This document shows, piece by piece, positions 1 to 64,000 of a DNA stretch of 64,000 nucleotides. The first letter of the stretch is position 1. The number at the start of each line of letters is the position of its first letter. Source of the DNA: Planctomycetota bacterium (lineage in GTDB: Bacteria > Planctomycetota > Phycisphaerae > UBA1845 > UTPLA1); assembly GCA_015654675.1 (NCBI GenBank), contig JAATGM010000034.1, positions 1 through 64,000 of the forward strand. The letters run 5' to 3'. The notes beneath the pieces are model-generated. The model saw only the letters and a program-made list of their open reading frames with translations. It searched no databases and was not told the origin of the DNA. A program made the position numbers and the translations under genes.

Positions 1-1564
1 CAACCGCCCGCCGCAACTCCTGCTCCGCCTCATCCACCCGCCCGCGATGCAAAAGCACCTCGCCCAGACTCACTCGCGCCGCCGCCAGCTCAGGCCGCCG
101 CTGAACAATCCCGCGCAGCCGCCCCTCGGCCGCCGCATCATTCCCATCCAGCAAATCCATCCACGCCAAAGAAGCAGCCGTCCCCGGCGTCTCAACAAAC
201 CCCCATCGCTCCACAAACCCAAGATGCCCGCGCCCCGCCGCCGCCGCCTCGCGCTCCTCCGCCGTGGCAATCGCCCCCATCGCCCCCGCCATCGGCCACC
301 CCGCCAGCGCCGGCGTAGTCCGCGCAAACGCCGCCTGCCCGCGCGAACCATGAAACTGAATCAACCCACTATGAACCAGGAAAGCGATCAACAAAGCCGA
401 GCATCCCGCAAACACCACCCCGCCCCGCTGAACCCGCCCGCCCTGCTTCAAAACAATCCCATGCAGCGTCATGTTCGGCCGCACGAAAAGCTGCCACGTC
501 CTGAGCATCACAAACGTGCTGATCGCCGAAAGCCCCAGCGAAAAAAGAAACGGCACCTCCCCATACAACCCGCGCCAGCAAAACAAAGCCGCGACAAAAA
601 CCGCGACCATCGCGATCTCTTCCCCCCAGCTCGCGTCAAACCGCTCCGCCTTCCGCGCCCCGCTCGCCTTCGAAAACAAAGCCGGCCGCCCCCACCCCAC
701 ATACAGCGCATCATTCGGACAAACCGTGACGCAATCCATGCACTTCATGCACCCCGCATCCACCACCGCCTTAAACAGCTTCACCTCTTCTGCCACGCGC
801 ACATTCGAAGTGCACACTGCCGTGCAATGCCCGCACTGATTGCACGCATCCGTCACCCGAATCCGAAACGGCGACAGCGTGTCGAGCACGCCAAAAAACC
901 CGCCATACGGACACGCGTAAGTGCAGAATCCCTTGTTCCCCAGGAACCAGACAATCGCAAACCCGCAAACCAGAAACGTAAGCCCGCCGATCACCGGCCC
1001 CGGAAAAGTCCCCCAGAAATCCGCCCGCGTCAGCGCCCAGTGCATGTCCGGCGCCGGATACCCAATCCAAATCCGATACACCGTCGGCCACACAAACATG
1101 TACAGTGCCGCCACCAGCGGCACGAACACCAGCAACCGCGACCGAAACTCCTTCGGTCGCAGCCCCAGCTTCTTCAAAATCCACCCGCACCAGTCCTGCA
1201 GCGCGACAATATGACAAGCCCACCCGCAAACAAACCGCCCAAACACCAGCGTGAGCGCCAGCGAAACCGCAAAAAAAACGGCCCCCGCATTGATCGCCCC
1301 CGACTGCAGCGTCTCCATCGTTTCCGACGGCTCAACCGGCGAAACCGTCCGCCCGCTCATCCGCCACTGCACGAAGTGCCCGATCATCAATACGTATACA
1401 AGTATCAACGCCCCCGCCCGCCACTTCGCCATCCGTGAAGCCCGCACCGGCCCAGCCCCAGCCCCCGCTCCTACTTTCGCTTCCGCCGGCGCGCGCAACA
1501 CCGGCAGCGGAATCGTCCGCCCGCATCGCTCCTCCACCGTCGCACGCCGATCCAGATTGGCCAC
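1..1564 (-). CDS. Membrane polyferredoxin (NapH/NosR/CcoG-like) with TPR-like C-terminus, cut by window edge
   Basis: The reading frame runs off the left edge, so the C-terminus is missing. The likely start is a GTG at 1564, because the same frame has a stop at 1574-1576. An N-terminal membrane segment is followed by the FVCGWACH and CTYACPYGG elements of the NapH/NosR/CcoG membrane family. Then come two classic 4Fe-4S motifs: C241-x2-C244-x2-C247-x3-C251 and C272-x2-C275-x2-C278-x3-C282. Two further hydrophobic segments lead to a soluble tail resembling a TPR repeat (residues ~480 to the edge). Family knowledge suggests electron transfer between membrane quinols and soluble or periplasmic acceptors; the real partner cannot be seen. 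It follows the glycosyltransferase gene by 27 bases, on the same strand. Confidence 0.8.
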   Translation of the reverse strand, partial: MANLDRRATVEERCGRTIPLPVLRAPAEAKVGAGAGAGPVRASRMAKWRAGALILVYVLMIGHFVQWRMSGRTVSPVEPSETMETLQSGAINAGAVFFAVSLALTLVFGRFVCGWACHIVALQDWCGWILKKLGLRPKEFRSRLLVFVPLVAALYMFVWPTVYRIWIGYPAPDMHWALTRADFWGTFPGPVIGGLTFLVCGFAIVWFLGNKGFCTYACPYGGFFGVLDTLSPFRIRVTDACNQCGHCTAVCTSNVRVAEEVKLFKAVVDAGCMKCMDCVTVCPNDALYVGWGRPALFSKASGARKAERFDASWGEEIAMVAVFVAALFCWRGLYGEVPFLFSLGLSAISTFVMLRTWQLFVRPNMTLHGIVLKQGGRVQRGGVVFAGCSALLIAFLVHSGLIQFHGSRGQAAFARTTPALAGWPMAGAMGAIATAEEREAAAAGRGHLGFVERWGFVETPGTAASLAWMDLLDGNDAAAEGRLRGIVQRRPELAAARVSLGEVLLHRGRVDEAEQELRRAV

Positions 1565-1591
1565 GAACTGATTCTAAGCCCCGCCCCGCCG

Positions 1592-3358
1592 TTACACCCG
1601 CTGCACCTCAACGCCCCGCCGCAGCGCGCTCTCCATCCCCGGCAGAAAATAATCCCGCGCCACCACGTCCCAGCTCATCTTCTCCGCCAGCTCACTCCCC
1701 CGCCGAATCGCCAATTCCTTCTCCGTCGGCGTCCGCGGCAGCCGCTCCATCAACACCGCCGCCGTCCGCTCCGCCACATGCCGCTCGATCCGCTCCCGCT
1801 GCGCCGCCGTCATCGCCAGCAGCGCCTGATCGCTCACGCCATCATTCTCCAGCTTCGTAAAATCCGGCGCGATCACATTCAGCGACCCGCGCTCCCCCGC
1901 CGCCGCCTCAACGAATCCCGCGCACCCGCAAACCGAGCTGATCACGCAGATCGCCCCGAACGAAAGCGCCTCCAGCTGCGCAATCCCGAACGGCTCATAG
2001 ATCGACTGCCCGAACTCCGCGTCGCTCCCGCGCCGAATGTCCCAGAACTCCATCTCCTCCTGCATCCGCTCCCCGCACGTCACGCGATCAAAACCAAACT
2101 GATTGATGAACACCGTCCGGCTGCTCCGCGCCCGCGCATTGAACGCCTGAACCCCCGCGTAAAAAGCCGCCTCCCCGTGCGTCAAATCCGGATACCCCTC
2201 CCGATGCGCCACCGGCCACTCCCACCCGCGCTCCAGATTCACGATCTCCTCATGCCGCCGCGGCAACCCCGTCTCAGTCGCCAGCACCAGCAGCACCGCC
2301 GTCTTCCCCTCGCGCCGCAGCGCCTCGTCCACGTGCTCCATCACCATCAGGTCGCGCCACAGTCCCTTGCTCCGCACCAGCCGCGCGACATGCGTGAACA
2401 CATAATCCGGCCGCCACCCCAGCAGGTTCTGGCAATAATCCTGCAACCGCCGCTTGCTCGCCGCCGCCTCCGCCGAAGTAATCGCCCGCGCCGGGATCCC
2501 GTTGTAAGCCAGTCGCACATCCACGCGCTCAAAGTCGCGCGACAAAAACTTCAACTCCTCCACCACCTCCGGCCCGACCGCCAGCACACACTGGCAGTGC
2601 TTCGCCGCATCCACCAGCACATGCTTGAAATAGTCGCTCTGGTCCCCGAAATAATCGGTGACCGTCTTCCCCGCCCGCCGCCCGCGTCGCATCAGGTTGT
2701 AGAACGCCACATCCTGCCCGGGATGATCCTCCACAATCCGCCGTACCGTCGCCGCCTCATGCGCGTGGAACACCCCGCGAAAATCCCCCTCCTTATCCAG
2801 CATCGCCAGCAGCGCCGTCGGCATCCCCATGAACTCATGTGCAACAACAACGCACGACGACTTCACGCCCAGCGCTTTCAACCCATCCACCGCCGGCCCG
2901 GCCAGCCGCACATACTGCTCAAAATCCCACACATGCTCGAACTTGTCCGAAGCCACCCCAAACCCCTCGAACAACCGAAACTTCACCAGCCCCAGCGCCG
3001 CCTGCTGTATCGAATGCACGTCGACCAGCAGAACCTCCACCTCGACGCGCTCGCGCCCCTCGGGCGCAACCATCGGCTTCCGGCCATAAACAATGTCAAC
3101 GCCATACCGCCCGCAGACATCTCGCAGCCCGGCGGCAACCGCATCCCCGCCAATCCCGTCGAACGAGGAAAACAGCACCGTCCCCCCCGGCCCCAGCCGA
3201 TCCGCCGCCGCCCCGCGCCGCGAAAACAAAGGCCCGACCAGAATCGTCCGCCCCACGGCCTCCCGATAAGGCCGAGCCGTAATCAGCCCGTCCAATACCG
3301 CCCCAATCCCCCCAATCTTCTGAACCGCCTCGTGCGTTACATGAGCAATTGTCAGCAT
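1592..3358 (-). CDS. Glycogen/starch-synthase-like glycosyltransferase
   Basis: 588 aa from the ATG at 3358. The N-terminus (MLTIAHVTHEAVQKIGGIG) matches the K-x-G-G nucleotide-sugar loop of GT5/GT3 glycogen synthases. Near residue 456 lies the YEPFGIAQLEAL element, the E-x7-E acid pair of GT-B retaining enzymes that contact the donor phosphate and ribose. Role by family: adds glucose from ADP- or UDP-glucose to an alpha-glucan in the cytoplasm. It is longer than typical GT5 GlgA (~480 aa) and nearer GT3 in size, so the exact family is open. The frame stays open upstream to 3514, but that stretch is a palindromic repeat (PSPQPSP-type translation) and lacks family homology, so the shorter start is preferred. 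Confidence 0.8.
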   Translation of the reverse strand: MLTIAHVTHEAVQKIGGIGAVLDGLITARPYREAVGRTILVGPLFSRRGAAADRLGPGGTVLFSSFDGIGGDAVAAGLRDVCGRYGVDIVYGRKPMVAPEGRERVEVEVLLVDVHSIQQAALGLVKFRLFEGFGVASDKFEHVWDFEQYVRLAGPAVDGLKALGVKSSCVVVAHEFMGMPTALLAMLDKEGDFRGVFHAHEAATVRRIVEDHPGQDVAFYNLMRRGRRAGKTVTDYFGDQSDYFKHVLVDAAKHCQCVLAVGPEVVEELKFLSRDFERVDVRLAYNGIPARAITSAEAAASKRRLQDYCQNLLGWRPDYVFTHVARLVRSKGLWRDLMVMEHVDEALRREGKTAVLLVLATETGLPRRHEEIVNLERGWEWPVAHREGYPDLTHGEAAFYAGVQAFNARARSSRTVFINQFGFDRVTCGERMQEEMEFWDIRRGSDAEFGQSIYEPFGIAQLEALSFGAICVISSVCGCAGFVEAAAGERGSLNVIAPDFTKLENDGVSDQALLAMTAAQRERIERHVAERTAAVLMERLPRTPTEKELAIRRGSELAEKMSWDVVARDYFLPGMESALRRGVEVQRV

Positions 3359-3369
3359 CACATACCTAT

Positions 3370-3462
3370 CGACATTCCCCCTCTCCGCTTGGGAGAGGGT
3401 CAGGATGCGGGCCGCTCCCCCTCTCCCCACGGGAGAGGGCTGGGGTGAGGGCCAAGGATGAG
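3370..3462. repeat. Two CTCTCCC...GGGAGAGGG palindromes
   Basis: Two adjacent inverted repeats (CCCTCTCCGCTTGGGAGAGGG and CCCTCTCCCCACGGGAGAGGG) followed by CTGGGGTGAGGGCC. They lie just upstream of the glycosyltransferase start. The same CTCTCCC/GGGAGAG hairpin core recurs in the right-end repeats at 60137, 61361 and 62925, suggesting a dispersed hairpin element. Such palindromes could fold in the 5' leader of the glycosyltransferase transcript. Confidence 0.75.
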
Positions 3463-3592
3463 GGGTGAAGTCTACTCCAACTCGCACTTCAAGTGTGACA
3501 AATCGATGCCGCAATAATCCAACCTACCCGCGCCGCGGTTACGGGATCGGATCCGTCTCCACCAATCCGCTATCATGATCTGAATCACCGCC

Positions 3593-4978
3593 ATGCCGCA
3601 CACCCCGCCCCGCTACCGCCGCTACCTGAAACTCGCCATCGCCGCCGCCCTGCTCTTCTGGTTCATCCACTTCGCATATCTGCGAATGACTCTACAACCC
3701 ACGCCGCGACCCGCGTATTGGGCCGAAAGACTAGCCGCTCTCGATCCACCACCACCTCACGCGACACCAGTCGAAACGATTACAAAGCTGCTCGAAGACC
3801 GGCCATTCGAACTGCCCGCTTCAATCGCGGAGACTGAAGAGATAAGCCGCTTCGACTCCCGCGACGCCGCCCTAACTGGCGATTGGGATACTTCCCGGAC
3901 GGACATCCAAAAAGCGCTCGCAATTGTCAGTTCCGCCGATTTCAATTCTCGCCGGCTCCGGCTCATCGAAGCGACGACCCCCGGCTGGCAATACAAAGAC
4001 ACACTTGATCCAGACGATAAGAGCCCCCTTATTAATCTGAATCAGTGGGCCAGGTGGCTGCTCGTGCACGCTCGCTGGAGTATGCGGCAAAATTCAGACT
4101 CCACGTCGGCGGTCGCCGATTGGATCTGTGTTGCGTCGCTCGCGCGACAAGTCCAGCGCACCGGAATGCTCTTGAACCATTTGATCGCTGGCGCCGATCT
4201 CGCGCGTCTGGGTGACGAACTCTCATACATCGCGCGCGAGACTCGCGTTTCAATAGACGTCCACGGCTTGGTGGTACAACTCGATGCCGCCGTTGGCCAA
4301 CCGACGCCTGCCTCCCAAATCTTTGAGGGCGATCGCGCATATATGAACGCCTGGCTCGATCGAATCTATGTGCGCGAAGGTGGCGACTGGCTTGCGGTGA
4401 ATGCGGCCACATGGGAAAGCCGCGTGTTCTACGATTTGACTATGGCAGTGCCGCCGCCCGCCTTCTGGAACCTGATCTCCCCCCTCTTTCACGACTACGA
4501 GACGGCAACTGCGCACCTGAAAACCCAATCCGACACCTACTCGCAATGCAACGACATGGTGTCAGCCAGCAAGGCCGAAATCGATTTCCCTCGTTTCAGA
4601 TGTCTCGATATTCGCGACGGAATTTATTATCCCGGTGGCGGCACGGCATATGGGCTTGCGCTCTACTATCGATATTGCACGCAGCTTGACGCCGGCCTGG
4701 CCCTGCTTGCGATTCGAGAATATGAAAACCGCACCGGCAACCCTCCAGACTCTCTGGACCAACTCGTTCCTACCTGCTTAAACCGCGTACCAATTGACTA
4801 CGCCGATCGAAAGCCGCTTCGATACAAACGCGTTGGCTCCGACTTCCGCCTCTACAGCGTCGGCTTCGATGGCATCGATCAGAATGGGGAACAGTCGAAA
4901 CTCGATCGCAACGACTGGCAAGAGTCGTCAGATTTCAGATTCGACAATCGCATCCGACCCGCCGCGAGGCCCCGGTGA
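3593..4978 (+). CDS. Membrane-anchored protein of unknown function
   Basis: 461 aa. A short basic N-terminus is followed by one hydrophobic segment (residues ~13-30, LAIAAALLFWFIHFAYL), so a signal anchor or uncleaved signal peptide is likely, with the rest outside the membrane. The C-terminal ~100 residues (RYCTQLDAGLALLAIREYENRTG, then PDSLDQLVP, LRYKR and LYSVGFDGIDQNGE) resemble the tail found in many planctomycete exported proteins, in which an LYS-G-DG-D loop follows a pilin-like fold. No catalytic motif was recognised. Its stop overlaps the GTG of the next gene (GTGA), so the two are probably translated together. Confidence 0.75.
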   Translation: MPHTPPRYRRYLKLAIAAALLFWFIHFAYLRMTLQPTPRPAYWAERLAALDPPPPHATPVETITKLLEDRPFELPASIAETEEISRFDSRDAALTGDWDTSRTDIQKALAIVSSADFNSRRLRLIEATTPGWQYKDTLDPDDKSPLINLNQWARWLLVHARWSMRQNSDSTSAVADWICVASLARQVQRTGMLLNHLIAGADLARLGDELSYIARETRVSIDVHGLVVQLDAAVGQPTPASQIFEGDRAYMNAWLDRIYVREGGDWLAVNAATWESRVFYDLTMAVPPPAFWNLISPLFHDYETATAHLKTQSDTYSQCNDMVSASKAEIDFPRFRCLDIRDGIYYPGGGTAYGLALYYRYCTQLDAGLALLAIREYENRTGNPPDSLDQLVPTCLNRVPIDYADRKPLRYKRVGSDFRLYSVGFDGIDQNGEQSKLDRNDWQESSDFRFDNRIRPAARPR

Positions 4979-6411
4979 CAGCCGCCCCCAAAACGCCAGC
5001 GCGCCACGTGCGCCAGCCGCAGACTGCCGGCGGCACGGCCATGGTCCGACCGGCAAACTTCCTGTACGCCTTCCTGCTGTTCTGGCTGCTCCCGTCCCGG
5101 CTCGGCCCGCGAGTCGCGCGTCAGTCGCTCGTGCGCGCCATTGCCGCGTTCGTGTTTGCCGCTGCGGCGACTGTCGCCTGCCCGATCATCGCCGCATCAA
5201 TCCAAGGAAGCATCCCCAACTACCAACTGTGGCGAATGCGCGAATCAGCGTGCTTATACATCTTCAATTCCGCGGCTCGCGTACAGGCCATCCGATGGAC
5301 CGAATCGCCCATTCTGATCATCCTTCTTTTCCTGGTTGGCGTCGTCGTCCTCGCACCGGCCATCGCAGCCCTGCTGACACCTTGGTGCACCGACCCCGCT
5401 CAACGCGGCTCGGCATTTCTTCGCGCGCTAAAGCTCCACTTCTGGTCTGCCTCGATTCTCCTCCCAGCTTCCATCGCCGTCGCTGCGACAATCATTCCGT
5501 TTGGACCCATCTACATGGAGCCGTATGCGCCATACATGAGTAGTTTGGTGAGCCCGACCCCCACTCTCTGGCCCGATTGCTCGCATACCACCACTTACGT
5601 CCTCTCGATCATCGCCTCAGCCACCATCGTCCTCTACTTGCGCGGCCTGACAATGGGCGCCGCCCCACGCGCTACCTTCTTCGCCATTTTCTCCACCACG
5701 TCCGACGATCGCTTCTGCCTCCAATGCGGCTACTGCCTCCGTGGCCTCCCTGAAAACTCGCGCTGCCCCGAATGCGGAAACCCCGACGCCTTCGGACCGC
5801 CTGGGAAAAACGTCTCCCCCGACCTCGACATCCACGCGCACAGGTCGACCCTGCGAAATCTGTTCGCCATCCACCGCGACGTCCTCCTCGGCCGGACGCC
5901 ACCCGCGATCGCCCGTTTCGAAAACCACGCCATGCGCGAATTCTGGTGGCGATCGATCTACCCCTTCATCGTCGTCGAAATCCTCCTGCTCGCCTTGCCG
6001 GTGGGCATTCACAAGAACCCAAAGCAGTTCATCGACGCAATACCCTGGCTCGTCGGCGGAAGTTGCATATTTCCGACACTCGTGCTGATCAGCGCGATGG
6101 TTTCCCTGTCACTCACCAGCGCGATCGACCGTCGCATACCAACGTCAGTCACCGCCGCCATCTGTTTCTTTCTCTGTCCTCTTCTCTGGCCCACGCTCCT
6201 GGTTCCCCCGATATTCCTTCGGTTCGGGAGCGCTCTCGACTTCGTCGGCCTCCTTCCCGCACCGGCGGCGCTGGGCCTTTTGCTCACGCCACTCATCGCG
6301 TGGCTTCTGTGGTTCTTCCACCGCTTCACTCAACTTAGGCGAGATTTCGTATCCGCGCTCCCCACATCCTCCGAAGTTCCTGCGAATCCGGATGTCCAAA
6401 CGAGCCGTTGA
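4975..6411 (+). CDS. Multi-spanning membrane protein with CPECG zinc ribbon
   Basis: 478 aa if the overlapping GTG at 4975 is used; an ATG at 5041 just before the first membrane helix is the alternative start. At least six hydrophobic segments are split by a cytoplasmic zinc ribbon at about residues 248-268 (C248-x2-C251 ... C265-x2-C268, with the GYCLRGLPE signature). This ribbon is shared with three other proteins in the window. The function is unknown. The C-terminal half has four further membrane segments. It is coupled to the preceding membrane-anchored protein by a GTGA overlap. Confidence 0.75.
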   Translation: MTAAPKTPARHVRQPQTAGGTAMVRPANFLYAFLLFWLLPSRLGPRVARQSLVRAIAAFVFAAAATVACPIIAASIQGSIPNYQLWRMRESACLYIFNSAARVQAIRWTESPILIILLFLVGVVVLAPAIAALLTPWCTDPAQRGSAFLRALKLHFWSASILLPASIAVAATIIPFGPIYMEPYAPYMSSLVSPTPTLWPDCSHTTTYVLSIIASATIVLYLRGLTMGAAPRATFFAIFSTTSDDRFCLQCGYCLRGLPENSRCPECGNPDAFGPPGKNVSPDLDIHAHRSTLRNLFAIHRDVLLGRTPPAIARFENHAMREFWWRSIYPFIVVEILLLALPVGIHKNPKQFIDAIPWLVGGSCIFPTLVLISAMVSLSLTSAIDRRIPTSVTAAICFFLCPLLWPTLLVPPIFLRFGSALDFVGLLPAPAALGLLLTPLIAWLLWFFHRFTQLRRDFVSALPTSSEVPANPDVQTSR

Positions 6412-6568
6412 GGAGCGGATTCAATACGCATCGTGTAGTTCGAGCCCGGAAGAGCAGTTCCTGTCAAACCTCGTCATCCTCCAATCCCGCTAACCCGCGT
6501 GAACCACTCAACTCCCCGACGTTCCCCATTCCAACGCCGCAGCCGAAGCTGAATCGACGTACCCCCTT

Positions 6569-6596
6569 TTGACCTCCCCGCGTTACCGGCTATCCT
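6569..6596 (+). promoter_or_regulatory. Candidate sigma-70-type promoter
   Basis: TTGACC and TATCCT hexamers separated by 16 bases, about 55 bases before the ATG of the TPR/esterase-like gene. Inferred from sequence alone. Confidence 0.4.
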
Positions 6597-6654
6597 GTAT
6601 CCACCGGGGAACACCGCAGCGACGCTGCAAAACCAGCCCCTGACGGAGTCCAAC

Positions 6655-8319
6655 ATGAACGCCCGCCGTTTCCGCTCACACACCACGACCGCCCTCGTCG
6701 CCGCCATTGCCGCCCTGCTCCTCGCCGCCTCGCAGCTCCGCGCCGCCGACGACGACGAGGAAAAACTCAACAAGCTCAATGCCAAACTCATGGAGCAGTA
6801 CCAGGCCGGCAAATTCAAGGACGCCCTGGAAACCGGCAAAGAGATGCTCTCCATCGCGCCCAACGATGGCCGCACGCTCTACAACATGGGCTGCCTCTCC
6901 TGCAAAGTCGGCGACAACGCGAAGGCCCTCGAATACCTCGATCGTGCCGCCCAGAACGGCTTCAACGACGCCGCCCAGGCCGAGAAGGACGACGACCTCG
7001 CAAACATCCGCAACGACCCCCGCTTCCGGCAAATCATCGCCCACATGCGCGGCGAAAGCTCTACCAATTCACCCACTCAGTCGGACGATGACGAAGACGA
7101 CGACGCCAAGCGACCCCAGACGCCTCCGGGCGGCGCCGAATCCGATCGCGACCGCGAAGTCGCTCTGCTCACCGAGCAGGTCATCTCCGAATCTCAGCAA
7201 GGCAATTACAAGAAAGCCCTCGACCTCGCCGAACAGGCCCTCAAGCTCGCTCCCAAGGCCCCCATCACCAACTACAACGTCGCGTGCATGAACGCCCGGT
7301 TGAAAAACACCGACGAAGCTCTCGACTACCTCGAGAAATCCGTAAAGCTCGGAATGCGCGACGCCAAGCAGATCAATGGCGACGCCGACCTCGACAACAT
7401 CCGCAACACGCCGCGTTTCAAACGCATCATGGCCTCGATGAACGGCACCCCAACGCCGCCCCCCGTAACGCCGCCGCCGGTCACGCCGCCTCCCCACATC
7501 ACCCCACCCCCGCAGATCACGCCCCCCCCGCCCCGTCAACCGGCCGGCGAGCCCGAAGAGCTCACCCCCGACCAGCCGCCGCGACCCCGTCCGCAGCGAC
7601 CCATGCCGCCGATTCAGCAGCCCCCCGCGCCCCCGGTCACGCGCATGCCCGTCGCATCAAACGTCGGCGAATGGCACGTCACTCTTCCCGGCGACTATGA
7701 CCGCGACGACGAAGCCCCGGTTGTGATCGCCCTCCACCCAAGCGGCGCAAACATGCGCTGGGCCACCGAACGTTGGGAAGAGGCCTGCGATCGATGCAAT
7801 GCCATTCTCCTAACTCCGCAGGGCAATCTGGGCAACGGCACTGACAAGTACGAGTGGAGCCAGAATCTCTCCGAGTGCGCCGCCTCTATCCACGCAGCAT
7901 GCGAGGCCGCTGCCCGCGAGTTCAAGTTCGATCGTCGCGCCATCGTCATTGTCGGCGCGGCCGACAGCGCCAATCTGGCCCTTCAGCTCGCCGTCGACTA
8001 CCCCGAGATGTTCTGTGGCGTCATCGCCATTTCGCCCCGGCTGGGAAATATCCGCCCCGCCTCAATGGGCAAACACTCCCTCGACTCGCTTCGTGTCTAC
8101 TTCGCTGTCAACGACGACAGCCCCGAGGAAGCCGAAGCCAAGCGCGTCGCGAAGGCGCTGAAGAAGTCCGGAGCGAAAACCGACGTCGCAGATTTCGACG
8201 ACGTTGAGAGCATGCCGAAGAAGAAGCGCCTGAAGGAACAGGAAAAATCGCTCAAGTGGGTCCTCAAAGACGCCCACAAGCGCGCCCAGCGCCGCCACGC
8301 CGAAGATGACGACGAATAG
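6655..8319 (+). CDS. Secreted TPR protein with degenerate esterase (PHB-depolymerase-like) domain
   Basis: 554 aa. A signal peptide (residues ~1-30, ending at LRAADDDEE) is followed by two tandem copies of an ~85-residue TPR module, each ending in a DLDNIRN/DLANIRN-PRF element; the two copies are clearly duplicates. A Pro/Thr-rich linker (~265-330) leads to an alpha/beta-hydrolase domain beginning at GEWHVTLPGDY. The oxyanion-strand region (VVIALHPSG) and the helix after the nucleophile elbow (ALQLAVDYPEMFCGVIAIS) fit esterase/depolymerase folds. The expected G-x-S-x-G reads A-A-D-S-A, and no terminal catalytic His is evident. It may therefore bind rather than cleave. A candidate promoter lies just upstream. 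Confidence 0.8.
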   Translation: MNARRFRSHTTTALVAAIAALLLAASQLRAADDDEEKLNKLNAKLMEQYQAGKFKDALETGKEMLSIAPNDGRTLYNMGCLSCKVGDNAKALEYLDRAAQNGFNDAAQAEKDDDLANIRNDPRFRQIIAHMRGESSTNSPTQSDDDEDDDAKRPQTPPGGAESDRDREVALLTEQVISESQQGNYKKALDLAEQALKLAPKAPITNYNVACMNARLKNTDEALDYLEKSVKLGMRDAKQINGDADLDNIRNTPRFKRIMASMNGTPTPPPVTPPPVTPPPHITPPPQITPPPPRQPAGEPEELTPDQPPRPRPQRPMPPIQQPPAPPVTRMPVASNVGEWHVTLPGDYDRDDEAPVVIALHPSGANMRWATERWEEACDRCNAILLTPQGNLGNGTDKYEWSQNLSECAASIHAACEAAAREFKFDRRAIVIVGAADSANLALQLAVDYPEMFCGVIAISPRLGNIRPASMGKHSLDSLRVYFAVNDDSPEEAEAKRVAKALKKSGAKTDVADFDDVESMPKKKRLKEQEKSLKWVLKDAHKRAQRRHAEDDDE

Positions 8320-8349
8320 CAGCAGCCCGGGCGGCCCGCCTGCGACCCG

Positions 8350-8898
8350 CTACCCCAAAAGCGTCCGCGTCATCCAGACCGGCAAGTTCGCCCCGATCGA
8401 CGCCCCCGCAAATCGGTGAACCAGCCATAGCAATACGCCCGCATAGAAGCCCGAAATCATATCGTCGACAACGATGCCCCATCCCGCGCGCAGCGCCTGC
8501 GCCTGCCGCGCTGGAGGCGGCTTGATGATATCCAGCACTCTATTCAACAGAAATCCAATTAGCAGATAGATCAGCGATAAAGGCGCGAACGCCGCCGTCA
8601 GCGGCATCGACACTACTTCATCGATCACGACCTCGCCGGGATCCTTCTCTCCAAAAAACCGCTCGCCCCACGACGCAATCGGCACCGCAATCAAGCCCAG
8701 GCCCGCCAGCGCCGCCACCCGCAACGGCCATCCTGGAATCAGGTGAATCGCTGGTGCCAACAGCAGCCCGGGCAGCGTCCCGAACGTCCCCGAAGCAACC
8801 GGCGCCATCCCCAGCCCGCCGGCCGTCGTCAGAGCCCACATCAATCGCTCCGACAATCCTTGCGGAGACCGCGGCGCATGCTGATCGGACATCATCAT
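8350..8898 (-). CDS. pgpA: Phosphatidylglycerophosphatase A
   Basis: 182 aa. Carries the PgpA signatures GTFGTLPG (residues ~27-34), VVIDEVVSMPL and RVLDIIKPPPARQAQ...GWGIVVDDMISG, with four hydrophobic segments. Family role: removes phosphate from phosphatidylglycerol phosphate at the inner membrane, giving phosphatidylglycerol. The start is the first of three consecutive ATGs at 8898; the first overlaps the stop of the upstream M28 peptidase gene (ATGA), which points to translational coupling. The acidic active-site residues expected for the family (the DE of IDEVV and the DD of VVDDM) are present. Confidence 0.92.
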   Translation of the reverse strand: MMMSDQHAPRSPQGLSERLMWALTTAGGLGMAPVASGTFGTLPGLLLAPAIHLIPGWPLRVAALAGLGLIAVPIASWGERFFGEKDPGEVVIDEVVSMPLTAAFAPLSLIYLLIGFLLNRVLDIIKPPPARQAQALRAGWGIVVDDMISGFYAGVLLWLVHRFAGASIGANLPVWMTRTLLG

Positions 8899-10250
8899 TC
8901 CTTGGCCGGCCGCGCCGCCGCTGCCGGACTCCGATGCCCTGTCTTGTCCACAGCCCGCACGCCGAAGATCACGTTGTCCTTCGATAGCGGCAACGTCGTC
9001 TCCGTCACCCTTCCCACGCTCTTGCTCTGCTGCCAGCTTGGCGCGGTCGTCTCTCGCCACACGATCTCGTACCCCGCCAGGTCCGACTCGCCATTTGCGT
9101 CCCATCGCAGCGTCGTGTCATTCGTCAACTTCGCCGTGATGATCCGCACATTCCGCGGCGTAGCCGGCGCCCGCGCCAGACTCGCCAGCGAAACCAGGTT
9201 CGCCCGGCTCACGTTGGCGATGTAGTCGTAGTCGCAATGCTTCGGCCAGTCGCCGAATTCCCGCCCGCCTTCCACCCGCGGCGTCTGGTGCTGGTGATCA
9301 AAATTCTCCTCATACTCGGTAACGCGCACTGCCGGATATCCGCGCTCCACAAACGGAATGTGATCCCCGCCGCGCAAATATCGGTCTCGCCGGAATACCA
9401 TCTCAACATCAAATGCCGGCACGTATTCCGTCACTGTCTCGTCGATAAATCGCGCCAGCTGCCGCGACGCCGAGTCATTCTCGCTCCCGGTCAAGACTCG
9501 CAGCCGCGCCTCCTCCGCCGTTTGCGTAGTCGGCACGCCCTCCGAAAAAACGCGAACATGTCGCGATTGATCGATCCCGCTCGGCCCCCGGCTCGCCCCG
9601 ACAATATCATTCGTGAGCATCCCCGCCACGTTGGCGTTGCGTGCCTTGGCCGCCTCCGCCCAGTGCTTCGATCCCAGCAGCCCCTGCTCCTCGCCCGCAA
9701 CCGCCATGAACACAATGGGCGCATCGTGTGGGTAAGGGGCCAGCGCCCGCGCCGCCTCAATCACTGCCGCCACCCCGGAAGCATCGTCATCCGCCCCCGG
9801 CGCATCGCAATTCGGGTCCTTCGGGTCGTTGCACATCGAGTCGTAATGCCCGCTCACGACATAAATCCGCCCGGCCGATTCCGGCTGCGCCCCGCGCAGC
9901 GTCGCCACCACGTTCACGATCTCTGTCGGCCGCGTGACCCGATTTCCATCCGGCTCCTGTAGATACGAATCCATCTCCACCGTCATCCGACCGCCGGATG
10001 TCGCCGCGATCTTTTCGAACTCCGCCTGAATCCACCGCCGCGCTGCCCCAATCCCGCGCGTCGCGCTTTCCGTTTCCGACATCGTGTTCCGCGTCCCGAA
10101 CCCGGCCAGCGTTTCCACGGTGCGTTTGCAATTCTCAGCCCGCACGCCCGCCGACATCGCCGAGATCTCGTGATCGCTCCCGTTCCGGGCCGCGCAACCG
10201 CAACTCAGCGACGCGACCGCCGCGACGCACATCATCCGCGCTTTCATCAT
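8895..10250 (-). CDS. M28-family zinc aminopeptidase with fibronectin type III domain, lipoprotein
   Basis: 451 aa. The N-terminus (MMKARMMCVAAVASLSCGC) looks like a signal peptide with a lipobox, so it is probably an envelope lipoprotein. The metal ligands of M28 peptidases are all visible: SGHYDS (His), GADDDASG (bridging Asp), VAGEEQG (catalytic and metal Glu pair), LTNDIVG (Asp) and GGDHIPF (His). Residues ~360-451 form an Fn3 domain (PATPRNVRI ... FGVRAVDKTGHRSP). Role by family: removes N-terminal amino acids from peptides in the envelope or outside. It is coupled to pgpA by a 4-base overlap. Confidence 0.88.
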   Translation of the reverse strand: MMKARMMCVAAVASLSCGCAARNGSDHEISAMSAGVRAENCKRTVETLAGFGTRNTMSETESATRGIGAARRWIQAEFEKIAATSGGRMTVEMDSYLQEPDGNRVTRPTEIVNVVATLRGAQPESAGRIYVVSGHYDSMCNDPKDPNCDAPGADDDASGVAAVIEAARALAPYPHDAPIVFMAVAGEEQGLLGSKHWAEAAKARNANVAGMLTNDIVGASRGPSGIDQSRHVRVFSEGVPTTQTAEEARLRVLTGSENDSASRQLARFIDETVTEYVPAFDVEMVFRRDRYLRGGDHIPFVERGYPAVRVTEYEENFDHQHQTPRVEGGREFGDWPKHCDYDYIANVSRANLVSLASLARAPATPRNVRIITAKLTNDTTLRWDANGESDLAGYEIVWRETTAPSWQQSKSVGRVTETTLPLSKDNVIFGVRAVDKTGHRSPAAAARPAKE

Positions 10251-10300
10251 CCCGGTGTTCTATCGAGGATATGCCGCCGCGAAAAGCCCGCCCGCGCCCC

Positions 10301-12244
10301 TCACTGCTCGACCGAGAGCAGCACCCCCACGAATCGGTCTACGTCGGAAGGATCGATCATCGAATTAAACGAATAGTCACCCGCGCAAACCGTCGCCGGA
10401 TCCATCGCTCCCTCGATCACCGCTCGCGAAAAAGCAGCCACATCCGCCCCATCCACGATTCCATCGAAGTTAATATCACCGGACGGGCTCCAATCGCACA
10501 CCAGCATGGTCGCGCCCGAACTCACGACCGTTCCGCAAGGATTGTTCACAAGCACGTCGTACGTCCCGCCGTCAGTCGCTGCGACCGGCGTGATCGAAAG
10601 CGTACTGGTCGTCGTTCCCGAGAGATTCCCGCCTTCCGCCAATTGCGTCCCGTCCCGACGCCACTGGTACGAAATCGGATCGGCCCCGCCCGCGCCGACG
10701 CTCAAGCTCGCAAATCCGCCCACTACCGCATGGACCGGCGCCGGTTGCGCACCAATCGTCGCCTGGCAGGTCGCCGTGTCGTAAGTGATCACCAGCCGCG
10801 GCCGATCCTCCGAATTCGAAATGTCCGACGAAAACGCCCGCCACGTATCGGTCCCGCTCGCCTGAAGTAGCCACCCCCAGTTCGGCGCCGCGCCATTCAC
10901 GATCGCCTGCACCGAGTCCGTCACGTCAAAAATCGCCCACGCATCGAGCACGTTCGGCACCACCGTAAAATCCGCCACCGCCTTCGCCTCGACGTCGTCC
11001 GTGCTCACGCCCTTGTCGAGCGAATTCCAGGTCGACATCTCGTCCCACGCCGTCAGCATCGCGTGCGCCGAGACCGCGTCCCCGCTTTCGTCGTCAAGCA
11101 GATTGTTCCGGCCCGTTAGGATTGCGAGCTTTGCCGCCGCGATGGTAGCGCCAGCAGGAATCTGATTCGCCGCCCCACCCACGAAATCGTCAAACCGGAT
11201 CAGCGCCTGCGACCTCGGAAACGTATCGACCACATTCAACCCCGCCAAACCTCGCGGCGTATTCGGCGACGGTTCTTCCACATACGTATCATGCGCGCCC
11301 GCGTATCCATCCAACCCCTGACGAAACATCCGCGTCGTCAGCACCGGCGTACCAAGCTCCCACCCCGCGATCGGCCGCGCCTTCGCAGCCGCCCCGCTAT
11401 GCGCCACGCCGCACAAGTCCTCCACCATCCGCAGCAGATCGTGCAGTGTCCACCATGCCGTGTACTGCCCCGGACGCACCATCGGCCCGTAAATAATCGT
11501 CGGTATCCGATTCCGCGTTGTCCCGCTGTCCTCATCCCATGTCAGGATGAGCATGCTGTTGTGCGTCATTGCCCAAGTCGCGTACGGATGAATATGAAGG
11601 TCCAGCCACGTATCCGCTTCCTTCTGCGATCCATCATGCATGTCGTTGATCAAATTCGGTACGACAATGCTCACGGTCGGAAGCCCGCTGTAATCAGTCG
11701 GAGCATCAACATCCCCGAAAAATGGACGCGGCGTTAGCTCATCAGTGAAGAACGGTCTGTTCAGCCCGGGCGAAAGTTGGTTCGTTCCCGGCGGGTCCTC
11801 CTGCCAATTCACACTCGGATTGTGCCGCCGCGCATACTGCCCGACATCGGCTGAGAGAGATCCCAGCCCGGGAAGATCCTCGGCGTATGTCGAGAACGTC
11901 ATCCCCGCCCCTAACAGTGCGGCACCAAGGTTCGGCGTCGAGAATGGAGTCCCCGCCGCCGGATTCACATTATCAAATACTCCCTGATGCGCCCCTGAAA
12001 ACAGATGCAGATAGTTTGGCTGACTCGGATGCGTCAGCGCATACATATTCGTGAATCGAGCCCCCTCGTTCGCCAACGAATTAATGTACGGAGCTCCGAT
12101 CGATCCAAAGATCTCCTCGTCTCCCTTGTTCTCTTCGATGACGATAACGATATGATCCGGCCGCGGCGGCGGACCGGCCATCACCGCGCGGCCCGAAAGC
12201 CCCAACACAAATCCCACCAGAACGGTTCTGATCATCGCTCGCAT
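10301..12244 (-). CDS. Secreted phosphoesterase with DNRLRE-like, Ig-like and dockerin-like domains
   Basis: 647 aa with a signal peptide (residues ~1-23, ending AVMAG). Residues ~28-300 match the phosphoesterase/acid phosphatase family PF04185: HIVIVIEENK, FTNMYALTHPSQPNYLHLFSG and ILTWDEDSG. A DNRLRE-like beta domain follows (~340-490, with AKLAILTGRNN and WAIFDVTDSVQAI). An Ig-like domain sits at ~495-580 (ISYQWRRDGTQLAEGG). The C-terminus carries two dockerin-like calcium loops (GDINFDGIVDGADV and GDYSFNSMIDPSDVDRF). It is most likely exported and attached to a larger assembly or the surface. Substrate unknown. Confidence 0.85.
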   Translation of the reverse strand: MRAMIRTVLVGFVLGLSGRAVMAGPPPRPDHIVIVIEENKGDEEIFGSIGAPYINSLANEGARFTNMYALTHPSQPNYLHLFSGAHQGVFDNVNPAAGTPFSTPNLGAALLGAGMTFSTYAEDLPGLGSLSADVGQYARRHNPSVNWQEDPPGTNQLSPGLNRPFFTDELTPRPFFGDVDAPTDYSGLPTVSIVVPNLINDMHDGSQKEADTWLDLHIHPYATWAMTHNSMLILTWDEDSGTTRNRIPTIIYGPMVRPGQYTAWWTLHDLLRMVEDLCGVAHSGAAAKARPIAGWELGTPVLTTRMFRQGLDGYAGAHDTYVEEPSPNTPRGLAGLNVVDTFPRSQALIRFDDFVGGAANQIPAGATIAAAKLAILTGRNNLLDDESGDAVSAHAMLTAWDEMSTWNSLDKGVSTDDVEAKAVADFTVVPNVLDAWAIFDVTDSVQAIVNGAAPNWGWLLQASGTDTWRAFSSDISNSEDRPRLVITYDTATCQATIGAQPAPVHAVVGGFASLSVGAGGADPISYQWRRDGTQLAEGGNLSGTTTSTLSITPVAATDGGTYDVLVNNPCGTVVSSGATMLVCDWSPSGDINFDGIVDGADVAAFSRAVIEGAMDPATVCAGDYSFNSMIDPSDVDRFVGVLLSVEQ

Positions 12245-12295
12245 TTGGCGCGATCTCCCCGCTTCATTCTACCCCGCTCGCCCCTCGGCAGGCCA

Positions 12296-14062
12296 TCACT
12301 TGCGCATATTTCGGACCATCTCGATCGCCTGAGTCGCCGCCTCAGCCGGTGAAAGCTTGATGATCTCGGCCCCCTCCCGCCGCTTTAATTCCACCACGCC
12401 CTCCGCCAGACTCTTCCGCCCAACCGTGACTCGTACCGGCACCCCGATCAAATCCGCGTCTTTGAACTTGAACCCCGCCCGCTCATCCCGATCATCCATC
12501 AACACATCAACCCCCGCCGCCGCCAATTCATCGTGCAGCTTGTGCGCCGCCGCCATCACGTCCGCTTCGCGCGGATCAAGCGCCACGACCAGCACCTCGA
12601 ACGGCGCAATCGCCATCGGCCACACGATCCCATTCTCGTCGTGATGCGCCTCAATCGCCGCCGCCATGATCCGATTCAACCCGATCCCATAGCACCCCAT
12701 GATGAACGACTTCGGCTTCCCATCCTGATCAAGAAACGTCGCCTTCATCGCATCGCTGTATTTCGTCCCCAGCTTGAAGACATGCCCCACTTCAATCGCT
12801 TTGTGCAACCCAAGCGTCGCCCCGCTCCCCGTTGGCGACTTGTCGCCCGCCACAACATTCCGCACATCCGCCACCACGACCTTCTCATCGGAAACCGCAA
12901 AATCCCGCCCCGGATTCAAATTCGTCACGTGATAGTCCGTCTTATTCGCCCCCGTGCAGGCGTTCCGCATCCCGATCACCGCCGGATCAATCACCATCTT
13001 CGCGACCTTTGCGAGCAGCCCCTGCGGCCCCGCAAACCCAACCACCGCCCCAGTCAGCGACTGAATCACGCGCTCATCCGCTAGTTCCAGCCCACCCGCC
13101 ACTTTGCGCAGCTTCGCCTCATTGATCTCATGATCCCCGCGAACCAGCACCACCACCGGCAGCGGCTGCAAAGGCGCCCCGGTCTTCTCATGCTTCCGCG
13201 GATCAACGTAAATCAGCGTCTTGATCATGTCGCTCGGCTTCGTCCCGAGCATCCCGCACACATCCGCAATCGTCCCCTTTCCCGGCGTGTGCACTTCCCC
13301 CATCGCCTTCATCTCAGCCGTGCTCGCGACCAGTGGCGCAGCCGTCGCCCGCTCCAGGTTCGCCGCGTAGTCCTTGTTCTCCGCCAGAACGACCTGGTCC
13401 TCGCCCGCATCCGTCAAGACCATGAACTCATGCGAAGCATCGCCCCCAATCGGCCCGCTGTCCGCCTCGACCGCGATGTACGGCAGCCCGCACCGCGAAA
13501 AAATGCGGCAGTAGGCGTCGTACATCTTCTGATAACCCTCATCCAGACTCGCCTTGTCCCGATGAAAGCTGTACGCGTCCTTCATCTGAAACTCGCGAGT
13601 GCGCAGCACGCCCGACTTCGGCCGCGCCTCCCCGCGAAACTTCGTCTGAATCTGATAGAGATTGATCGGAAGCTGCTTGTAGCTCTGCACAAACGCCCGC
13701 GCGATCTCCGTAATGTTTTCCTCGTGCGTCGGCCCGAGACACGTCTGCGTCCGCCAATCCCCCTTCGGACCGGCCAGCCGCAACAGCACGTCCCCCATCG
13801 TCTCCGTCCGCCCCGTCTCTTCCCAGAGCTCAACCGGCTGCATGCAAGGCATGTGCAGCTCAATCGCCCCCGCCCGATTCATCTCCTCACGGATGATCGC
13901 CTCGACCTTCCGAAGCGATCGATACCCCAGCGGCAAATAGCTATATACGCCGGCAGCAAGTTGCCTAATCATCCCCGCCCGAACCATTAACTGATGCGAA
14001 GCCGCCGTAGCGTCCTTCGGGCTTTCCTTCGTGGTAGGTACGAAATATCGCGTCCAAAGCAT
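12296..14062 (-). CDS. proS: Prolyl-tRNA synthetase, bacterial type with editing domain
   Basis: 588 aa from the ATG at 14062 (MLWTRYFVPTTKESP), chosen because a GAGG site lies 7 bases upstream; an in-frame TTG six bases earlier is less likely. Class II motifs are clear: motif 1 around GYRSLRKVEAIIREEMNRAGA, motif 2 LGPTHEENITEIARAF and FRGEARPKSGVLRTREFQMKDAYSF, and motif 3 FIMGCYGIGLNRIMAA. The INS editing domain (YbaK-like, ~230-390) lies between motifs 2 and 3, as in E. coli ProS. It charges tRNA-Pro with proline. Confidence 0.96.
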   Translation of the reverse strand: MLWTRYFVPTTKESPKDATAASHQLMVRAGMIRQLAAGVYSYLPLGYRSLRKVEAIIREEMNRAGAIELHMPCMQPVELWEETGRTETMGDVLLRLAGPKGDWRTQTCLGPTHEENITEIARAFVQSYKQLPINLYQIQTKFRGEARPKSGVLRTREFQMKDAYSFHRDKASLDEGYQKMYDAYCRIFSRCGLPYIAVEADSGPIGGDASHEFMVLTDAGEDQVVLAENKDYAANLERATAAPLVASTAEMKAMGEVHTPGKGTIADVCGMLGTKPSDMIKTLIYVDPRKHEKTGAPLQPLPVVVLVRGDHEINEAKLRKVAGGLELADERVIQSLTGAVVGFAGPQGLLAKVAKMVIDPAVIGMRNACTGANKTDYHVTNLNPGRDFAVSDEKVVVADVRNVVAGDKSPTGSGATLGLHKAIEVGHVFKLGTKYSDAMKATFLDQDGKPKSFIMGCYGIGLNRIMAAAIEAHHDENGIVWPMAIAPFEVLVVALDPREADVMAAAHKLHDELAAAGVDVLMDDRDERAGFKFKDADLIGVPVRVTVGRKSLAEGVVELKRREGAEIIKLSPAEAATQAIEMVRNMRK

Positions 14063-14137
14063 GAACAATCCTCAATGAAGTAAACGGCCCATTGAACGCG
14101 CCAACCCCACCAATTTCAAGGAGCGCGAGCGTCGTCA

Positions 14138-14210
14138 GTCCGAGCCGGAGGCGTAAGCCCCGGGCCCGAGACTACCGCCCGCCAGCGCGCCTTCCACTTA
14201 ACCAGCAATC
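14138..14210 (+). repeat. REP hairpin repeat, copy A
   Basis: About 73 bases starting CCGAGCCGGAGGCGTAAGCC. It folds as CCGG-(A bulge)-GGC-GTAA-GCC-CCGG, a 7-bp stem with a GTAA tetraloop, followed by GGCCCGAGAC and a less conserved tail containing TTCCACT. It sits immediately downstream of the tyrosine transposase gene. Confidence 0.85.
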
Positions 14211-14211
14211 T

Positions 14212-14694
14212 TCAACGTGATACGTCCTGCCCCTCTTCAACGTACGCAAGCGCGGCCGCAACATCGGCCTCTTTCCACAAATACCGCGTACTCCCATGCC
14301 GCGTCCAAACCGCCTGCGTCGCGGCGACAATCCCCGCATCCCGTAACCGCCGTGTTCCCCACGCCTTGCACGTCCCCATTACCGACTCCGGCCGCTCGAC
14401 CGCCGAAACAACAACGTGCACATGATTACTCCGAGCATTCAACGCGAGTATTTCCCACCCCCGATGGGTGCAGCATTCAAGAATCGCAGCCGCGACAATC
14501 CCGCGGCCGCGCTCATCAAGTGTAACTGCAAGCCCAGTCATCGCCCGCCGTTCCGATGCGACTCGCCCGGCATCTACAGGCCGCACAGCCGCGCCTGGAG
14601 TATTACGCATATCGTCGACCGACCCCCGCCCATCCCCATGAAGCCAGGTACCGTAACAAGTCCAGGTCAGAAAAAAAGCAAGCGGCCGATCCAC
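14212..14694 (-). CDS. REP-associated tyrosine transposase (RAYT, IS200-like Y1)
   Basis: 160 aa from a GTG at 14694 (VDRPLAFFLTWTCYGTW). The frame continues upstream to 14781, but that part encodes the flanking repeat, so the shorter start is preferred. Signature elements are FFLTWTCYGTWLHGDGRGSVD, the HUH pair in SNHVHVVVSA, and a C-terminal YLWKEADVAAALAYVEEGQ helix carrying the candidate catalytic tyrosine. RAYTs are single-copy Y1 transposases thought to mobilise REP hairpins rather than themselves. Here the gene lies directly between REP copies A and B, the arrangement expected for the family. Confidence 0.9.
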   Translation of the reverse strand: MDRPLAFFLTWTCYGTWLHGDGRGSVDDMRNTPGAAVRPVDAGRVASERRAMTGLAVTLDERGRGIVAAAILECCTHRGWEILALNARSNHVHVVVSAVERPESVMGTCKAWGTRRLRDAGIVAATQAVWTRHGSTRYLWKEADVAAALAYVEEGQDVSR

Positions 14695-14740
14695 GATCGC
14701 AATGCTATCAAAACCAAAGTGAAGTGTCCGAGTCAATGCA

Positions 14741-14813
14741 GTCCGAGCCGGAGCCGTAAGGCCCGGGCCCGAGACCATCACCCACCGAACCGCTTTCCAC
14801 TAGACCAGCGACC
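14741..14813 (+). repeat. REP hairpin repeat, copy B
   Basis: Starts CCGAGCCGGAGCCGTAAGGC. The inner stem is GCC-GTAA-GGC, swapped relative to copies A and C (GGC-GTAA-GCC), so pairing is kept by compensatory change. The tail contains TTTCCACTAGACCAGCGAC. It lies at the 5' side of the transposase gene. Confidence 0.85.
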
Positions 14814-14883
14814 ACCGCACGGATTTTGATGGTTACACGTTTCAATGCTACCGGAAACTCGACCTCGCAAACCTCGCCTCGAA

Positions 14884-14955
14884 ATCCGAGCCGGCGGCGT
14901 AAGCCCCGGGCCCGAGACTAACACACGTCGCGACCCGTTCCACTAGACCAGTAAC
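14884..14955 (+). repeat. REP hairpin repeat, copy C
   Basis: Starts CCGAGCCGGCGGCGTAAGCC, with the same stem as copy A but the bulged base is C instead of A. Its tail TTCCACTAGACCAGTAAC matches copy B closely. It lies between the transposase and the SNIPE-like operon. Confidence 0.85.
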
Positions 14956-15050
14956 AATCGCCCGAAATCTTCGTGCCCGTCAGCCGAACGTCGATCCGAT
15001 ACAGCCAAACCTATATACATCCCTCCCCCAAACGGTCCGGAAGCTACCCC

Positions 15051-15080
15051 TTGTCCCGGCAACCGGAAATCTGTTATTCT
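15051..15080 (+). promoter_or_regulatory. Candidate promoter of the SNIPE-like operon
   Basis: TTGTCC (15051-15056) and TATTCT (15075-15080), spaced 18 bases, end 10 bases before the ATG of the 46-aa ORF, so the message would have a very short leader. Inferred from hexamer match only. Confidence 0.35.
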
Positions 15081-15090
15081 CAAAATCGGG

Positions 15091-15231
15091 ATGGATAGTA
15101 CACACTCATCAGGCTCTCCAGATCGTTCTCACTCCGCGCGGGCAGCACGGGAGCAGTTAGCGCAACGAGCGCGCCTCGCCCTGATCACAACGGCGACTTT
15201 CGCTGACTTTCAGGGGGCAACGATTCAATGA
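15091..15231 (+). CDS. Small ORF (46 aa) at the head of the SNIPE-like operon
   Basis: ATG at 15091 to TGA at 15229-15231; the stop overlaps the ATG of the next gene (ATGA). The product starts MDSTHSSGSPDRSHSARAAREQ and is polar and Arg/Ala/Ser-rich, with no membrane segment. No family recognised. The ATGA junction and the purine-rich AGGGGG inside its end, 10 bases before the next start, suggest it is translated and couples to the 224-aa gene. It could equally be a leader peptide or a chance frame. Confidence 0.4.
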   Translation: MDSTHSSGSPDRSHSARAAREQLAQRARLALITTATFADFQGATIQ

Positions 15232-15902
15232 CGAAGGCCGAGATGGAATACCATCGAGCGCAATATCTTACGCTTGTCGACGATGCTCGCGCCGCCGAAA
15301 TGCACGGGTTCCCGAGCAAAGCAATTGAGCTCGCGGTGGCGGCATTGCCATTCATAGATGGAATGATGCAATATGAGCGCAAGTACGCAGAGCGCGAATT
15401 CGAATCAATTGACGCTATCGAAATCGTCCTGAAGCTTGCACCAGTTCTCTTCGACCTGGCGAGTCTCGACGCTGTTGGATCGGTTCTGAAAGCGAAGAAG
15501 CGCATTGATCGTAATGCCACGGATGATCTGGCCAAAAAACTCGACGCCGCAGTCACCCGGCTCTGGTCGGCGCATCGTTTGTGGAATCACTTGGAGCAAG
15601 CGCCGCTCAACGAGAAATCATTAACTGACGAGTCCGAGGCAACTGGTGAGCGCGATGCTTACTCCATCTTCTCCGCATGGCACGCCATGGGCCTCATTCG
15701 AAAGATCAAACAGGACCATTCGTCTCAATTCGAACATTCGACACGCCTGAGCGAATCGGCAAAAGCAAAGTGTTCCTGCTGCGGAATTATTGCTCGGGCA
15801 ACAAAGTCCCGATTTCTAAAGGCCCTCGAATGTCCGAAATGTAAACGCAAGTCGTGGTTCGTGATCCTCACTTCGGCACATGTTTCGGAGAAGGCGGACT
15901 AA
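15228..15902 (+). CDS. Helical protein with C-terminal zinc ribbon, partner of the SNIPE-like nuclease
   Basis: 224 aa. An AGGGGG ribosome site lies 10 bases before the ATG. Residues ~1-125 are alpha-helical and TPR-like (LVDDARAAEMHGFPSKAIELAVAAL and further helix pairs). Residues ~143-165 could form a small helix-turn-helix-like element (YSIFSAWHAMGLIRKIK). A zinc ribbon closes the protein: C182/C184/C185 and C202-x2-C205. No known family was recognised. The nuclease gene begins three bases after its stop, so the two almost certainly form one unit. Base composition is more mixed than that of its neighbours, and the block is flanked by REP copies C and D. Confidence 0.75.
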   Translation: MTKAEMEYHRAQYLTLVDDARAAEMHGFPSKAIELAVAALPFIDGMMQYERKYAEREFESIDAIEIVLKLAPVLFDLASLDAVGSVLKAKKRIDRNATDDLAKKLDAAVTRLWSAHRLWNHLEQAPLNEKSLTDESEATGERDAYSIFSAWHAMGLIRKIKQDHSSQFEHSTRLSESAKAKCSCCGIIARATKSRFLKALECPKCKRKSWFVILTSAHVSEKAD

Positions 15903-15905
15903 GCT

Positions 15906-17081
15906 TTGAGTTACGTCATTGCCTGCCTTGTGGGGATGGCTGCGGGCGGCTTCGCGGTATTTGCAATTCTTGACGGCCGTCGCCGCCGCTTGAACGAGCA
16001 GGCAGCCCTCCAGTCAGCCCAATTGGGTGACATCCGGACAAGACAGCAACATCTCGCCGAACAGGACGCGCGTGCGATCGCGGTTCGTGAACTCATCGAT
16101 GAAAACGCTGATCTCAAGAAGGACATATTCGGTTTGGATGTGGCCAATAGGAAGCTAAAGCTCGATCAAGAGTTGCAAAAGAAATCGCAAGAAGCGCTAA
16201 ATGCAAAAACCGACGAGCTTGGTTCAAAGTACATGAAAGAGACCGTCAAGTGGATCGCGTCATCATTACGTCCTGACAACTACGGCGCATGCAAACAGCG
16301 ACTGCTGGACGCGATCGAGCGCTGCCGGGAAATCGGATGCGAAATCACAAAGGCGCAGGAATTCTCGCTCTTGTCTGAGCTCAAAGCGGACTATGAACGA
16401 GTCGTCAAGGCGTCACTCGAGCGCGAAGAGCAGGCCCGGATAAGAGCTCAAATCCGCGAAGAGCAACAACGAGAACGAGACGCTCAACGTGAGCTCGATC
16501 AGCTTGATCGAGAACGCGCGGCCATTCAGGCAGCGCTCGCCAAGGCCCTGGCCGACGCACACGACCAGTACAGTGCCGAAGTCGAGGCCCTGAAAGCGCG
16601 ATTGGCATACGCCGAAGAGCAATCTCGCCGCGCGATTGCGCAAGCGCAGTTGACTAAGTCCGGCCACGTCTATGTGATTTCGAACATCGGATCGTTCGGC
16701 TCAAATGTCTTCAAGATCGGAATGACACGCCGCTTGGAGCCTCTCGAACGCATCAAGGAGCTTGGCGACGCATCGGTACCATTTCCGTTTGACATCCACA
16801 TGATGATTTCATGTGATGACGCCCCCGCATTGGAACACACGATTCATCGCGCACTGGTAAAGCACCAAATAAATAGAGTCAACCCTCGAAAAGAATTCTT
16901 TCGTATCGATCTAGATGCGATCCGACAAATCGTCGAGGAACACCACGGTGTCGTCGAATACAGGGCCGACGCGGAAGCTCTCCAATACAACCAGAGTCTC
17001 TCGATTTCCGAGGAGGATCAGGAATTCATCGAACGCGTCTATGACAAGGTCGACGAAGACCACGAATTGGACGAAGTCTGA
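15906..17081 (+). CDS. Membrane-anchored GIY-YIG nuclease with DUF4041-like region (SNIPE-like anti-phage protein)
   Basis: 391 aa from a TTG start. Residues ~3-24 form one membrane helix followed by RRRR, putting the rest in the cytoplasm. A long helical/coiled-coil region (~30-250) includes the EREEQARIRAQIREEQQRER stretch typical of DUF4041 (PF13250). Residues ~253-345 are a T5orf172-type GIY-YIG domain: GHVYVIS (Tyr256), KIGMTRR (Lys270, Arg275), LEHTIHRAL (Glu310) and PRKEFFRI. This order matches SNIPE, an inner-membrane nuclease reported to cut phage DNA during injection. The anti-phage role is inferred from architecture. It sits three bases after the zinc-ribbon partner gene. Confidence 0.82.
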   Translation: MSYVIACLVGMAAGGFAVFAILDGRRRRLNEQAALQSAQLGDIRTRQQHLAEQDARAIAVRELIDENADLKKDIFGLDVANRKLKLDQELQKKSQEALNAKTDELGSKYMKETVKWIASSLRPDNYGACKQRLLDAIERCREIGCEITKAQEFSLLSELKADYERVVKASLEREEQARIRAQIREEQQRERDAQRELDQLDRERAAIQAALAKALADAHDQYSAEVEALKARLAYAEEQSRRAIAQAQLTKSGHVYVISNIGSFGSNVFKIGMTRRLEPLERIKELGDASVPFPFDIHMMISCDDAPALEHTIHRALVKHQINRVNPRKEFFRIDLDAIRQIVEEHHGVVEYRADAEALQYNQSLSISEEDQEFIERVYDKVDEDHELDEV

Positions 17082-17201
17082 TGTCGCGCCTGATGCCTGC
17101 TCACCCCCGCACAACGATCACCGCCACCAAAGCCGCCAAATCACCACCAACACAGTCAGAATCACCGCCGCCGCCCCCTACCACCCCGGCCCCAAACGCA
17201 A

Positions 17202-17516
17202 CTAAATTTCAATTCGCTCCCATTCAAACATCCCCCTCCACCCCGCATCTCCCGCCGCATACATCTGAAACGCCTTCACCGCTTCAGCCAGCGGAATCTT
17301 CGCCCGTGTCGCCTTGAAATGCCGATCTGTGTCCCCCTCCTGATACTCCAGGATGAATCCCGCCCCCTGATCCCCCGCCGCCTGCATATACGTCTCCGAG
17401 CTCGCCTCCAAAATGGCAAAGCCGTCTTCCCCCGAATCCAGCGCCCGCAACGCCTCCTCAATCTGCGAAGCGCTAGGTGACTTGACCGCGCCCCCGCCAT
17501 CCGTGCTCAGTTCCAT
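17202..17516 (-). CDS. Small Imm1-like protein
   Basis: 104 aa. The pattern EEALRALDSGEDGFAILEASSETYMQAAGDQG...FILEYQEGDTDRHF...EAVKAFQMYAAGDAGWRGMFEWE resembles the Imm1 immunity fold (a FAILE strand, a YMQAAG strand, an acidic LEYQEG strand, then a helix and a terminal FEWE). Imm1 proteins neutralise secreted toxins, but no toxin gene is next to it, and the family also includes stand-alone cytoplasmic proteins. It is transcribed toward the nuclease gene and starts next to REP copy D. Confidence 0.6.
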   Translation of the reverse strand: MELSTDGGGAVKSPSASQIEEALRALDSGEDGFAILEASSETYMQAAGDQGAGFILEYQEGDTDRHFKATRAKIPLAEAVKAFQMYAAGDAGWRGMFEWERIEI

Positions 17517-17531
17517 GCCAAAGCCTCCGCA

Positions 17532-17605
17532 TTTCCGAGCCGGAGCCGTAAGGCCCGGGCCCGAGACTTCCGCCCACCAACCCGCTCTCCACTTGACCCG
17601 TGACT
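17532..17605 (+). repeat. REP hairpin repeat, copy D
   Basis: Starts CCGAGCCGGAGCCGTAAGGC, with the swapped inner stem (GCC-GTAA-GGC) also seen in copy B. Its tail CTCCACTTGACCCGTGAC matches the other copies. It marks the right boundary of the island. Confidence 0.85.
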
Positions 17606-18105
17606 ACCGCGACAATTTTCGATCGCTGCGGCCGAGCGACGACTCGCGATCCTCCAAAGATTCTTTGGCACTCGCCCTTGAAATGTCAAATCGGTAATGC
17701 TAACATATCCCGAACACGATCGGCGTTAGGCCGACCGACCGGGGATCAGCGATAATGCGCGCAAACCGGAACCGAAGCGCAGCGCCCAAACTGCGCGCTG
17801 CCCAAGGCAAGCAGAACGGGGGCCGCATGAGATGCCACAACTCCGATTTCCGACATCCAATATCGTCCCACCAATCCCACCGCCCGCGCAAATACAGCGG
17901 GCTGGCTCACTTGCAACGCCCCTACCGCGCAATCCCAAGCCGCGTCTCACGCCGTCTCAGAAATCTCATCGCACCGGACCATCCCAGCACTCCGCCCGCA
18001 GGACCTCGACCTCACGCCCGACAACCCGCTTGGACCGCCCCCAATCCCACCAAATCTCAGGAATCTCACCCGCAAATCCCCAATCCTGCGGCTTCACGCG
18101 CCCCC
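17606..18105. other. Intergenic stretch with no recognisable gene
   Basis: Both strands were read; open frames here are Arg/Pro-rich without domain features. No tRNA, RNase P signature or clear terminator was found. A GGATT/GAGAT-rich pattern on the minus strand (several near-copies of GGTGGGATTGG and GTGAGATT) is the only structure seen. Confidence 0.5.
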
Positions 18106-18363
18106 CTACTCTCCGTTCGCCGCCTCCTCCACGCTCGTCCCCTCATCCAAATTCACAAGCACCAGTTCCCCATCGTCCTTCTTCAAAAGCAACCGCTGCA
18201 GCCAAAGCTTGTCCCGCTTCCCCCCGGCATACCAGCTCCCCGTCGGCCGCGATTCCACCCGTTCTATCACCCCCTCGAACCACATCGTCCACGCATGCTC
18301 CTGTTCGGCGATCCGATGCCCAACCCGCACCCGCTTGCCGACCGTCATTTCCGCCGTCGTCAT
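18106..18363 (-). CDS. Small conserved-looking protein of unknown function
   Basis: 85 aa, acidic-basic mix with a beta-rich look: TVGKRVRVGHRIAEQEHAW, a WFEGVIERVESRPTGSWYAG segment and LWLQRLLLKKDDGELVLVNLD. The alternating strands suggest a small beta-barrel of the SH3/Tudor type, but no family was recognised. It is read divergently from the glycosyltransferase that starts 158 bases away. No signal peptide or membrane helix. Confidence 0.55.
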   Translation of the reverse strand: MTTAEMTVGKRVRVGHRIAEQEHAWTMWFEGVIERVESRPTGSWYAGGKRDKLWLQRLLLKKDDGELVLVNLDEGTSVEEAANGE

Positions 18364-18521
18364 ATCGCTGCATCCAATTCAAGCCCATCTTCGTCTTACT
18401 TCGCCGATCATCCCCCCCATTCGCTCCCGCCGCAACGTCGCTTGACCCTGCCGCCCGCCCGCGTTCATATTCACCTTCGGCCGCCGCCGCACCGGCCGCC
18501 GGACCAGTCGAGCCATTTTGC

Positions 18522-19505
18522 ATGAGCCGCCCGGCCGTCTCCGTCATCATTCCGACCTTCAACCGTGTGGAGCTCCTCCGCCGCGCCCTCGACTCGCTCC
18601 AGCGCCAAACCGTCAGCGACTTCGAAACCATCATCGTCGACGACGGCTCCACCGAAGACATCGCCGCCCTCGCGACCTCGCACCCCACCAGGCCCACCCT
18701 CGTCCGCCAGAACCGCGCCGGCCCCGCCGCCGCCCGCAACCGCGGCGCAGCCGAGGCAAAGGCCGACCTCATCGCCTTCCTCGACAGTGACGACGAATGG
18801 CTCCCAACCAAGCTCGAACGCTATCTCGCCGCCATCGCCGCGCAGCCCGCGACCCCGGTCTGGTACGGCCCCATGTCCCCGATTGACGCCGACGGCAATC
18901 CCGTCCCCGGCCGCACCAAGCCCTGCCATCCCGGCCGCATCACGCGCCAGCTCTTCGAAAGCAGCTTCGTCCACGTCCCCACGGTCATCATCCGTCGCGA
19001 CGTCTTTGACGCCTTCGGCGGCTTCAACCCGCAGCTCCGCGTCTGCGAAGACTACGACCTCTGGCTTCGCATCAGCACCAAACACGAGTTCGGCCTCATC
19101 CCCGAACCGCTCGCCCTGCGCCGCCTGCACGCCCATCGCCTCAGCAAGTCCTGCATGCGCCGCAACCTCGCCGTGAAGGCCGGCGTCCTCGAGCGCTTCT
19201 ACCGCGACCCCAAATCCGCGACCCTGCTGGATGGCGATTCAGCCCGCCGCCGCCTCGCTCGCGTCATGCTCGCCGCCGCCCGCAGCGCCCTCCGCGATCG
19301 CCACCCGCGCGAAGCCGACGCCTGGGCCCGCCGCGCATCCGAATATGGTGCCAGCCCCTGGCGCGTCGGCCGAATGATCACACTGGCCACCCTCGCCCGC
19401 CTAATCGGCCTCGACCGCGCCGCCGAAGAGCCCTGCGACGAAGCATCTCCAATCGCTCATCAGCCCGTCGCAACCACGCGCCCCATCGGAGCCGACGCCC
19501 GATGA
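18522..19505 (+). CDS. Family 2 glycosyltransferase
   Basis: 327 aa from the ATG at 18522 (MSRPAVSVIIPTFNRVELLRR). GT-A features of GT2: the N-terminal nucleotide-binding VSVIIPTFNR, VDDGSTED, the NRAGPAAARNRG helix, the metal-binding FLDSDDEW (DxD) and the acceptor-side CEDYDLWLR motif. It should transfer a sugar from a nucleotide donor to a cell-surface glycan or lipid carrier. The frame is open further upstream to 17832, but that stretch is Pro/Arg/Ser-rich and not homologous. The stop overlaps the ATG of the next gene (ATGA), linking it to the GmhA-like protein. Confidence 0.9.
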   Translation: MSRPAVSVIIPTFNRVELLRRALDSLQRQTVSDFETIIVDDGSTEDIAALATSHPTRPTLVRQNRAGPAAARNRGAAEAKADLIAFLDSDDEWLPTKLERYLAAIAAQPATPVWYGPMSPIDADGNPVPGRTKPCHPGRITRQLFESSFVHVPTVIIRRDVFDAFGGFNPQLRVCEDYDLWLRISTKHEFGLIPEPLALRRLHAHRLSKSCMRRNLAVKAGVLERFYRDPKSATLLDGDSARRRLARVMLAAARSALRDRHPREADAWARRASEYGASPWRVGRMITLATLARLIGLDRAAEEPCDEASPIAHQPVATTRPIGADAR

Positions 19506-20074
19506 GCAACCCCACCGCGCCCATCCGCGCCTCCATCGTTGCACTACGCGCTGCCCTGGATGTGTTCGAGTCGCGCGCCACGCAGATCGACGCCATCGTG
19601 ACTGAGATTGTCGAAACACTACGTCGCGGCAACCGCCTCTTCTCCGCCGGCAACGGCGGCTCCTCCGCGCAGGCGCTCCACCTAAGCGAGGAGTTGATCG
19701 GCCGCTTCGCCAAAACCCGCCGGCCCCTCGCCGCCACCTGCCTCGCTGCCGACCCCACCGCCCTCACCTGCATCGCCAACGATTTCGGCTTCGAACAAAT
19801 CTTCGCCCGTCAGCTCGAAGCCCTCGGCAACCCCGGCGATGCCCTCGTCGTACTCACCACCAGCGGCAAAAGCCCCAACATCCTCCGCGCCCTGGACACC
19901 GCCCGAGCCAAAAAAATCCGCACCATCGGCCTCCTCGGCCCGTCAGGCAGCGAGTGCGAATCAAGGTGCGACGTCGCGCTCACGTTGGACAACGTCCCCG
20001 CCCCGCGCATCCAGGAACTCCACCTGCTGACGATTCACTTGATTCTGGAACGCGCCGACGCCGCGCTAAGCTGA
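19502..20074 (+). CDS. gmhA: Sedoheptulose-7-phosphate isomerase-like SIS protein
   Basis: 190 aa. One SIS domain with the GmhA pattern: SAGNGGSSAQALHLSEEL (residues ~49-65, catalytic Glu at ~64), DPTALTCIANDFGFEQIFARQ, VLTTSGKSPNILRA, and the terminal QELHLLTIHLI helix bearing the catalytic His. GmhA converts sedoheptulose 7-phosphate to D-glycero-D-manno-heptose 7-phosphate, the first step to ADP- or GDP-heptose for surface glycans. DiaA is a close relative and cannot be excluded, but the coupled glycosyltransferase favours heptose synthesis. Confidence 0.8.
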   Translation: MSNPTAPIRASIVALRAALDVFESRATQIDAIVTEIVETLRRGNRLFSAGNGGSSAQALHLSEELIGRFAKTRRPLAATCLAADPTALTCIANDFGFEQIFARQLEALGNPGDALVVLTTSGKSPNILRALDTARAKKIRTIGLLGPSGSECESRCDVALTLDNVPAPRIQELHLLTIHLILERADAALS

Positions 20075-20084
20075 AATACTTTGA

Positions 20085-20921
20085 TTACGGCGCGGCCCAC
20101 TCGCGCCAATCCGGAACATACCGCGGCCCGTTCTCGCCCCCGACCGACCCGATCGAATACCGCCGCGAAACAATCCACTCCGGCTGCCCCGAAATCCGCT
20201 CCGCATGCCCATCCACGCAAACCGCGATGGTCGCGTCGCCATGCCGAAATGAAGTCGTCGGATTCGGATTCGCCGACCACTCGCCCCCCGAAAAGATCGA
20301 GGGCGGATCGAGCAGCGCGCAATTCGTCGCCTGGCTCCCCCCCATATCGATCAGCGCATCAGCAAAAGCAAACACAACCGCCGTGTCGCGCACATGCCCA
20401 AAGTCGAGCCACGGTCGATGCCCAATATCAAACGCCCATCCCGGCGTCTGCGATGGCGACAGGTAGTAGCCGTTGTATCCATACGTGCTCGTAATCTTCT
20501 TCGCCGCCCCCTGCGCCCGATAGCTCCCCCACGGCTGCATCGGGCACTCAAACACACTCCGCTCCCTCGGCTGCGCCTGAAGATACGGAAACACAAACCC
20601 GCGCGTGTGATCCACGCCGCCGCTCTCGCTCGTCCCCCACCAATAAACCACCGGCCCCGTGCCGATGTCATCCACCGACCAGTACGAAAGCGGCATGCAC
20701 CGATCGTTGTAATCGTTCCCATACATTGCCAGCGCCGCCCCAAGCTGCCGCAAGTTGTTAAGGCACACAGCCCCCCGCCCCTTGTCGCGCGCCGACCCGA
20801 GCGCCGGCAGCAACAAGCCGAGCAACCCCGCAATGATCGAGATGCTCACCAGCAGCTCAACCAGCGAAAACCCGCCCCGCCAACTAGTTCCCGAGCATCG
20901 CGCTCGCAAACAAACTCGCAT
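20085..20921 (-). CDS. Type IV-pilin-like (type II pseudopilin) protein, H-X9-DG family
   Basis: 278 aa from the ATG at 20921; an earlier in-frame start at 20951 is possible. A basic N-terminus leads to the prepilin cleavage site and helix GGFSLVELLVSISIIAGLLG, with the conserved Glu at position +5 after the Gly. Residues after the helix include CLNNLRQLGAALAMYGNDYNDR and a C-terminal RHGDATIAVCVDGHAE, as in the large planctomycete pseudopilin family. The first 38 bases overlap the end of the upstream propeller gene on the same strand. Role in surface assembly or secretion is inferred. Confidence 0.82.
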   Translation of the reverse strand: MRVCLRARCSGTSWRGGFSLVELLVSISIIAGLLGLLLPALGSARDKGRGAVCLNNLRQLGAALAMYGNDYNDRCMPLSYWSVDDIGTGPVVYWWGTSESGGVDHTRGFVFPYLQAQPRERSVFECPMQPWGSYRAQGAAKKITSTYGYNGYYLSPSQTPGWAFDIGHRPWLDFGHVRDTAVVFAFADALIDMGGSQATNCALLDPPSIFSGGEWSANPNPTTSFRHGDATIAVCVDGHAERISGQPEWIVSRRYSIGSVGGENGPRYVPDWREWAAP

Positions 20922-22392
20922 CGTTCGAATCCAAAACCTGATTCCCGTCAAAGTCGCCCAGCGCCAACTGCTGCGGCGTCGGCGCGGCGGACATCAATGC
21001 CGCAATAAACCCCTGCACATCGCCGCCGCTCACCCGCCCGTCCGAATCAAAATCCCCGCGCGTCGCCAACGCATACAATCCGCCCGATCCAACGGTATAC
21101 AACCGCCCGTCCGAAAGCGCCGGACTGCTCCCGAGCCCGGCCCGCTGTTGCAGCACAAAACCAGATTGCCCCGGCAATTTCGCCAGATCCAATAAGAAGA
21201 GATCAGTAGCTGGCCCATAGAAGTCGCCCGACAGCGGCAACTTCCCGAGATACAGCCGTCCGCCGGCCACCGCCGGCAGCTGCGTCCATCCCCCGAAAAT
21301 CATTGCCCCGGCCGTATCAACATACGTATCCCAGATCTTCGTCGCCGACGCCCCATCATCACGAAAACACTGCGCCTTCGGCACAGAACCAAACCCTTGA
21401 ATCCCGGCAGAAAGGTAAACTCGATCACTAATCACAATCGGTATCGAGGAAGTCCGCTCACACGGAACAACCCACTGCACCGCCCCATCTGATGCCCGCA
21501 ACTTTGCAAGCAACGAGTTGTCGCCGGTTCCAGAAAAGCTGTATCCCGCTGCATAGACGAAACCATTCGCGACCGTCACGCCTCCAAAAAATCCTTCCCC
21601 AATTAGAACACTCCACCGCAACCTCGACCCGGCCGGCGCATTCACATCAAACGCCCAAACGACCCCGCTATCCGGAAACCCATTCAACCCAGCCGCCGAA
21701 GCCAGGAACACCACGCCATCCGCATAAGCCGGTGTAGCTCCGCTCGTGCCACCCACGCCCTCAACCCAGACAATCTCCCCCGGCTGAAACGGATTCGCCC
21801 CCGCATCAAACGCCGACGTATTTACGCAATACAGCTGCCCAAGCCCGCCGAACGGATCGTAATCAACGATGAACGCCCGCCCCGGCTCCAACCCATCCGC
21901 TACGAGCGGCGAGCAATTCACCACATTGCGATCGAGTTGTGTCGTCCACTCCGGCGCCCCGCTCAGCGCATCAAACGCATACAACTTATTCCCCGACCCT
22001 AGTAACACGGTCACATGCGCCGCATCCACCGCCGGCGAAGACCACGAGTTCAGCACCCCCTTGGCAACCACCTGCTCCCAAAGATGCGCCCCGGTTCCCT
22101 GATCAAGTGCGACCACTTTGTTCGCCGTGTAGCTCCCCGAAGGCGAATGCCGCGCGTTGCAATAAACCCGCCCGCCGTAAACCACCGGACTCGAAGCCCC
22201 CTCAATCACCAGAGTCCGGCCGACGCCGTCCTGCGTCGCCTGCCAGAGCACCGCCGAAACATTGGCCGGACCGATGGTGGATGATCCGTGCCGCGCCGCA
22301 TCCGATGCAAGCTGCCGCCACTCAGCCCGCGCCGCCCCCGCCGCGCCGCTGAGCACCAACAACCCGATCGCCAAACGCAACACAGTTCGCAT
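20884..22392 (-). CDS. Secreted PQQ-type beta-propeller protein with dockerin-like tail
   Basis: 502 aa from the ATG at 22392 (MRTVLRLAIGLLVLSGAAG), a signal peptide ending near ARAEW. Repeated blades follow the PQQ-like pattern, such as SSPVVYGGRVYCNA, KVVALDQGTGAHLWEQ, KLYAFDALSGAPEW and VWAFDVNAPAGSRLRW. The C-terminus carries two dockerin-like loops (RGDFDSDGRVSGGDV and LGDFDGNQVLDSNDA). It probably acts as an extracellular binding protein; no catalytic site is visible. The pilin-like gene downstream starts inside its 3' end. Confidence 0.82.
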   Translation of the reverse strand: MRTVLRLAIGLLVLSGAAGAARAEWRQLASDAARHGSSTIGPANVSAVLWQATQDGVGRTLVIEGASSPVVYGGRVYCNARHSPSGSYTANKVVALDQGTGAHLWEQVVAKGVLNSWSSPAVDAAHVTVLLGSGNKLYAFDALSGAPEWTTQLDRNVVNCSPLVADGLEPGRAFIVDYDPFGGLGQLYCVNTSAFDAGANPFQPGEIVWVEGVGGTSGATPAYADGVVFLASAAGLNGFPDSGVVWAFDVNAPAGSRLRWSVLIGEGFFGGVTVANGFVYAAGYSFSGTGDNSLLAKLRASDGAVQWVVPCERTSSIPIVISDRVYLSAGIQGFGSVPKAQCFRDDGASATKIWDTYVDTAGAMIFGGWTQLPAVAGGRLYLGKLPLSGDFYGPATDLFLLDLAKLPGQSGFVLQQRAGLGSSPALSDGRLYTVGSGGLYALATRGDFDSDGRVSGGDVQGFIAALMSAAPTPQQLALGDFDGNQVLDSNDASLFASAMLGN

Positions 22393-22434
22393 CGCCACAC
22401 CACCGATCCGGGGCTTCTCTCCTCCGGAAAGCAC

Positions 22435-23289
22435 CTACGCCAACGTCCGCCCTCGGCGTCGCGATGCAAGCGCAACCGCCGCCATCACCAATCCGATCGT
22501 GGTTGGCTCCGGAACCGCCGCCAGCCCGTCAATCTCCACGTGACGGCTTGTCCCGGCGTTCCCATCATCCGCCACTGAAATACGCACGTAAGAAATCGCC
22601 CCCAACCCGGACGAAGCGATGTCCACCGGCATTCCGCCGCCCGAGCCGTCATACAGCGCCAGACTCTGCGCATAGTTCAGCCCCGCGAAATCCGCCGCCG
22701 TCAGCAGCGGATTCACCGGCCGCAAAAAGTTCGTCGGAATCGTGCCGGGCGGAGTCGGCGCAAGCGAGGGAAGCGCAACGTCCAGCCACCCCTCGCTCGG
22801 AAACATCGAATCCCCGCGCACCGCAACGGGAAAAAAATTAACCCCATCCACCGAAACCTCCAGCGAGGCCACGCCAAAGTTCGACCCAAACAAAATCGTC
22901 GGCGAGCCGTGTTGTCCCGCCGGAAACCCGAAGTCGACAAATCCGCTGTTCGAAAAAATGATCATATCCACACCATAAAGGTGCGAAGGATCATTCGTCA
23001 CCGGCTCATCAAACCGCAGCGTCAGTTGTCCCCCCTCACCGACGCTGACAATCTCATCGTCTCCATACGCCGGGTTGAACATCGTCACCGGCGAAGCAAA
23101 CCCCCCGCCGAACATGTTCTCCCCGGTGTATCGCTCCGGTGATCCAATCGAAACCGTCGGCGTCGTGTAACCCACTTGCGCAGTCGTCCCCGGCGCATAC
23201 CCAGCCACCGAGTCTGCCCACGGATCGGCTGCCCACGCGCCGCCGGTCGCCAGCAATACCAGACATCCCATCAATCTTCGCTTCACCAT
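22435..23289 (-). CDS. PEP-CTERM-sorted secreted protein
   Basis: 284 aa. The ATG at 23289 is preceded by a GGAGAGGAG site. The signal peptide (MVKRRLMGCLVLLATGGAWA) leads to a beta-rich body with motifs such as GVDMIIFSNSGFVDFGFP and VSVDGVNFFPV. The C-terminus is a PEP-CTERM tail: VPEPTTIGLVMAAVALASRRRGR, that is PEP, membrane helix and Arg cluster. The tail directs processing by an exosortase and likely surface attachment; no exosortase gene is in the window. Function of the body unknown. Confidence 0.82.
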   Translation of the reverse strand: MVKRRLMGCLVLLATGGAWAADPWADSVAGYAPGTTAQVGYTTPTVSIGSPERYTGENMFGGGFASPVTMFNPAYGDDEIVSVGEGGQLTLRFDEPVTNDPSHLYGVDMIIFSNSGFVDFGFPAGQHGSPTILFGSNFGVASLEVSVDGVNFFPVAVRGDSMFPSEGWLDVALPSLAPTPPGTIPTNFLRPVNPLLTAADFAGLNYAQSLALYDGSGGGMPVDIASSGLGAISYVRISVADDGNAGTSRHVEIDGLAAVPEPTTIGLVMAAVALASRRRGRTLA

Positions 23290-23333
23290 CGATCCCACTC
23301 CTCTCCAACTTGGCATAGTCAACGCCCGCGCCA

Positions 23334-23897
23334 TCAAGCGCGGCTGTCCCAGAACACGTCGCTCACGCCGCTCCGATGATTCTCAAATCGCGCCATCACA
23401 AACAGCGCATCCGAAAGCCGGTTCAAATACTTCACGACATATCCCCCCACGCGCTCCTGCCGCGCTAGCCCCACGCAAATCCGCTCCGCTCGCCGGCAAA
23501 CGCACCGCGCCAGATGCAGCCGCGCCGCACACTGCGTCCCGCCGGGCAAGATGAAGTTCTCCAGCGGCCCCATCCGATCGCTGAGCGAATCCATTAGCCG
23601 CTCCAGCGCCTCGATATGCCGCCCCTCGATCTGCGGCACCGCCGCCCGCGCCTTGTCCTCTTCCAGAAAGCACAGATCGCTCCCCAGATGAAACAACTCG
23701 TTCTGCACGTTCTTAAGCGGCCCCGCCAACTCGCTCGAAACCCCGGACGCGATCGCCAACCCGATCACCGAGTTCAACTCATCGACGGTCCCATACGCCT
23801 CAATCCGCAGCGAATCCTTCGCCACGCGCTGCCCGCCCCCCAGCCCCGTCGATCCGTCGTCACCGGTCTTTGTGTAAATGCGGGTTAATCGCGGCAT
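23334..23897 (-). CDS. Cob(I)alamin adenosyltransferase, PduO type
   Basis: 187 aa from the ATG at 23897. PduO-type signatures: [20 protein letters not shown] near the N-terminus, [16 protein letters not shown], the [27 protein letters not shown] active-site region, and [14 protein letters not shown]. It transfers the adenosyl group of ATP to reduced cobalamin, making coenzyme B12. A cobalamin riboswitch lies upstream on the same strand, with no other gene between, so the gene is probably shut down when B12 is plentiful. Confidence 0.93.
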
Positions 23898-24065
23898 TTG
23901 GGCACCTCGCAAGACGCAGACCCGGCGCCATCCGCGCGCAGCGAAAGCAACGCCCGAACGACGCAAAGTCGTTTCGATTCACATAAGCGGGAAATTGGAA
24001 AATCGCGGCGAGCGCCGCAAAGAATAGGCACGACCAGCACCCCTCCCACGAGGGCACGAGTCCAT

Positions 24066-24290
24066 TGAGGATTCAGCCGGTAGGTCTTCTGGCTCCCGGG
24101 CACAGCGAATTGCTTCGCCACCTACTCGTCGCGCCTTCTCAGCCGCCTCTCAAGGCGACCAATGGCAAATGCGACTTTCGTTCCCAGTTACAGCGGCGGG
24201 GCCGCTCCGGATTCGCACCGGAATTCCCTGTTCGATCCGCCTACGACGGATCACCGACACCGAAAAGATTACCAACCTGCCCAATCCAGT
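24066..24290 (-). promoter_or_regulatory. Cobalamin riboswitch
   Basis: On the minus strand the highly conserved core is plain: GGGAATTCCGGTGCGAATCC, then GGAGCGGCCCCGCCGCTGTAA, then the GAGTAGGTGGCGAAG and GCCAGAAGACCTACCGGC elements of the B12 box. It lies 169 bases upstream of the PduO-type adenosyltransferase. Exact ends and the switching hairpin were not determined. Confidence 0.93.
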
Positions 24291-24865
24291 CAAGAAAAAT
24301 CCGCGGCGTGCATCCACGCACGGCAATCGTACACCGGCACCAAATTTAGAAATGAACTGCCGTTCTGTAACTCAAAATACTGAGAAACCCGCCGCGTCCA
24401 GCTAAATCGATTTGCCCGCGGTCCTTCGACTGATATACTTTCCTTCGTTCAGTCCGAACGTCGATCTATCTCCCGTGATCGAGTTCGGATCGCTTGTTCC
24501 TCCCGAGACGCGGGCCACCACACCTAAACCCGCCAGAGCTGGGGTTGCGTTCTACGGCGCAACTTGTCCGAATTGTGTCCCCGGATTGCCGCCGCGCGTG
24601 CGTTCAGGGCCCGGCTGCGATTTCGGCAAAACTGGACGCCGACTCGTGATTGACCACAAATTGCGAAATTCGCCGCGTGTTATCGCGTTCTCGGACGAGG
24701 CCGCTGCCCTCGTACGAACCGCGTTTGCCGATCGACCGTTCGCATCGGATATTTCCCTCGGAGACAGAAAAAACACATTTGGCGCGGGCCGGGCACATTT
24801 GCTGGCTTTAGCTCTCACTGGGCGCTCTTGCGCCGATCCGCTGCCGACCCTGGGGAGACGCTGAC
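24291..24865. other. Long intergenic region with a candidate promoter toward the BNR gene
   Basis: No convincing gene. TTGCCC and TATACT spaced 16 bases (24412-24439, plus strand) could drive the BNR-repeat gene, which would give a leader of about 420 bases. An open frame through that leader (24412-24864) lacks domain features. Confidence 0.4.
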
Positions 24866-26710
24866 TTGCAATACCACGTCGTTTGTTTCTGTGGACTACT
24901 TTCAATCGTCATCGGAATCGCCGCCTGCGGATCGGGCGAAGTCCCGCTCCCGGCGAACCCGGATGATCAGCCCAGCGGCCCGACAGTTTCCGGCGGTATC
25001 GCCTCCGCCGACGATCCCGGATCATCCAATAGTCAGAGCAACCCGCCACCCGGGGCGCCTCCAACACCGCTACCCCCGCCATCAGTAGTCTCGAATCCGC
25101 AGCCCTCAGACGGCGCTCAACGGGTCTCGGTCGCCACTCCAATTGGCTGGCAGCGCGGAACCTTCACCGAATCGTTCGACGTCTACGTCGGCGCATCGCT
25201 CGAAGCCGTCGATGCGGCGAACCGCTCATCGCCCGAATTTCGGGGCAATGTCGCAACCGCTGCGTACACCCCTGGACCGTTCGCATATCGTCAGTCCTAC
25301 TATTGGCGCGCCGACGCAGTCGGCCCCGGCGGCGTCGCACACGGAATCGTCTATTCGTTTCGCACTCAGCCCGTACCGCTGGTCACGCCAGTTATCTCAA
25401 CTGAATATGAGTTCACAGACTCCGGCCTCGGCCAGACCATCGGCAATGCCCCCAATCCAGAATGCACCCCCATCGTGCGCATCGGTGACGGACTCTTCGC
25501 CGTCTACCGCACCGTCTCACCGCAGGCAATCTTCGTCCGGCGCTTCGACCTCAAGAACAACACCATGGGCCCCGCGGTCCAGGTCGACAATCTCACGGAC
25601 CCTTCATTCAACGGCTATCACTCCGAGCCGTCGCTCTTCCGCGATCTGCAGGGCCGTCTCCATGTGTTCAATCAATACGCTGGCTATATCAATGGCTGCA
25701 TCGGACAACACGGAACCGCTCCGCGCTATCGGCAGGTACCTGATCTCTCCAATTCCTCAACCTGGTCGTCGCCGGCTTGCTTGCCGTCGCGCGTGATGAA
25801 TCAGTTGGGCTCGCAATACTACGACGTGATGGGCGTTTACGATGATCGCGCCGGCGTGCAGCACACCGTCGGACAGGCCTACGGGTTCGCCGGACTCGAT
25901 GGCACACAGAACTACGGTTTTCCGCGCACCTATTTTCGCATCCTCTCCGGCGGCATTGTCGACGGTCCCTATACAATCGTTGAGTGCGTCTCCGAAATCT
26001 ATGCCAAGGGAGACATCGCCCTCGGACGCGAACCCACGGGCCAGCGATCGCTCCATGTCCTCTGGAACATCCGCCGTTATTTCACCGACACCAGCGGCAC
26101 GCACCAGTGGAATTATGACCTCTACTATGCCCGCTCAAACGATGGCGGAAACACGTGGACGCCCGCCGATGGCTCCGTTTCGGTCCCCCTCACCCAGCAT
26201 ATCATGTACAACGATACGAGGTTCCGCGCCTATGCGGGCGAAGTTCAGCAGGACAGCGAACGCGCTTTCGGAATCGATAGCCAGAGCCGCCCATTTATTG
26301 TCGCGCTTAAGCTTCGCGACGGAACGGGAGCGTCCTACGGCGGCCACATCGACGTCCTGAAGACCCCCGCCCCACAGTACGACCTTTGCTGGGTGAAATG
26401 GACCGGGACTCAGTGGGCTAACGGTGTGATCAACAATTCAATCGACTGGGCCGAACAGCGTCCCAAAGTCCGCATCGACGAAGACGACAAGATCTTCATC
26501 TTCCTGAACGACCAGCCCGCGTATCTCGTATCTTCGACCGGAGGCGCATCCTGGAGCGGCCTGACCAATTTCGGCACGAGGTACTCAAACTCGCGCATGT
26601 ATTCGTACACGGATCCCATCGATCCGGTCTACCATTACATCGCCTTCGGCGACCGAATCGATAAGCACATGTACTTGATAAAACTACAGCTGACGAACCC
26701 GTACCCCTAA
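24866..26710 (+). CDS. BNR-repeat lipoprotein
   Basis: 614 aa from a TTG start; a GGGGAG site lies about 8 bases upstream. The N-terminus has a lipoprotein signal (FCGLLSIVIGIAACGSG). A Pro/Ser-rich linker (~30-70) and an Fn3-like region (~75-155, QPSDGAQRVSVATPIGW) precede the main domain. Residues ~165-610 match the BNR_4 neuraminidase-like propeller family (HSEPSLFRDLQGRLHVF, VLWNIRRYFTDTSGTHQWNYDLYYARSNDGGNTW, SSTGGASWSG, with Asp-box-like S-x-DGG-x-TW motifs). Likely a surface glycan-binding or glycan-degrading protein; catalytic residues were not identified. Confidence 0.78.
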   Translation: MQYHVVCFCGLLSIVIGIAACGSGEVPLPANPDDQPSGPTVSGGIASADDPGSSNSQSNPPPGAPPTPLPPPSVVSNPQPSDGAQRVSVATPIGWQRGTFTESFDVYVGASLEAVDAANRSSPEFRGNVATAAYTPGPFAYRQSYYWRADAVGPGGVAHGIVYSFRTQPVPLVTPVISTEYEFTDSGLGQTIGNAPNPECTPIVRIGDGLFAVYRTVSPQAIFVRRFDLKNNTMGPAVQVDNLTDPSFNGYHSEPSLFRDLQGRLHVFNQYAGYINGCIGQHGTAPRYRQVPDLSNSSTWSSPACLPSRVMNQLGSQYYDVMGVYDDRAGVQHTVGQAYGFAGLDGTQNYGFPRTYFRILSGGIVDGPYTIVECVSEIYAKGDIALGREPTGQRSLHVLWNIRRYFTDTSGTHQWNYDLYYARSNDGGNTWTPADGSVSVPLTQHIMYNDTRFRAYAGEVQQDSERAFGIDSQSRPFIVALKLRDGTGASYGGHIDVLKTPAPQYDLCWVKWTGTQWANGVINNSIDWAEQRPKVRIDEDDKIFIFLNDQPAYLVSSTGGASWSGLTNFGTRYSNSRMYSYTDPIDPVYHYIAFGDRIDKHMYLIKLQLTNPYP

Positions 26711-26768
26711 ACCGCGAATCGCCGCCAAGCGCGCGTCTTGGCTGTGAACACCCCGCCCCGCCCCGGCA

Positions 26769-26840
26769 AGCCGATGGAGGGAATTGAACCCTCAACCCCG
26801 GCTTTACGAAAGCCGTGCTCTACCATTGAGCTACATCGGC
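26769..26840 (-). tRNA. tRNA-Thr (anticodon CGU)
   Basis: On the minus strand GCCGATG pairs with CATCGGC as the acceptor stem. The D-arm is GCTCAATGGTAGAGC, the anticodon arm has stem CGGCT/AGCCG with loop TTCGTAA (CGU), and the T-arm is GGGTTCAATTCCC. About 72 nucleotides, with no encoded CCA seen. Confidence 0.95.
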
Positions 26841-26964
26841 GACTACGCCGCTATTGAAACGGCCCCCGCCCGACTGGTCAAGTTGCCAGCGTGATCGCGC
26901 CAAAATCCGCCAATCGACTTCGCGCGAATCTCGCCTTCGCCATTCCACACCCGCCCCCCGTCTG

Positions 26965-26970
26965 TATAAT
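26965..26970 (+). promoter_or_regulatory. Candidate -10 box of murA
   Basis: A perfect TATAAT 57 bases before the GTG start of murA. No convincing -35 hexamer stands 16-18 bases upstream, so this is tentative. Confidence 0.35.
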
Positions 26971-27026
26971 CCGCGCCGAACGACGCTCGGGGCGTCAAGG
27001 ACGACGAAGGACTTCGAGGGTTATTC

Positions 27027-28292
27027 GTGGACTACTTTGTCATTTCCGGCGGAAATCGCCTCCGCGGTTCGCTCTCCGTCAGCGGCTCAAAAAACGCTTC
27101 GCTCCCCATCATGGCAGCCGCCATCCTCACCGAGGGCGAGACCGTCCTTCGCAACGTGCCCGACCTGGCCGACATCCAGCATATGATGAAACTGCTCACG
27201 CTCCTTGGCGTGAACGTTTCGCGCGACGCCGATGGAACCATGCGCCTCCGCGTCGTCGACGAGCAAAACTGTCACGCCGAATACGAGCTCGTCCGGAAGA
27301 TGCGCGCCAGCGTCTGCGTCATGGGCCCGCTGCTCGCCAAGCGCCACACGGCCCAGGTCTCAATGCCCGGCGGCTGCGCGATCGGCGACCGTCCCATCGA
27401 CCTCCACGTCCAGGGCCTCCGAACCCTCGGAGCCGAAGTCGAGCTGACCAGCGGCGATGTCCTTCTTCGCGCCAAGCGACTGAAGAGCGCCGAAGTCTTC
27501 ATGGGCGGCCCGTTTGGAAGCACCGTCCTCGGCACCGCCAATGTCCTCATGGCCGCCGTCCTCGCTGACGGCTCCTCCATCATCGAATCCGCTGCCTGCG
27601 AACCGGAAGTTATCGACCTCGCCGACTATCTCATCGCCTGCGGTGCCCGCATCACCGGCCACGGCACACCGCGTATCGTCGTCGAAGGCGTGAAAACGCT
27701 TCACGGCTGCGACTGGACCGTCATCCCCGACCGCATCGAAGCCGGAACGCTCATGGTCGCCTCCGCGATCACCAACGGCGAGATCGCCCTTAAGAACTGC
27801 CGCCTCGATCATCTCATGGCCGCCATCGATCGCTTTCGCGCCATCGGAATTGTCGTCGAGCGCGATGCCGACGGCATTGTCGTCAGCTCCGCGCGCCGGC
27901 TCGAGCCCACCATCATCACCACCCAGCCCTATCCCGGCTTTCCCACCGACTTGCAGGCCCAGTTCATGACGCTCCTCACCATGGCCGACGGCAACAGCGT
28001 CATCACCGAGAAAATCTTCCCTGATCGTTTCCTCCACGTCGCCGAACTGACTCGAATGGGAGCGCGCCTCCGAAAGGAAGGCCCCACCGTCATCATCGAG
28101 GGAGTTAAACGTCTCGTCGGCGCTCCCGTCATGGCCAGCGATCTTCGCGCTTCCGCCGCCCTCGTCCTCGCCGGCCTGATCGCCAAGGGCCAGACCCGCA
28201 TCTCGCGTGTCTACCACCTCGACCGCGGCTATCAGCGGTTCGATGAAAAACTCAACAGCGTCGGTGCTGACATCAAGCGCCTTGTCGAATGA
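27027..28292 (+). CDS. murA: UDP-N-acetylglucosamine 1-carboxyvinyltransferase
   Basis: 421 aa from a GTG, with GAGGG six bases upstream. The catalytic cysteine lies in VSMPGGCAIGDRPIDLH (Cys117, equivalent to E. coli Cys115), so it should be fosfomycin-sensitive by family rule. The N-terminal GSKNASLP loop (Lys22, Asn23) binds substrate. Full length for the family. The enzyme transfers enolpyruvate from PEP to UDP-GlcNAc, the first committed step of peptidoglycan synthesis, in the cytoplasm. The stop overlaps the ATG of the Yip1-like gene. Confidence 0.96.
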   Translation: MDYFVISGGNRLRGSLSVSGSKNASLPIMAAAILTEGETVLRNVPDLADIQHMMKLLTLLGVNVSRDADGTMRLRVVDEQNCHAEYELVRKMRASVCVMGPLLAKRHTAQVSMPGGCAIGDRPIDLHVQGLRTLGAEVELTSGDVLLRAKRLKSAEVFMGGPFGSTVLGTANVLMAAVLADGSSIIESAACEPEVIDLADYLIACGARITGHGTPRIVVEGVKTLHGCDWTVIPDRIEAGTLMVASAITNGEIALKNCRLDHLMAAIDRFRAIGIVVERDADGIVVSSARRLEPTIITTQPYPGFPTDLQAQFMTLLTMADGNSVITEKIFPDRFLHVAELTRMGARLRKEGPTVIIEGVKRLVGAPVMASDLRASAALVLAGLIAKGQTRISRVYHLDRGYQRFDEKLNSVGADIKRLVE

Positions 28293-29125
28293 ACTGCACC
28301 AAATGCCACTACCTGCTCTTTGGCGTTTCGAGCGGCCGCTGCCCGGAATGCGGCGTCCTGTTCTCAGCCACCGATTTCAGCTTCGAGCGCGGCAGCGTCC
28401 ACTTTCTCTGCCATCATTGCCAGCAGAGCTACCTCGGAACCGATTCCCTCGGACTCCCCCATCCGCGCACATTCACATGCGTCCGCTGCAAAAACGCCGT
28501 CAATGCAGCCCAGATGGCCGTGCGCCCGCTGCGTGAGGGCGTCGTCGGCGAGCCGCTCCGATTCGGCGCTATCTGGGAGCGGCGCCGCGACCTGGGCCGT
28601 ATTCGCGCCTTTCTCCACACCATGACCGCCGTCTGCACTCGTCCCGCCGATTTTTTCCGTGCCGCCTTCGCCTCTGATCGTGCCGGCGCGGTCATCTTCG
28701 GTGTCATCGCCGGCATCCTCGCACTCGCGTTCTGGGTGACGATCTTCCTGCTCGCCTGCTACCTCCTCGGCTATTCGCCAACCATCGCCGGCTCGCCCTC
28801 CCGCGTGACATTTCAGCTCATTCTCACGTTCCTCGCCTTCGTCGGGGCTGTCCTCGTGTGGATGTACCTCTACGCATATTCCATCTGCATCGCCCTGCGC
28901 CTCATGGGCCAGCCCGGCGTCGACGCCGAAAGCGTCGTCCAGGTCGTGGCCTACGCTAACGCCGTGCTCCCCGCCATTCCGCCAATCTGCATCTTCTGGC
29001 ACATCGCCGTGGTCATCGTCGGCCTGAAAGAACTGCTCTCCATTGGCCGCGGTCGTGCGATTATCGCCGCCATGCTGCTGCCTCTCCTGACCGCCAATAT
29101 GGTCATCCTGCCGAAGCTCCTGTAG
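28289..29125 (+). CDS. Yip1-family membrane protein with N-terminal zinc ribbons
   Basis: 278 aa. It starts with a CPECG zinc ribbon (C3-x2-C6 and C18-x2-C21, MNCTKCHYLLFG), then a second Cys-pair ribbon (FLCHHCQQ ... TCVRCKN) at ~40-75. From ~120 it has five membrane helices (AVIFGVIAGILALAFWVTIFLLAC, LILTFLAFVGAVLVWMYLYAYS and others) in the Yip1 layout. Function unknown; Yip1 proteins bind small GTPases in eukaryotes, while bacterial roles are unclear. ATGA overlap with murA indicates coupled translation. Confidence 0.75.
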   Translation: MNCTKCHYLLFGVSSGRCPECGVLFSATDFSFERGSVHFLCHHCQQSYLGTDSLGLPHPRTFTCVRCKNAVNAAQMAVRPLREGVVGEPLRFGAIWERRRDLGRIRAFLHTMTAVCTRPADFFRAAFASDRAGAVIFGVIAGILALAFWVTIFLLACYLLGYSPTIAGSPSRVTFQLILTFLAFVGAVLVWMYLYAYSICIALRLMGQPGVDAESVVQVVAYANAVLPAIPPICIFWHIAVVIVGLKELLSIGRGRAIIAAMLLPLLTANMVILPKLL

Positions 29126-29157
29126 GGTCGTCGCCCGGTCGATGGAAAGGATCGCGC

Positions 29158-30585
29158 GTGCTCGCAACCTCGCACCAGGTTCCGCCCGCCGTATGGTGCG
29201 CCCCCTTCGGATTCATGCTTCTATGCGTCGCCCTGCTCCCGCTTATTAAACGCACGTCGCGCTGGTGGGAACACAATCGCAACAAACTCATCGTCGGGCT
29301 GGTCCTGGGAGTCCTGTCGCTCGCTAATTACGGAACGCGCGGTTTCGGAACCCAGATTCACGACGACTTCGTCGCCGAGCTGATGCAGCGCGCCGGCATG
29401 GCGCACGCCGAGGGAGACCACTTCTATTCCAGCCCCGGCGCAGCCGCGGTGCTAGGCGCCCTCGGCAATACCGCCATGGAATACATCCCCTTCCTCACCC
29501 TCCTCTTCACGCTCTACACAATCTGCGGCGGAATCGCCGTCCGCGGAGACATCCCCGCCCATCCGCTGACCAACACAGCGTTCCTGGCGGGCGGCGGCAT
29601 CCTCGCCAGTGTCTTCGGAACGACCGGCGCCTCGATGCTCTTCATCCGCCCGCTGCTCCAGACCAACTCCGAGCGCAAACACGTCGCCCACACGGTCATC
29701 TTCTTCATCTTCATCGTGAGCAACGTCGGCGGCTGCCTGCTCCCCATCGGCGACCCCCCGCTCTTCCTCGGCTACCTTCGCGGAATCCCGTTTTTCTGGA
29801 CACTCTGTCTCTGGAAAGAGTGGGCCTTCATGCTCGCCCTCCTCCTCGTGGTCTATTACCTCTGGGACTCAATCGCCTATCGCCGCGAAGCCCCCCAATC
29901 GATTCTCGCCGATGAGTCTCGCGTTCAACGCATCCGCGTCCTCGGAACCATCAATTTCGTCTGGCTCGCCGCCGTCATCCTCTGCATCGTCCTGCTCGAC
30001 CCAAACAAGCCCATCCCCGGAACCGCCGCCAAGCCACCGCCCCTGCTCCGCGAGGGCGTAGTGCTCGCCATCGTCGGCCTCTCATGGCTCACCACTCCCG
30101 CCGGATTGCGTCACGCCGCAAAATTTAACTTCACGGCAATCGCCGAAGTCGCCGCCCTCTTCATCGGCATCTTCCTGACAATGCAGATTCCCGTCGAAAT
30201 CCTGAACGCCCGCGGCGCGTCGCTCGGCCTCACCCAACCGTGGCATTTCTTCTGGGCCACCGGCGGCCTCTCCAGCTTCCTTGATAACGCCCCCACTTAC
30301 GTCGTTTTCTTCGAAACCGCCAACGCGATGACCCAAGCCCCCGGAGCCGGCGTCTTCCAACTGCTCGACGGCAACTTCATCCGTCAGGACCTGCTCGTCG
30401 CTATCTCCCTCGGCGCCGTCTTCATGGGAGCAAACACCTATATCGGCAACGGCCCTAACTTCATGGTCAAAGCGATCGCCGAACAGCACGGCATCAAAAT
30501 GCCCAGCTTCTTCGGCTACATGGCCTACAGTCTGCTGATCCTCATCCCGCTCTTCATCCTGACCACGCTGCTCTTCATGCACTAG
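29158..30585 (+). CDS. NhaD/IT-type sodium:proton antiporter-like transporter
   Basis: 475 aa from a GTG with AAAGGA upstream. About eleven to twelve membrane helices. Features of the ion transporter (IT) superfamily: ILASVFGTTGASMLFIRPLL and NVGGCLLPIGDPPLFLGYLRGIPFFW in the first half, and the mirrored ATGGLSSFLDNAPTYVVFFE and FMGANTYIGNGPNFMVKAIA in the second half. The inverted-repeat hairpins carry substrate contacts in this superfamily. NhaD exchange of sodium for protons is the most likely role, but anion or citrate transport remains possible. It converges with the epimerase gene, overlapping by 11 bases. Confidence 0.82.
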   Translation: MLATSHQVPPAVWCAPFGFMLLCVALLPLIKRTSRWWEHNRNKLIVGLVLGVLSLANYGTRGFGTQIHDDFVAELMQRAGMAHAEGDHFYSSPGAAAVLGALGNTAMEYIPFLTLLFTLYTICGGIAVRGDIPAHPLTNTAFLAGGGILASVFGTTGASMLFIRPLLQTNSERKHVAHTVIFFIFIVSNVGGCLLPIGDPPLFLGYLRGIPFFWTLCLWKEWAFMLALLLVVYYLWDSIAYRREAPQSILADESRVQRIRVLGTINFVWLAAVILCIVLLDPNKPIPGTAAKPPPLLREGVVLAIVGLSWLTTPAGLRHAAKFNFTAIAEVAALFIGIFLTMQIPVEILNARGASLGLTQPWHFFWATGGLSSFLDNAPTYVVFFETANAMTQAPGAGVFQLLDGNFIRQDLLVAISLGAVFMGANTYIGNGPNFMVKAIAEQHGIKMPSFFGYMAYSLLILIPLFILTTLLFMH

Positions 30586-31483
30586 CCCGACCGGCCGCAA
30601 CCAATTCTCCAACAGTCTTCCGCAACAACCCCTCGCCCCCAAATGTCATCCCCAGTGCCTTAATCTTTGACACTTCAATCTGGTTCTTCGGCCCGCGATT
30701 CAAATCCGCAATCTCGCTCTTGCTCCCCGTCAGCTCCTTCGCAATCCGCGCCACCGCCTGATCCGACACATACATGTCATAGCAATTGAACGACTGCCCC
30801 GTAATCGCCTTCTCATCCGCGCCGAGCAACAACTCAATCGCCCGTGCAACGTCAGCAACATGCACTTCCTTCCCACCCGCCGCCGAACGCACCGCCTCAC
30901 CCTTCATCACTCCGCGTACCAGCTCAAACCACTTGCTCTTCTCCACCGGCCGCGCCATCCCGTAGATCCCGGTCGGTCGCACCGCGCAAACCGGCCACCC
31001 CTCGCCCAACCCAAAGCTATGCACAAACGCCTCTACCGCCGCCTTGTGCGCCCCGTAGTGCGACATCGACCAAAGCGGATGCGCCTCGTCCAGCTTCCGA
31101 TCCGAAAGCACCACGTCATGCACCGCGCAAGTCGACACAAACACAAACCGTTTCACCCCCGCCTTCCGCGCCGCCACCATCAACCGCAACGTCCCCTGCA
31201 GGTTCAGCTCGGTGAACTTCAGCAGGTCCACCTCCGCCGACTTCCGAAACCCCGCCGACCACCGCGCCAGCGCCGCATGCACGACCGCGTCACATCCCGA
31301 GACCAATTCCTCCGCCGATTCCGGCCGATCCAACCCGCCCTCCAACCACTCAATCGAGCCCGGCATGTCGCCCCGATCCCCACTCGCCCGATACCAGCAC
31401 CGCAGCCCATGCCCCGCCCCCGCCAACCGCGCAGCCGCATACCGCCCGACAAAACCCGTCGCCCCGGTCAATGCAATTTTCAT
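30575..31483 (-). CDS. NAD(P)-dependent epimerase/dehydratase (extended SDR)
   Basis: 302 aa. The ATG follows an AGGAGA site. N-terminal TGATGFVGRYAAARL Rossmann loop, VVHAAL after strand 4, catalytic HYGAHKAAVEAF (Tyr-x3-Lys) and RPTGIYG after strand 6 identify an extended SDR. Substrate is not evident; sugar-nucleotide epimerases and NmrA-like reductases are both possible. Transcribed divergently from the amidohydrolase gene, with 140 bases between starts. Confidence 0.85.
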   Translation of the reverse strand: MKIALTGATGFVGRYAAARLAGAGHGLRCWYRASGDRGDMPGSIEWLEGGLDRPESAEELVSGCDAVVHAALARWSAGFRKSAEVDLLKFTELNLQGTLRLMVAARKAGVKRFVFVSTCAVHDVVLSDRKLDEAHPLWSMSHYGAHKAAVEAFVHSFGLGEGWPVCAVRPTGIYGMARPVEKSKWFELVRGVMKGEAVRSAAGGKEVHVADVARAIELLLGADEKAITGQSFNCYDMYVSDQAVARIAKELTGSKSEIADLNRGPKNQIEVSKIKALGMTFGGEGLLRKTVGELVAAGRASA

Positions 31484-31623
31484 CTCGCTTCTCCTGAATG
31501 CCGCCGGAGTCTATCGCACTTCTCCCGCCGCAACCGTTGCAGCCGCCCGTGAGCGGGGTTCAAATCTCACGTTTCGCATGGGGCTCCGCAGGCGAGCGGT
31601 ACCCTGTCCTGCACGGAGAGATC

Positions 31624-34600
31624 ATGACCTTCCAACGAATCGCGACGGCACTCATCCTTTGCGCCGTCTCCGCAGCCCAAGCCGAGTTTCAGACCCCGAT
31701 CGCGATCACCAACGCCAAAATCATCACCTCCCCGGGAAAGGTCATTGATAGCGGCACCATCGTCATCGATCACGGCCGCATCACCGCCGTCGGTCCGAGC
31801 GTCGACATCCCCGCCAACGCCCAGCACATCGATGTCGGCGGAGCGATCGTCTACCCCGGCCTAATCGACGCCGCCTCCACCGCCGGAATCTCGACGGCCG
31901 ATGCCCCCGCCGAAGACCGCGCCCGCATCGACGATGAAAACCCCGACGTCCGCGACGGCCCGCAAGCCGCCACGGTCAAGGCCTACCGCCGCCTCGTCCA
32001 TCCGCATTGGCGAACTGAAGAACTAATCGATCCCGACGGTCTCAAGCGTGACCAGGCCCGCAGGAACGGATTCACCACCGCCCTCATCGCGCCGCGCCCC
32101 GCCATCTTCGGCGGCAACAGCGCCATTGTTGAAATGGGCGACCTCCCGCTCCGCCGCTCCCTCCTGAGAACCACCTTCGCGCAGCACGCGGCTTTCATCA
32201 CGGGCAACGAAACGCCCGACCTGCCCCCGATGGGCCCGCGCCCCGAACGCCAACCCGAGTACCCCACCACCACCATGGGCGCCATAGCCGCCTTCCGCCA
32301 GATTCTCCTCGACGCCCAATGGCAGCGCGATCTGCTCGCATGGGCCGACCGAAATCCAAAAGGCGAGCGCCCGCCGATCGACCGTGACCTGGAAGCCCTG
32401 CTCCCGCTGCTCGACAAGAAACAGTCTGTCGTCTTCATCGCCAACAGCGAAAACGAAATCCTCCGCGCCCTCAATTTGGCCAATGAATTCAACCTCAAAC
32501 CCATCATCGCCGGCGGCCGCGAGGCATGGAAATGCATCGAACGCCTCAAAAAAGACGACGTCCCCGTCATCGTCTCGCTCAAGTGGTCACAGGAACCCAA
32601 GCGCGCCGATCAGACCGACGAAGCCAAAGCCGCGACGACGCAGGAAGCCCTCCCGAACGACGACCGCCTCATCGCCGTCTTCGGCGAAAAGTGGCAGCAG
32701 CAACCCTGGGAGCCCCAGCGCCAGTTCGACGAGCGCACCCGCCTCTGGGGCGACGAAGTAGATAATCTCAAAAAACTTTCCGACGCCGGAATCCGCGTCG
32801 CGGTCGGCTCATTCGAAATGGATGCTCTACCCGACGTCTCAAAGAATCTCCGCTCCGCCTTCAAACGCGGCCTCACCGAAGACGCCGCACTCGCCGCCCT
32901 CACCAAAAACGCCGCCGCCATCCTCGGCCTCGATGCTGACCTCGGTGAAATCGCCCCCGGCAAACTCGCGAATCTGATCGTCCTGACGAAGCCAATCACC
33001 GACGAGAAGGCCAAAGTCCGCCTCGCCTTCGTCGAAGGCAAACCCTTCGACACCCTCGGCACCGGCCGCGACGACGACGAAAAAGGCAAAGGCAAGTGGA
33101 AAGGCCGCAACGGCGGACCTCCTTCTCCTCCGCCTCCCGCCGCCTCGACTCCCGCAACAACCAGCACCTCGCAACCCACCGACTGGCCCGACTACCGCGT
33201 CGAAATCGAAGCCGACCGTAAGCCCGCCCTCCAAACCGGTGGCAATCTGCTTATCAAAAATGCAAACGTGCTCACCGTCACGCAAGGCGACCAACCCGAA
33301 ACCGACCTGCTCATCTCGAACGGAAAAATCGAAAAGCTCGGCAAGAACTTAGTCGCCCCGCCCAACACCAAAACCATCGACCTCCGCGGCTACTACGTCA
33401 TCCCCGGCATCATCGACCCGCACTCCCACATGTGCTCCGACGGCGGACTCAACGAATTCGCACTCTCCATCACCAGCGAAGTCCGCGTCCGCGACGTCAT
33501 CGACCACAAAGACCTCGGCGCATACCGCGCCCTCGCCGGCGGCGTCACCGCCATCCACACCATGCACGGCTCCGCCAACGCCATGGGTGGCCAGAATGCC
33601 ACCCTCCGCCTCAAGTTCGGCAAGCCCGCCGCCGACTTCCTCTTCAAAGAGGCCCCCCGCTCCGTCAAATTCGCGCTTGGCGAAAACGTCAAGCAATCCA
33701 ACTTCGGCCGCCGCGGCTCACGCTTCCCTAACTCGCGTATGGGAGTCGAGGCCGTCATGCGCCGCGCCTTCGACGCAGCCCGCGAATACCGCCGCGATCA
33801 GAAACGCTTCTCCGACGAAAAAGCCGCCGGCAAAGACCCGCGCCCCGTCCGCAAAGACCTCCGCCTCGAAGCCCTCGCCGACATCATGGATGGCGCAATC
33901 TGGGTCCACTGCCATTGCTACCGCGCCGACGAAATCCTCCGCCTCCTCGCCGTCGCCGAAGACGCCGGCTTCCGCATCGCCGTCCTCCAGCATGTTCTGG
34001 AGGGCTACCGCATCATCCCCGAGATCCTCCGCCACGGTTGCGGCGCCTCCACCTTCTCCGACTGGTGGGGCTACAAGCTCGAGGCCTACGACGCCATCCC
34101 GCAGAACGCCGCTCGCCTAGAACAAGGCCACGTCGTCACCACCGTAAACTCAGACTCCGCCGAAATGATCCGCCACCTCAATCTGGAAGCCGCCAAGTCT
34201 CTCCACTTCGGCGGCCTGCCTGCCAACGAAGCTCTCAAACTCTGCACCCTCAACGGCGCGATCCAGCTCGGCGTCGACAAATACGTCGGCTCCATCGAAC
34301 TGGGCAAATTCGCCGACCTCGCCATCTTTAACGGCCACCCGCTCGACACCACCGCCCGCAACGTCATGACCCTCATCGACGGAGAATGCTACTTCCAAGA
34401 CCCCGTCCTGAACCTGGATGCCCCACCAACTCCGCGGCCAGCCCACGGCTTCGCGAAGCTCCAGATCCCCCCGGATTTCAGCAACTCCGGGCAAAATGGC
34501 ATCCTTTTCTCGAACGCAACCATCTTCCCGGTTACTGGCCAGCCGATCGAACACGGTAGCTTGTTAGTTCAGAACGGCATGGTCGCGTCGCTCAGCGCCA

Positions 34601-35766
34601 AATCGCAGGCAGGCGTAACCACCATCGACGCCACCGGCCTCCGCATCTACCCCGGCCTCATCAACGCCGCCACGGATCTCGGCCTCACCGAAATCGACTC
34701 CGTCCCCGGCAGCGTCGACGTCACCGACATCGGCCGCTTCGAACCCGACCTCTGCTCCGACTCCGCCTTTAACACCTTTGCGTCCGCCATAGAAGTCACA
34801 CGCGCCGAGGGCATCACCCACGCCCTCATCGTCCCCGGCGGCGGCTTCATCCCCGGCCGCGCCTCGCTCATGCGCCTCACCGGCTGGTCCATGCCCGAAG
34901 CCATTGTCGAGTCCAGCGTCGGCCTCTGCATGCGCCTCCCCTCGCTGCCGCCCGACCTCCACCTCATGAAGGACGAACCGCGCAAGCGCGTCCGCGAAGA
35001 CTTCGAAAAATCAATCACCGAGATCGACGCCTTCATGCAGCGCGCCAATGCCTACGCCGCTGCATCAGCCGCCGCGAAGTCCAACGCCGCCCTCGCCCCC
35101 GACTTCGACCGCCAACTCGATGCCATGCTCCCCTTTATCCGCGGCGAAAAACCGGTCCTCATGCACGCCAACTCCTTTAAGGAAATCCGCGAAGCCCTCC
35201 GCTTCTGCGAACTGTTCAAGCTCAAGCCGATCCTCGTCGGCGCTCGCGACTCATGGAAACTCGCCGACGAACTCGCCGCCAAGAAAATCGACGTCATCTT
35301 TGGCCGCGTCCAGCTCTACCCCGGCGCCGACTCCGAACCGTGGGACGCCGTCTACCGCGCCCCCGGCGTGCTCGCCCGCGCCGGCGTCCGCTTCTGCTTC
35401 GGCACCGAAAACTCCGACCTCGCCAAACTCCTCGGCGTGGAAGCCGGCATGGCCGTCGCGCATGGCCTCGACGAAGACCGCGCCATCCGCGCCCTCACCC
35501 TCGACGCCGCCCAGATCCTCGGCGTCGCTGATCGCCTCGGCTCCATCGAAGTCAGCAAGCCCGCCAACCTCATCATCTGCACCGACAGCCCGCTCCAGGC
35601 CGACAACGCTGTCATCGCCGAATTCATCGATGGCCGCCAAGTCGATCTAACCAGCAAGCACACCCGCACCGACGACAAATTCCGCGCCCGTCCGACCTCC
35701 ACCCTCCCCCCAGCCAAAGACTTGCGCGGCCCGCCGGCCATCCGCGTAACCGCCCCGCCGGCCTGA
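31624..35766 (+). CDS. Giant exported protein with three tandem amidohydrolase-family domains
   Basis: 1380 aa, starting at an ATG after GGAGAG. A signal peptide ends near AQAEFQTP. Domain 1 (~20-475) begins ITNAKIITSPGKVIDSGTIV. A Lys/Pro-rich linker (~485-530) follows. Domain 2 (~535-925) has NLLIKNANVLTV, PGIIDPHSHMC (His600, His602), IWVHCHCY, LQHVLEG and TVNSDSAE, a full metal-binding set. Domain 3 (~955-1350) begins ILFSNATIFPVTG. In domains 1 and 3 the metal motif after PGLI reads DAASTAG and NAATDLG, so the H-x-H is gone. Only the middle domain looks catalytic. Substrate unknown; imidazolonepropionase-like hydrolases are the closest relatives I recognise. Confidence 0.85.
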   Translation: MTFQRIATALILCAVSAAQAEFQTPIAITNAKIITSPGKVIDSGTIVIDHGRITAVGPSVDIPANAQHIDVGGAIVYPGLIDAASTAGISTADAPAEDRARIDDENPDVRDGPQAATVKAYRRLVHPHWRTEELIDPDGLKRDQARRNGFTTALIAPRPAIFGGNSAIVEMGDLPLRRSLLRTTFAQHAAFITGNETPDLPPMGPRPERQPEYPTTTMGAIAAFRQILLDAQWQRDLLAWADRNPKGERPPIDRDLEALLPLLDKKQSVVFIANSENEILRALNLANEFNLKPIIAGGREAWKCIERLKKDDVPVIVSLKWSQEPKRADQTDEAKAATTQEALPNDDRLIAVFGEKWQQQPWEPQRQFDERTRLWGDEVDNLKKLSDAGIRVAVGSFEMDALPDVSKNLRSAFKRGLTEDAALAALTKNAAAILGLDADLGEIAPGKLANLIVLTKPITDEKAKVRLAFVEGKPFDTLGTGRDDDEKGKGKWKGRNGGPPSPPPPAASTPATTSTSQPTDWPDYRVEIEADRKPALQTGGNLLIKNANVLTVTQGDQPETDLLISNGKIEKLGKNLVAPPNTKTIDLRGYYVIPGIIDPHSHMCSDGGLNEFALSITSEVRVRDVIDHKDLGAYRALAGGVTAIHTMHGSANAMGGQNATLRLKFGKPAADFLFKEAPRSVKFALGENVKQSNFGRRGSRFPNSRMGVEAVMRRAFDAAREYRRDQKRFSDEKAAGKDPRPVRKDLRLEALADIMDGAIWVHCHCYRADEILRLLAVAEDAGFRIAVLQHVLEGYRIIPEILRHGCGASTFSDWWGYKLEAYDAIPQNAARLEQGHVVTTVNSDSAEMIRHLNLEAAKSLHFGGLPANEALKLCTLNGAIQLGVDKYVGSIELGKFADLAIFNGHPLDTTARNVMTLIDGECYFQDPVLNLDAPPTPRPAHGFAKLQIPPDFSNSGQNGILFSNATIFPVTGQPIEHGSLLVQNGMVASLSAKSQAGVTTIDATGLRIYPGLINAATDLGLTEIDSVPGSVDVTDIGRFEPDLCSDSAFNTFASAIEVTRAEGITHALIVPGGGFIPGRASLMRLTGWSMPEAIVESSVGLCMRLPSLPPDLHLMKDEPRKRVREDFEKSITEIDAFMQRANAYAAASAAAKSNAALAPDFDRQLDAMLPFIRGEKPVLMHANSFKEIREALRFCELFKLKPILVGARDSWKLADELAAKKIDVIFGRVQLYPGADSEPWDAVYRAPGVLARAGVRFCFGTENSDLAKLLGVEAGMAVAHGLDEDRAIRALTLDAAQILGVADRLGSIEVSKPANLIICTDSPLQADNAVIAEFIDGRQVDLTSKHTRTDDKFRARPTSTLPPAKDLRGPPAIRVTAPPA

Positions 35767-35810
35767 TCGCAAGCCGTGCCCCTGCACCGAGTTCCGGCAC
35801 AAATTGACGC

Positions 35811-35839
35811 TTGGCCGGTCCGAGATTGATCGCTATACT
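35811..35839 (+). promoter_or_regulatory. Candidate promoter of korAB
   Basis: TTGGCC and TATACT spaced 17 bases, upstream of korA with a leader of about 180 bases. Inferred from hexamers. Confidence 0.4.
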
Positions 35840-36022
35840 GCCGACATTGAATTGATTCAGCGTCCCGACGATGGCGTCGGTCGTGAATCTACGTTTCCGC
35901 TCTCCCCAACTCGAAACGGCACGATCGGCCCACGATCCTAACGTTCGAGGACAAGGCGATTTAGAGAGCATCAGCATCCGCCAACCGCCCGTCTGTCGGC
36001 GGCAGTTCGCGGTCAGCGAGGC

Positions 36023-37894
36023 ATGGGAAAAATGGACACCGTCAAGCAACGTCAGGTACAGAATCAGGAACTCGAGGAAGTCTCCGTTCGCTTCTGCGGC
36101 GACTCGGGCGACGGCATGCAGCTCGTCGGCACCCAGTTCACCAACGCGTCCGCCATCTTCGGCAACGACGTCAGCACCTTCCCCGACTTCCCCGCCGAAA
36201 TCCGCGCCCCAGCCGGAACCCTGGCTGGCGTCAGCGGCTTCCAGATCAACTTCTCCAGCCACGACATCCATACCCCGGGCGATCGCGTCAATGCCCTCAT
36301 CGCGATGAATCCCGCCGCCCTGAAGACCAACGTGAAGGATGTCGAAACCGGCGGAATCGTCATCGTCAACGAAGACGCCTTCGACAAGTCCGACCTGCAG
36401 AAGGCCGGCTACGCCGTGAACCCGCTCGACGACGGCTCGCTCTCGAAATACCAGCTCTATCGCGTCCCGATCGAAAAGCTCAACGCCGATGCCCTCAAGG
36501 ACATCGCCGGCGAGATCGGCGCCAAGTCCGTCGGCCGCTGCAAAAACTTCTTCGCCCTCGGCATCGCCGCCTGGCTCTACAATCGGCCGCTCCAACCCAC
36601 GCTCGATTGGATCAACGGTAAGTTCGGCAGCAAACCGACCATTGCCGACGCCAACACTCGCGCGCTGAAGGCCGGCTACTACTACGGCGAAACCGCCGAG
36701 CTTTTCCCCACGCGCTACAAAGTCGCCAAGGCAAAGCTCACGCCCGGCAAGTACCGCAAAATCACCGGCAACGAAGCCCTCGCCTTGGGCCTCGTCACCG
36801 CCGCGGATCTGGCCCAGACGCCCCTGCTCTACGCCTCATATCCCATCACGCCGGCCAGCGACATCTTGCACATGCTCTCCGGCTACAAGAATTACGGCAT
36901 CAAGACTTTCCAGGCCGAGGACGAAATCGCCGCCGTAACCGCGGCAATCGGCGCCAGTTTCGCCGGAGTCATCGGCGTCACCGGCACCAGCGGTCCCGGC
37001 ATGGCTCTCAAGACCGAAGCCCTCGGCCTCGCCGTCATGACCGAGCTCCCGCTCGTCTGTGTCGACGTGCAGCGCGGCGGCCCCAGCACCGGCCTCCCGA
37101 CCAAAACCGAGCAAGCCGACCTGCTTCAGGCAGTCGTCGGCCGCAATGGCGAATGCCCCCTCTGCGTCATCGCCGCCCGCTCGCCGGGCGACTGTTTCGA
37201 CATGGCCATCTGGGCCGTGCGAATCGCGACTCGCTTCATGGTCCCGGTCATTCTTCTGACGGACGGCTACATCGGAAACGGTGCGGAACCGTGGATCCTC
37301 CCCGACCCGTCGAAGTTCGAGAAAATCAAGATCAACCACCCAGAAAAGGCCGAAAATGGCGACTTCCACGCCTACGCCCGCGACGAATTCCTCGCTCGCC
37401 CCTGGGCCGTTCCCGGCACGAAGGGTCTCGAACACCGCATCGGCGGCCTCGAAAAAGAAAACATCACCGGCCACATCAGCTATGACCCGCAGAATCACCA
37501 ATTCATGATCGACCTGCGGGCCCAGAAAGTGGCCAACATCGCGAAGATCCTTCCCCCGCTCGAAGTCGACGGTCCGCAATCCGGCGACCTGCTCGTCCTC
37601 GGCTGGGGCGGAACATATGGTTCGATTTACAGCGCCGCCGAGCGCGCTCGCGCCATGGGCTACAACATCTCGAACGCCCATCTTCAGTTCATGAACCCAT
37701 TCCCGTCCAACCTCGGCGACGTCCTCAAGAAGTTCAAGAAAGTGCTGATTCCCGAACTCAACAGCGGCCAGCTACGCAAGCTCATCCGCGCCGAGTTCCT
37801 CATCGATGCGATCGGCTTCAACAAGGTCCAGGGCAAGCCCTTCCTGATCGCCGAACTCCTCGAAAAAATCATCCAGCATTCGGAGAAGAGGTAA
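36023..37894 (+). CDS. korA: 2-oxoacid:ferredoxin oxidoreductase, fused gamma-alpha subunit
   Basis: 623 aa; the start is either the ATG at 36023 or the in-frame ATG at 36032, which follows GGGAAAA. Residues ~15-200 are the gamma domain ([18 protein letters not shown]). Residues ~250-600 are the alpha domain ([75 protein letters not shown]). Fused gamma-alpha is the usual form of KorA. With KorB it oxidatively decarboxylates 2-oxoglutarate (or a related 2-oxoacid) to acyl-CoA, reducing ferredoxin. korB follows eight bases downstream. Confidence 0.92.
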
Positions 37895-37901
37895 TACCAA
37901 C

Positions 37902-38924
<1,023 letters not shown>

Positions 38925-38971
38925 CGCCGCCCCACTCGACATCCCCAATATCACGCGGCAAAATCGCCGAT

Positions 38972-39015
38972 AGAGCGTCAGGTGCAATAGTCGCCTGACG
39001 CTCTTCGGATTTTTA
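38972..39015 (+). terminator. Rho-independent terminator of korAB
   Basis: 11-bp stem AGAGCGTCAGG / CCTGACGCTCT with an 11-base loop, followed by TCGGATTTTT. It separates korAB from the transferase gene that starts at 39020. Confidence 0.85.
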
Positions 39016-39019
39016 CGCC

Positions 39020-40141
39020 ATGCTGCCGCTAGCCGACCAACATTCCACAATCGAAGTCCTCCAGCCCTACCTCTGGCCGCTCGGCATCTCACTGCTCGTC
39101 ACCATGGCTATCATGCCGATCGTCAAGTCCATAGCCATCGCGGGCCAGATCTTCGACATCCCCGATGCCGGCCTGAAGCCCCACGAAAAACCGATCCCCT
39201 ATCTCGGCGGCGTCGGAATGTTTATCGGCTGGGCTGCCGCCATCTGCTTCGCAGCGTCAGCGTTCCCCGCGTCGCGCGGCCCGCTCCTCACCATCCTCGC
39301 CGCCGGCACGCTCATGATGCTGACCGGCCTGGTTGACGACATCCGCGATCTGAAACCCCGCACCAAGCTCATCCTCGAATTGGTCGCGGCGGCGATTCTC
39401 ATCTACGGAGGCGTCGGCGATCGCGTCGCCGGAGTGATTTTCTCAACGCTCGAATGGAATGTCCCGGAGTGGCTGCTGCGAGTCTCTTCCGCCGGCATCA
39501 CCGTCTTCCTGCTGCTCGGCGCCGGCAACGCCACCAATCTCATCGATGGCCTCGACGGACTCTGCAGCGGAGTCATCGGAATCATCAGCATCGGCTTCGT
39601 CGTCCTCGCTGCCCACCTCGCCGTCGGCGGCTACAGCAAGATGTACGATCCCGTCCGCCTGACGGTCGCCGTCGCGCTGTTCGGCGCCTGCATCGCGTTC
39701 CTTCGCTACAACTTCAACCCGGCCCAGATGTTCATGGGCGACGCGGGGTCGCTCCTGCTCGGCTTCAATGCCGCCGTTCTCATGCTCCTCTTCGCTGAAC
39801 GAGACAAGGCCCGCTGGTTCGTTGGGGCGCTCATGGTCTTCGCCCTACCCGTTTTTGACACCGCACTGGCAATCGCCCGCCGCTGGCTAAACGGAAAGCC
39901 CCTTTTTATTGGCGACCGCAGCCATTTCTACGACCAACTCCGCCAGCGCGGCTACAGCGTACGCACAACCGTACTCATATCGTATTGCGTTACATTACTT
40001 TATGTCGTTATCGGATGCCTGGTTGTCTTCGTCCGCGGCCGCGTGGCGACCTTGATTTTTGTCAGCGTCTTCGTAATAACCGTCATAACCGTCAACAGAC
40101 TCGGCATGCTCCGTAAGGAGCCGGACGCCACCGCTCCCTGA
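39020..40141 (+). CDS. WecA/TagO-type undecaprenyl-phosphate sugar-1-phosphate transferase
   Basis: 373 aa, ten to eleven membrane helices. Family motifs: KPIPYLGGVGMF, LTGLVDDIRDLKPRTK (the paired Asp that bind magnesium), NATNLIDGLDGLCSG, FMGDAGSLLLGF and GDRSHFYDQLRQRGYS. The last His-containing motif is typical of WecA rather than MraY. It attaches a GlcNAc- or related sugar phosphate to undecaprenyl phosphate, starting a surface polysaccharide or teichoic-type polymer at the inner membrane. Stands alone after the korAB terminator. Confidence 0.9.
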   Translation: MLPLADQHSTIEVLQPYLWPLGISLLVTMAIMPIVKSIAIAGQIFDIPDAGLKPHEKPIPYLGGVGMFIGWAAAICFAASAFPASRGPLLTILAAGTLMMLTGLVDDIRDLKPRTKLILELVAAAILIYGGVGDRVAGVIFSTLEWNVPEWLLRVSSAGITVFLLLGAGNATNLIDGLDGLCSGVIGIISIGFVVLAAHLAVGGYSKMYDPVRLTVAVALFGACIAFLRYNFNPAQMFMGDAGSLLLGFNAAVLMLLFAERDKARWFVGALMVFALPVFDTALAIARRWLNGKPLFIGDRSHFYDQLRQRGYSVRTTVLISYCVTLLYVVIGCLVVFVRGRVATLIFVSVFVITVITVNRLGMLRKEPDATAP

Positions 40142-40324
40142 TTTGGCACTTCCCCACTGCCCCGTTTTGTGTCTACTCACACGAAAAATTCGATTGGTCC
40201 GCTCGTGCTAAATCCAATAAAACTATGCCTTTAGGGCTTGTTTCGCGGCAGCAGTTCTGATAAGCTTGAGGTGTTGGAGAGATCGCGCGAATGCCCTCTC
40301 CGTGAGTTTTCGGAAGGAAGCAAC

Positions 40325-41326
40325 TTGCTCTCACGCCGAACAATTCGAATCGCCTTCTCGCTGATCGCACTCATTGCGAGCGCGTTCAATGTGAGTTCGG
40401 CGTTCGCCGGCTCGGCCGGTATTGGCGATCTCTTCGTCAGCATTGGCGGTGTCGGCAATCGCGTCATGCTTTACGACGGCCCGAGCGGTGCACTGAAGAA
40501 TCCCACATTTGCGTACACTGGCGGCATCCCGCTTAACGGCGCGGAAGGCCTCGCCTTTGGCCCGGGCGGTTCGCTCTACGTATCCAGCCAGAATCTCGAC
40601 TCAATCGTAAAGTTCGATGGTGCTACTGGCACCTTCCAGCAGCTCATCGTCACTTCGGGCAGCGGTGGCCTCAGCCAGCCGCACGGCCTCACCATCCACA
40701 ACAATCAGATTTTCGTGAGCAGCTTCGGCACCAACGGCGTGAAACGCTTTGACGCCATCACTGGCGCATTCACCGGCGACTTCGTCGGTGGCGGCTCTGG
40801 CGGGCTCGATGGTCCCACGGGTCTCATCTTCGGCCCCGATGGAAATCTCTACGTCAGCAGTTCCAACAACGATCAGATCCTGAAGTACGACGGCAACACC
40901 GGCGCCTTCATGGGAACGTTCGTCAGCCCGGCTCGCGGCGTGACGGGCGGCCTCGATCGCCCGATCGACCTGAAGTTCGGCCCCGATGGCAACCTCTATG
41001 TCGCCAGCTCGGCCAGCAACAGCGTCCTTCGCTATAGCGGCGACAGCGGAAACTTTGTCGACACCTTCGTCCCGAGCGGCGGAGTGTCCGATCTCCAGAA
41101 TCCTTGGGGCCTCGCCTTCAAGGGTGACGAGCTCTACGTCGCCAGCCGCGATACTCACTCGATCAAGATGTTCGGTGGCGGCGGCAGCTTCTCTGGCAAC
41201 TTCACCCAGCCGTTTGCCGCACCACTCGCCCAGTACTTGGCCTTCAGCCCATCGATCCCCGAACCGGCCACAATGCTCCTCCTGGCTGGCGGCTCATTCC
41301 TCCTCCTCCGCCGCCGCTCGCGGTAA
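40325..41326 (+). CDS. PEP-CTERM protein with NHL/SMP-30-like beta-propeller
   Basis: 333 aa from a TTG at 40325; GGAAGGAAG lies just upstream. Signal peptide (RTIRIAFSLIALIASAFNVSSAFA). Six repeating blades of about 45 residues, with LAFGPGGSLYVSS, LIFGPDGNLYVSS and LKFGPDGNLYVASS, form a propeller like NHL or SMP-30 proteins. The C-terminus is PEP-CTERM: IPEPATMLLLAGGSFLLLRRRSR. It is presumably attached at the cell surface after export. The ligand is unknown. It resembles the propeller cut by the right edge. Confidence 0.85.
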   Translation: MLSRRTIRIAFSLIALIASAFNVSSAFAGSAGIGDLFVSIGGVGNRVMLYDGPSGALKNPTFAYTGGIPLNGAEGLAFGPGGSLYVSSQNLDSIVKFDGATGTFQQLIVTSGSGGLSQPHGLTIHNNQIFVSSFGTNGVKRFDAITGAFTGDFVGGGSGGLDGPTGLIFGPDGNLYVSSSNNDQILKYDGNTGAFMGTFVSPARGVTGGLDRPIDLKFGPDGNLYVASSASNSVLRYSGDSGNFVDTFVPSGGVSDLQNPWGLAFKGDELYVASRDTHSIKMFGGGGSFSGNFTQPFAAPLAQYLAFSPSIPEPATMLLLAGGSFLLLRRRSR

Positions 41327-41361
41327 TATCCGTTCTTCCAGATAAAGTTCAGTCAGTCAAC

Positions 41362-42264
41362 GTGGACAGTCCCACTCTGAAATTATTGATTTCTCGGCTG
41401 CGCCAGCACGTCGATCGCCTCGCCGGCCTCATCGGCCCACGCCACATCGGAAAGCCGTCGTCTCTGGAAGCCGCAGCCAACCTGATCGAGCACGAGTTCG
41501 CTCAACTCGGCGACTCGATCGAGCGCCATACATTCGATGCCGGCGACCGCCCCGCGACCAACCTTGTCATCCAGCGAAATGGCTCGCGTGCCCCCGAAGA
41601 GTGCGTCATCCTCGCGGCTCACTACGACACGATCCCCGAAACGCCCGGCGCCGACGACAACGCCTCGGCCGTCGCCGTCATGATCGAGGTCGCGCGCCTC
41701 CTTAGCGAACATCGCTTCCGTCGCACAATTCGCTATGTCGCACTCACGAATGAAGAGTGGCCGCACTTCGCCACGGAAAGCATGGGTAGCATCGCCTACG
41801 CCCGCCGCTGCCGCCAGCGCAACGAGTGCATCCATGCCATGCTCTGCCTCGAAATGGTCGGCTACTTCACCAACGAACCCGCCAGCCAGCAGATCCCACC
41901 GGGCATTCCGCGCGCACTGCGCTGCGCCTTCCCCGGTCGCGGCAACTTCCTGGCCGCCGTCGGCAACCTCGCATCCTGGCGGCTCCACTGGCCATTCCGC
42001 CGCGGCTTCAAATCCGCGACGCGCTTCCCGCTCTACTCAATCTCGCTCCCCGAAAAAATCTCCGCCATCCGGCTCTCCGACAACAGCTCCTTCTGGGACC
42101 AGGGCTACCCCGCCCTCATGCTGACCGACACCAGCTTTCTGCGAAATCCACATTACCACCTGCCCACCGATACCCCCGAGACACTCGACTACACCGCCAT
42201 GGCCGAAGTTGCCCTCGGCATTGCCGGCGGCCTCGCGCGACTCGCCATTCCCGACACTCGATGA
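41362..42264 (+). CDS. M28-family zinc peptidase
   Basis: 300 aa from a GTG. No signal peptide is evident, so a cytoplasmic location is likely, unlike the M28 lipoprotein at 8895-10250. Metal ligands: LAAHYDTI (His), PGADDNASAVAV (bridging Asp), LTNEEWPHF (Glu pair), LCLEMVGYF (Glu) and NPHYHLPTDTPE (His). It should cleave N-terminal residues from peptides. The gap to the PEP-CTERM gene is 35 bases on the same strand. Confidence 0.85.
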   Translation: MDSPTLKLLISRLRQHVDRLAGLIGPRHIGKPSSLEAAANLIEHEFAQLGDSIERHTFDAGDRPATNLVIQRNGSRAPEECVILAAHYDTIPETPGADDNASAVAVMIEVARLLSEHRFRRTIRYVALTNEEWPHFATESMGSIAYARRCRQRNECIHAMLCLEMVGYFTNEPASQQIPPGIPRALRCAFPGRGNFLAAVGNLASWRLHWPFRRGFKSATRFPLYSISLPEKISAIRLSDNSSFWDQGYPALMLTDTSFLRNPHYHLPTDTPETLDYTAMAEVALGIAGGLARLAIPDTR

Positions 42265-42521
42265 TCCCCGCCCAGCCGCCGATTCATCAGTCGGGCACTG
42301 CGACTTCATCGATTCGTGGGAAATGAAGACACCAGCCAGATTGAGTGTGATGATCCATTCCGCCCCAGACACACCGAGTGACACGCTCCCCTGCCGCACC
42401 GTTATGACGCAGCGTCGAACGCGAAGCCCGCTGAGAGACGGGCAGGGCCCGCCCCCCCGGTTAGCGAATTCCCGATCCGCCAACTAGTGACTGTTTGTCC
42501 CGCTCGATCCGCGCCGCGCGC
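42265..42521. other. Intergenic stretch, no gene seen
   Basis: Between convergent genes. No frame with family features or RNA signature was found; the terminator of the minus-strand lipoprotein gene lies at its right end. Confidence 0.5.
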
Positions 42522-42560
42522 AAAAAAATCGGGCGTGTCGCTCATCGCAACACGCCCGAT
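42522..42560 (-). terminator. Rho-independent terminator of the lipoprotein gene
   Basis: On the minus strand ATCGGGCGTGT and ACACGCCCGAT form an 11-bp stem followed by a run of seven T. It ends the gene whose stop is at 42594. Confidence 0.85.
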
Positions 42561-42593
42561 CAACATTTCTCTTCCGTCCCGCTGTTCGCGGCT

Positions 42594-43826
42594 TTATGGC
42601 CCGGGAGGCGGCGGCGTATGAACGTAGAACACGGAAATCGCAAGCTCATGCACGCCCGGAGGTCCATTGCCGGTGTTGTTGTTCTGCGGCGGCGGCGTGA
42701 TCAACGGCGGCGGGATCACGAACTCGTTGTAGCCCGACGCAAACGGCCCGGCCAGATCGACCGGCAGCGGCAACGCCGGCGGCGCGGCGGCCGGATTCGC
42801 AACCACGGGCCGCACATTGCCGTCGTTGAACGCCTCGCGGCGAATCAGGAAAATGTATCCACCCCGTCCCGCATTGGCCGGTCCGCCAATGCCAAGCTCG
42901 TTGCGGTTTGATCGATCCACAAATGCGTACGGCTTGCCCGGCGTCGGATTGCCCGGCGGCGGCGCAAACTGGCACAGCGTCCCGAGCGCGTCGTTGGTAT
43001 TCGCCTGCGGCTCGCTGAGCAAATCAAACTGGATGCCGTTGACCTGCACCGACTGAGTCACGCCCGGAGCCGGAGCCGGCGGCCCCAGCGGGTTCACGTA
43101 GTACGGCGTCACCGCGCCAGGCGGCCCGCCCTTTAACCCGCCGGCAATCGCGTAGAACCGTCCACCCGTCGGAAATGAATTGTCCCGCAGAAAGAACAAC
43201 CAGCCGTGCGGCCCAAGGAAGTTTTCCTGTGCGAGCGTGCTTCCCAGCGGAGCGCCCGTGTCAAAAGTCAGTCCCTGCACGACAACCGCAACGTCGCCGC
43301 CGCTCATGTCAAACAGCGAGCGGTTCGCCGCGAGGTTGTCGTTCGAAGGCAACGTCGCCTGATTGACCTGGTAATTTGTCCCGGCCACGTGCCCGTTCGA
43401 CCGCGGATTCACGGCTCGAACGTTCAATTCCACTTGCGAATATTGGGCGGGAAACGCGTCGATTCCTGCTCGGATCGCCACGATGTAATCCGTGTCGCCC
43501 TTCGCCGAAATCCGGTCATACTCAAAGTTCCAGTTCGGCAGGAACGGAGCCGGACCGCCAATGGTCGATGCCCACGGAATCGCTCCCTGAGTCGTCCCAA
43601 GCGGATCGCACGCGTTCATCAGCACCGGATTGCTCCGCTGCAGGATGTCCACGTAAACCGGCGTCGTATTCAACAATCGCCGAGCCGCGGCCAACCGACC
43701 CTCAGAAAGCTGCTGGGCCTGGTCGGTCGTCGTATCGACCTGAACCGACGGTGACGTATTACACGCCGCGATGCAGAAGCCCGCAGCCATCAGACCGCCA
43801 AATAAGACATGTCGCATCTTAATCAT
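42594..43826 (-). CDS. Lipoprotein of unknown function
   Basis: 410 aa with a lipoprotein signal (MIKMRHVLFGGLMAAGFCIAAC, lipobox IAAC). The body is beta-rich, with segments such as NWNFEYDRISAKGDTDY and LFFLRDNSFPTGGRFYA, and no known domain recognised. The C-terminal third is Pro-rich (PPPLITPPPQNNNTG). It has its own strong terminator and no close partner on the same strand, so it is probably a single-gene unit. Confidence 0.7.
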   Translation of the reverse strand: MIKMRHVLFGGLMAAGFCIAACNTSPSVQVDTTTDQAQQLSEGRLAAARRLLNTTPVYVDILQRSNPVLMNACDPLGTTQGAIPWASTIGGPAPFLPNWNFEYDRISAKGDTDYIVAIRAGIDAFPAQYSQVELNVRAVNPRSNGHVAGTNYQVNQATLPSNDNLAANRSLFDMSGGDVAVVVQGLTFDTGAPLGSTLAQENFLGPHGWLFFLRDNSFPTGGRFYAIAGGLKGGPPGAVTPYYVNPLGPPAPAPGVTQSVQVNGIQFDLLSEPQANTNDALGTLCQFAPPPGNPTPGKPYAFVDRSNRNELGIGGPANAGRGGYIFLIRREAFNDGNVRPVVANPAAAPPALPLPVDLAGPFASGYNEFVIPPPLITPPPQNNNTGNGPPGVHELAISVFYVHTPPPPGP

Positions 43827-44021
43827 TCCCTTGCTCCTCCCCTTCCCTGCTCCATCGTCAACTCGAACGAAGCCCGATTACCGCGCCCCGATCGATCGCC
43901 CCAAGATTCTGTGAACGCTCCAGTTATACCCGATTGAGAGCGCCAAAGTCAACGCAGGAACATCCCATCCCCCAACCCTGCCGACCGGCCGCCGCCGACT
44001 CCATAAGTCTTTATTAGTGTC

Positions 44022-44633
44022 TTACTTACGTTGAACCATCTGTTGCAGTCGAAGCATGCTTTCTCGCGTCATCCGCGTCAGTTCCTCAACGCTGAGCGTC
44101 GCCGTCTGCTCCGCATCGATCGGCTCGCCATACGCCACCGACACCCGTCCCGGCCGCGGCAGCTTCAACCCCTTCGGCCACGCCTCGAACGCCCCATCTA
44201 TGACCGTCGGAACAATTGTCGCCCCCGCCCGCTTCGCCACCAGTAGCGACCCCGCCAGCAAGTCCCCGATCGAACCGTCCTCCGTCCGAGTCCCCTCCGG
44301 AAACGTGACCACAATTCTCCCGGCCTTCAGCCGGCGGATGATCTCCTTAATCGCTCCGACATCCGCCGTATTTCGTTTCACCGGGAATGCATTCAGCGAT
44401 TCGATCAATCGCCGAAAATGCCGATTCACGAACAGCGTATCGCGCGCCATGAAGCTTCCCTCGCGATATAGCGCCAGCGTTACCAGCACCGGATCCAGAT
44501 AGCTCTGATGATTGCACGCCAGCAGAACCCCTCCGCTATCCGGGACATTGCGTAGCCCGAATATCCGCACGCGCCACAGAGCAAAAAAGCTCATCTGGCA
44601 CAGATATCTCGTAATTCTGTAATAGAGTCGCAC
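44022..44633 (-). CDS. plsC: 1-acyl-sn-glycerol-3-phosphate acyltransferase
   Basis: 203 aa from a GTG, six bases after the cmk stop. Catalytic NHQSYLDP (His-x4-Asp) at about residue 41 and the substrate motif FPEGTRTEDG identify the PlsC family; MARDTLFVNRHF and IVPTVIDGAFEAWPKG also fit. A short N-terminal hydrophobic segment suggests membrane association. It acylates lysophosphatidic acid to phosphatidic acid, feeding phospholipid synthesis. The cmk-plsC pair is a common bacterial arrangement. Confidence 0.9.
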   Translation of the reverse strand: MRLYYRITRYLCQMSFFALWRVRIFGLRNVPDSGGVLLACNHQSYLDPVLVTLALYREGSFMARDTLFVNRHFRRLIESLNAFPVKRNTADVGAIKEIIRRLKAGRIVVTFPEGTRTEDGSIGDLLAGSLLVAKRAGATIVPTVIDGAFEAWPKGLKLPRPGRVSVAYGEPIDAEQTATLSVEELTRMTRESMLRLQQMVQRK

Positions 44634-44639
44634 GACGCC

Positions 44640-45341
44640 CTAGCGGCTCGCCGCGCCGCACGATTCCGTCGCATGCGCGGTCAATCGCCGCCGGCTGACC
44701 TCTTCCAGCATCCGCTCGACCACCTCGTGGATCGTCAACTGCGTCGTGTCCAGGTGAATTGCCGACGCCGGCTCCAGCAGCGGAGCCCACTGGTGTGCGT
44801 CGTTTCCGTCGCGTTCCTTGAGATTGTTGAGAATTTCCTCGTAAGTCACGCTTTCCCCATCGGCCGTCATTTCCTGATAACGCCGCGCCGCTCGCCGCTC
44901 CACGCTCGCATCCAGGAAAAACTTCAAATCCGCATGCGGAAAAACCACGCTCCCCTGGTCGCGCCCTTCCGTCACCAGCGACCCCAATTCCCGCCCGATT
45001 TCCCGCTGCCGCTGCACCAGAAGATCCCGAATCGCCTGCTCCCGCGCCACAAACCCCGTCGCCCCGTTCACAGCCATCGAACGGACGTCTTCCGTCACGT
45101 CGTTCCCATCCAGCAACACGCGCGAATGCGTCGGCCCGCACATCACTTCAATCCGCGCATCCCTCGCCGACGCGATCAATCCCGCCGCATCATTCAGGCG
45201 AATCCCCAGCTTCAGCGCGCGCAGCGCTATCGCCCGATACATCGCCCCTGTATCCAGATACGCAATCCCCAGACGCGCCGCGAGTTTCCGCGCCGCCGTG
45301 CTCTTGCCCGAACCCGCGGGACCGTCAATCGTAATGATCAT
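44640..45341 (-). CDS. cmk: Cytidylate kinase
   Basis: 233 aa from the ATG at 45341. P-loop GPAGSGKST at residues ~6-14, YLDTGAMYRA for the CMP-binding segment, VTEGRDQGSVVFP with the conserved Arg-Asp, and RRAARRYQEM in the lid region. Full length for the family. It phosphorylates CMP and dCMP using ATP. A good promoter lies just upstream, and plsC follows in the same operon. Confidence 0.95.
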   Translation of the reverse strand: MIITIDGPAGSGKSTAARKLAARLGIAYLDTGAMYRAIALRALKLGIRLNDAAGLIASARDARIEVMCGPTHSRVLLDGNDVTEDVRSMAVNGATGFVAREQAIRDLLVQRQREIGRELGSLVTEGRDQGSVVFPHADLKFFLDASVERRAARRYQEMTADGESVTYEEILNNLKERDGNDAHQWAPLLEPASAIHLDTTQLTIHEVVERMLEEVSRRRLTAHATESCGAASR

Positions 45342-45369
45342 GCTCGACCTCGTGGACCGCGATCTTCGG

Positions 45370-45399
45370 AGTATAGACACCCTGTCAAGAATGCGTCAA
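45370..45399 (-). promoter_or_regulatory. Sigma-70-type promoter of cmk-plsC
   Basis: On the minus strand TTGACG and TATACT are spaced 18 bases, ending about 29 bases before the cmk ATG. The best hexamer match in the window. Confidence 0.65.
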
Positions 45400-45488
45400 A
45401 GCGGCCTTTCACGCGCCATTCGACCTCCATAGAATGGCCTCGCGCCGTCGATTCCATGGTCACGCCCGAACCCCCAGGATCTTTTCAC

Positions 45489-46622
45489 ATGCATCTCAAA
45501 CCCGCTCGACCGCCCGCAGTGCTCGCAACGCTCCTCGCCGCCATCATCACTTTCCCCGCCTGCCGCCGTGACGAGCCCCCGCCTCCTCTCGTGCTTGAAA
45601 AGAAATCCGCTGTTAATGCTCAGCCGGCCCCCGTCCCGCTCCCCCCGAAAAACCGTCCCCCTGCCCCGATCGCGCACAATCCGATTCCAACCAACGCCCT
45701 CATAGACCCGCTCCGCCAGCAACCCCCGCCAAATCCGAACTCTGTCGATGCGGGCGACGCCTCCAACGCCCCCAGCTATCTCCCGCGTTCCAACGATTGT
45801 TCCGGCTGGAACAAACGCACGCCGGTCGTCGTCCGCGGCCCGGCCGATCTCAAGCAACTCTTCTCCGCCGAACACGCCCAGCGACTAGGACGATTCGCCG
45901 TCCGCTCCGCCGCCTCCTGTGCCTACACCAACAAACTCGCCGACGGCGAACTCACCGCCAACGTCCTCACCATCGAAGCCGCCACGCCCGAAGACGCCTA
46001 CGGACTCGTCACTTGCTCATCGTCGTCGCCCACCAGCGACCGCTGCGGCGGACTCACCCGCGTCGATCAGGGCGGCGGCGTCACCTTTCACACCTGGCAG
46101 GGTCGCGTAGCCATCAAGGCCTCCATCGACAAAGGCGGCCCCGCTCAGGTCGCCGAGCTTCGTCGCCTCGTCCAGCACATCTGCGGTCGAATCCAGCGCG
46201 AAGACGCCCCCATGCTCGTCCACGCCCTCCCTCAGGAATCAATGCTCCCCGGCCGCCTCTGGCTCGTCCGTCACCTGGGCTCCCTCCCGCCACAGACGAT
46301 CGCCATCCAGCCCCAACCCAATTTTGACGAAGCCGCCCGCGCCCTCGGTCTCGGCAACGACACCCTCATCTGTATCGCCGCCTACAACCTCCCCGGTGCG
46401 CGCCAGCCCAACACCGTTTGGATCGCCCAATACCCCACGCCCGCCGCGGCCCGACAGGCCTTTAAGCGGACCAACGCCCTTGCCGTCGAGTCCCCCAACA
46501 AGGCCTGGCAACACACCAATGTCATGCAGCCCCGCGGCCCCTACCTGATCGGCACCTGGACCGCTGAAGAAGAATCCATGCAGAACATCATGCCCAAGAT
46601 CTCGGCCCTGTTGCCCGGATGA
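45489..46622 (+). CDS. DUF6599-like lipoprotein
   Basis: 377 aa from the ATG at 45489; an in-frame ATG at 45456 is possible. Signal with lipobox near FPACRRDE. A Pro-rich spacer (~28-90) leads to a domain resembling DUF6599 (GW..., VVVRGPADLKQLFSAEHAQR, TIEAATPEDAYGLVTC). These proteins are secreted or surface lipoproteins of unknown function. Its stop overlaps the ATG of the TerC gene by four bases, linking it to the downstream membrane proteins. Confidence 0.7.
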   Translation: MHLKPARPPAVLATLLAAIITFPACRRDEPPPPLVLEKKSAVNAQPAPVPLPPKNRPPAPIAHNPIPTNALIDPLRQQPPPNPNSVDAGDASNAPSYLPRSNDCSGWNKRTPVVVRGPADLKQLFSAEHAQRLGRFAVRSAASCAYTNKLADGELTANVLTIEAATPEDAYGLVTCSSSSPTSDRCGGLTRVDQGGGVTFHTWQGRVAIKASIDKGGPAQVAELRRLVQHICGRIQREDAPMLVHALPQESMLPGRLWLVRHLGSLPPQTIAIQPQPNFDEAARALGLGNDTLICIAAYNLPGARQPNTVWIAQYPTPAAARQAFKRTNALAVESPNKAWQHTNVMQPRGPYLIGTWTAEEESMQNIMPKISALLPG

Positions 46623-47608
46623 TTGCCTGGCTCTACGTCGGATTCGTCGCGCTCGTCTTCGGAATGCTCGCCCTCGATCTGGGCGTCTTCAACCGAAAAG
46701 CCCACGTCATCTCCGTTCGCGAGGCCCTCGGCTGGACCGCCCTTTGGATCAGCGTCGCGCTCGCATTCAACGTCGGCGTCTACTTTATCTATCAACATCA
46801 TTTGCTCGGCATCGGCGTCAATCGCGGCCTCAACGGCCTCGAAGCCGCCCAGGAATTCTTCCTCGGCTACGTCATCGAAAAATCGCTCAGTCTCGACAAC
46901 ATCTTCGTCATCGCCCTCATCTTCGCCTACTTCCGCGTGCCCCTGCTCTACCAGCATCGCGTCCTCTTCTGGGGAATTCTCGGCGCGCTAGTCCTGCGCG
47001 GCATCATGATCGGCCTTGGCGCCGCGCTCATCGCCCGCTTCCACTGGGTCATCTACGTTTTCGGCGCCCTGCTCATCATCACCGCCGTCAAAATGCTCCT
47101 CGTCCAGCACGACGACATGGACCCCGGCCGTAACCCCCTCGTCCGCCTCGCGCGAAAGTTCTATCCCGTCAGCACCGCCTTCGACAGCCACAGGTTCTTC
47201 ACCAAAATCGACGGCCGCACCGCCATCACGCCCCTTTTCCTCGCCCTGCTCGTCGTCGAAAGCACCGACGTCCTCTTCGCCATCGACTCCATCCCCGCCA
47301 TCTTCGCCGTCACGAAAGACCCCTTCATCGTCTTCACCTCAAACGTCTTCGCCATCCTCGGTCTGCGCTCCCTCTACTTCGCCCTCGCCGCCCTCCTCGA
47401 CACCTTCCGCTACCTGAAATTCAGTCTCGTCTTCTTGCTCGCTTATGTCGGCACCAAGATGCTTTTGTCGCACTACTATCCCATACCGAATGGCGTCTCC
47501 CTGGCCGTGATCGGAGGAATCCTCGCCGTCGGCGTCCTCGCTTCGGTCGCCGCCCGGCCGAAACTTAAAGGCGAGTCCACTCAGCCCCCGAGTCACGAGC
47601 ACGATTGA
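46619..47608 (+). CDS. TerC-family membrane protein
   Basis: 329 aa, about eight membrane helices. TerC family features: the FLGYVIEKSLSLDNIFVIALIF stretch with the paired acidic residues, and LLVVESTDVLFAIDSIPAIFAV in the second half. TerC proteins are linked to metal (manganese or tellurite) handling and to cotranslational insertion of metal-dependent exported enzymes. Starts inside the stop of the lipoprotein gene (ATGA), and the PGPGW gene begins right after its stop. Confidence 0.9.
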   Translation: MIAWLYVGFVALVFGMLALDLGVFNRKAHVISVREALGWTALWISVALAFNVGVYFIYQHHLLGIGVNRGLNGLEAAQEFFLGYVIEKSLSLDNIFVIALIFAYFRVPLLYQHRVLFWGILGALVLRGIMIGLGAALIARFHWVIYVFGALLIITAVKMLLVQHDDMDPGRNPLVRLARKFYPVSTAFDSHRFFTKIDGRTAITPLFLALLVVESTDVLFAIDSIPAIFAVTKDPFIVFTSNVFAILGLRSLYFALAALLDTFRYLKFSLVFLLAYVGTKMLLSHYYPIPNGVSLAVIGGILAVGVLASVAARPKLKGESTQPPSHEHD

Positions 47609-47872
47609 ATGGTCTACAAAACCGCCCGCCGCGTCGTCGTTTTCGTCACCGGCACCGCCCTCGTCCTCGCAGGCATCATCATGTTCGTCACCCCCGGCCC
47701 CGGAATCGCCGGCGTGCTGGGAGGCCTCGCCCTGCTCGCCACCGAGTTCGTCTGGGCCCGCTGGCTCCTGAAAAAAGTAAAAAAGAAACTGCGCACCGCC
47801 GCGTCAGCCGTCTCGGATAAGATCCGCCCGGCCACCACCGGCCATCCCAGGAAGCACGAGAAGCACAAATGA
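47609..47872 (+). CDS. Small PGPGW-family membrane protein
   Basis: 87 aa. Two membrane helices around the loop MFVTPGPGIAGVLGG, then a basic tail (LLKKVKKKLRT). The PGPG turn identifies the PGPGW family (PF09656), whose function is unknown. Its ATG directly follows the TerC stop with no spacer, and its own stop overlaps the next ATG. Confidence 0.8.
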   Translation: MVYKTARRVVVFVTGTALVLAGIIMFVTPGPGIAGVLGGLALLATEFVWARWLLKKVKKKLRTAASAVSDKIRPATTGHPRKHEKHK

Positions 47873-48990
47873 CGGCCGCAGCGCCAACGACGCCCGCTCC
47901 CGCTATCACTCGCGGCCGCTGCCACGTCCTCTACGCCTTCGACATCGGCCTCGGCATCGACCTCAATCACGCCGATCGCGTCATCCTCACCGCCAAACAG
48001 CGCGAAACCATCAAGGACAAACGCCGCGCCCCCGAAACCGTCATCAGCCAGCCCGCCCCCCTCCGCATGACCCGCTCCGCCGAGCCGGTCCACGTCAGCG
48101 GCTTCGCCACCGACGCGCAAGTCGACGTCGTCCTCTACGACTTCGGTGCAGTCGCAGTGCGTTACGTCATGCCGCTTACCGGTTCGCTCGCCGACATCGA
48201 GCGCCTCAGCGGCGACCTCTACGACAACGAAATCCTTGCCCGCAGCGCTCGCCGCATCGTCGAAGAGGTAGCCAGGGCCATCGCCCCCGCCGTCCGCCGC
48301 CCCGGCTTCGCCGACCTGGTTGAAGACTACGTCGTCTTCCACATCGAATCGTTCGACCGCCCCAGCGACTTCAACGCCCTCGTCGCCGCCCACGGCGACC
48401 AGATCGCCCGCATCCTCCGCTCCGCCCAGGTCCCCATCTCCGAACAGGAAGTCGCCGACGCCCTCGCCTGCCGCATCTCCTACGCCGCCGACGACGCCGC
48501 CCTCATCGACTGGGCCGCCACCCTGCTCGTCGGCCCCGACGCCGACGACGTCCGCACCGTCCTCGAATTCGCCAACGTCGAACTCCTCGAACTACGCTTC
48601 CTCGACAGCCAGCTCGACGCCGCCCTCGAACAGTCCTACCGCGTCCTCTCGCAGCGCCGCGGCCCCGGCTGGGGCCTCTTCGGCTCCTTCGCCGCCGAAG
48701 TCCGCCGCATCGGCCGCCTCCAGGTCGACAACGCCGTCCTATTCGAAGGCGTCAACAACGCCCTCAAGCTCGTAGGCGACCAATACCTCGCCCGCGTCTA
48801 CCGCCTCGCCTCGCAGCGCTTCCACCTCGCCGAATGGGACGCCGCCATCCTCCGCAAAATCGAAACCATCGACTCCATCTACTCAAAAGAATCCGACCGC
48901 CAGATCAACGTCCGCATGGAAATCCTGGAGTGGATCATCGTAGTCCTGATCGCAGCCGAGCTAGTAATCCCCTTCCTCCGCCCCCGATAG
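47869..48990 (+). CDS. RMD1/YagE (DUF155) family protein
   Basis: 373 aa. N-terminal YAFDIGLGIDLNHADRVI, VVLYDFGAVAVRYVMPL, and the conserved FANVELLELRFLDSQLDAALEQSY stretch are typical of RMD1/YagE. A single membrane helix closes the protein (WIIVVLIAAELVIPFL). Fungal and mitochondrial relatives are membrane-associated, with roles in organelle translation or meiosis; the bacterial role is unknown. It overlaps the PGPGW gene by four bases and ends a four-gene run. Confidence 0.85.
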   Translation: MTAAAPTTPAPAITRGRCHVLYAFDIGLGIDLNHADRVILTAKQRETIKDKRRAPETVISQPAPLRMTRSAEPVHVSGFATDAQVDVVLYDFGAVAVRYVMPLTGSLADIERLSGDLYDNEILARSARRIVEEVARAIAPAVRRPGFADLVEDYVVFHIESFDRPSDFNALVAAHGDQIARILRSAQVPISEQEVADALACRISYAADDAALIDWAATLLVGPDADDVRTVLEFANVELLELRFLDSQLDAALEQSYRVLSQRRGPGWGLFGSFAAEVRRIGRLQVDNAVLFEGVNNALKLVGDQYLARVYRLASQRFHLAEWDAAILRKIETIDSIYSKESDRQINVRMEILEWIIVVLIAAELVIPFLRPR

Positions 48991-49164
48991 CAACCGGATG
49001 GCACGAGCGTCCCGCGCGTGTCCATTCCCAGCTCAGCAGCGCCGCCGCTTGGAGTAACATTTGCTAATCATGAATCATGCTTGCTGGCATAAGGGTAAAA
49101 TGAGCCGGTACGATACATTTGATGTACTCCGCATGAGGATCGACGTTCATACGAAGGGGCTCTG

Positions 49165-49605
49165 ATGAAGTTCTCTGGAGGCCCATTTTGGCTTCCGCCA
49201 TTGCTTGTCGGAATCGCACTCCTAGCTATTTGGCGAATCCGCGGGCGGCTCTCGATTTCAGGATGCTTCGTGTCCAATCTCGCGGCCCTGGTAATGTATC
49301 TAGCGATTACGATTCGCGACAACTTCATTGTCTTTCAGAGTTTTTGGCACCTCTGGGTTGTGTACTTCTTCGCGATGTCTTTGCCCGTGAACGCAATCGC
49401 AATCGGATTGCATTGGTGGAACAGACCTCGCGCAACCAGCATCTGGCAGTGCGCGACATGCGGATACGATCTATTCAAGAATCGAAGCGGACGTTGTCCG
49501 GAATGCGGGACGCCAATTGCGAGCGCGTCCGGCCGGGGATCGTCAACTGACACTCGAATCCCCGATCCCCCTGCTCCTCCCGAGAACCGTCGAACACTCC
49601 GATAG
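49165..49605 (+). CDS. Small membrane protein with CPECG zinc ribbon
   Basis: 146 aa. Three hydrophobic helices at ~7-25, ~33-50 and ~62-83, then a zinc ribbon at ~96-114 (CATCGYDLFKNRSGRCPECG), and a polar tail rich in Pro and Arg. The ribbon matches those at 4975, 28289 and 53674. The start follows GAAGGGG. Role unknown. Confidence 0.75.
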   Translation: MKFSGGPFWLPPLLVGIALLAIWRIRGRLSISGCFVSNLAALVMYLAITIRDNFIVFQSFWHLWVVYFFAMSLPVNAIAIGLHWWNRPRATSIWQCATCGYDLFKNRSGRCPECGTPIASASGRGSSTDTRIPDPPAPPENRRTLR

Positions 49606-49637
49606 TCAGTACTGGCGATGGAATATGCGCGCCCCCC

Positions 49638-51245
49638 TCACTCCCGCCGTCCCGCCAAAACAATCGTAGCATCCTCGCTAGCCGATCCACCCTTCACAAA
49701 CTCATCCAGCTCCTGCGACAACTCCGACAGCATCAGATTCACCGCCATCCCCGCCGTGTCCGCCAGACACTCCGCCGCCCGCGCCCGCCCAAACGCCTCC
49801 CCGCTCGCCCCCCGCAACTGATCAACACCATCCGTCATCAGCGCCAACACCTCGCCCGCCTCCAGCACCGACGACTTCGACGTATACCCAAACCCCTTCG
49901 CCTTCCCCACCGCCGGCATCCCGCACGGCTCCAGCTCGCGCCACTCCCCCGCCTCCGAAATCACGCCCAGCGTGATCGCGTCCCCCGCCGCGCAATACTT
50001 CAGCGCCCCGCTTTCCGGCGAAAACCACACGCACGCCAGGTCGATCGACCACGCGCTGTGCCCATCCGTCACCAGCCAGTTGACCGCCCGCATCAACACA
50101 TGCGGCGCGTCCGCGTGCAGACACGCCGCCCGAAACGCCGCCCGCACCTCCGACATCAACCGCGGCAATCCCGCCCCCGTCGCCTCGATTCGCGCCAGCA
50201 CAACCGCCACCGTCCGATTCGCCAGCCGCAGCAGATCATAAAAATCCCGCGGCCGAGTTGTCCCCGGCCGGCGCAGCGCCGCCACATGCAGGTCCGGCCA
50301 CTCCGGCATCCCTCTAATCGTCAGCGAATCCTGCACCTGCCGCGCAAACACCTGTCCCTGGTCCGCCAGCGCCGTCCGCGCCGCCGTCGCCCCATGAATC
50401 GATTGATCCAGCGGCCCCGCAACCGCTACCGCAAACGACGTAAACGCATCCAGCGCGTTCGCGTCATAATGCCCCCCGCCCGGCGCGGTCTCCACGTACA
50501 TCATCCCCAGCATCGCCCCGCGCGCCCCGACGATCGGCGCCGCCATCGCCGATTCAACGCCCGGCATCTTCGCGTCCGGGATACAGATTTCGTAACAAAA
50601 CCGCGTGCAGCGTTCATTCAACTTCGCCATCAGCGCCGGCGCGTCGATCGCCCGCCCCTTGGCGTCCATCCCCCGCACCGTCTCAAGCCCGCTCGCCGAC
50701 CGCAGCCGCACGCAAAGCCCCACCGCCGACCCGCGAAAAGTCGCCAGCATCTGCTGCAAAATGCGATCCGAAAGCTGCTCAAACTGCCCCACCGCCGACA
50801 GCTCCGTCGTCAGCGCCGTCATTTCGTGCAACCGGTCCAGCGCGATCTTCAATATGCCCCCATGGCTCCGCGCAATCGCCCCGGCCGGCAGCGCAAACTC
50901 CCGCTCCACGGCCCGCAGCGCCCCCGACTTCTCCCCCACCCCTTTCGCATCCATGCTCAGATAGAGCTTCAGCACATACCGCCCGATCCCGATCTCGTCC
51001 CGATCCTTGATCGTTTGACCAGCTGTGATCACCGCCCCGTTCAACCGCGTTGGCTGCCGCAGATCCAGCACGCTCAGCGCCCAGTCGCCGCCCGCCCCGC
51101 GCACCAGCTGCACCTGCTTCTCCGCCACCTGCGAGTCCGGCAGCGAAATCCCGCACCCGTCGCCCGATCCGACCACGACCGCCTGCTCGCCGCCCACTTC
51201 GCGGTCAAACATCATCGAGTCATTTTCGAGCACGAATATCCGCAT
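49638..51245 (-). CDS. FHA-GAF protein with degenerate PPM/SpoIIE phosphatase domain
   Basis: 535 aa. Residues ~1-98 form an FHA domain (VVVGSGDGCGISLPDSQVAEKQVQL), usually a phosphothreonine reader. A GAF-like domain follows at ~140-275 (SDRILQQMLATFRGSAVGL, AAPIVGARGAMLGMMYVE). Residues ~300-535 have the SpoIIE/PPM layout: RPRDFYDLLRLANRTVAV, LMTDGVDQLRG and EDATIVLAGRR. The GD-x-x-GHG element of active enzymes reads ARIEATG, losing a metal-binding Asp. It may be a pseudophosphatase in a Ser/Thr kinase signalling pathway. It lies 12 bases after the stop of the 147-aa gene. Confidence 0.8.
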   Translation of the reverse strand: MRIFVLENDSMMFDREVGGEQAVVVGSGDGCGISLPDSQVAEKQVQLVRGAGGDWALSVLDLRQPTRLNGAVITAGQTIKDRDEIGIGRYVLKLYLSMDAKGVGEKSGALRAVEREFALPAGAIARSHGGILKIALDRLHEMTALTTELSAVGQFEQLSDRILQQMLATFRGSAVGLCVRLRSASGLETVRGMDAKGRAIDAPALMAKLNERCTRFCYEICIPDAKMPGVESAMAAPIVGARGAMLGMMYVETAPGGGHYDANALDAFTSFAVAVAGPLDQSIHGATAARTALADQGQVFARQVQDSLTIRGMPEWPDLHVAALRRPGTTRPRDFYDLLRLANRTVAVVLARIEATGAGLPRLMSEVRAAFRAACLHADAPHVLMRAVNWLVTDGHSAWSIDLACVWFSPESGALKYCAAGDAITLGVISEAGEWRELEPCGMPAVGKAKGFGYTSKSSVLEAGEVLALMTDGVDQLRGASGEAFGRARAAECLADTAGMAVNLMLSELSQELDEFVKGGSASEDATIVLAGRRE

Positions 51246-51257
51246 CGCGTCCCGCTC

Positions 51258-51701
51258 TTATCTCAAATCGGCAAAACGAATCCCCGCCAGCCGGGCCTGC
51301 GCCCCGCTCACGTCAAAGACCAGCGCCCCGCCCTCGCCCGCCCCCTTGCCCGACTCGCGCAGGTTATCCATGCGCCGAAAAACTTCCCGCGCCAGTCGAA
51401 ACACCACCGGGTCCTCGAGCGTCTGCCAATAGGCATCGTGCATCGGCTGATCGCCGCCGAACATCAGCTTCGACATGGCAAACGACGAGGGATCGTCCGA
51501 TTCACCGTACGCCACCAGCATCGAAGGCACGCCCGTCGTCCCCCCGATGCACCGCCCCAGCGTAAATACCTCGCGATCGCGCGGCTCGTTTCGCTCGAGA
51601 ACCCGACCCAGCCGCCAGAACGCCAGCACCGTCTCGCGATCGATCTCCGCCTCGTGCCCCTGGCGGACCACGTCGCCCGTCCAAGCTTCCATCAGAGCCA
51701 T
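51258..51701 (-). CDS. Small soluble protein of unknown function
   Basis: 147 aa from the ATG at 51701, supported by a GGGAGG site six bases upstream; the longer frame from 51812 overlaps ruvX by 34 bases and lacks such support. The sequence MALMEAWTGDVVRQG...FTLGRCIGGTTGVPSMLVAYGE...LEDPVVFRLAREVFRRMDNL has no recognised domain. It lies between ruvX and the FHA phosphatase on the same strand. Confidence 0.65.
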   Translation of the reverse strand: MALMEAWTGDVVRQGHEAEIDRETVLAFWRLGRVLERNEPRDREVFTLGRCIGGTTGVPSMLVAYGESDDPSSFAMSKLMFGGDQPMHDAYWQTLEDPVVFRLAREVFRRMDNLRESGKGAGEGGALVFDVSGAQARLAGIRFADLR

Positions 51702-51778
51702 CGAACGCCTCCCGGAAATGAACTCGAGAGTTCGTCTCGAATCTACCCGCGCGACCCGCTGCTCGCCAAGCCCGCGGC

Positions 51779-52207
51779 CTAATCTCCCGGCCGCGGCCGC
51801 GCATCCAGCCACGCCTGCAAAATCGCCTGCGCCGCCAGCATATCGCGCCGCGCCGCCCGACCGGCCCGCGAAAGCGCCGAATCCGCCAGCGCCTCATCCG
51901 CGGCGAAGCTCGAAAGCCGCTCATCCTGCTCATGCACCGCTAACTTCGTCGCCGCGCGCAGCGCCTCAACAAACCGCCGCGTAAATTCCGCCTGCGGCCC
52001 CACCGAATCGTCCATATTCAAAGGAATACCGACCACTACCCCATCCACCCCTTCTTCTTCCGCGCGCCCCGCAATCGCCCGCGCATCCTGCCCCGCCGCC
52101 CCGCTCCCCGCCAGCAAATCCAGCGGCGAGGCGATCCTCAGCTGATCGTCCCCGATCGCCAACCCGATCCGCTTCCGTCCGTAATCAACACCCAGATATC
52201 GAGCCAT
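51779..52207 (-). CDS. ruvX: Holliday junction resolvase-like RNase H-fold protein
   Basis: 142 aa. YqgF/RuvX family: LGVDYGRKRIGLAIGD with the catalytic Asp at residue 8, VVVGIPLNMDDSVG, VHEQDERLSSFAA (Asp-Glu) and a terminal DMLAAQAILQAWLD helix with the last acidic residues. It resolves Holliday junctions or matures 16S rRNA ends by family assignment. It begins six bases after the manC stop, on the same strand. Confidence 0.88.
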   Translation of the reverse strand: MARYLGVDYGRKRIGLAIGDDQLRIASPLDLLAGSGAAGQDARAIAGRAEEEGVDGVVVGIPLNMDDSVGPQAEFTRRFVEALRAATKLAVHEQDERLSSFAADEALADSALSRAGRAARRDMLAAQAILQAWLDARPRPGD

Positions 52208-52213
52208 CTCGGC

Positions 52214-53287
52214 TCAACTGTAACGATCCCCGAATCGCCCTTCCAACGCCCCCACCAGATCCTTGATCCGCTGCACATCCGCCGCCCGGCAGATCAGCGT
52301 TGCGTCCGCGCTCCGGACAACCACCAGGTCGTGTACCCCAAGCGCCACAATCAGATGCTCATCCGGCGAAACCACGATATTGTTCGCCGCGTCCACCAGC
52401 ACGACATTCTCCCCCGCCGCCGTATTCCCCTTTTCATCCTTCCCGCGCACCGCCGGCAGCGAAGTCCACGCCCCCAGATCGTGCCACGTCACATCCATCT
52501 CGACAACCACCACCCGCGGCGCATGCTCCATCACCGCGAAGTCGATCGATATCTTCTTCAGCCCCGGATAGACCTCGCCCAACGTCGCCAGCGCCGCCTC
52601 GCCCGGCCACGACTTCGCCACCGCCGTCACGGCCGCATAAGTCTCCGGCAATCGCACCCGAATCTGCTCGAGGATGGTCGCCGTCTGCCAGACAAACATC
52701 CCGCTGTTCCAGTAGTAATCCCCACTCGCCAGATACCGCGCCGCAGTAGCCGCGTCCGGCTTCTCCTTAAACTGCTTCACGACAAACGCGCCGCTGCCAG
52801 TCGGCTCGCCGCGCTGCACATACCCCAGCCCCGTCAGCGCCTCGGTCGCCTTGATCCCAAACGTCACCAGCGCCGCCGAGTCTTTCGCCGCCAGCGTATA
52901 CCCCGCCCGAACCGCCGCAACAAACTTATCCACCGGCGCAATTACATGATCCGCCGTGAACACCCCCATCACCGCCCCCGGCCACCGCGCCTCCACCACA
53001 GCCGCCGCCAGCGCGACAGCATTCGCCGTATCCCGCCCCTCCGGCTCCCCAATCAAGTTCCCCGGCGAAAGCTCCGGCAGCTCCAGCGCAATCGCCGGCA
53101 AATGCCGATCCGCCGCAATCACCAGAATCGCTTCGGCCGGCAAAAACTCGCGCAGCCGCTCATAAGCAAGCTGCAACAAACTCTTCCCGCCAAACAACCG
53201 CAAAAGCTGCTTAGGCCGCCCCGCCCGGCTCAAAGGCCAAAGCCGCGACCCCACCCCCCCCGCCATAATCACACCAACTTCTCGCAT
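52214..53287 (-). CDS. manC: Mannose-1-phosphate guanylyltransferase
   Basis: 357 aa. The nucleotidyltransferase N-terminus IMAGGVGSRLWPLSRAGRPKQLLRLFGG is nearly a textbook match. GVFTADHVIAPVD (metal-binding Asp), GYVQRGEP and FKEKPDAATAARYL are also characteristic. It makes GDP-mannose from mannose 1-phosphate and GTP, in the cytoplasm. It lacks the C-terminal isomerase domain of bifunctional ManC/AlgA, so it acts only as the transferase. Confidence 0.92.
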   Translation of the reverse strand: MREVGVIMAGGVGSRLWPLSRAGRPKQLLRLFGGKSLLQLAYERLREFLPAEAILVIAADRHLPAIALELPELSPGNLIGEPEGRDTANAVALAAAVVEARWPGAVMGVFTADHVIAPVDKFVAAVRAGYTLAAKDSAALVTFGIKATEALTGLGYVQRGEPTGSGAFVVKQFKEKPDAATAARYLASGDYYWNSGMFVWQTATILEQIRVRLPETYAAVTAVAKSWPGEAALATLGEVYPGLKKISIDFAVMEHAPRVVVVEMDVTWHDLGAWTSLPAVRGKDEKGNTAAGENVVLVDAANNIVVSPDEHLIVALGVHDLVVVRSADATLICRAADVQRIKDLVGALEGRFGDRYS

Positions 53288-53374
53288 GTCGGCAAATCTA
53301 ACGCTCGACAGAAAATCTCGCGAGCATCCCCACCAACGTGTGCCACGGCCGTGCCGGCCGTGCCTTCGGCGAGT

Positions 53375-53620
53375 TCACGGAACGCCCCGGAGCCGCCGTT
53401 CACGCTCAGCCGCGAATGCAAGGCAAGCTTGAATATCGTCGGCGGTCAGCTCCGGAAAATCGCGCACAATCTCTGCGGCGCTCATTCCCCCCGCGAGATA
53501 CTCGATTACATCCGAGACGGTAATCCGCAGTCCCCGAACACACGGTTTTCCGCCCCGTTTGTCTGACTGAATCGTGATAATCTTCGAATAGTCCACGGTC
53601 TCATCATATCGCCGCTTCAC
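53375..53620 (-). CDS. DUF433-family protein, probable antitoxin
   Basis: 81 aa from a GTG at 53620, with a GTG at 53596 (VDYSKIITIQ) also plausible. The DUF433 helix-turn-helix pattern is clear: GGKPCVRGLRITVSDVIEYLAGGMSAAEIVRDFPELTADDIQACLAFA. DUF433 proteins are usually the antitoxin of a pair with a PIN-like DUF5615 toxin encoded just downstream. No such gene follows here; manC stands there instead. It may be an orphan or solitary regulator. Confidence 0.82.
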   Translation of the reverse strand: MKRRYDETVDYSKIITIQSDKRGGKPCVRGLRITVSDVIEYLAGGMSAAEIVRDFPELTADDIQACLAFAAERERRLRGVP

Positions 53621-53673
53621 ACGACCGCCCTTCCCACCTTGACGCCCCCGCGCGCCAAAGCCATAACAATTAC

Positions 53674-54501
53674 GTGCTCCTCCGCCCGCCACTCACCCGC
53701 TGCCCCGTCTGCAACTACTCCCTCGCCGGCCTCCCCCCAGCCCACAATTGCCCCGAGTGCGGCTACGAATATGACGAGTCCACGCTGATCCTCCGCCCGA
53801 CCCGTCGCTGGGGCCCGGTCTCCAAATCAACGCTCGCCTGGGTCATCGGCATCTATCTGCTCGGCATCCCGATGCTCTCGCCCGTAATCGCCACATTGCC
53901 GCCGCGTGCAATGAAACCCGCCGCCCTGTTCCTGCTCGCCATCTTCGTCGCCATTATCTTCGTCGCAATTTTCCCGCTCCTGGGAAGAAAACGCTTCGCG
54001 TCAATCGGACCGCGCAAACTAATCCTTCGAACCCGCGGCCCGCTGATCGAATTAAACTACGACGACATCAGCGCAATTGCCCTGAACGATTTTCCTCCGT
54101 CCATCACACGGCGCGGCGGCGAGCCAATCGCGCTCCGCCACATGTTTGATTCAAATTCGGAAAAACAACAATTCGCAGATGGGCTGATAAATGCAAGATC
54201 GGGCGCCGCTCCCGTCGTCTCAACAATCAATCAAGCGCCACCGCCAATCACTCCACCCTCCAAAACGCCGCTAAATCTCCCTGCGCTCATCATGAGTGTC
54301 GCAGTCTTCGGTATCGCAACCGCAATGGTCGGCATTTTCGTCACGCTCATCTATACAATCATTCGCCAGCCCAAGTCAGATCCGCCAATCCTCGGCGTAC
54401 TGGTCCTGCTCTTCTGGATCTGCGTCCCCTTCGCACTCTGGGCCGTCTGGAACTCCGACAAACGCACCAAAAAGAAAAACCAACCGCCCCCTTCCCCCTA
54501 A
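53674..54501 (+). CDS. Membrane protein with N-terminal CPECG zinc ribbon
   Basis: 275 aa from a GTG. Zinc ribbon at C10-x2-C13 and C26-x2-C29 (CNYSLAGLPP). Two membrane helices (~49-92), a PH-like segment (~95-160; GPRKLILRTRGPLIELNYDDISAI), then two more helices (~205-265). No catalytic motif. Divergent from the DUF433 gene. Confidence 0.72.
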   Translation: MLLRPPLTRCPVCNYSLAGLPPAHNCPECGYEYDESTLILRPTRRWGPVSKSTLAWVIGIYLLGIPMLSPVIATLPPRAMKPAALFLLAIFVAIIFVAIFPLLGRKRFASIGPRKLILRTRGPLIELNYDDISAIALNDFPPSITRRGGEPIALRHMFDSNSEKQQFADGLINARSGAAPVVSTINQAPPPITPPSKTPLNLPALIMSVAVFGIATAMVGIFVTLIYTIIRQPKSDPPILGVLVLLFWICVPFALWAVWNSDKRTKKKNQPPPSP

Positions 54502-54535
54502 CCACTAACCACTAACCACTAACCACTAACCACTG
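54500..54535. repeat. Tandem 7-base repeat
   Basis: Five copies of AACCACT in a row directly after the stop of the zinc-ribbon gene and before the helicase stop. A short microsatellite between convergent genes. Confidence 0.9.
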
Positions 54536-54539
54536 ATCA

Positions 54540-56714
54540 CTATCGAACAAACGTCAACGGCGCATGACTGATCGAAAAACTCTTCTCCCCCGAATCCTCA
54601 AACTCCACCCTCACCCAGGCCGTCCGCCCGCGCGGCTCCAGCCGCACGATATACCCCTCCCCATAAAACGGATGCCGCACCCGCCGCCCAACGTGCCACT
54701 CCTCCGGATCGAACGACACCGCCTCATACTCATCCGCCCGCTCATACCCGTCGTCCCGCCCCCGATCCGCCTCGGCAAACTCGAGCTCATCCCGCGGCAT
54801 CTCCCGCAAAAACCGCGACGCCAGCGTCCGCTGATTCAACCCGCGCACCGTGCGATAATCCGCATACGTAAACGTCAGCCGCCGCATCGCCCGCGTCATC
54901 CCCACGAAACAAAGCCGCCGCTCCTCCTCCACGTCCCCATTCAAGATCGCCCGCCGATGCGGCAGCAGCTCATCTTCCATCCCCACCACATACACCGTCG
55001 GAAACTCCAGACCCTTCGCCGCGTGCAGCGTCATGAGCGTCACCGCTCCGCCCTCCAGGTCCAACCGATCCGTGTCGCTCATCAGCGCGATCTGCTCCAG
55101 AAATCCCTCCAGCGTCCCCTCAAACTCCTCCGCCCCCTCCGGCCGCGGCCCCTCCATCGGATTCTCCCGGTCATACTCCGCCGCCGCCGACACCAACTCG
55201 TTCACGTTCCCCAGCGCCGGCTTCTCCGGATCCGGATCATCCTGAAACATCGCCTGCAAGCCCGACACCCGCAAAACCGCCTCCACCAACGGCTGCACCG
55301 GCCGCCTCCGCAATTGCCGCAACCGCTCCAAAACCTCCGCCAGCTCCTTCAACTTCTTATGCGCTGACTTCACCGCCGCAATCGTCCCCGCCGCCGAAAT
55401 CGCCGTATCCAGCGACCCGTCATTCTCCCGCGCCCAAGCCGTCAAACGATCAATCGTCGTCTTCCCAATCCCCCGCGCCGGCGTATTGATCGCCCGCCGC
55501 AGCGCAATGTCATCATCCGGATTCGCGACAACCCGCAGCCACGCCAAAACGTCCTTGATCTCCTTCCGCGAATAAAACTCCACCCCCCGGGCAATCTGAT
55601 AAGGAATCCGCGCCCGCCGCAGCGCATCCTCCAAAACGCGCGTCAGCGCCGCCACCCGATAGAAAAGCGCCACATCCCCCGGCCGCCCCCCCTCCAACAG
55701 CCCGCGCGCGATATCATCCGCAATCCGCGTCGCCTCATCATGCTCATCGCTGCACCGCCAAACCCGCACCGGCTCCCCCGCCCCATTCTCCGTCCACAGC
55801 TCTTTCTTCTTCCGCCCGACGTTATGGCTGATCAGCTCGCTCGCCGCGCTCAAGATGGAAGGCGTGCTGCGATAATTCTGCTCCAGACGCACCACTTTCG
55901 CATCCGGATAGTCCTTCTCAAAGTTGAGAATGTTCTGAATATCCGCCCCGCGCCATCCATAAATCGACTGGTCCGGATCGCCCGTCGCGCAGATATTCCG
56001 CCGCTTCGCCGCCAGCCGCGTCGCGATCAAATACTGCGGATGATTCGTATCCTGGTACTCATCGATCAGCAGATACGGAAACCGGTCCGACAGCTCCTCG
56101 CACACCTCGCGCTGCTCCCCCAGCAGCCGCGCCGTATAAACCAGCAGGTCATCAAAATCCGCCGCGTTGTGCCCATGCATGAGCTGCTCATACCGCGCCC
56201 AGACCTTCGCAATCTCCCGGCCGGTAAAATCCCGGTTCGCCTCCGAAAACGCCTCCGGCGACTGCATCGCGTTCTTCGCAGTGCTGATCCGATACTGCAC
56301 CGTCCGCGGGCTGTAGTGATCCGTGCTCAACTCGCACGCCTCGATCGCCTCGCGAATCACCCCCAACCGATCATCCTCGTCATAAATCGAAAAGCTCGGC
56401 CGCAACCCCACCCGCCCCCCATACTCGCGCAGCAACCGCGCACAAAGCGAGTGAAAAGTGCTGACCACCATCCCCCGCCCCACACCAAGCTGCACGATCC
56501 GCTCGCGCATCTCCCCTGCCGCCTTGTTAGTAAAGGTAATCGCCAGAACCTGATCCGCCCGCGCCACGGTCGAAGCGATATAAGCCGCCCGCCGAGTAAT
56601 AACCCGCGTCTTCCCTGACCCCGCCCCCGCCAAAACCAGCAACGGCCCGTCCGTACAGGTAACGGCAGTCCGCTGCGGCTCCGTCAAATCAGAAAGCAAA
56701 TCCCGCGCGCTCAT
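54540..56714 (-). CDS. pcrA: UvrD/PcrA-type DNA helicase
   Basis: 724 aa. Superfamily 1A helicase motifs: Walker A AGAGSGKTR (residues ~29-37), ITFTNKAAGEMRERI, LIDEYQDTNHPQYL (Walker B), GDPDQSIYGWRGA, QNYRST and MTLHAAKGLEFPTVYVVG. Full length for PcrA. The C-terminal YEAVSFDPEEWHVGRRVRHPFYGEGYIV segment is a Tudor-like tail also found in PcrA. It unwinds DNA 3' to 5' in repair and replication restart. It ends just next to a convergent tandem repeat. Confidence 0.94.
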   Translation of the reverse strand: MSARDLLSDLTEPQRTAVTCTDGPLLVLAGAGSGKTRVITRRAAYIASTVARADQVLAITFTNKAAGEMRERIVQLGVGRGMVVSTFHSLCARLLREYGGRVGLRPSFSIYDEDDRLGVIREAIEACELSTDHYSPRTVQYRISTAKNAMQSPEAFSEANRDFTGREIAKVWARYEQLMHGHNAADFDDLLVYTARLLGEQREVCEELSDRFPYLLIDEYQDTNHPQYLIATRLAAKRRNICATGDPDQSIYGWRGADIQNILNFEKDYPDAKVVRLEQNYRSTPSILSAASELISHNVGRKKKELWTENGAGEPVRVWRCSDEHDEATRIADDIARGLLEGGRPGDVALFYRVAALTRVLEDALRRARIPYQIARGVEFYSRKEIKDVLAWLRVVANPDDDIALRRAINTPARGIGKTTIDRLTAWARENDGSLDTAISAAGTIAAVKSAHKKLKELAEVLERLRQLRRRPVQPLVEAVLRVSGLQAMFQDDPDPEKPALGNVNELVSAAAEYDRENPMEGPRPEGAEEFEGTLEGFLEQIALMSDTDRLDLEGGAVTLMTLHAAKGLEFPTVYVVGMEDELLPHRRAILNGDVEEERRLCFVGMTRAMRRLTFTYADYRTVRGLNQRTLASRFLREMPRDELEFAEADRGRDDGYERADEYEAVSFDPEEWHVGRRVRHPFYGEGYIVRLEPRGRTAWVRVEFEDSGEKSFSISHAPLTFVR

Positions 56715-56870
56715 CCCAACAGATATAGAACCCCCGCCCCCGACTGTCCACCGCGCATCACGCGATGCTGCTGCTTGTGCTCATATTCCTACTCCTATTC
56801 CTAATCCGACTCGTGCTCTTGCTCCAAATCCCCTGCCCTCAATTCGTTTCCCACCGCCCACTGTCAACTG

Positions 56871-58133
56871 TCAACTGCGCATTGCAAGCGCAGCGCGCAC
56901 CGCCTCACTCCCCCTCACCTCCGCCGGCCGCTTCGCCCCCGCCCGCAAAAGCGCCGCCACCACCGCCCCAAAGTCCCCCGTCTCGCAATGCCACCCATTC
57001 TCCGACCCATGCATCGCCCACCCCACCGGCGTCCCCTGATAATCCCGATCCGTCGCCTCCAGCGCCGGCCCCGCCCGCAAAATCACCTCCGCCATCGCCG
57101 CGTTCCCATGAAACGCCGCCCAATGCAGCGGCGTCGCCCCATGCTGCCCGACAACATCCACCGCCATCCCGATCCCCACCATCGCCCGCACCGCCGCCAG
57201 ATCATTGTTCCGCGCCGCATGCGCAAGCTGCCGCCGATCCTCCTCCGTAAACCGCCCCGCCAGCCCCGGCGTCGCCGCAACCAGCCCCCGCGCCATCTCC
57301 TCCTCCCCCAGCCAGCAAGCCGTGATCAGCTTCACCTCATCCGGGCTGGCCGCCATCAGAGTCTCAAACACCTCCACATGCCCAAACGCCCGCGCCACCT
57401 GGTGCGCCGAGACATGCCACCCCAGCGTCCACTGATAGATCGTCCCGCCAGCCCGCGGATTCCCCATCGGAAACCACTCCGGACTGACGCGCATCCGGAT
57501 CGCCCCCGCATCTGCCGCCAGCAGCCGCCGCACCAGCCCGCCATCCCCCAGCGCCGCCGCCATCAGCAAGTCCGTCTCGCACCCGCGCGAAACCAGAAAC
57601 CGCGCAATCGCCTGCCGATCGCGAATCATGTACTGCGCCGGCGTAGACTCATGATCAACATCCAGCGCATCAATCAACGCCCCGCGCTCCAGCAAAAACT
57701 CGGCAATCTCAACCGTCGCGGCAAAATGAAGCGGCGTCTGCCCATCCCCACCCCGAGCATGAACCAGCCCCGCATCCGCCCCAACAAGCTCCCGCACCCG
57801 CTCAATCATCCCCAACCGAGCAGCAGCATGAATATCAACAAGAGCCCCGCGCGAAATCGCATAGCGAGCCAGCTCCGGCGAAGCATTATGAAGAAGCCCA
57901 AACCCCCCAGCCCACCACCCACTCTTCGCATTAATATCCGCCCCCGCCGAAATCAAAACATCCAACATCTCCCGGCTGCGCACCCCGCAAACAGCCGGCG
58001 AATCAAACGGCCCAATCGGCGCGTTGATAAGCGCCATCAACTGAGGGAATTCAGCAAGCAAACCCCGGACCCCAGCGGCATCATCCGCATGAAACGCCCG
58101 CTTCGCCCGCTCCAAGACCGCGCCATCAACCAT
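56871..58133 (-). CDS. Ankyrin-repeat protein
   Basis: 420 aa from the ATG at 58133, with GAGGAGG eight bases upstream. Two ankyrin blocks are evident. Residues ~55-180 hold SREMLDVLISAGADINAKS, DGQTPLHFAATVEIAEFLLERGALIDALD and similar repeats. Residues ~300-400 hold QHGATPLHWAAFHGNAAMAEVILRAGPALEATD. Between them is a divergent stretch with GHVEVFETLMAASPDEVKLI. No signal peptide. Ankyrins bind proteins; target unknown. Confidence 0.85.
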   Translation of the reverse strand: MVDGAVLERAKRAFHADDAAGVRGLLAEFPQLMALINAPIGPFDSPAVCGVRSREMLDVLISAGADINAKSGWWAGGFGLLHNASPELARYAISRGALVDIHAAARLGMIERVRELVGADAGLVHARGGDGQTPLHFAATVEIAEFLLERGALIDALDVDHESTPAQYMIRDRQAIARFLVSRGCETDLLMAAALGDGGLVRRLLAADAGAIRMRVSPEWFPMGNPRAGGTIYQWTLGWHVSAHQVARAFGHVEVFETLMAASPDEVKLITACWLGEEEMARGLVAATPGLAGRFTEEDRRQLAHAARNNDLAAVRAMVGIGMAVDVVGQHGATPLHWAAFHGNAAMAEVILRAGPALEATDRDYQGTPVGWAMHGSENGWHCETGDFGAVVAALLRAGAKRPAEVRGSEAVRAALAMRS

Positions 58134-58569
58134 CGAGACCGCCCTCCTCAAAGCCAATCAAGCGCCGATGATACTCAATCAGCCCAACCGAAACCCGTCC
58201 GACAACAGATAGAGACGACGCTTCACTCAAACACCCAGCCAAACACGAATGCGGCGCCCCCGCCGCGACTCTCGGCGAGTCCTTAACCGCATCAGTTTGG
58301 CAGCGGTTGGAAGACGTAGTCGTTGCCCACCGCTCTGTGCAACTCGCCAGCACAAACCTCGCAACCTCCCCAAACTCCTGTCCCTGATCGAAGCACTTTT
58401 TGTCCGAACGATGAATCGCGATTGCTTCGTCGATCAATTCGAATAGCGCGCTTCATCCTCCTTAGGCACGTTCGAGCTTTCATCAGTAAAGGCATGCCAA
58501 TGAGTGCCCTGGTTCTCCGGCCCAATCCAGCAAGCTCCACCCGGCCAAAATGCTGAGGCGCATTAATGC
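58134..58569. other. Intergenic stretch, no gene seen
   Basis: Between the ankyrin gene and a terminator. Open frames here are antisense or lack family features. No RNA gene recognised. Confidence 0.5.
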
Positions 58570-58602
58570 AAAAAAACCGAGCGACGTCCAAGCGTCGCTC
58601 GG
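58570..58602 (-). terminator. Rho-independent terminator of the cysteine-rich protein gene
   Basis: On the minus strand CCGAGCGACG and CGTCGCTCGG form a perfect 10-bp stem with a six-base loop, followed by seven T. It ends 29 bases after the stop of the 93-aa gene, supporting that gene as real. Confidence 0.9.
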
Positions 58603-58631
58603 CCCTGCGCTGACGAACTCTATCGCCGATC

Positions 58632-58913
58632 TCAGAACAGTGAGCAATGCGCCCAGAAATTGGGGCCCGGGCCGCATGCTGAGCCCAGGTCGCACATCGA
58701 CGAAGTGCAAATGTAGCCCGGGACTTCCATTCCACCGTCAACGTTTCGGCACTTGCACTGCAATAGTGAACGCGGTTCCGCTGCGACACTCGCGGCTGCA
58801 TTGGATCGGGATTCAGGCGTACCTACTTGAGCATGCTCGGCTGCCGCCCGCGGTACAGAGAGAGCAGCAAACGCCAGTGCTGTGATCGCCAAACTTGCAA
58901 AGATTTTTCCCAT
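58632..58913 (-). CDS. Small secreted cysteine-rich protein
   Basis: 93 aa. The signal peptide (MGKIFASLAITALAFAALSVPRAAA) cleaves near AAAEH. The mature part ends in a six-cysteine cluster: QCKCRNVDGG, YICTSSMCDLGSACGPG, FWAHCSLF. The pairing is probably disulfides, outside the membrane. No known family. It follows the lipoprotein gene by 52 bases on the same strand and has its own terminator, so the two likely form one operon. Confidence 0.7.
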   Translation of the reverse strand: MGKIFASLAITALAFAALSVPRAAAEHAQVGTPESRSNAAASVAAEPRSLLQCKCRNVDGGMEVPGYICTSSMCDLGSACGPGPNFWAHCSLF

Positions 58914-58965
58914 AACTGTTCGACTCCTCTACAAAGAACACGATTCATTTGTCAGACGCGCGACA

Positions 58966-59691
58966 CTAGCCCCGCGCCAGTCGTGTATAGCGAAGCGACC
59001 TCGACCGAACGAGGACAGTCTTATCTCCATCACCCTCAAAGGTCTTCCATCGCCGAAGCAGCAAGCTCTCCTTTGAAAAAGAAAAAACATCGCGACGTAC
59101 GTAATTGGCGCTTCGTCGTTCCCAACGAACCACGTGGCAAGGCTCGCTGTCGACTTCCTCGTCCCCCACGAGCTCTCCATGCGCGATCCGGTCTCGAAAA
59201 TACTCAGGCATCCGGCTCGTCTGACCTACCCACGTTGAGAAATAGGCCCCAACGATGCACCCCATTTTGCCCATACCCTGCTCCGTAACCCGTATGGACT
59301 CGGGACCGGGAAGATCGACCGCATATCGCACCGTCTGCGCAAGCGTGCCATCCGGGCCGTATACCTCCTCGCCATACGCGCCGCCGCCCAGTGTGAATCT
59401 CGCAAGCAGCAGTCCGTCTCGCATGAGCTCGTTGTCCATGCTGGTTGGCGTCATGCGCGACTGCAATGCGAGCTGGTGACCATCGGCTTCAATCGATATC
59501 TCCGAATCGAATCCCGCGCAGCGCGAATACGCGTCGGCCACCATGTCTGCGAGCGCTTGCTCCGTTAGCTCATGCGCATCGCCGGTATTTGAGGGTGTAT
59601 GTGTGCAGGCGAGCGAGATTAGGATCACACTCGCAATCAGATATCGGATCAAGTTCAAATACCGGGTAAAATCATGCGAGCCGAGTACCAT
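58966..59691 (-). CDS. Lipoprotein with LolA/DUF2092-like body
   Basis: 241 aa from the ATG at 59691; an earlier in-frame start at 59724 adds 11 residues. Lipobox in VILISLACTHT. The body (ADAYSRCAGFDSEISIEADGHQLALQSRM..., LARFTLGGGAYGEEVYGPDGTLAQTVRYAV, RRDVFSFSKESLLLRR) resembles the single-sheet LolA/DUF2092 fold, which binds lipids or hydrophobic ligands at the envelope. Paired with the secreted cysteine-rich protein. Confidence 0.68.
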   Translation of the reverse strand: MVLGSHDFTRYLNLIRYLIASVILISLACTHTPSNTGDAHELTEQALADMVADAYSRCAGFDSEISIEADGHQLALQSRMTPTSMDNELMRDGLLLARFTLGGGAYGEEVYGPDGTLAQTVRYAVDLPGPESIRVTEQGMGKMGCIVGAYFSTWVGQTSRMPEYFRDRIAHGELVGDEEVDSEPCHVVRWERRSANYVRRDVFSFSKESLLLRRWKTFEGDGDKTVLVRSRSLRYTRLARG

Positions 59692-59724
59692 GCTAAGCGC
59701 TCCAGTCAATTGCGTTGCCGACAA

Positions 59725-60136
59725 CGGCGAACAAGGCGAGGCCGCTCATCGATGACGACCATTCGGCCGGACGACCGATTGCTAAGTCACCGAGCCGATC
59801 GCCCTGACGGAGTAATCGTCGATGCTCAGTTTGTTTATAAGTTCATTCCAACCATCGATGCCTCTTTCAAGGTCACTGTGAACAGTCTCGAACGAACATT
59901 CGACCACCTGCTGCAATCCGCGCACGCGACTTCGATGCTGAGTCGCACGAGAGTGCAAAATATTGCAGTTCTAGTGATAGAAGACGACATGTTTGGATGT
60001 GGCGCTCGACAATTTTGCGGATAATGGAAAAGACTTTGTTCTTTACCAGGCTGCTGGCAAGCTGATTAACACTACTCGTACCAGCTCGCCGGCGGTATTA
60101 GCGGATCGGGCAGCAGCGATCGTGCTACCGAACTTG
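59725..60136. other. Intergenic stretch, no convincing gene
   Basis: A plus-strand frame 59752-60024 lacks family features and is probably not a gene. Nothing else recognised before the dispersed repeat. Confidence 0.45.
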
Positions 60137-60290
60137 AATAAACGTGGACATTCAGACTACCACTGTCGGATAGCTCAAGGCCAGCTGCTCTCGCCCCAGC
60201 TCTCCTCTCCCTGAGAAAGGGAGAGGCCGGGAGAGGGTCGAACTCGCAAAGCCATCCCGCGGTGAGGCTCGAACCGACCGCCGCAAACCA
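60137..60290 (+). repeat. Right-end dispersed repeat, copy 1 (longest)
   Basis: Contains GGACATTCAGACTACCACTG and TGTCGGATA, then the hairpin CTCTCCCTGAGAAAGGGAGAG, GGCCGGGAGAGGGTCGAA, and a tail TCGCAAAGCCATCCCGCGGTG. The same blocks recur at 61361 and 62925. Confidence 0.85.
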
Positions 60291-60297
60291 TCCAGAC

Positions 60298-61167
60298 TCA
60301 AGACCCCGGCGAATACGCATCGCGAAGAATTCGCCGCATCGTCTTCATTCCGGCGTCCAAATCAGCCCCGTCGCGGCATCGCGAATAAGTAACATGACAG
60401 CCGGTTCGAAAGCGAGTGACCTTCCACTCCTCCAAGTCGGCAAATGCCCGCTCGACCTCGGCCTCTGCATAAAGCCGCCCAGGAACGAACAATGCCCGTA
60501 ACCATCGAATGTCCTCCGTCGTCATCAACGAACTCGGCGGAAACATCACGGTATCGCCGAGCGTGGCCGCGATGTCCGGCTGTAGCTCATCGCAAATGCC
60601 TTGAAACGTCCGCTCCGCCCAGGCAATAAATACCCTCGCCTCCTCGCTGGCTGTCGAGGGCACAGGATCACCGTGACACCAACCGCATTCCGCAACCGCC
60701 ATCTCGTTCGCTTCGACATGTATCGGATTCCGCTCCCCTGCCGCGAGTTCGCTGGACCAAAGATAGGCAAACTCAATGTTAACCCGCATGTCTCGAGCCG
60801 ATCCCGGCATCAGCCGAACGCTGAAGGGCGTCCATTCCCGTGCGCTGAGCAGTTCCTCAGCTCCTTCGCAGCGCAACTCCAAATATGGCGGATCGCCGTC
60901 TATTTCGATGCCCCGGAATTCATCAATAGGGATTCGCAGCCCCATGACATCGGGGTCGAGCCGATACCCAGCCGCGATGAACCACCGTACCACGCGCCGA
61001 AAAGATTCGATGGCCGCCTGATCGCGCCACCAAAACCCTTGAATCAGTAACGGACCCGCAAGTGGCACGACCAACGTCAATATCCTCCGGACCTCTACCT
61101 TCCGAAGATAATGCTTCTCTAGCACTGGTCGGCATCCGCCCCGCCGACCGTGGTTCAAATAATACAA
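60298..61167 (-). CDS. Hypothetical protein with N-terminal membrane segment
   Basis: 289 aa if the TTG at 61167 is used; internal GTG or TTG starts further in are also possible. A hydrophobic segment VRRILTLVVPLAGPLLIQGF near the N-terminus suggests a membrane anchor or signal. The rest is soluble with several Cys and Trp (MAVAECGWCHGDP, EARVFIAWAERTF, WLRALFVPGRLYAEAEVERAFADLEEW). No family recognised. It lies between repeat copies 1 and 2. Confidence 0.55.
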   Translation of the reverse strand: MYYLNHGRRGGCRPVLEKHYLRKVEVRRILTLVVPLAGPLLIQGFWWRDQAAIESFRRVVRWFIAAGYRLDPDVMGLRIPIDEFRGIEIDGDPPYLELRCEGAEELLSAREWTPFSVRLMPGSARDMRVNIEFAYLWSSELAAGERNPIHVEANEMAVAECGWCHGDPVPSTASEEARVFIAWAERTFQGICDELQPDIAATLGDTVMFPPSSLMTTEDIRWLRALFVPGRLYAEAEVERAFADLEEWKVTRFRTGCHVTYSRCRDGADLDAGMKTMRRILRDAYSPGS

Positions 61168-61360
61168 ATAGCTGTATCAGCAGATCGGAATCATATCAGC
61201 CAGCGCATTTGAATCGCCAGCCAAGCCGGTAAAATGCCCCGGTCCCAACCGGAGGCCCAATCATGCTCCCCCCAACCTGGCGACTCATCTTCACCACCAT
61301 CGCAATCGCATCCGCAATAGCGGTCTGGCCGTAATCCTCATGCTCCCCCGCGCCGCGGTT
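61168..61360. other. Spacer with a 23-codon frame
   Basis: Holds a plus-strand ORF at 61263-61334 (MLPPTWRLIFTTIAIASAIA, 23 aa) with GGAGG seven bases before its ATG. Coding status uncertain. Confidence 0.35.
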
Positions 61361-61457
61361 TGCAATTCCTCGCTCCCCTCCCTGAGAAAGGAAGAGGCTG
61401 GGAGAGGGTCGAATTCGCAAAGCCATCCCTCGGTGGCAGCTCAAACCGACCACCGCA
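61361..61457 (+). repeat. Right-end dispersed repeat, copy 2 (5' part missing)
   Basis: Matches the hairpin CTCCCTGAGAAAGGAAGAGG, the GGGAGAGGGTCGAATTCGC core and the tail AAAGCCATCCCTCGGTGGCAG of copy 1, but lacks the ATTCAGAC block. Confidence 0.8.
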
Positions 61458-61570
61458 CGCCGTTGCCTGCACCAACCTGCTAGTCACAACGCTTGGCGGA
61501 CTTTCAATCACTGCTCAACTTCAATCGCGGTAACACCACCGTTACCACCACTGCGTCTCGCTACCGCCTC

Positions 61571-62824
61571 TCATTCTTTCCCTTGCTCGTATCCCACGAT
61601 CACCCCCCGCAGCCCCGCCACGTGTTCGCTGGGCGTCTTCGACTCCCACGACGTAAACGAACTGAATGTCATCGAAGGCCCTCCGGCAAAGTCCCCGTCC
61701 GGTGTGAACGGCCCCGCCACACCCGCCATCCGCCCGTCCTTTGCCGCCCAATCCGGCTCGAATGTCCGGAACCGAAAAAGAAACACCTCGCCATCATCTC
61801 CATCCTCTGAATACCGATACGACGCCATCAATTCGATCTCGTCCGGCTCGCGCCCCAGCTCCGTCCCAAACGTCAGCCACTGCACCATGTCGGCATACGC
61901 AATCGCAGTGGTCGTCCGATGCCGCGCCGGCAGGACTCCCCGGCGTTCCAATCGCCGCGACCCAAGAAAGAGTATCCACCGCGCGTGGTGATTCTCCGCG
62001 ATCGAATCCAGCGTATTACCCCCAATCGCCACCCCGCGTTGCACCGCCGCGATTGCGGCATACGCGCCCAGATAAGGGTCGCGCAGACCAAGCGCGGCAA
62101 GAATCTCGCCGTAAACGTCAGGCGACTTGCCGGTTACGCGCCCGAGCAGATCCAGCAGAAGGCCACCTTCGCTTCGGGCAACACAGTACGGCTCCTCCCA
62201 CCGCCACGCGACGCCCGACTCCCGTTGCGCCGACTCGATGACCGGCCGCAGACGGCGCCATCGCGCTAAAACATAACCCCCGTACTCTCTCCAATGCTTG
62301 GCGCGAACCGCCCCCTGCTCGCTCAAACCGTAAAGCAGGAGGCACGCTCGGTACGCCCCTTCCGGTGACTCCGCCGCAGAGAAAAAAGCTGGCAACACAT
62401 CGTCGGCACACAGCGGATGGGACTCCAGTCTATCCAATCTGCGGGGAACTACTTTTGCCCTCCAACCGTAAGCCGTTAACAGATTTGCATACGCCCGGAT
62501 CGCCCCATCCGTCCCGATCTTCGCCAGCAAAGCCAGCGCTGCGGTCCGCGCGGCGTCGCCATACTGAGCATACAGTTCGCGAATCGTGGGAACGTACGCT
62601 TCGCGCGGATTCTTGCCTGCGGCATCGACCAGATCTGATGAGCTATCCCCCAGGAATTGCTCAGCCGGCGGAAATACCTCGACCGCAGCCCGCAGGAACA
62701 TTTCACCGACGCGCTCGCTGATGTCCTCTGCCCGAAGCCCCCGCAGTTCGGCGACAGCTCCCTTCCGAACCTCAAGCTCGGAGTCCGCTAGGCTCCCAAT
62801 CACTGCCGAAAAATCCCGTCCCAT
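61571..62824 (-). CDS. HEAT-repeat-like protein of unknown function
   Basis: 417 aa from the ATG at 62824, with GGAG about seven bases upstream; an in-frame TTG at 62854 is less supported. The first half is a string of helices resembling HEAT or Armadillo repeats (VIGSLADSELEVRKGAVAEL, TAALALLAKIGTDGAIRAYA, YRACLLLYGLSEQGAVRA). The second half (~300-417) is strand-rich with IELMASYRYSEDGDDGEVFLFRFRTFEPDW. No catalytic motif. It lies between repeat copies 2 and 3. Confidence 0.7.
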   Translation of the reverse strand: MGRDFSAVIGSLADSELEVRKGAVAELRGLRAEDISERVGEMFLRAAVEVFPPAEQFLGDSSSDLVDAAGKNPREAYVPTIRELYAQYGDAARTAALALLAKIGTDGAIRAYANLLTAYGWRAKVVPRRLDRLESHPLCADDVLPAFFSAAESPEGAYRACLLLYGLSEQGAVRAKHWREYGGYVLARWRRLRPVIESAQRESGVAWRWEEPYCVARSEGGLLLDLLGRVTGKSPDVYGEILAALGLRDPYLGAYAAIAAVQRGVAIGGNTLDSIAENHHARWILFLGSRRLERRGVLPARHRTTTAIAYADMVQWLTFGTELGREPDEIELMASYRYSEDGDDGEVFLFRFRTFEPDWAAKDGRMAGVAGPFTPDGDFAGGPSMTFSSFTSWESKTPSEHVAGLRGVIVGYEQGKE

Positions 62825-62924
62825 TATCGACTCCGCCACCAGGCGCTCGTGCAATCCTGCCTTCGGCCGAGCACCCAGTCAAAGCCCCAGCCTCTAACCG
62901 CTCCGATCGTGGGAGAGATGGTAA

Positions 62925-63042
62925 AATGGGAACATTCAGACTTCCGTTGTCGGATATACCAACGACGCGCCAATCCCGCCCCGATTCTCCTCTCCCTGAG
63001 ACAGGGAGAGGCCGGGAGAGGGTCGAATTCGCAACGCCATCC
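62925..63042 (+). repeat. Right-end dispersed repeat, copy 3
   Basis: Has GGAACATTCAGACTTCCG and TGTCGGATATACC, the hairpin CTCTCCCTGAGACAGGGAGAG, and the GGCCGGGAGAGGGTCGAATT core shared with copies 1 and 2. The GCAACGCCATCCC tail is short; the last part of copy 1 is missing. Confidence 0.85.
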
Positions 63043-63072
63043 CTCTCGCTGCTCGTCACAGCGCGCGAGTAA

Positions 63073-64000
63073 TCAGGCACGGCGACGGAGTGCAGCGCAG
63101 AGCGGGATCAGGGACAAGAAAGCCGCGGAACAGGGCTCCGGGATAGGATAGGCAAACGAAACATACGAACTCGACCCGACAGATGGCAGGAAGGTGAAAC
63201 TGGACAATGATGTGTCGCCCAGCCACGCCGGTCCCCCGACTGTCCCCCCGATCAGCATTCCGTTGGGCGCAACATCGATGTCGTTGATGAAAGCGCCCCC
63301 GCCAACTGACCCAGTTCGAATCAGACTACCGTTGGGGGAAAAAACGGAAATCTGCGAATTGCTGCCCGTGCCAAAGATCTGCCCGCTCGCATCTACGGCG
63401 ATGCCGTTAGGGTTCCCCCCAGGATCTAGGGTAATGGTGCGTAATACAGCCAGCGAGGCTGGATCAAAGACCCTGATGCGTTCGGTGGGGTCGTTATCGT
63501 CTCCGATCGAGTACAACAGCCCATCTAAGCCAATCGTGACGTCGCGCGTGCCATAAAGGGTCTCGAATCGCTGGGCCGACATGTCCCGCGTATCAAATCG
63601 TATTGTCCCTCGTGCTTCATCAAGTCCACCATCACCAAACGTTCGCGAATCGCTGACGAACACATATGGCCCACTGGCAGCAATTCCTGCGAATCGTGCG
63701 TTATTCCCGGTACTCCAGCCCGGATACGTACTGTGTTGCCACGTATTTAGCGCCGGATTGAATATGCTGAGATAAGGGTCAAACGTACCGTTGTAAACCG
63801 CAACTCGTCCGTCATTCAGAACGACCAGGTCGCGGGTCGTCTCACTAACCGGACGGGACCCATTGGGCCACGGGATGGGAATGGTCTGTACAACGGTTCC
63901 CGTGGTCGTGTATTCGTAAATTTGATTGTTGAACGACAAGAGCACATTGTTTCGATTGAAAGGTAGGGCAGCCGCGCTTGTCGTGCAGGCAACTAAGCAC
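63073..64000 (-). CDS. PEP-CTERM beta-propeller protein, 5' end cut by window edge
   Basis: The frame stays open to the right edge. The last visible codons read as the end of a signal peptide (CLVACTTSAAALPFNRNN), so the true start lies beyond 64000. The body has NHL-like blades (RGTIRFDTRDMSAQRFETL, RDVTIGLDGLLYSIGDDN, GIAVDASGQIFGTGSNSQI, DIDVAPNGMLIGG). The C-terminus is a PEP-CTERM tail: IPEPCSAAFLSLIPLCAALRRRA. Similar to the protein at 40325-41326. Confidence 0.85.
   Translation of the reverse strand, partial: CLVACTTSAAALPFNRNNVLLSFNNQIYEYTTTGTVVQTIPIPWPNGSRPVSETTRDLVVLNDGRVAVYNGTFDPYLSIFNPALNTWQHSTYPGWSTGNNARFAGIAASGPYVFVSDSRTFGDGGLDEARGTIRFDTRDMSAQRFETLYGTRDVTIGLDGLLYSIGDDNDPTERIRVFDPASLAVLRTITLDPGGNPNGIAVDASGQIFGTGSNSQISVFSPNGSLIRTGSVGGGAFINDIDVAPNGMLIGGTVGGPAWLGDTSLSSFTFLPSVGSSSYVSFAYPIPEPCSAAFLSLIPLCAALRRRA

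Follow-up and report, generated by a model that had tools for sequence, protein, structure and literature searches.

SNIPE (PD-Lambda-1) was described in 2026 as a single protein whose DUF4041 domain recognises the phage tape-measure protein and which cleaves DNA at the site of entry (PMC13190303, in the part of the report cited here). E. coli SNIPE associates with ManYZ through its N-terminal region and binds both DNA and the tape-measure protein through DUF4041, and its membrane helix guards against self-damage; without the anchor it is toxic, and with it the protein appears to be auto-inhibited (PMC13190303, in part). No partner gene is described in the cited part of that report, and no multi-gene SNIPE was found in the literature searched, most subscription papers lying outside the search. 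The locus considered here lies in a 64,000-nucleotide stretch of planctomycete DNA (the window). Its nuclease has in common with E. coli SNIPE an N-terminal membrane helix, a helical linker, and a GIY-YIG domain (PMC13190303 and PMC9519451, both in part). However, its membrane helix is preceded by hardly any sequence, and it contains no recognised PF13250 (DUF4041), has lost approx. 25 alignment columns of the DUF4041 region, and is always accompanied by a second gene. Kiwa and Zorya are, as is proposed for the window pair, multi-protein membrane-located defences against incoming phage DNA, in which a membrane sensor acts with a nuclease or DNA-binding partner (PMC12904381); however, their proteins are unrelated to those of the window, where the nuclease itself is membrane-anchored.

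A recurrent pair of adjacent genes

The preliminary description of this locus proposed a compact operon in which a SNIPE-like nuclease gene follows a 224-aa partner gene after three bases, the partner gene being coupled in turn to a 46-aa ORF. The two larger genes are arranged in this way (Table 1): the partner gene starts with ATG and the nuclease gene with TTG, and GCT (15903-15905) is all that separates the TAA stop of the former from the start of the latter. The 46-aa ORF is open and overlaps the partner start by four bases, but it is not conserved (no counterpart upstream of 13 homologous operons) and was rejected as a third component. The GC content of the gene pair is 0.53-0.54, compared with 0.62 for the window and 0.61 for the neighbouring proS. 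An IS200-like Y1 transposase gene (PF01797, 3.5e-5) is located between proS and the operon (window 14212-14781, minus strand).

In most of the homologous operons, an AAGGAG-like sequence is found at or adjoining the partner stop codon. Moreover, the partner stop and the nuclease start share a frame and are one codon apart, which is true of most homologous junctions. Such a junction suggests a read-through fusion of the two products, but as the gaps vary and the frame is not kept at three junctions (L089, L092, and L093), ordinary translational coupling seems the better account.

The partner was searched for in samples of Planctomycetota comprising 392 genomes of the phylum, 397 of the class, 23 of a second class, and 114 of the order, and weak matches (E 1e-3 to 1e-2) were counted as chance. 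Including the window, it is present in 15 genomes, all from Planctomycetota, and the 14 homologues are 30-46% identical where aligned; at least two of these relatives were among the matches listed in a scan of genome contigs, and 12 others came from later searches. In every one of the 15 genomes, the gene that immediately follows the partner gene, on the same strand, is SNIPE-like; the gap is exactly three bases in nine and -4 to 21 bases in the others (that of L089 being counted from an internal Met start). The pair is spread over at least six families and two classes, and the flanking genes vary between loci (proS adjoins the operon in the window). Since adjacency is invariable while the flanking genes are unrelated, the pairing is not due to chance, and the two genes are kept, or move, as a unit. 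Among the 31 genomes of the class sample with a SNIPE-like match, the 12 whose nucleases are closest to that of the window (12/12 with E below 1e-110) all have the partner, and no partner gene without a SNIPE-like neighbour occurs in this sample. Distances between partners are correlated with distances between nucleases (r 0.56 with a Mantel p of 0.007, and r 0.73 when L065 and L066 are excluded). Thus, the multi-gene SNIPE-like operon anticipated in a planctomycete is borne out by the neighbourhood survey, the nuclease gene not being a stand-alone one.

No partner homologues were found in phage records, plasmids, or IMG/VR. PADLOC matches among the neighbours are mainly to helicase models (GajB/UvrD, DpdJ, and BrxH, one member each); they were taken as general helicases and set aside as signs of a defence-island setting, and the loci are not obvious defence islands.

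Table 1. Positions of genes and predicted features in the window
Feature	Position	Strand	Basis
46-aa ORF, excluded from the system	15091..15231	+	similar ORF absent upstream of 13 homologous operons
Partner protein, 224 aa (helical hairpins, winged helix, zinc ribbon)	15228..15902	+	ORF; 14 homologues; AlphaFold2
Alpha-helical hairpins, partner residues 1-124 (TPR/MIT-like arrangement; no family assignment)	15228..15599	+	AlphaFold2 helices 3-124
Predicted winged helix, partner residues ~105-172	15540..15743	+	AlphaFold2 H-H-H-E-E; structure comparison
Zinc ribbon, partner residues ~177-214 (Cys182, Cys185, Cys202, Cys205)	15756..15869	+	invariant cysteines; weak Zn_ribbon_8
Shine-Dalgarno-like ggagaagg, within 3' end of partner gene, 11 bases ahead of nuclease TTG	15887..15894	+	sequence reading
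SNIPE-like membrane nuclease, 391 aa	15906..17081	+	PADLOC PD-Lambda-1; PHROG 1847; tree
Single N-terminal membrane helix, residues 4-22, followed by RRRR	15915..15971	+	hydropathy 2.47 over 19 residues
Shortened, diverged DUF4041 remnant, residues ~90-165	16173..16400	+	hhalign profile-profile alignment with other SNIPEs; multiple alignment
Charged coiled helix with EREEQ...IREE, residues ~171-249	16416..16652	+	sequence and alignment
GIY-YIG nuclease domain, residues 253-345 (Tyr256, Lys270, Arg275, Glu310)	16662..16940	+	T5orf172/MUG113; invariant residues

The nuclease and its place in the SNIPE family

The nuclease matches the PADLOC model PD-Lambda-1 (E 2.7e-82) and PHROG 1847 (9.5e-86), and a search of its profile against PDB sequences gave no match. 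The PADLOC match spans only profile positions 219-480 of 491; the canonical Klebsiella SNIPE (L072) covers 1-495 of 496. Two elements reported earlier, a single membrane helix and a GIY-YIG domain with all key residues, are found as described. The former corresponds to the only strongly hydrophobic stretch of the protein, ahead of which there are almost no residues, and a similar N-terminal segment, judged by hydropathy only, is present in 14/14 aligned partner-linked nucleases. The latter is matched by T5orf172 (3e-17) and MUG113 (2e-17), and its four key residues are invariant in an alignment of 14 partner-linked nucleases and 25 other SNIPEs.

The preliminary description also assigned the EREEQ...IREE stretch to DUF4041. 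This assignment does not hold, as PF13250 is a 56-residue domain located upstream of that stretch, which falls outside it, and PF13250 gives no match to the window nuclease at E<=1. The SNIPE order of domains stands for the membrane helix, the coiled region, and the GIY-YIG domain, but not for PF13250. Among the partner-linked nucleases, PF13250 is recognised in one of 14, and weakly (0.019), compared with 22/25 other SNIPEs. In particular, the columns absent from the partner-linked proteins ('GKxLKxxRxxxKxMVxxGxAxxC') immediately precede PF13250, and the 'AFNGECD' helix of other SNIPEs is replaced by 'RYLKENVKWIGSSL'; the 'NN...RL' helix that follows this position can still be aligned. The DUF4041 region of the partner-linked nucleases is thus shortened and diverged. 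Because PF13250 is not recognised, the window nuclease is filed, by sequence, as a member of a SNIPE-like sister clade and not as a canonical SNIPE.

In a tree of 41 nucleases (midpoint root, bootstrap incompletely settled), all partner-linked proteins fall into one clade (support 97/99). Together with L043, L044, and L070, which likewise lack PF13250, they form a short-DUF4041 clade (97/98). The gene pair, its domains, the losses, and the clade can all be read from the sequences compared. L070 (3197-4441, on the Citrobacter sp. TSA-1 plasmid NZ_CP053574.1) is embedded in a cluster of type VI secretion genes. It is conceivable that the SNIPE-derived operon targets something other than phage genome injection, such as incoming plasmids or DNA uptake, since much of the region that binds the tape-measure protein in E. 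coli is lost and a relative from the short-DUF4041 clade is encoded within a type VI secretion cluster. This is nevertheless distinctly unlikely, as the membrane-anchored SNIPE architecture is kept and the nuclease matches models built from defence genes.

In L043 (genome G137) and L044 (G257), a zinc ribbon is fused ahead of the protein's own membrane helices. These proteins resemble the window pair in belonging to the same short-DUF4041 clade and in placing a ribbon beside the membrane segment; they differ in that the ribbon is on the same polypeptide, the membrane segment seemingly has two helices, and hairpin and winged-helix parts are missing. An N-terminal zinc ribbon also precedes the membrane helices of a distant SNIPE with a normal DUF4041 (L122, 1295-2950). 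When scored with the profile of the partner ribbon, the fused ribbons of L043, L044, and L122 outscore 1000 cysteine-fixed shuffles. This supports a common kind of module, with descent unproven, for unrelated ribbons might beat shuffles too; as ribbons are small and common, the resemblance may be convergent. A close relative (G672, L120) and L070 have neither the partner nor a fused ribbon, so that a short DUF4041 does not always go with a ribbon. Domains of the zinc-ribbon type include DUF4428. A small N-terminal module is likewise carried by the SNIPE homologues that have DUF4428 or PH in this position, although the module is fused and there is no predicted membrane helix (PMC13190303, Extended Data Fig. 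10, in part).

The partner protein

The AlphaFold2 model of the partner, built from 14 sequences, has a mean pLDDT of 86.6. A helical protein with a zinc ribbon had been expected from the sequence; the predicted hairpins and four cysteines, invariant in 14/14 aligned homologues, agree with this, and the model adds a winged helix. No model in Pfam, NCBIfam, PHROG, or PADLOC names the protein, no Pfam regulator family matches it, and a structure search gave no significant full-length match; the best match of its profile among PDB sequences is ribosomal protein S27ae, with E 0.06 only. For the helical part, the VIA matches (Z 8-9) fall short of significance and are mostly to designed helical repeats. 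Pfam Zn_ribbon_8 matches the ribbon weakly in 8/14 members. Assignments of the ribbon to TackOD1, HypA, or Anti-TRAP (Pfam) were all sub-threshold and were rejected.

The predicted winged helix consists of helices 101-124, 129-139, and 143-154 and strands 157-162 and 165-170, and its first helix doubles as the final long helix of the hairpins. It resembles PadR/LmrR, Fur, and ArsR proteins (Z 7.4-8.4, rmsd 2.5-3 A over 60-70 residues; Foldseek probability about 1.0, best E 4e-3), a resemblance in the model of fold only, which does not assign the partner to any of these families. A fold shared with PadR/Fur/ArsR repressors raises the question of whether the partner, with its winged helix and zinc ribbon, is a transcription factor that controls the operon encoding it and takes no direct part in cutting. 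However, the winged helix is not basic: it is near neutral in most members, and so small a net positive charge gives no indication of DNA binding. Moreover, the only palindrome found within 14880-15240 lies approx. 300 bases ahead of the partner start, a helical domain and a ribbon are atypical of such repressors, and the fused ribbon of the sister nucleases points to a role at the protein level. A regulatory function thus seems the least probable of the roles considered.

Possible division of labour between the two proteins

The preliminary description suggested that the partner might sense the phage, restrain the nuclease, or bind the injection site. Sensing is favoured over the other two because of the domain losses of the nuclease and the existence of ribbon-fused sister proteins. 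Since the anchor and the nuclease domain are kept, the N-terminal extension and DUF4041 are reduced, and the partner is conserved, recognition in trans by the partner is the simplest account, with restraint of the nuclease and autoregulation as its chief competitors. We therefore read the locus, with a probability of about one half, as a two-gene, membrane-anchored anti-phage nuclease of a SNIPE-derived sister clade, in which the partner binds the nuclease as a recognition or adapter subunit; complex formation, the phage target, and defence activity are inferred. The nuclease would be anchored at the inner membrane by its one N-terminal helix, with the GIY-YIG domain in the cytoplasm and with the parts used for targeting by E. 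coli SNIPE (the N-terminal extension and DUF4041) reduced or gone. The partner would be a soluble cytoplasmic protein translated just ahead of the nuclease. Its zinc ribbon may dock at the membrane-proximal end of the nuclease, where the sister proteins have their fused ribbon, while its helical and winged-helix parts would touch the phage entry machinery or the incoming DNA. As a result, incoming phage DNA would be cut at the entry site only.

The order and tight translational coupling of the genes would also suit an antitoxin-like restraint, in which the partner is made first and holds the nuclease inactive until phage entry disturbs the complex. Given that anchorless E. coli SNIPE is toxic and that its membrane form appears auto-inhibited (PMC13190303, in part), a clade with an altered DUF4041 may need another brake. 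Such a role is nonetheless unlikely, as the nuclease of the window is still membrane-anchored and other SNIPEs, as well as the G672 relative, cope without the partner. As a recognition subunit, the partner probably makes up for the sensing domain, most of which the nuclease has lost. More tentatively, the system can be viewed as a split SNIPE, in which the phage-sensing role of DUF4041 has moved to a separate, swappable winged-helix/zinc-ribbon subunit acting in trans on the membrane-anchored nuclease.

If true, the split SNIPE would form an entry-site defence of two components that has a recognition logic of its own. The partner-linked clade, with no recognisable DUF4041 and a constant second protein, makes the recognition step testable by the swap or deletion of one gene, and it suggests that entry-site nucleases could be retargeted by changing a separate subunit. 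The partner family gains its first functional context. The pair also suggests that tools annotating PD-Lambda-1 as a single gene overlook half of a two-gene system.

The partner-linked system may be one among several multi-gene SNIPE arrangements. In L061 (5722-6921, minus strand), L064 (2131-3393, plus strand), and L063 (1536-2639, plus strand), a gene encoding 368-421 aa precedes the SNIPE gene with a four-base overlap, and the upstream proteins of L061 and L064 match PADLOC mREase_IV (1.5e-35 and 6e-37, respectively); these loci seem to represent another type of two-gene SNIPE. Tandem SNIPE-like genes with zero bases between them are found in L060 (325-2952), and on a Vibrio harveyi plasmid (L074, 2627-2941), a gene for a 104-aa coiled protein lies three bases upstream of a SNIPE gene.

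Follow-up and report, generated by a model that had tools for sequence, protein, structure and literature searches.

A putative exported metallohydrolase in which one catalytic-type amidohydrolase barrel is joined to two barrels that lack the metal site

The open reading frame at positions 31624-35766 of the window (the whole stretch of DNA analysed, 64,000 nucleotides of Planctomycetota contig JAATGM010000034.1) encodes a chain of three amidohydrolase barrels, D1, D2 and D3, of which only the middle one has a complete set of metal ligands. We consider it likely that the product is an exported hydrolase made up of one catalytic barrel, D2, and two obligate non-catalytic barrels, D1 and D3. Computation showed joint inheritance of the three modules, whether they lie in one gene, two or three.

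Gene and predicted fold

The frame runs exactly from ATG to stop over 1380 amino acids, in agreement with the first-pass annotation, which had placed three amidohydrolase barrels in one chain at this locus. An assembly or annotation artefact was ruled out by the presence of full-length relatives in many genomes. The features are listed below, with the basis of each assignment in brackets.

31615..31619, + strand: GGAGA, Shine-Dalgarno-like, shortly 5' of the ATG at 31624 (sequence reading)
31624..35766, + strand: CDS, one chain with three amidohydrolase barrels (full-length homologs)
31624..31683, + strand: predicted Sec signal peptide, aa 1-20, with an AQA|EF cleavage-like site (by-eye reading of the translation; most relatives have signal-like N-termini by a simple rule)
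31687..33063, + strand: D1, pseudo-barrel 1, aa 22-480 (fold model, structure comparison, profile alignment)
32443..32502, + strand: D1 segment NSENEILRALNLANEFNLKP, aa 274-293 (located in the translation)
33064..33201, + strand: flexible D1/D2 linker, aa 481-526, with pLDDT <50 at aa 480-516 (fold model)
33229..34413, + strand: D2, catalytic-type barrel, aa 536-930 (Pfam Amidohydro_1 and 3ooq_A match)
33421..33429, + strand: D2 metal motif H600-S-H602 (ligand census, profile alignment)
33667..33669, + strand: D2 Lys682, predicted strand 4, candidate carboxylated bridging Lys (ligand census, fold model)
33913..33915, + strand: D2 His764, end of strand 5 (ligand census, fold model)
33991..33993, + strand: D2 His790, past strand 6 (ligand census, fold model)
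34153..34155, + strand: D2 Asp844, past strand 8 (ligand census, fold model)
34486..35709, + strand: D3, pseudo-barrel 2, aa 955-1362 (fold model, structure comparison, profile alignment)
35170..35229, + strand: D3 segment NSFKEIREALRFCELFKLKP, aa 1183-1202 (located in the translation)

The modelled D2 closely resembles 3ooq_A (Z 45.2, rmsd 1.9 over 374), and the barrel fold was also recovered for D1 (6jku_D, Z 21.6) and D3 (3feq_J, Z 24.9). All three domains exceed the cut-off of 25 bits for Pfam PF01979 (Amidohydro_1), with 72.3 bits for D2, 44.6 for D1 and 44.0 for D3. The Thermotoga maritima amidohydrolase 3ooq is also the solved chain closest in sequence to all three barrels (E-values of 1e-47 with the whole protein, where the alignment falls on D2, 7e-34 with D3 and 4e-17 with D1), but its 396 aa form just one barrel, of the active type. 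No paper on its structure was found in open-licence PubMed Central. AlphaFold models were made of two overlapping pieces, each folded apart, namely D1-D2 (pLDDT 90.3, pTM 0.91) and D2-D3 (pLDDT 95.2, pTM 0.94), the pTM values being those of single chains, which do not prove assembly. In these models, D1 is predicted to pack firmly on D2, and D2 on D3, in a fixed orientation.

The NCBIfam matches that were listed with a cut-off did not point to a known function, as all of them were far below it. For the whole protein, Xaa-Pro dipeptidase (NF051886, 121.5 bits against a cut-off of 500), NagA (TIGR00221, 84.2 against 225.65) and HutI (TIGR01224, 89.1 against 298.15) were rejected. The family libraries searched place the three-part set just in generic amidohydrolase families.

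Metal ligands and conserved residues

Subtype I amidohydrolases bind two metals that are bridged by a carboxylated Lys of strand 4. D2 displays the HxH, His, His and Asp pattern of the superfamily at strands 1, 5, 6 and 8, as well as the strand-4 Lys of subtype I. By profile alignment, the six ligand positions are H600, H602, K682, H764, H790 and D844. In a census whose row counts, here and below, include some near-duplicates because a few genomes entered from two collections, all six ligands were kept in 134 of the 136 aligned D2 domains. The column of Lys682, within a predicted strand at aa 679-684, holds Lys in 135 of the 136 rows and X in the remaining one. By contrast, D1 and D3 do not have the metal ligand set of catalytic superfamily members. 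The equivalent residues are A84, T86, A190, I272, G297 and F397 in D1, and A1016, D1018, C1102, H1181, G1206 and E1262 in D3, and across the family D1 and D3 domains retain between none and three of the six ligands, even when a slack of one residue is allowed. The loss of HxH from both outer domains (A84/T86 and A1016/D1018), which the first-pass annotation had noted, is thus borne out, and the similar inner segments that it quoted from D1 and D3 are indeed present. Its assignment of H-S-H, the later His residues and the Asp to the middle domain alone was correct in that D2 is intact, but it omitted Lys682 and overlooked that D3 keeps H1181.

Conserved columns were determined on thinned sets of 109, 117 and 121 rows. 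At a threshold of at least 75%, 53 columns are conserved in D1, 134 in D2 and 79 in D3. No conserved His or Cys was found in D1 at this level, and D3 has one conserved His column (968, in the N-terminal strand region), which is occupied by Phe in the present protein. A conserved set of metal-type residues was found in neither the D1 nor the D3 family, and alternative ligands, which would have spoken against two pseudo-barrels, are therefore not conserved in the 75% columns of the thinned sets. The metal-site loss extends across many phyla and well beyond the planctomycetes, as had been proposed for checking. It is not a matter of chance, because each loss is family-wide while D2 remains intact.

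Distribution, gene architecture and origin

Among 148 sampled Bacteroidota genomes, 85 encode all three modules, 62 encode none and one encodes D1 and D2 alone, so that D2 is present in 86. In the genome without D3, the frame looks like a giant fusion of 2531 aa, but it crosses a long run of N that starts inside D2. D2 is present in 48 of the 149 sampled Planctomycetota genomes: 46 have D2 and D3 and two have D2 without D3, while one further genome has D3 without D2. D1 is not universal, being absent at E<=1e-80 from 11 of these 48 genomes. In five of the 11 the D1 match is weaker, partial or cut by the contig, four with a divergent D2 (389-497 bits) have no D1 beside D2, and two fall in neither class. 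The description of the arrangement as unusual therefore holds for the fused chain, but not for the three-part set itself, which is common.

In relatives, the modules are encoded as D1-D2-D3, D1-D2|D3, D1|D2-D3, D2-D3|D1 or D1|D2|D3, where a vertical line separates genes. Among 104 non-redundant complete loci these arrangements occur 56, 20, 10, 4 and 13 times, respectively, and one locus has an extra D3. Sets split over three genes include those of Algoriphagus lacus and Roseivirga spongicola (loci L090 and L101). At three loci (L121, L127 and L138) D3 was absent from the D1-D2 locus fetched but turned up elsewhere in that genome, on a different contig. Stand-alone genes mostly start with a signal-like N-terminus according to a simple rule (24/25 for D1, 11/14 for D2 and 29/36 for D3). 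Since relatives retain all three parts as one to three genes, it is probable that the two inactive copies persist as partners of the active barrel and are not decaying leftovers. Clustering of the flanking ORFs gave no clue to the substrate, as each outside family recurred in at most 6 of the 80 named loci. Most of the recurring flank families at these loci followed close kinship.

In the domain tree, D1, D2 and D3 each form one clade, as do B' and C', an active-type barrel and an adjoining pseudo-barrel encoded elsewhere in the same genome (G000:C22). The split between {D1,D3,C'} and {D2,B'} has a support of 100/97, and D1 and D3 are sisters with a support of 100/99 in one tree and 98 (SH-aLRT) in another. 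With other amidohydrolases as the outgroup, the pseudo-barrels take a nested position. The domain-wise trees thus agree with the view that two pseudo-barrels which arose by duplication flank a catalytic barrel. As D1 and D3 are sisters within one pseudo-barrel clade, a single loss of the metal site, followed by duplication of the pseudo-barrel, is the probable course of events. The B'-C' pair differs from D1-D2-D3 in that it is a separate paralog of two genes with one pseudo-barrel.

Possible roles of D1 and D3

We propose that the protein is a Sec-exported periplasmic metallohydrolase with D2 as the catalytic part and D1 and D3 as non-catalytic parts, which would form a 1:1:1 assembly. By analogy, D1 and D3 may occupy the places of neighbouring subunits in an ancestral homo-oligomer, where they could stabilise D2 and shape its active site at the entrance or the wall; in fused genes, the fusion would set the stoichiometry. 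The enzyme may use a two-metal centre to hydrolyse an amide or peptide-like bond, as do the peptidase-like amidohydrolases among the structural neighbours of D2 and D3 (the prolidases 3feq and 3n2c, the Lys/Arg carboxypeptidase 3mtw, and isoaspartyl dipeptidase). These are single catalytic chains, and the identity is low.

The first-pass annotation suggested a substrate-holding cage. In this sharper form of the proposal, D1 and D3 would cover the active site of D2 and hold or select the substrate, which might be a polymer or long peptide. We regard this as possible but doubtful. The predicted packing of two pseudo-barrels on one catalytic barrel would suit a cage, as would the conserved acids E1023 (97%) and D1032 (98%) in the loop past strand 1 of D3. 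However, D1 is poor in conserved polar residues and columns (53, where D2 has 134 and D3 has 79), a pattern that gives little sign of a precise pocket for binding. It seems unlikely that D2 is switched by a small ligand that occupies the former active-site pocket of D1, of D3 or of both. The Gly at the strand-6 position (126/134 D3 and 99/120 D1 domains) could open such a pocket, but the polar set retained is small and unlike between D1 and D3.

Catalysis by D1 and D3 that relies on different residues or a different metal site appears highly improbable. In its favour, the present D3 retains H1181, at the strand-5 position where just 30 of 134 D3 domains have His, and His occupies the strand-4 position in 49 of 134. 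Against it, the family conserves no set of metal-type residues, and the strand-6 His was found in none of the 120 D1 and 134 D3 domains. Lastly, the loss of the metal sites might be taken to mean that the extra barrels are functionless, decaying copies. We give this hardly any credence in view of their confidently predicted folds, open frames and conserved columns, and of their retention with D2 across many phyla, despite changes of architecture that number at least 15 on the D2 tree. Indeed, the sequence conservation suggests purifying selection on D1 and D3. Our preferred reading remains that of a catalytic D2 with two non-catalytic partners. We see about an even chance for its widest form, in which this is a widespread, apparently undescribed exported complex whose one catalytic barrel needs two different pseudo-barrels, derived by one metal-site loss and a later duplication, to complete its active-site chamber. 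The family would then display the stages from an active barrel to one with one dead partner, then two, and finally a single fused chain.

A comparable pairing is that of the pseudo-dihydroorotase of Pseudomonas aeruginosa ATCase, an inactive amidohydrolase-fold chain whose partner needs it to be active and stable (PMC7053772). The likeness to D1 and D3 lies in an inactive chain of this fold paired with an active partner, whereas that partner is a transcarbamoylase, and D1 and D3 are two pseudo-barrels, often fused, with an amidohydrolase as partner. The AibH1H2 hydroxylase is a heterodimer whose catalytic subunit is structurally homologous to a hydroxylase for which an amidohydrolase-superfamily scaffold was repurposed, and whose partner subunit has a structural role with metal binding retained (PMC12141560). 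It differs from the D1/D2/D3 set in its still metal-binding partner, its family and its chemistry. A search of titles and abstract beginnings in open-licence PubMed Central, which is weak evidence, found no three-barrel or one-plus-two amidohydrolase set.

The catalytic part is present in over half of the sampled Bacteroidota genomes and in about a third of those of Planctomycetota. Annotation pipelines should be warned that matches to D1 or D3 are not metallohydrolases. In their different states of fusion, these genes provide a clean natural test of the way in which inactive enzyme copies turn into lasting partners of the active one, as the parts can be expressed one by one (Algoriphagus-type), in pairs or as a fusion, and each pseudo-barrel can be taken away in turn.

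The three-barrel gene and its predicted fold

The gene studied here is encoded in a single frame:
31624–35766, + strand: three-barrel coding sequence, 1380 aa (translated frame)

An upstream ATG at 31498 would extend the product to 1422 aa. The start at 31624 is preferred: GGAGA lies just before it, and the frame from there begins with a signal peptide that, read by eye, is typical and ends in AQA followed by EF. The host genome comprises 4.93 Mb in 62 contigs. Most of its closest named relatives belong to the Planctomycetota, and many are metagenome assemblies. Judged by eye, two adjacent downstream frames (36023–38924) resemble the alpha and beta subunits of a 2-oxoacid:ferredoxin oxidoreductase, with no sign of a connection to the three-barrel gene, and two other frames (41362–42264 and 8895–10250) resemble zinc-dependent M28-type peptidases.

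The first-pass annotation had proposed three amidohydrolase barrels in one chain. This view is supported by structure prediction, for which the protein was folded as D1-D2 and D2-D3. A barrel with a small beta domain was predicted for each of D1 (the first barrel, residues 22–480), D2 (the middle barrel, 536–930) and D3 (the third barrel, 955–1362). The D1-D2 model had a mean pLDDT of 90.3 and a pTM of 0.91, the D2-D3 model 95.2 and 0.94, the only parts of low confidence being the linker between D1 and D2 and some loops. Structural comparison of the models matched D2 to 3ooq (Z 45.2, rmsd 1.9, 374 residues), D3 to 3feq (Z 24.9, rmsd 3.5, 296 residues) and D1 to NagA 6jku (Z 21.6, rmsd 3.4, 275 residues); many dipeptidases, carboxypeptidases and deacetylases are among the structural neighbours.

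Metal ligands in the three barrels

The D2 ligands H600, H602, K682, H764, H790 and D844 are invariant in 20 diverse three-barrel chains. Among all fetched D2 domains, His600 and His602 occur in 135 of 136 rows (the remaining row is a gap), Lys682 in 135 of 136 (the remaining row is X), and H764, H790 and D844 each in all 136. D2 has the residues that a subtype I, two-metal amidohydrolase requires, and residues for metal binding of this style are absent from D1 and D3. Profile-profile alignment, with a probability of 100% for D1 and D3 alike, was used to assign the equivalent positions in these two barrels, and the positions match strand ends in the D1-D2 model. With one residue of slack, all six ligands are kept in 134 of 136 D2 domains, whereas 0, 1, 2 and 3 are kept in 64, 42, 11 and 3 of the 120 D1 domains and in 59, 64, 9 and 2 of the 134 D3 domains, as expected from the earlier claim that only the middle barrel retains its metal ligands.

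The loss of H-x-H from D1 and D3, also claimed at first pass, was likewise observed. Of the 107 D1 rows that have a residue at that site, 4 retain the motif, and two of these, L044 and L068, are apparently duplicate copies of a single genome; no D3 domain retains it. The strand-6 His is replaced by Gly in 99/120 D1 and 126/134 D3 domains and is present in none of either set; the loss is conserved beyond the window. As the row sets contain near-duplicates, they were thinned to 109 (D1), 117 (D2) and 121 (D3) rows, in which 53, 134 and 79 columns, respectively, are conserved at ≥75%. No alternative metal ligand set, which would speak against the reading of D1 and D3 as pseudo-barrels, was seen among these columns in D1 or D3.

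Ancestry, fusion states and spread

In a 119-domain tree, D1, D2, D3 and the barrels B' and C' of a paralogous gene pair each form one clade (98–100 SH-aLRT). D1 and D3 are sisters (98), in line with the duplicated pair suggested earlier, and together they join C' (99). A smaller, careful tree separates {D1,D3,C'} from {D2,B'} (100/97) and again pairs D1 with D3 (100/99). The pseudo-barrels nest within active barrels when the 119-domain tree is rooted on three other, long-branched amidohydrolases of the window's genome. The simplest history is that the metal site was lost once and that duplication then gave D1 and D3. B' (active-type) and C' (pseudo-barrel) are encoded by two adjacent genes at G000:C22:5039-7593 (L002, L003, L160) in the window's genome, and in relatives too; in the window's genome the ligands are kept in B' and not in C'. 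L161 (G152:C1) holds a 948-aa ORF in which an active-type and a pseudo-type barrel are fused, the halves grouping with B' and C'. The same cross-phylum groupings recur in the D1, D2 and D3 subtrees (a Pseudohongiella record with Bacteroidota, one Acidobacteria record with one from Gemmatimonadetes, and one from Hydrogenedentota with the group that holds the window), as would be expected if the set travels as a unit.

Module profiles for D1, D2 and D3 were searched against the fetched loci. All three modules are present at 104 non-redundant loci; those truncated at a contig end or lacking a module were not counted. The architecture of the 104 (hyphen, fused; slash, separate genes) is D1-D2-D3 in 56, D1-D2/D3 in 20, D1/D2/D3 in 13, D1/D2-D3 in 10, D2-D3/D1 in 4 and D1/D2-D3/D3 in 1. 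Mapped onto the D2 tree, these states require 15 or more changes. Examples are:
Singulisphaera acidiphila (L072): one gene
Algoriphagus lacus (L090): three genes
Roseivirga spongicola (L101): three genes
Robertkochia sediminum (L131): D1-D2/D3

In Neorhodopirellula pilleata (L099), the first barrel of a 1116-aa chain scores as D3 rather than D1 and is perhaps a diverged D1; a separate D3 gene follows. In L110, the D2 match is in two pieces and D1 is a separate downstream gene.

The 80 named loci, with phyla taken from record labels of which some metagenome ones may be wrong, fall in Planctomycetota, Hydrogenedentota, Acidobacteriota, Bacteroidota, Balneolota, Verrucomicrobiota, Gemmatimonadota, Zixiibacteriota, Armatimonadota, Actinomycetota and Pseudomonadota. 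They are the best 80 of 591 confirmed stretches and are biased towards complete sets, because ranking used the whole query; counts in drawn genomes are a fairer test of co-occurrence. Among 148 Bacteroidota genomes (E≤1e-100 for D2, ≤1e-80 for D1, ≤1e-90 for D3), D2 was found in 86, D1 in 86, D3 in 85, the full set in 85 and no module in 62. The sole exception, G468, has D1 and D2 without D3; its D1-D2 gene (L171, G468:C2:1908000-1920000) enters a long N-run within D2. Among 149 Planctomycetota genomes, D2 was found in 48, D3 in 47 and both in 46, the exceptions being two with D2 without D3 (in one, G084, a D3-like match is divided over two frames) and one with D3 and D1 without D2. D1 occurs less consistently in this phylum: at E≤1e-80 it was found in 38 genomes and was missing from 11 of the 48 D2-bearing ones. 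Five of these 11 (G013, G063, G074, G128, G140) have a weaker, partial or contig-cut D1, and two (G042, G117) were placed in neither group. The other four (G020, G052, G084, G090) have a divergent D2 with no adjoining D1, and sets of D2 and D3 without D1 may therefore exist. In three Verrucomicrobiota, the D3 absent from the fetched locus is on another contig.

Export and the putative role of the pseudo-barrels

By a simple rule (basic start plus hydrophobic stretch), signal-like N-termini are present in 24/25 D1, 11/14 D2 and 29/36 D3 separate genes, and in 22/24 D1-D2, 7/11 D2-D3 and 17/20 D1-D2-D3 fused genes. In the Bacteroidota three-gene sets inspected, D1, D2 and D3 alike commonly have Gln after the cleavage-like site, as the Q-rule for exported Bacteroidota proteins predicts (PMC10653852, excerpt).

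Pseudo-amidohydrolase partners are an already known kind. The nearest precedents, taken from excerpts of the respective papers, are the inactive dihydroorotase chain pDHO, on which the activity of P. aeruginosa ATCase depends (PMC7053772), and AibH1 as the partner subunit of AibH1H2 (PMC12141560). Searches of open-licence papers found no precedent for a set of one active and two pseudo-barrels that occurs so widely and in all fusion states. Because dipeptidases, carboxypeptidases and deacetylases are among the structural neighbours, a periplasmic amide or peptide-like compound may be guessed, very tentatively, as the substrate. Since D1 and D3 lack the metal residues and yet are retained alongside D2, and in view of the pDHO and AibH1 precedents, we read them as putative obligate structural partners in a presumed 1:1:1 complex. 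They would maintain the active state of D2 and probably help to form the entrance to its catalytic site.
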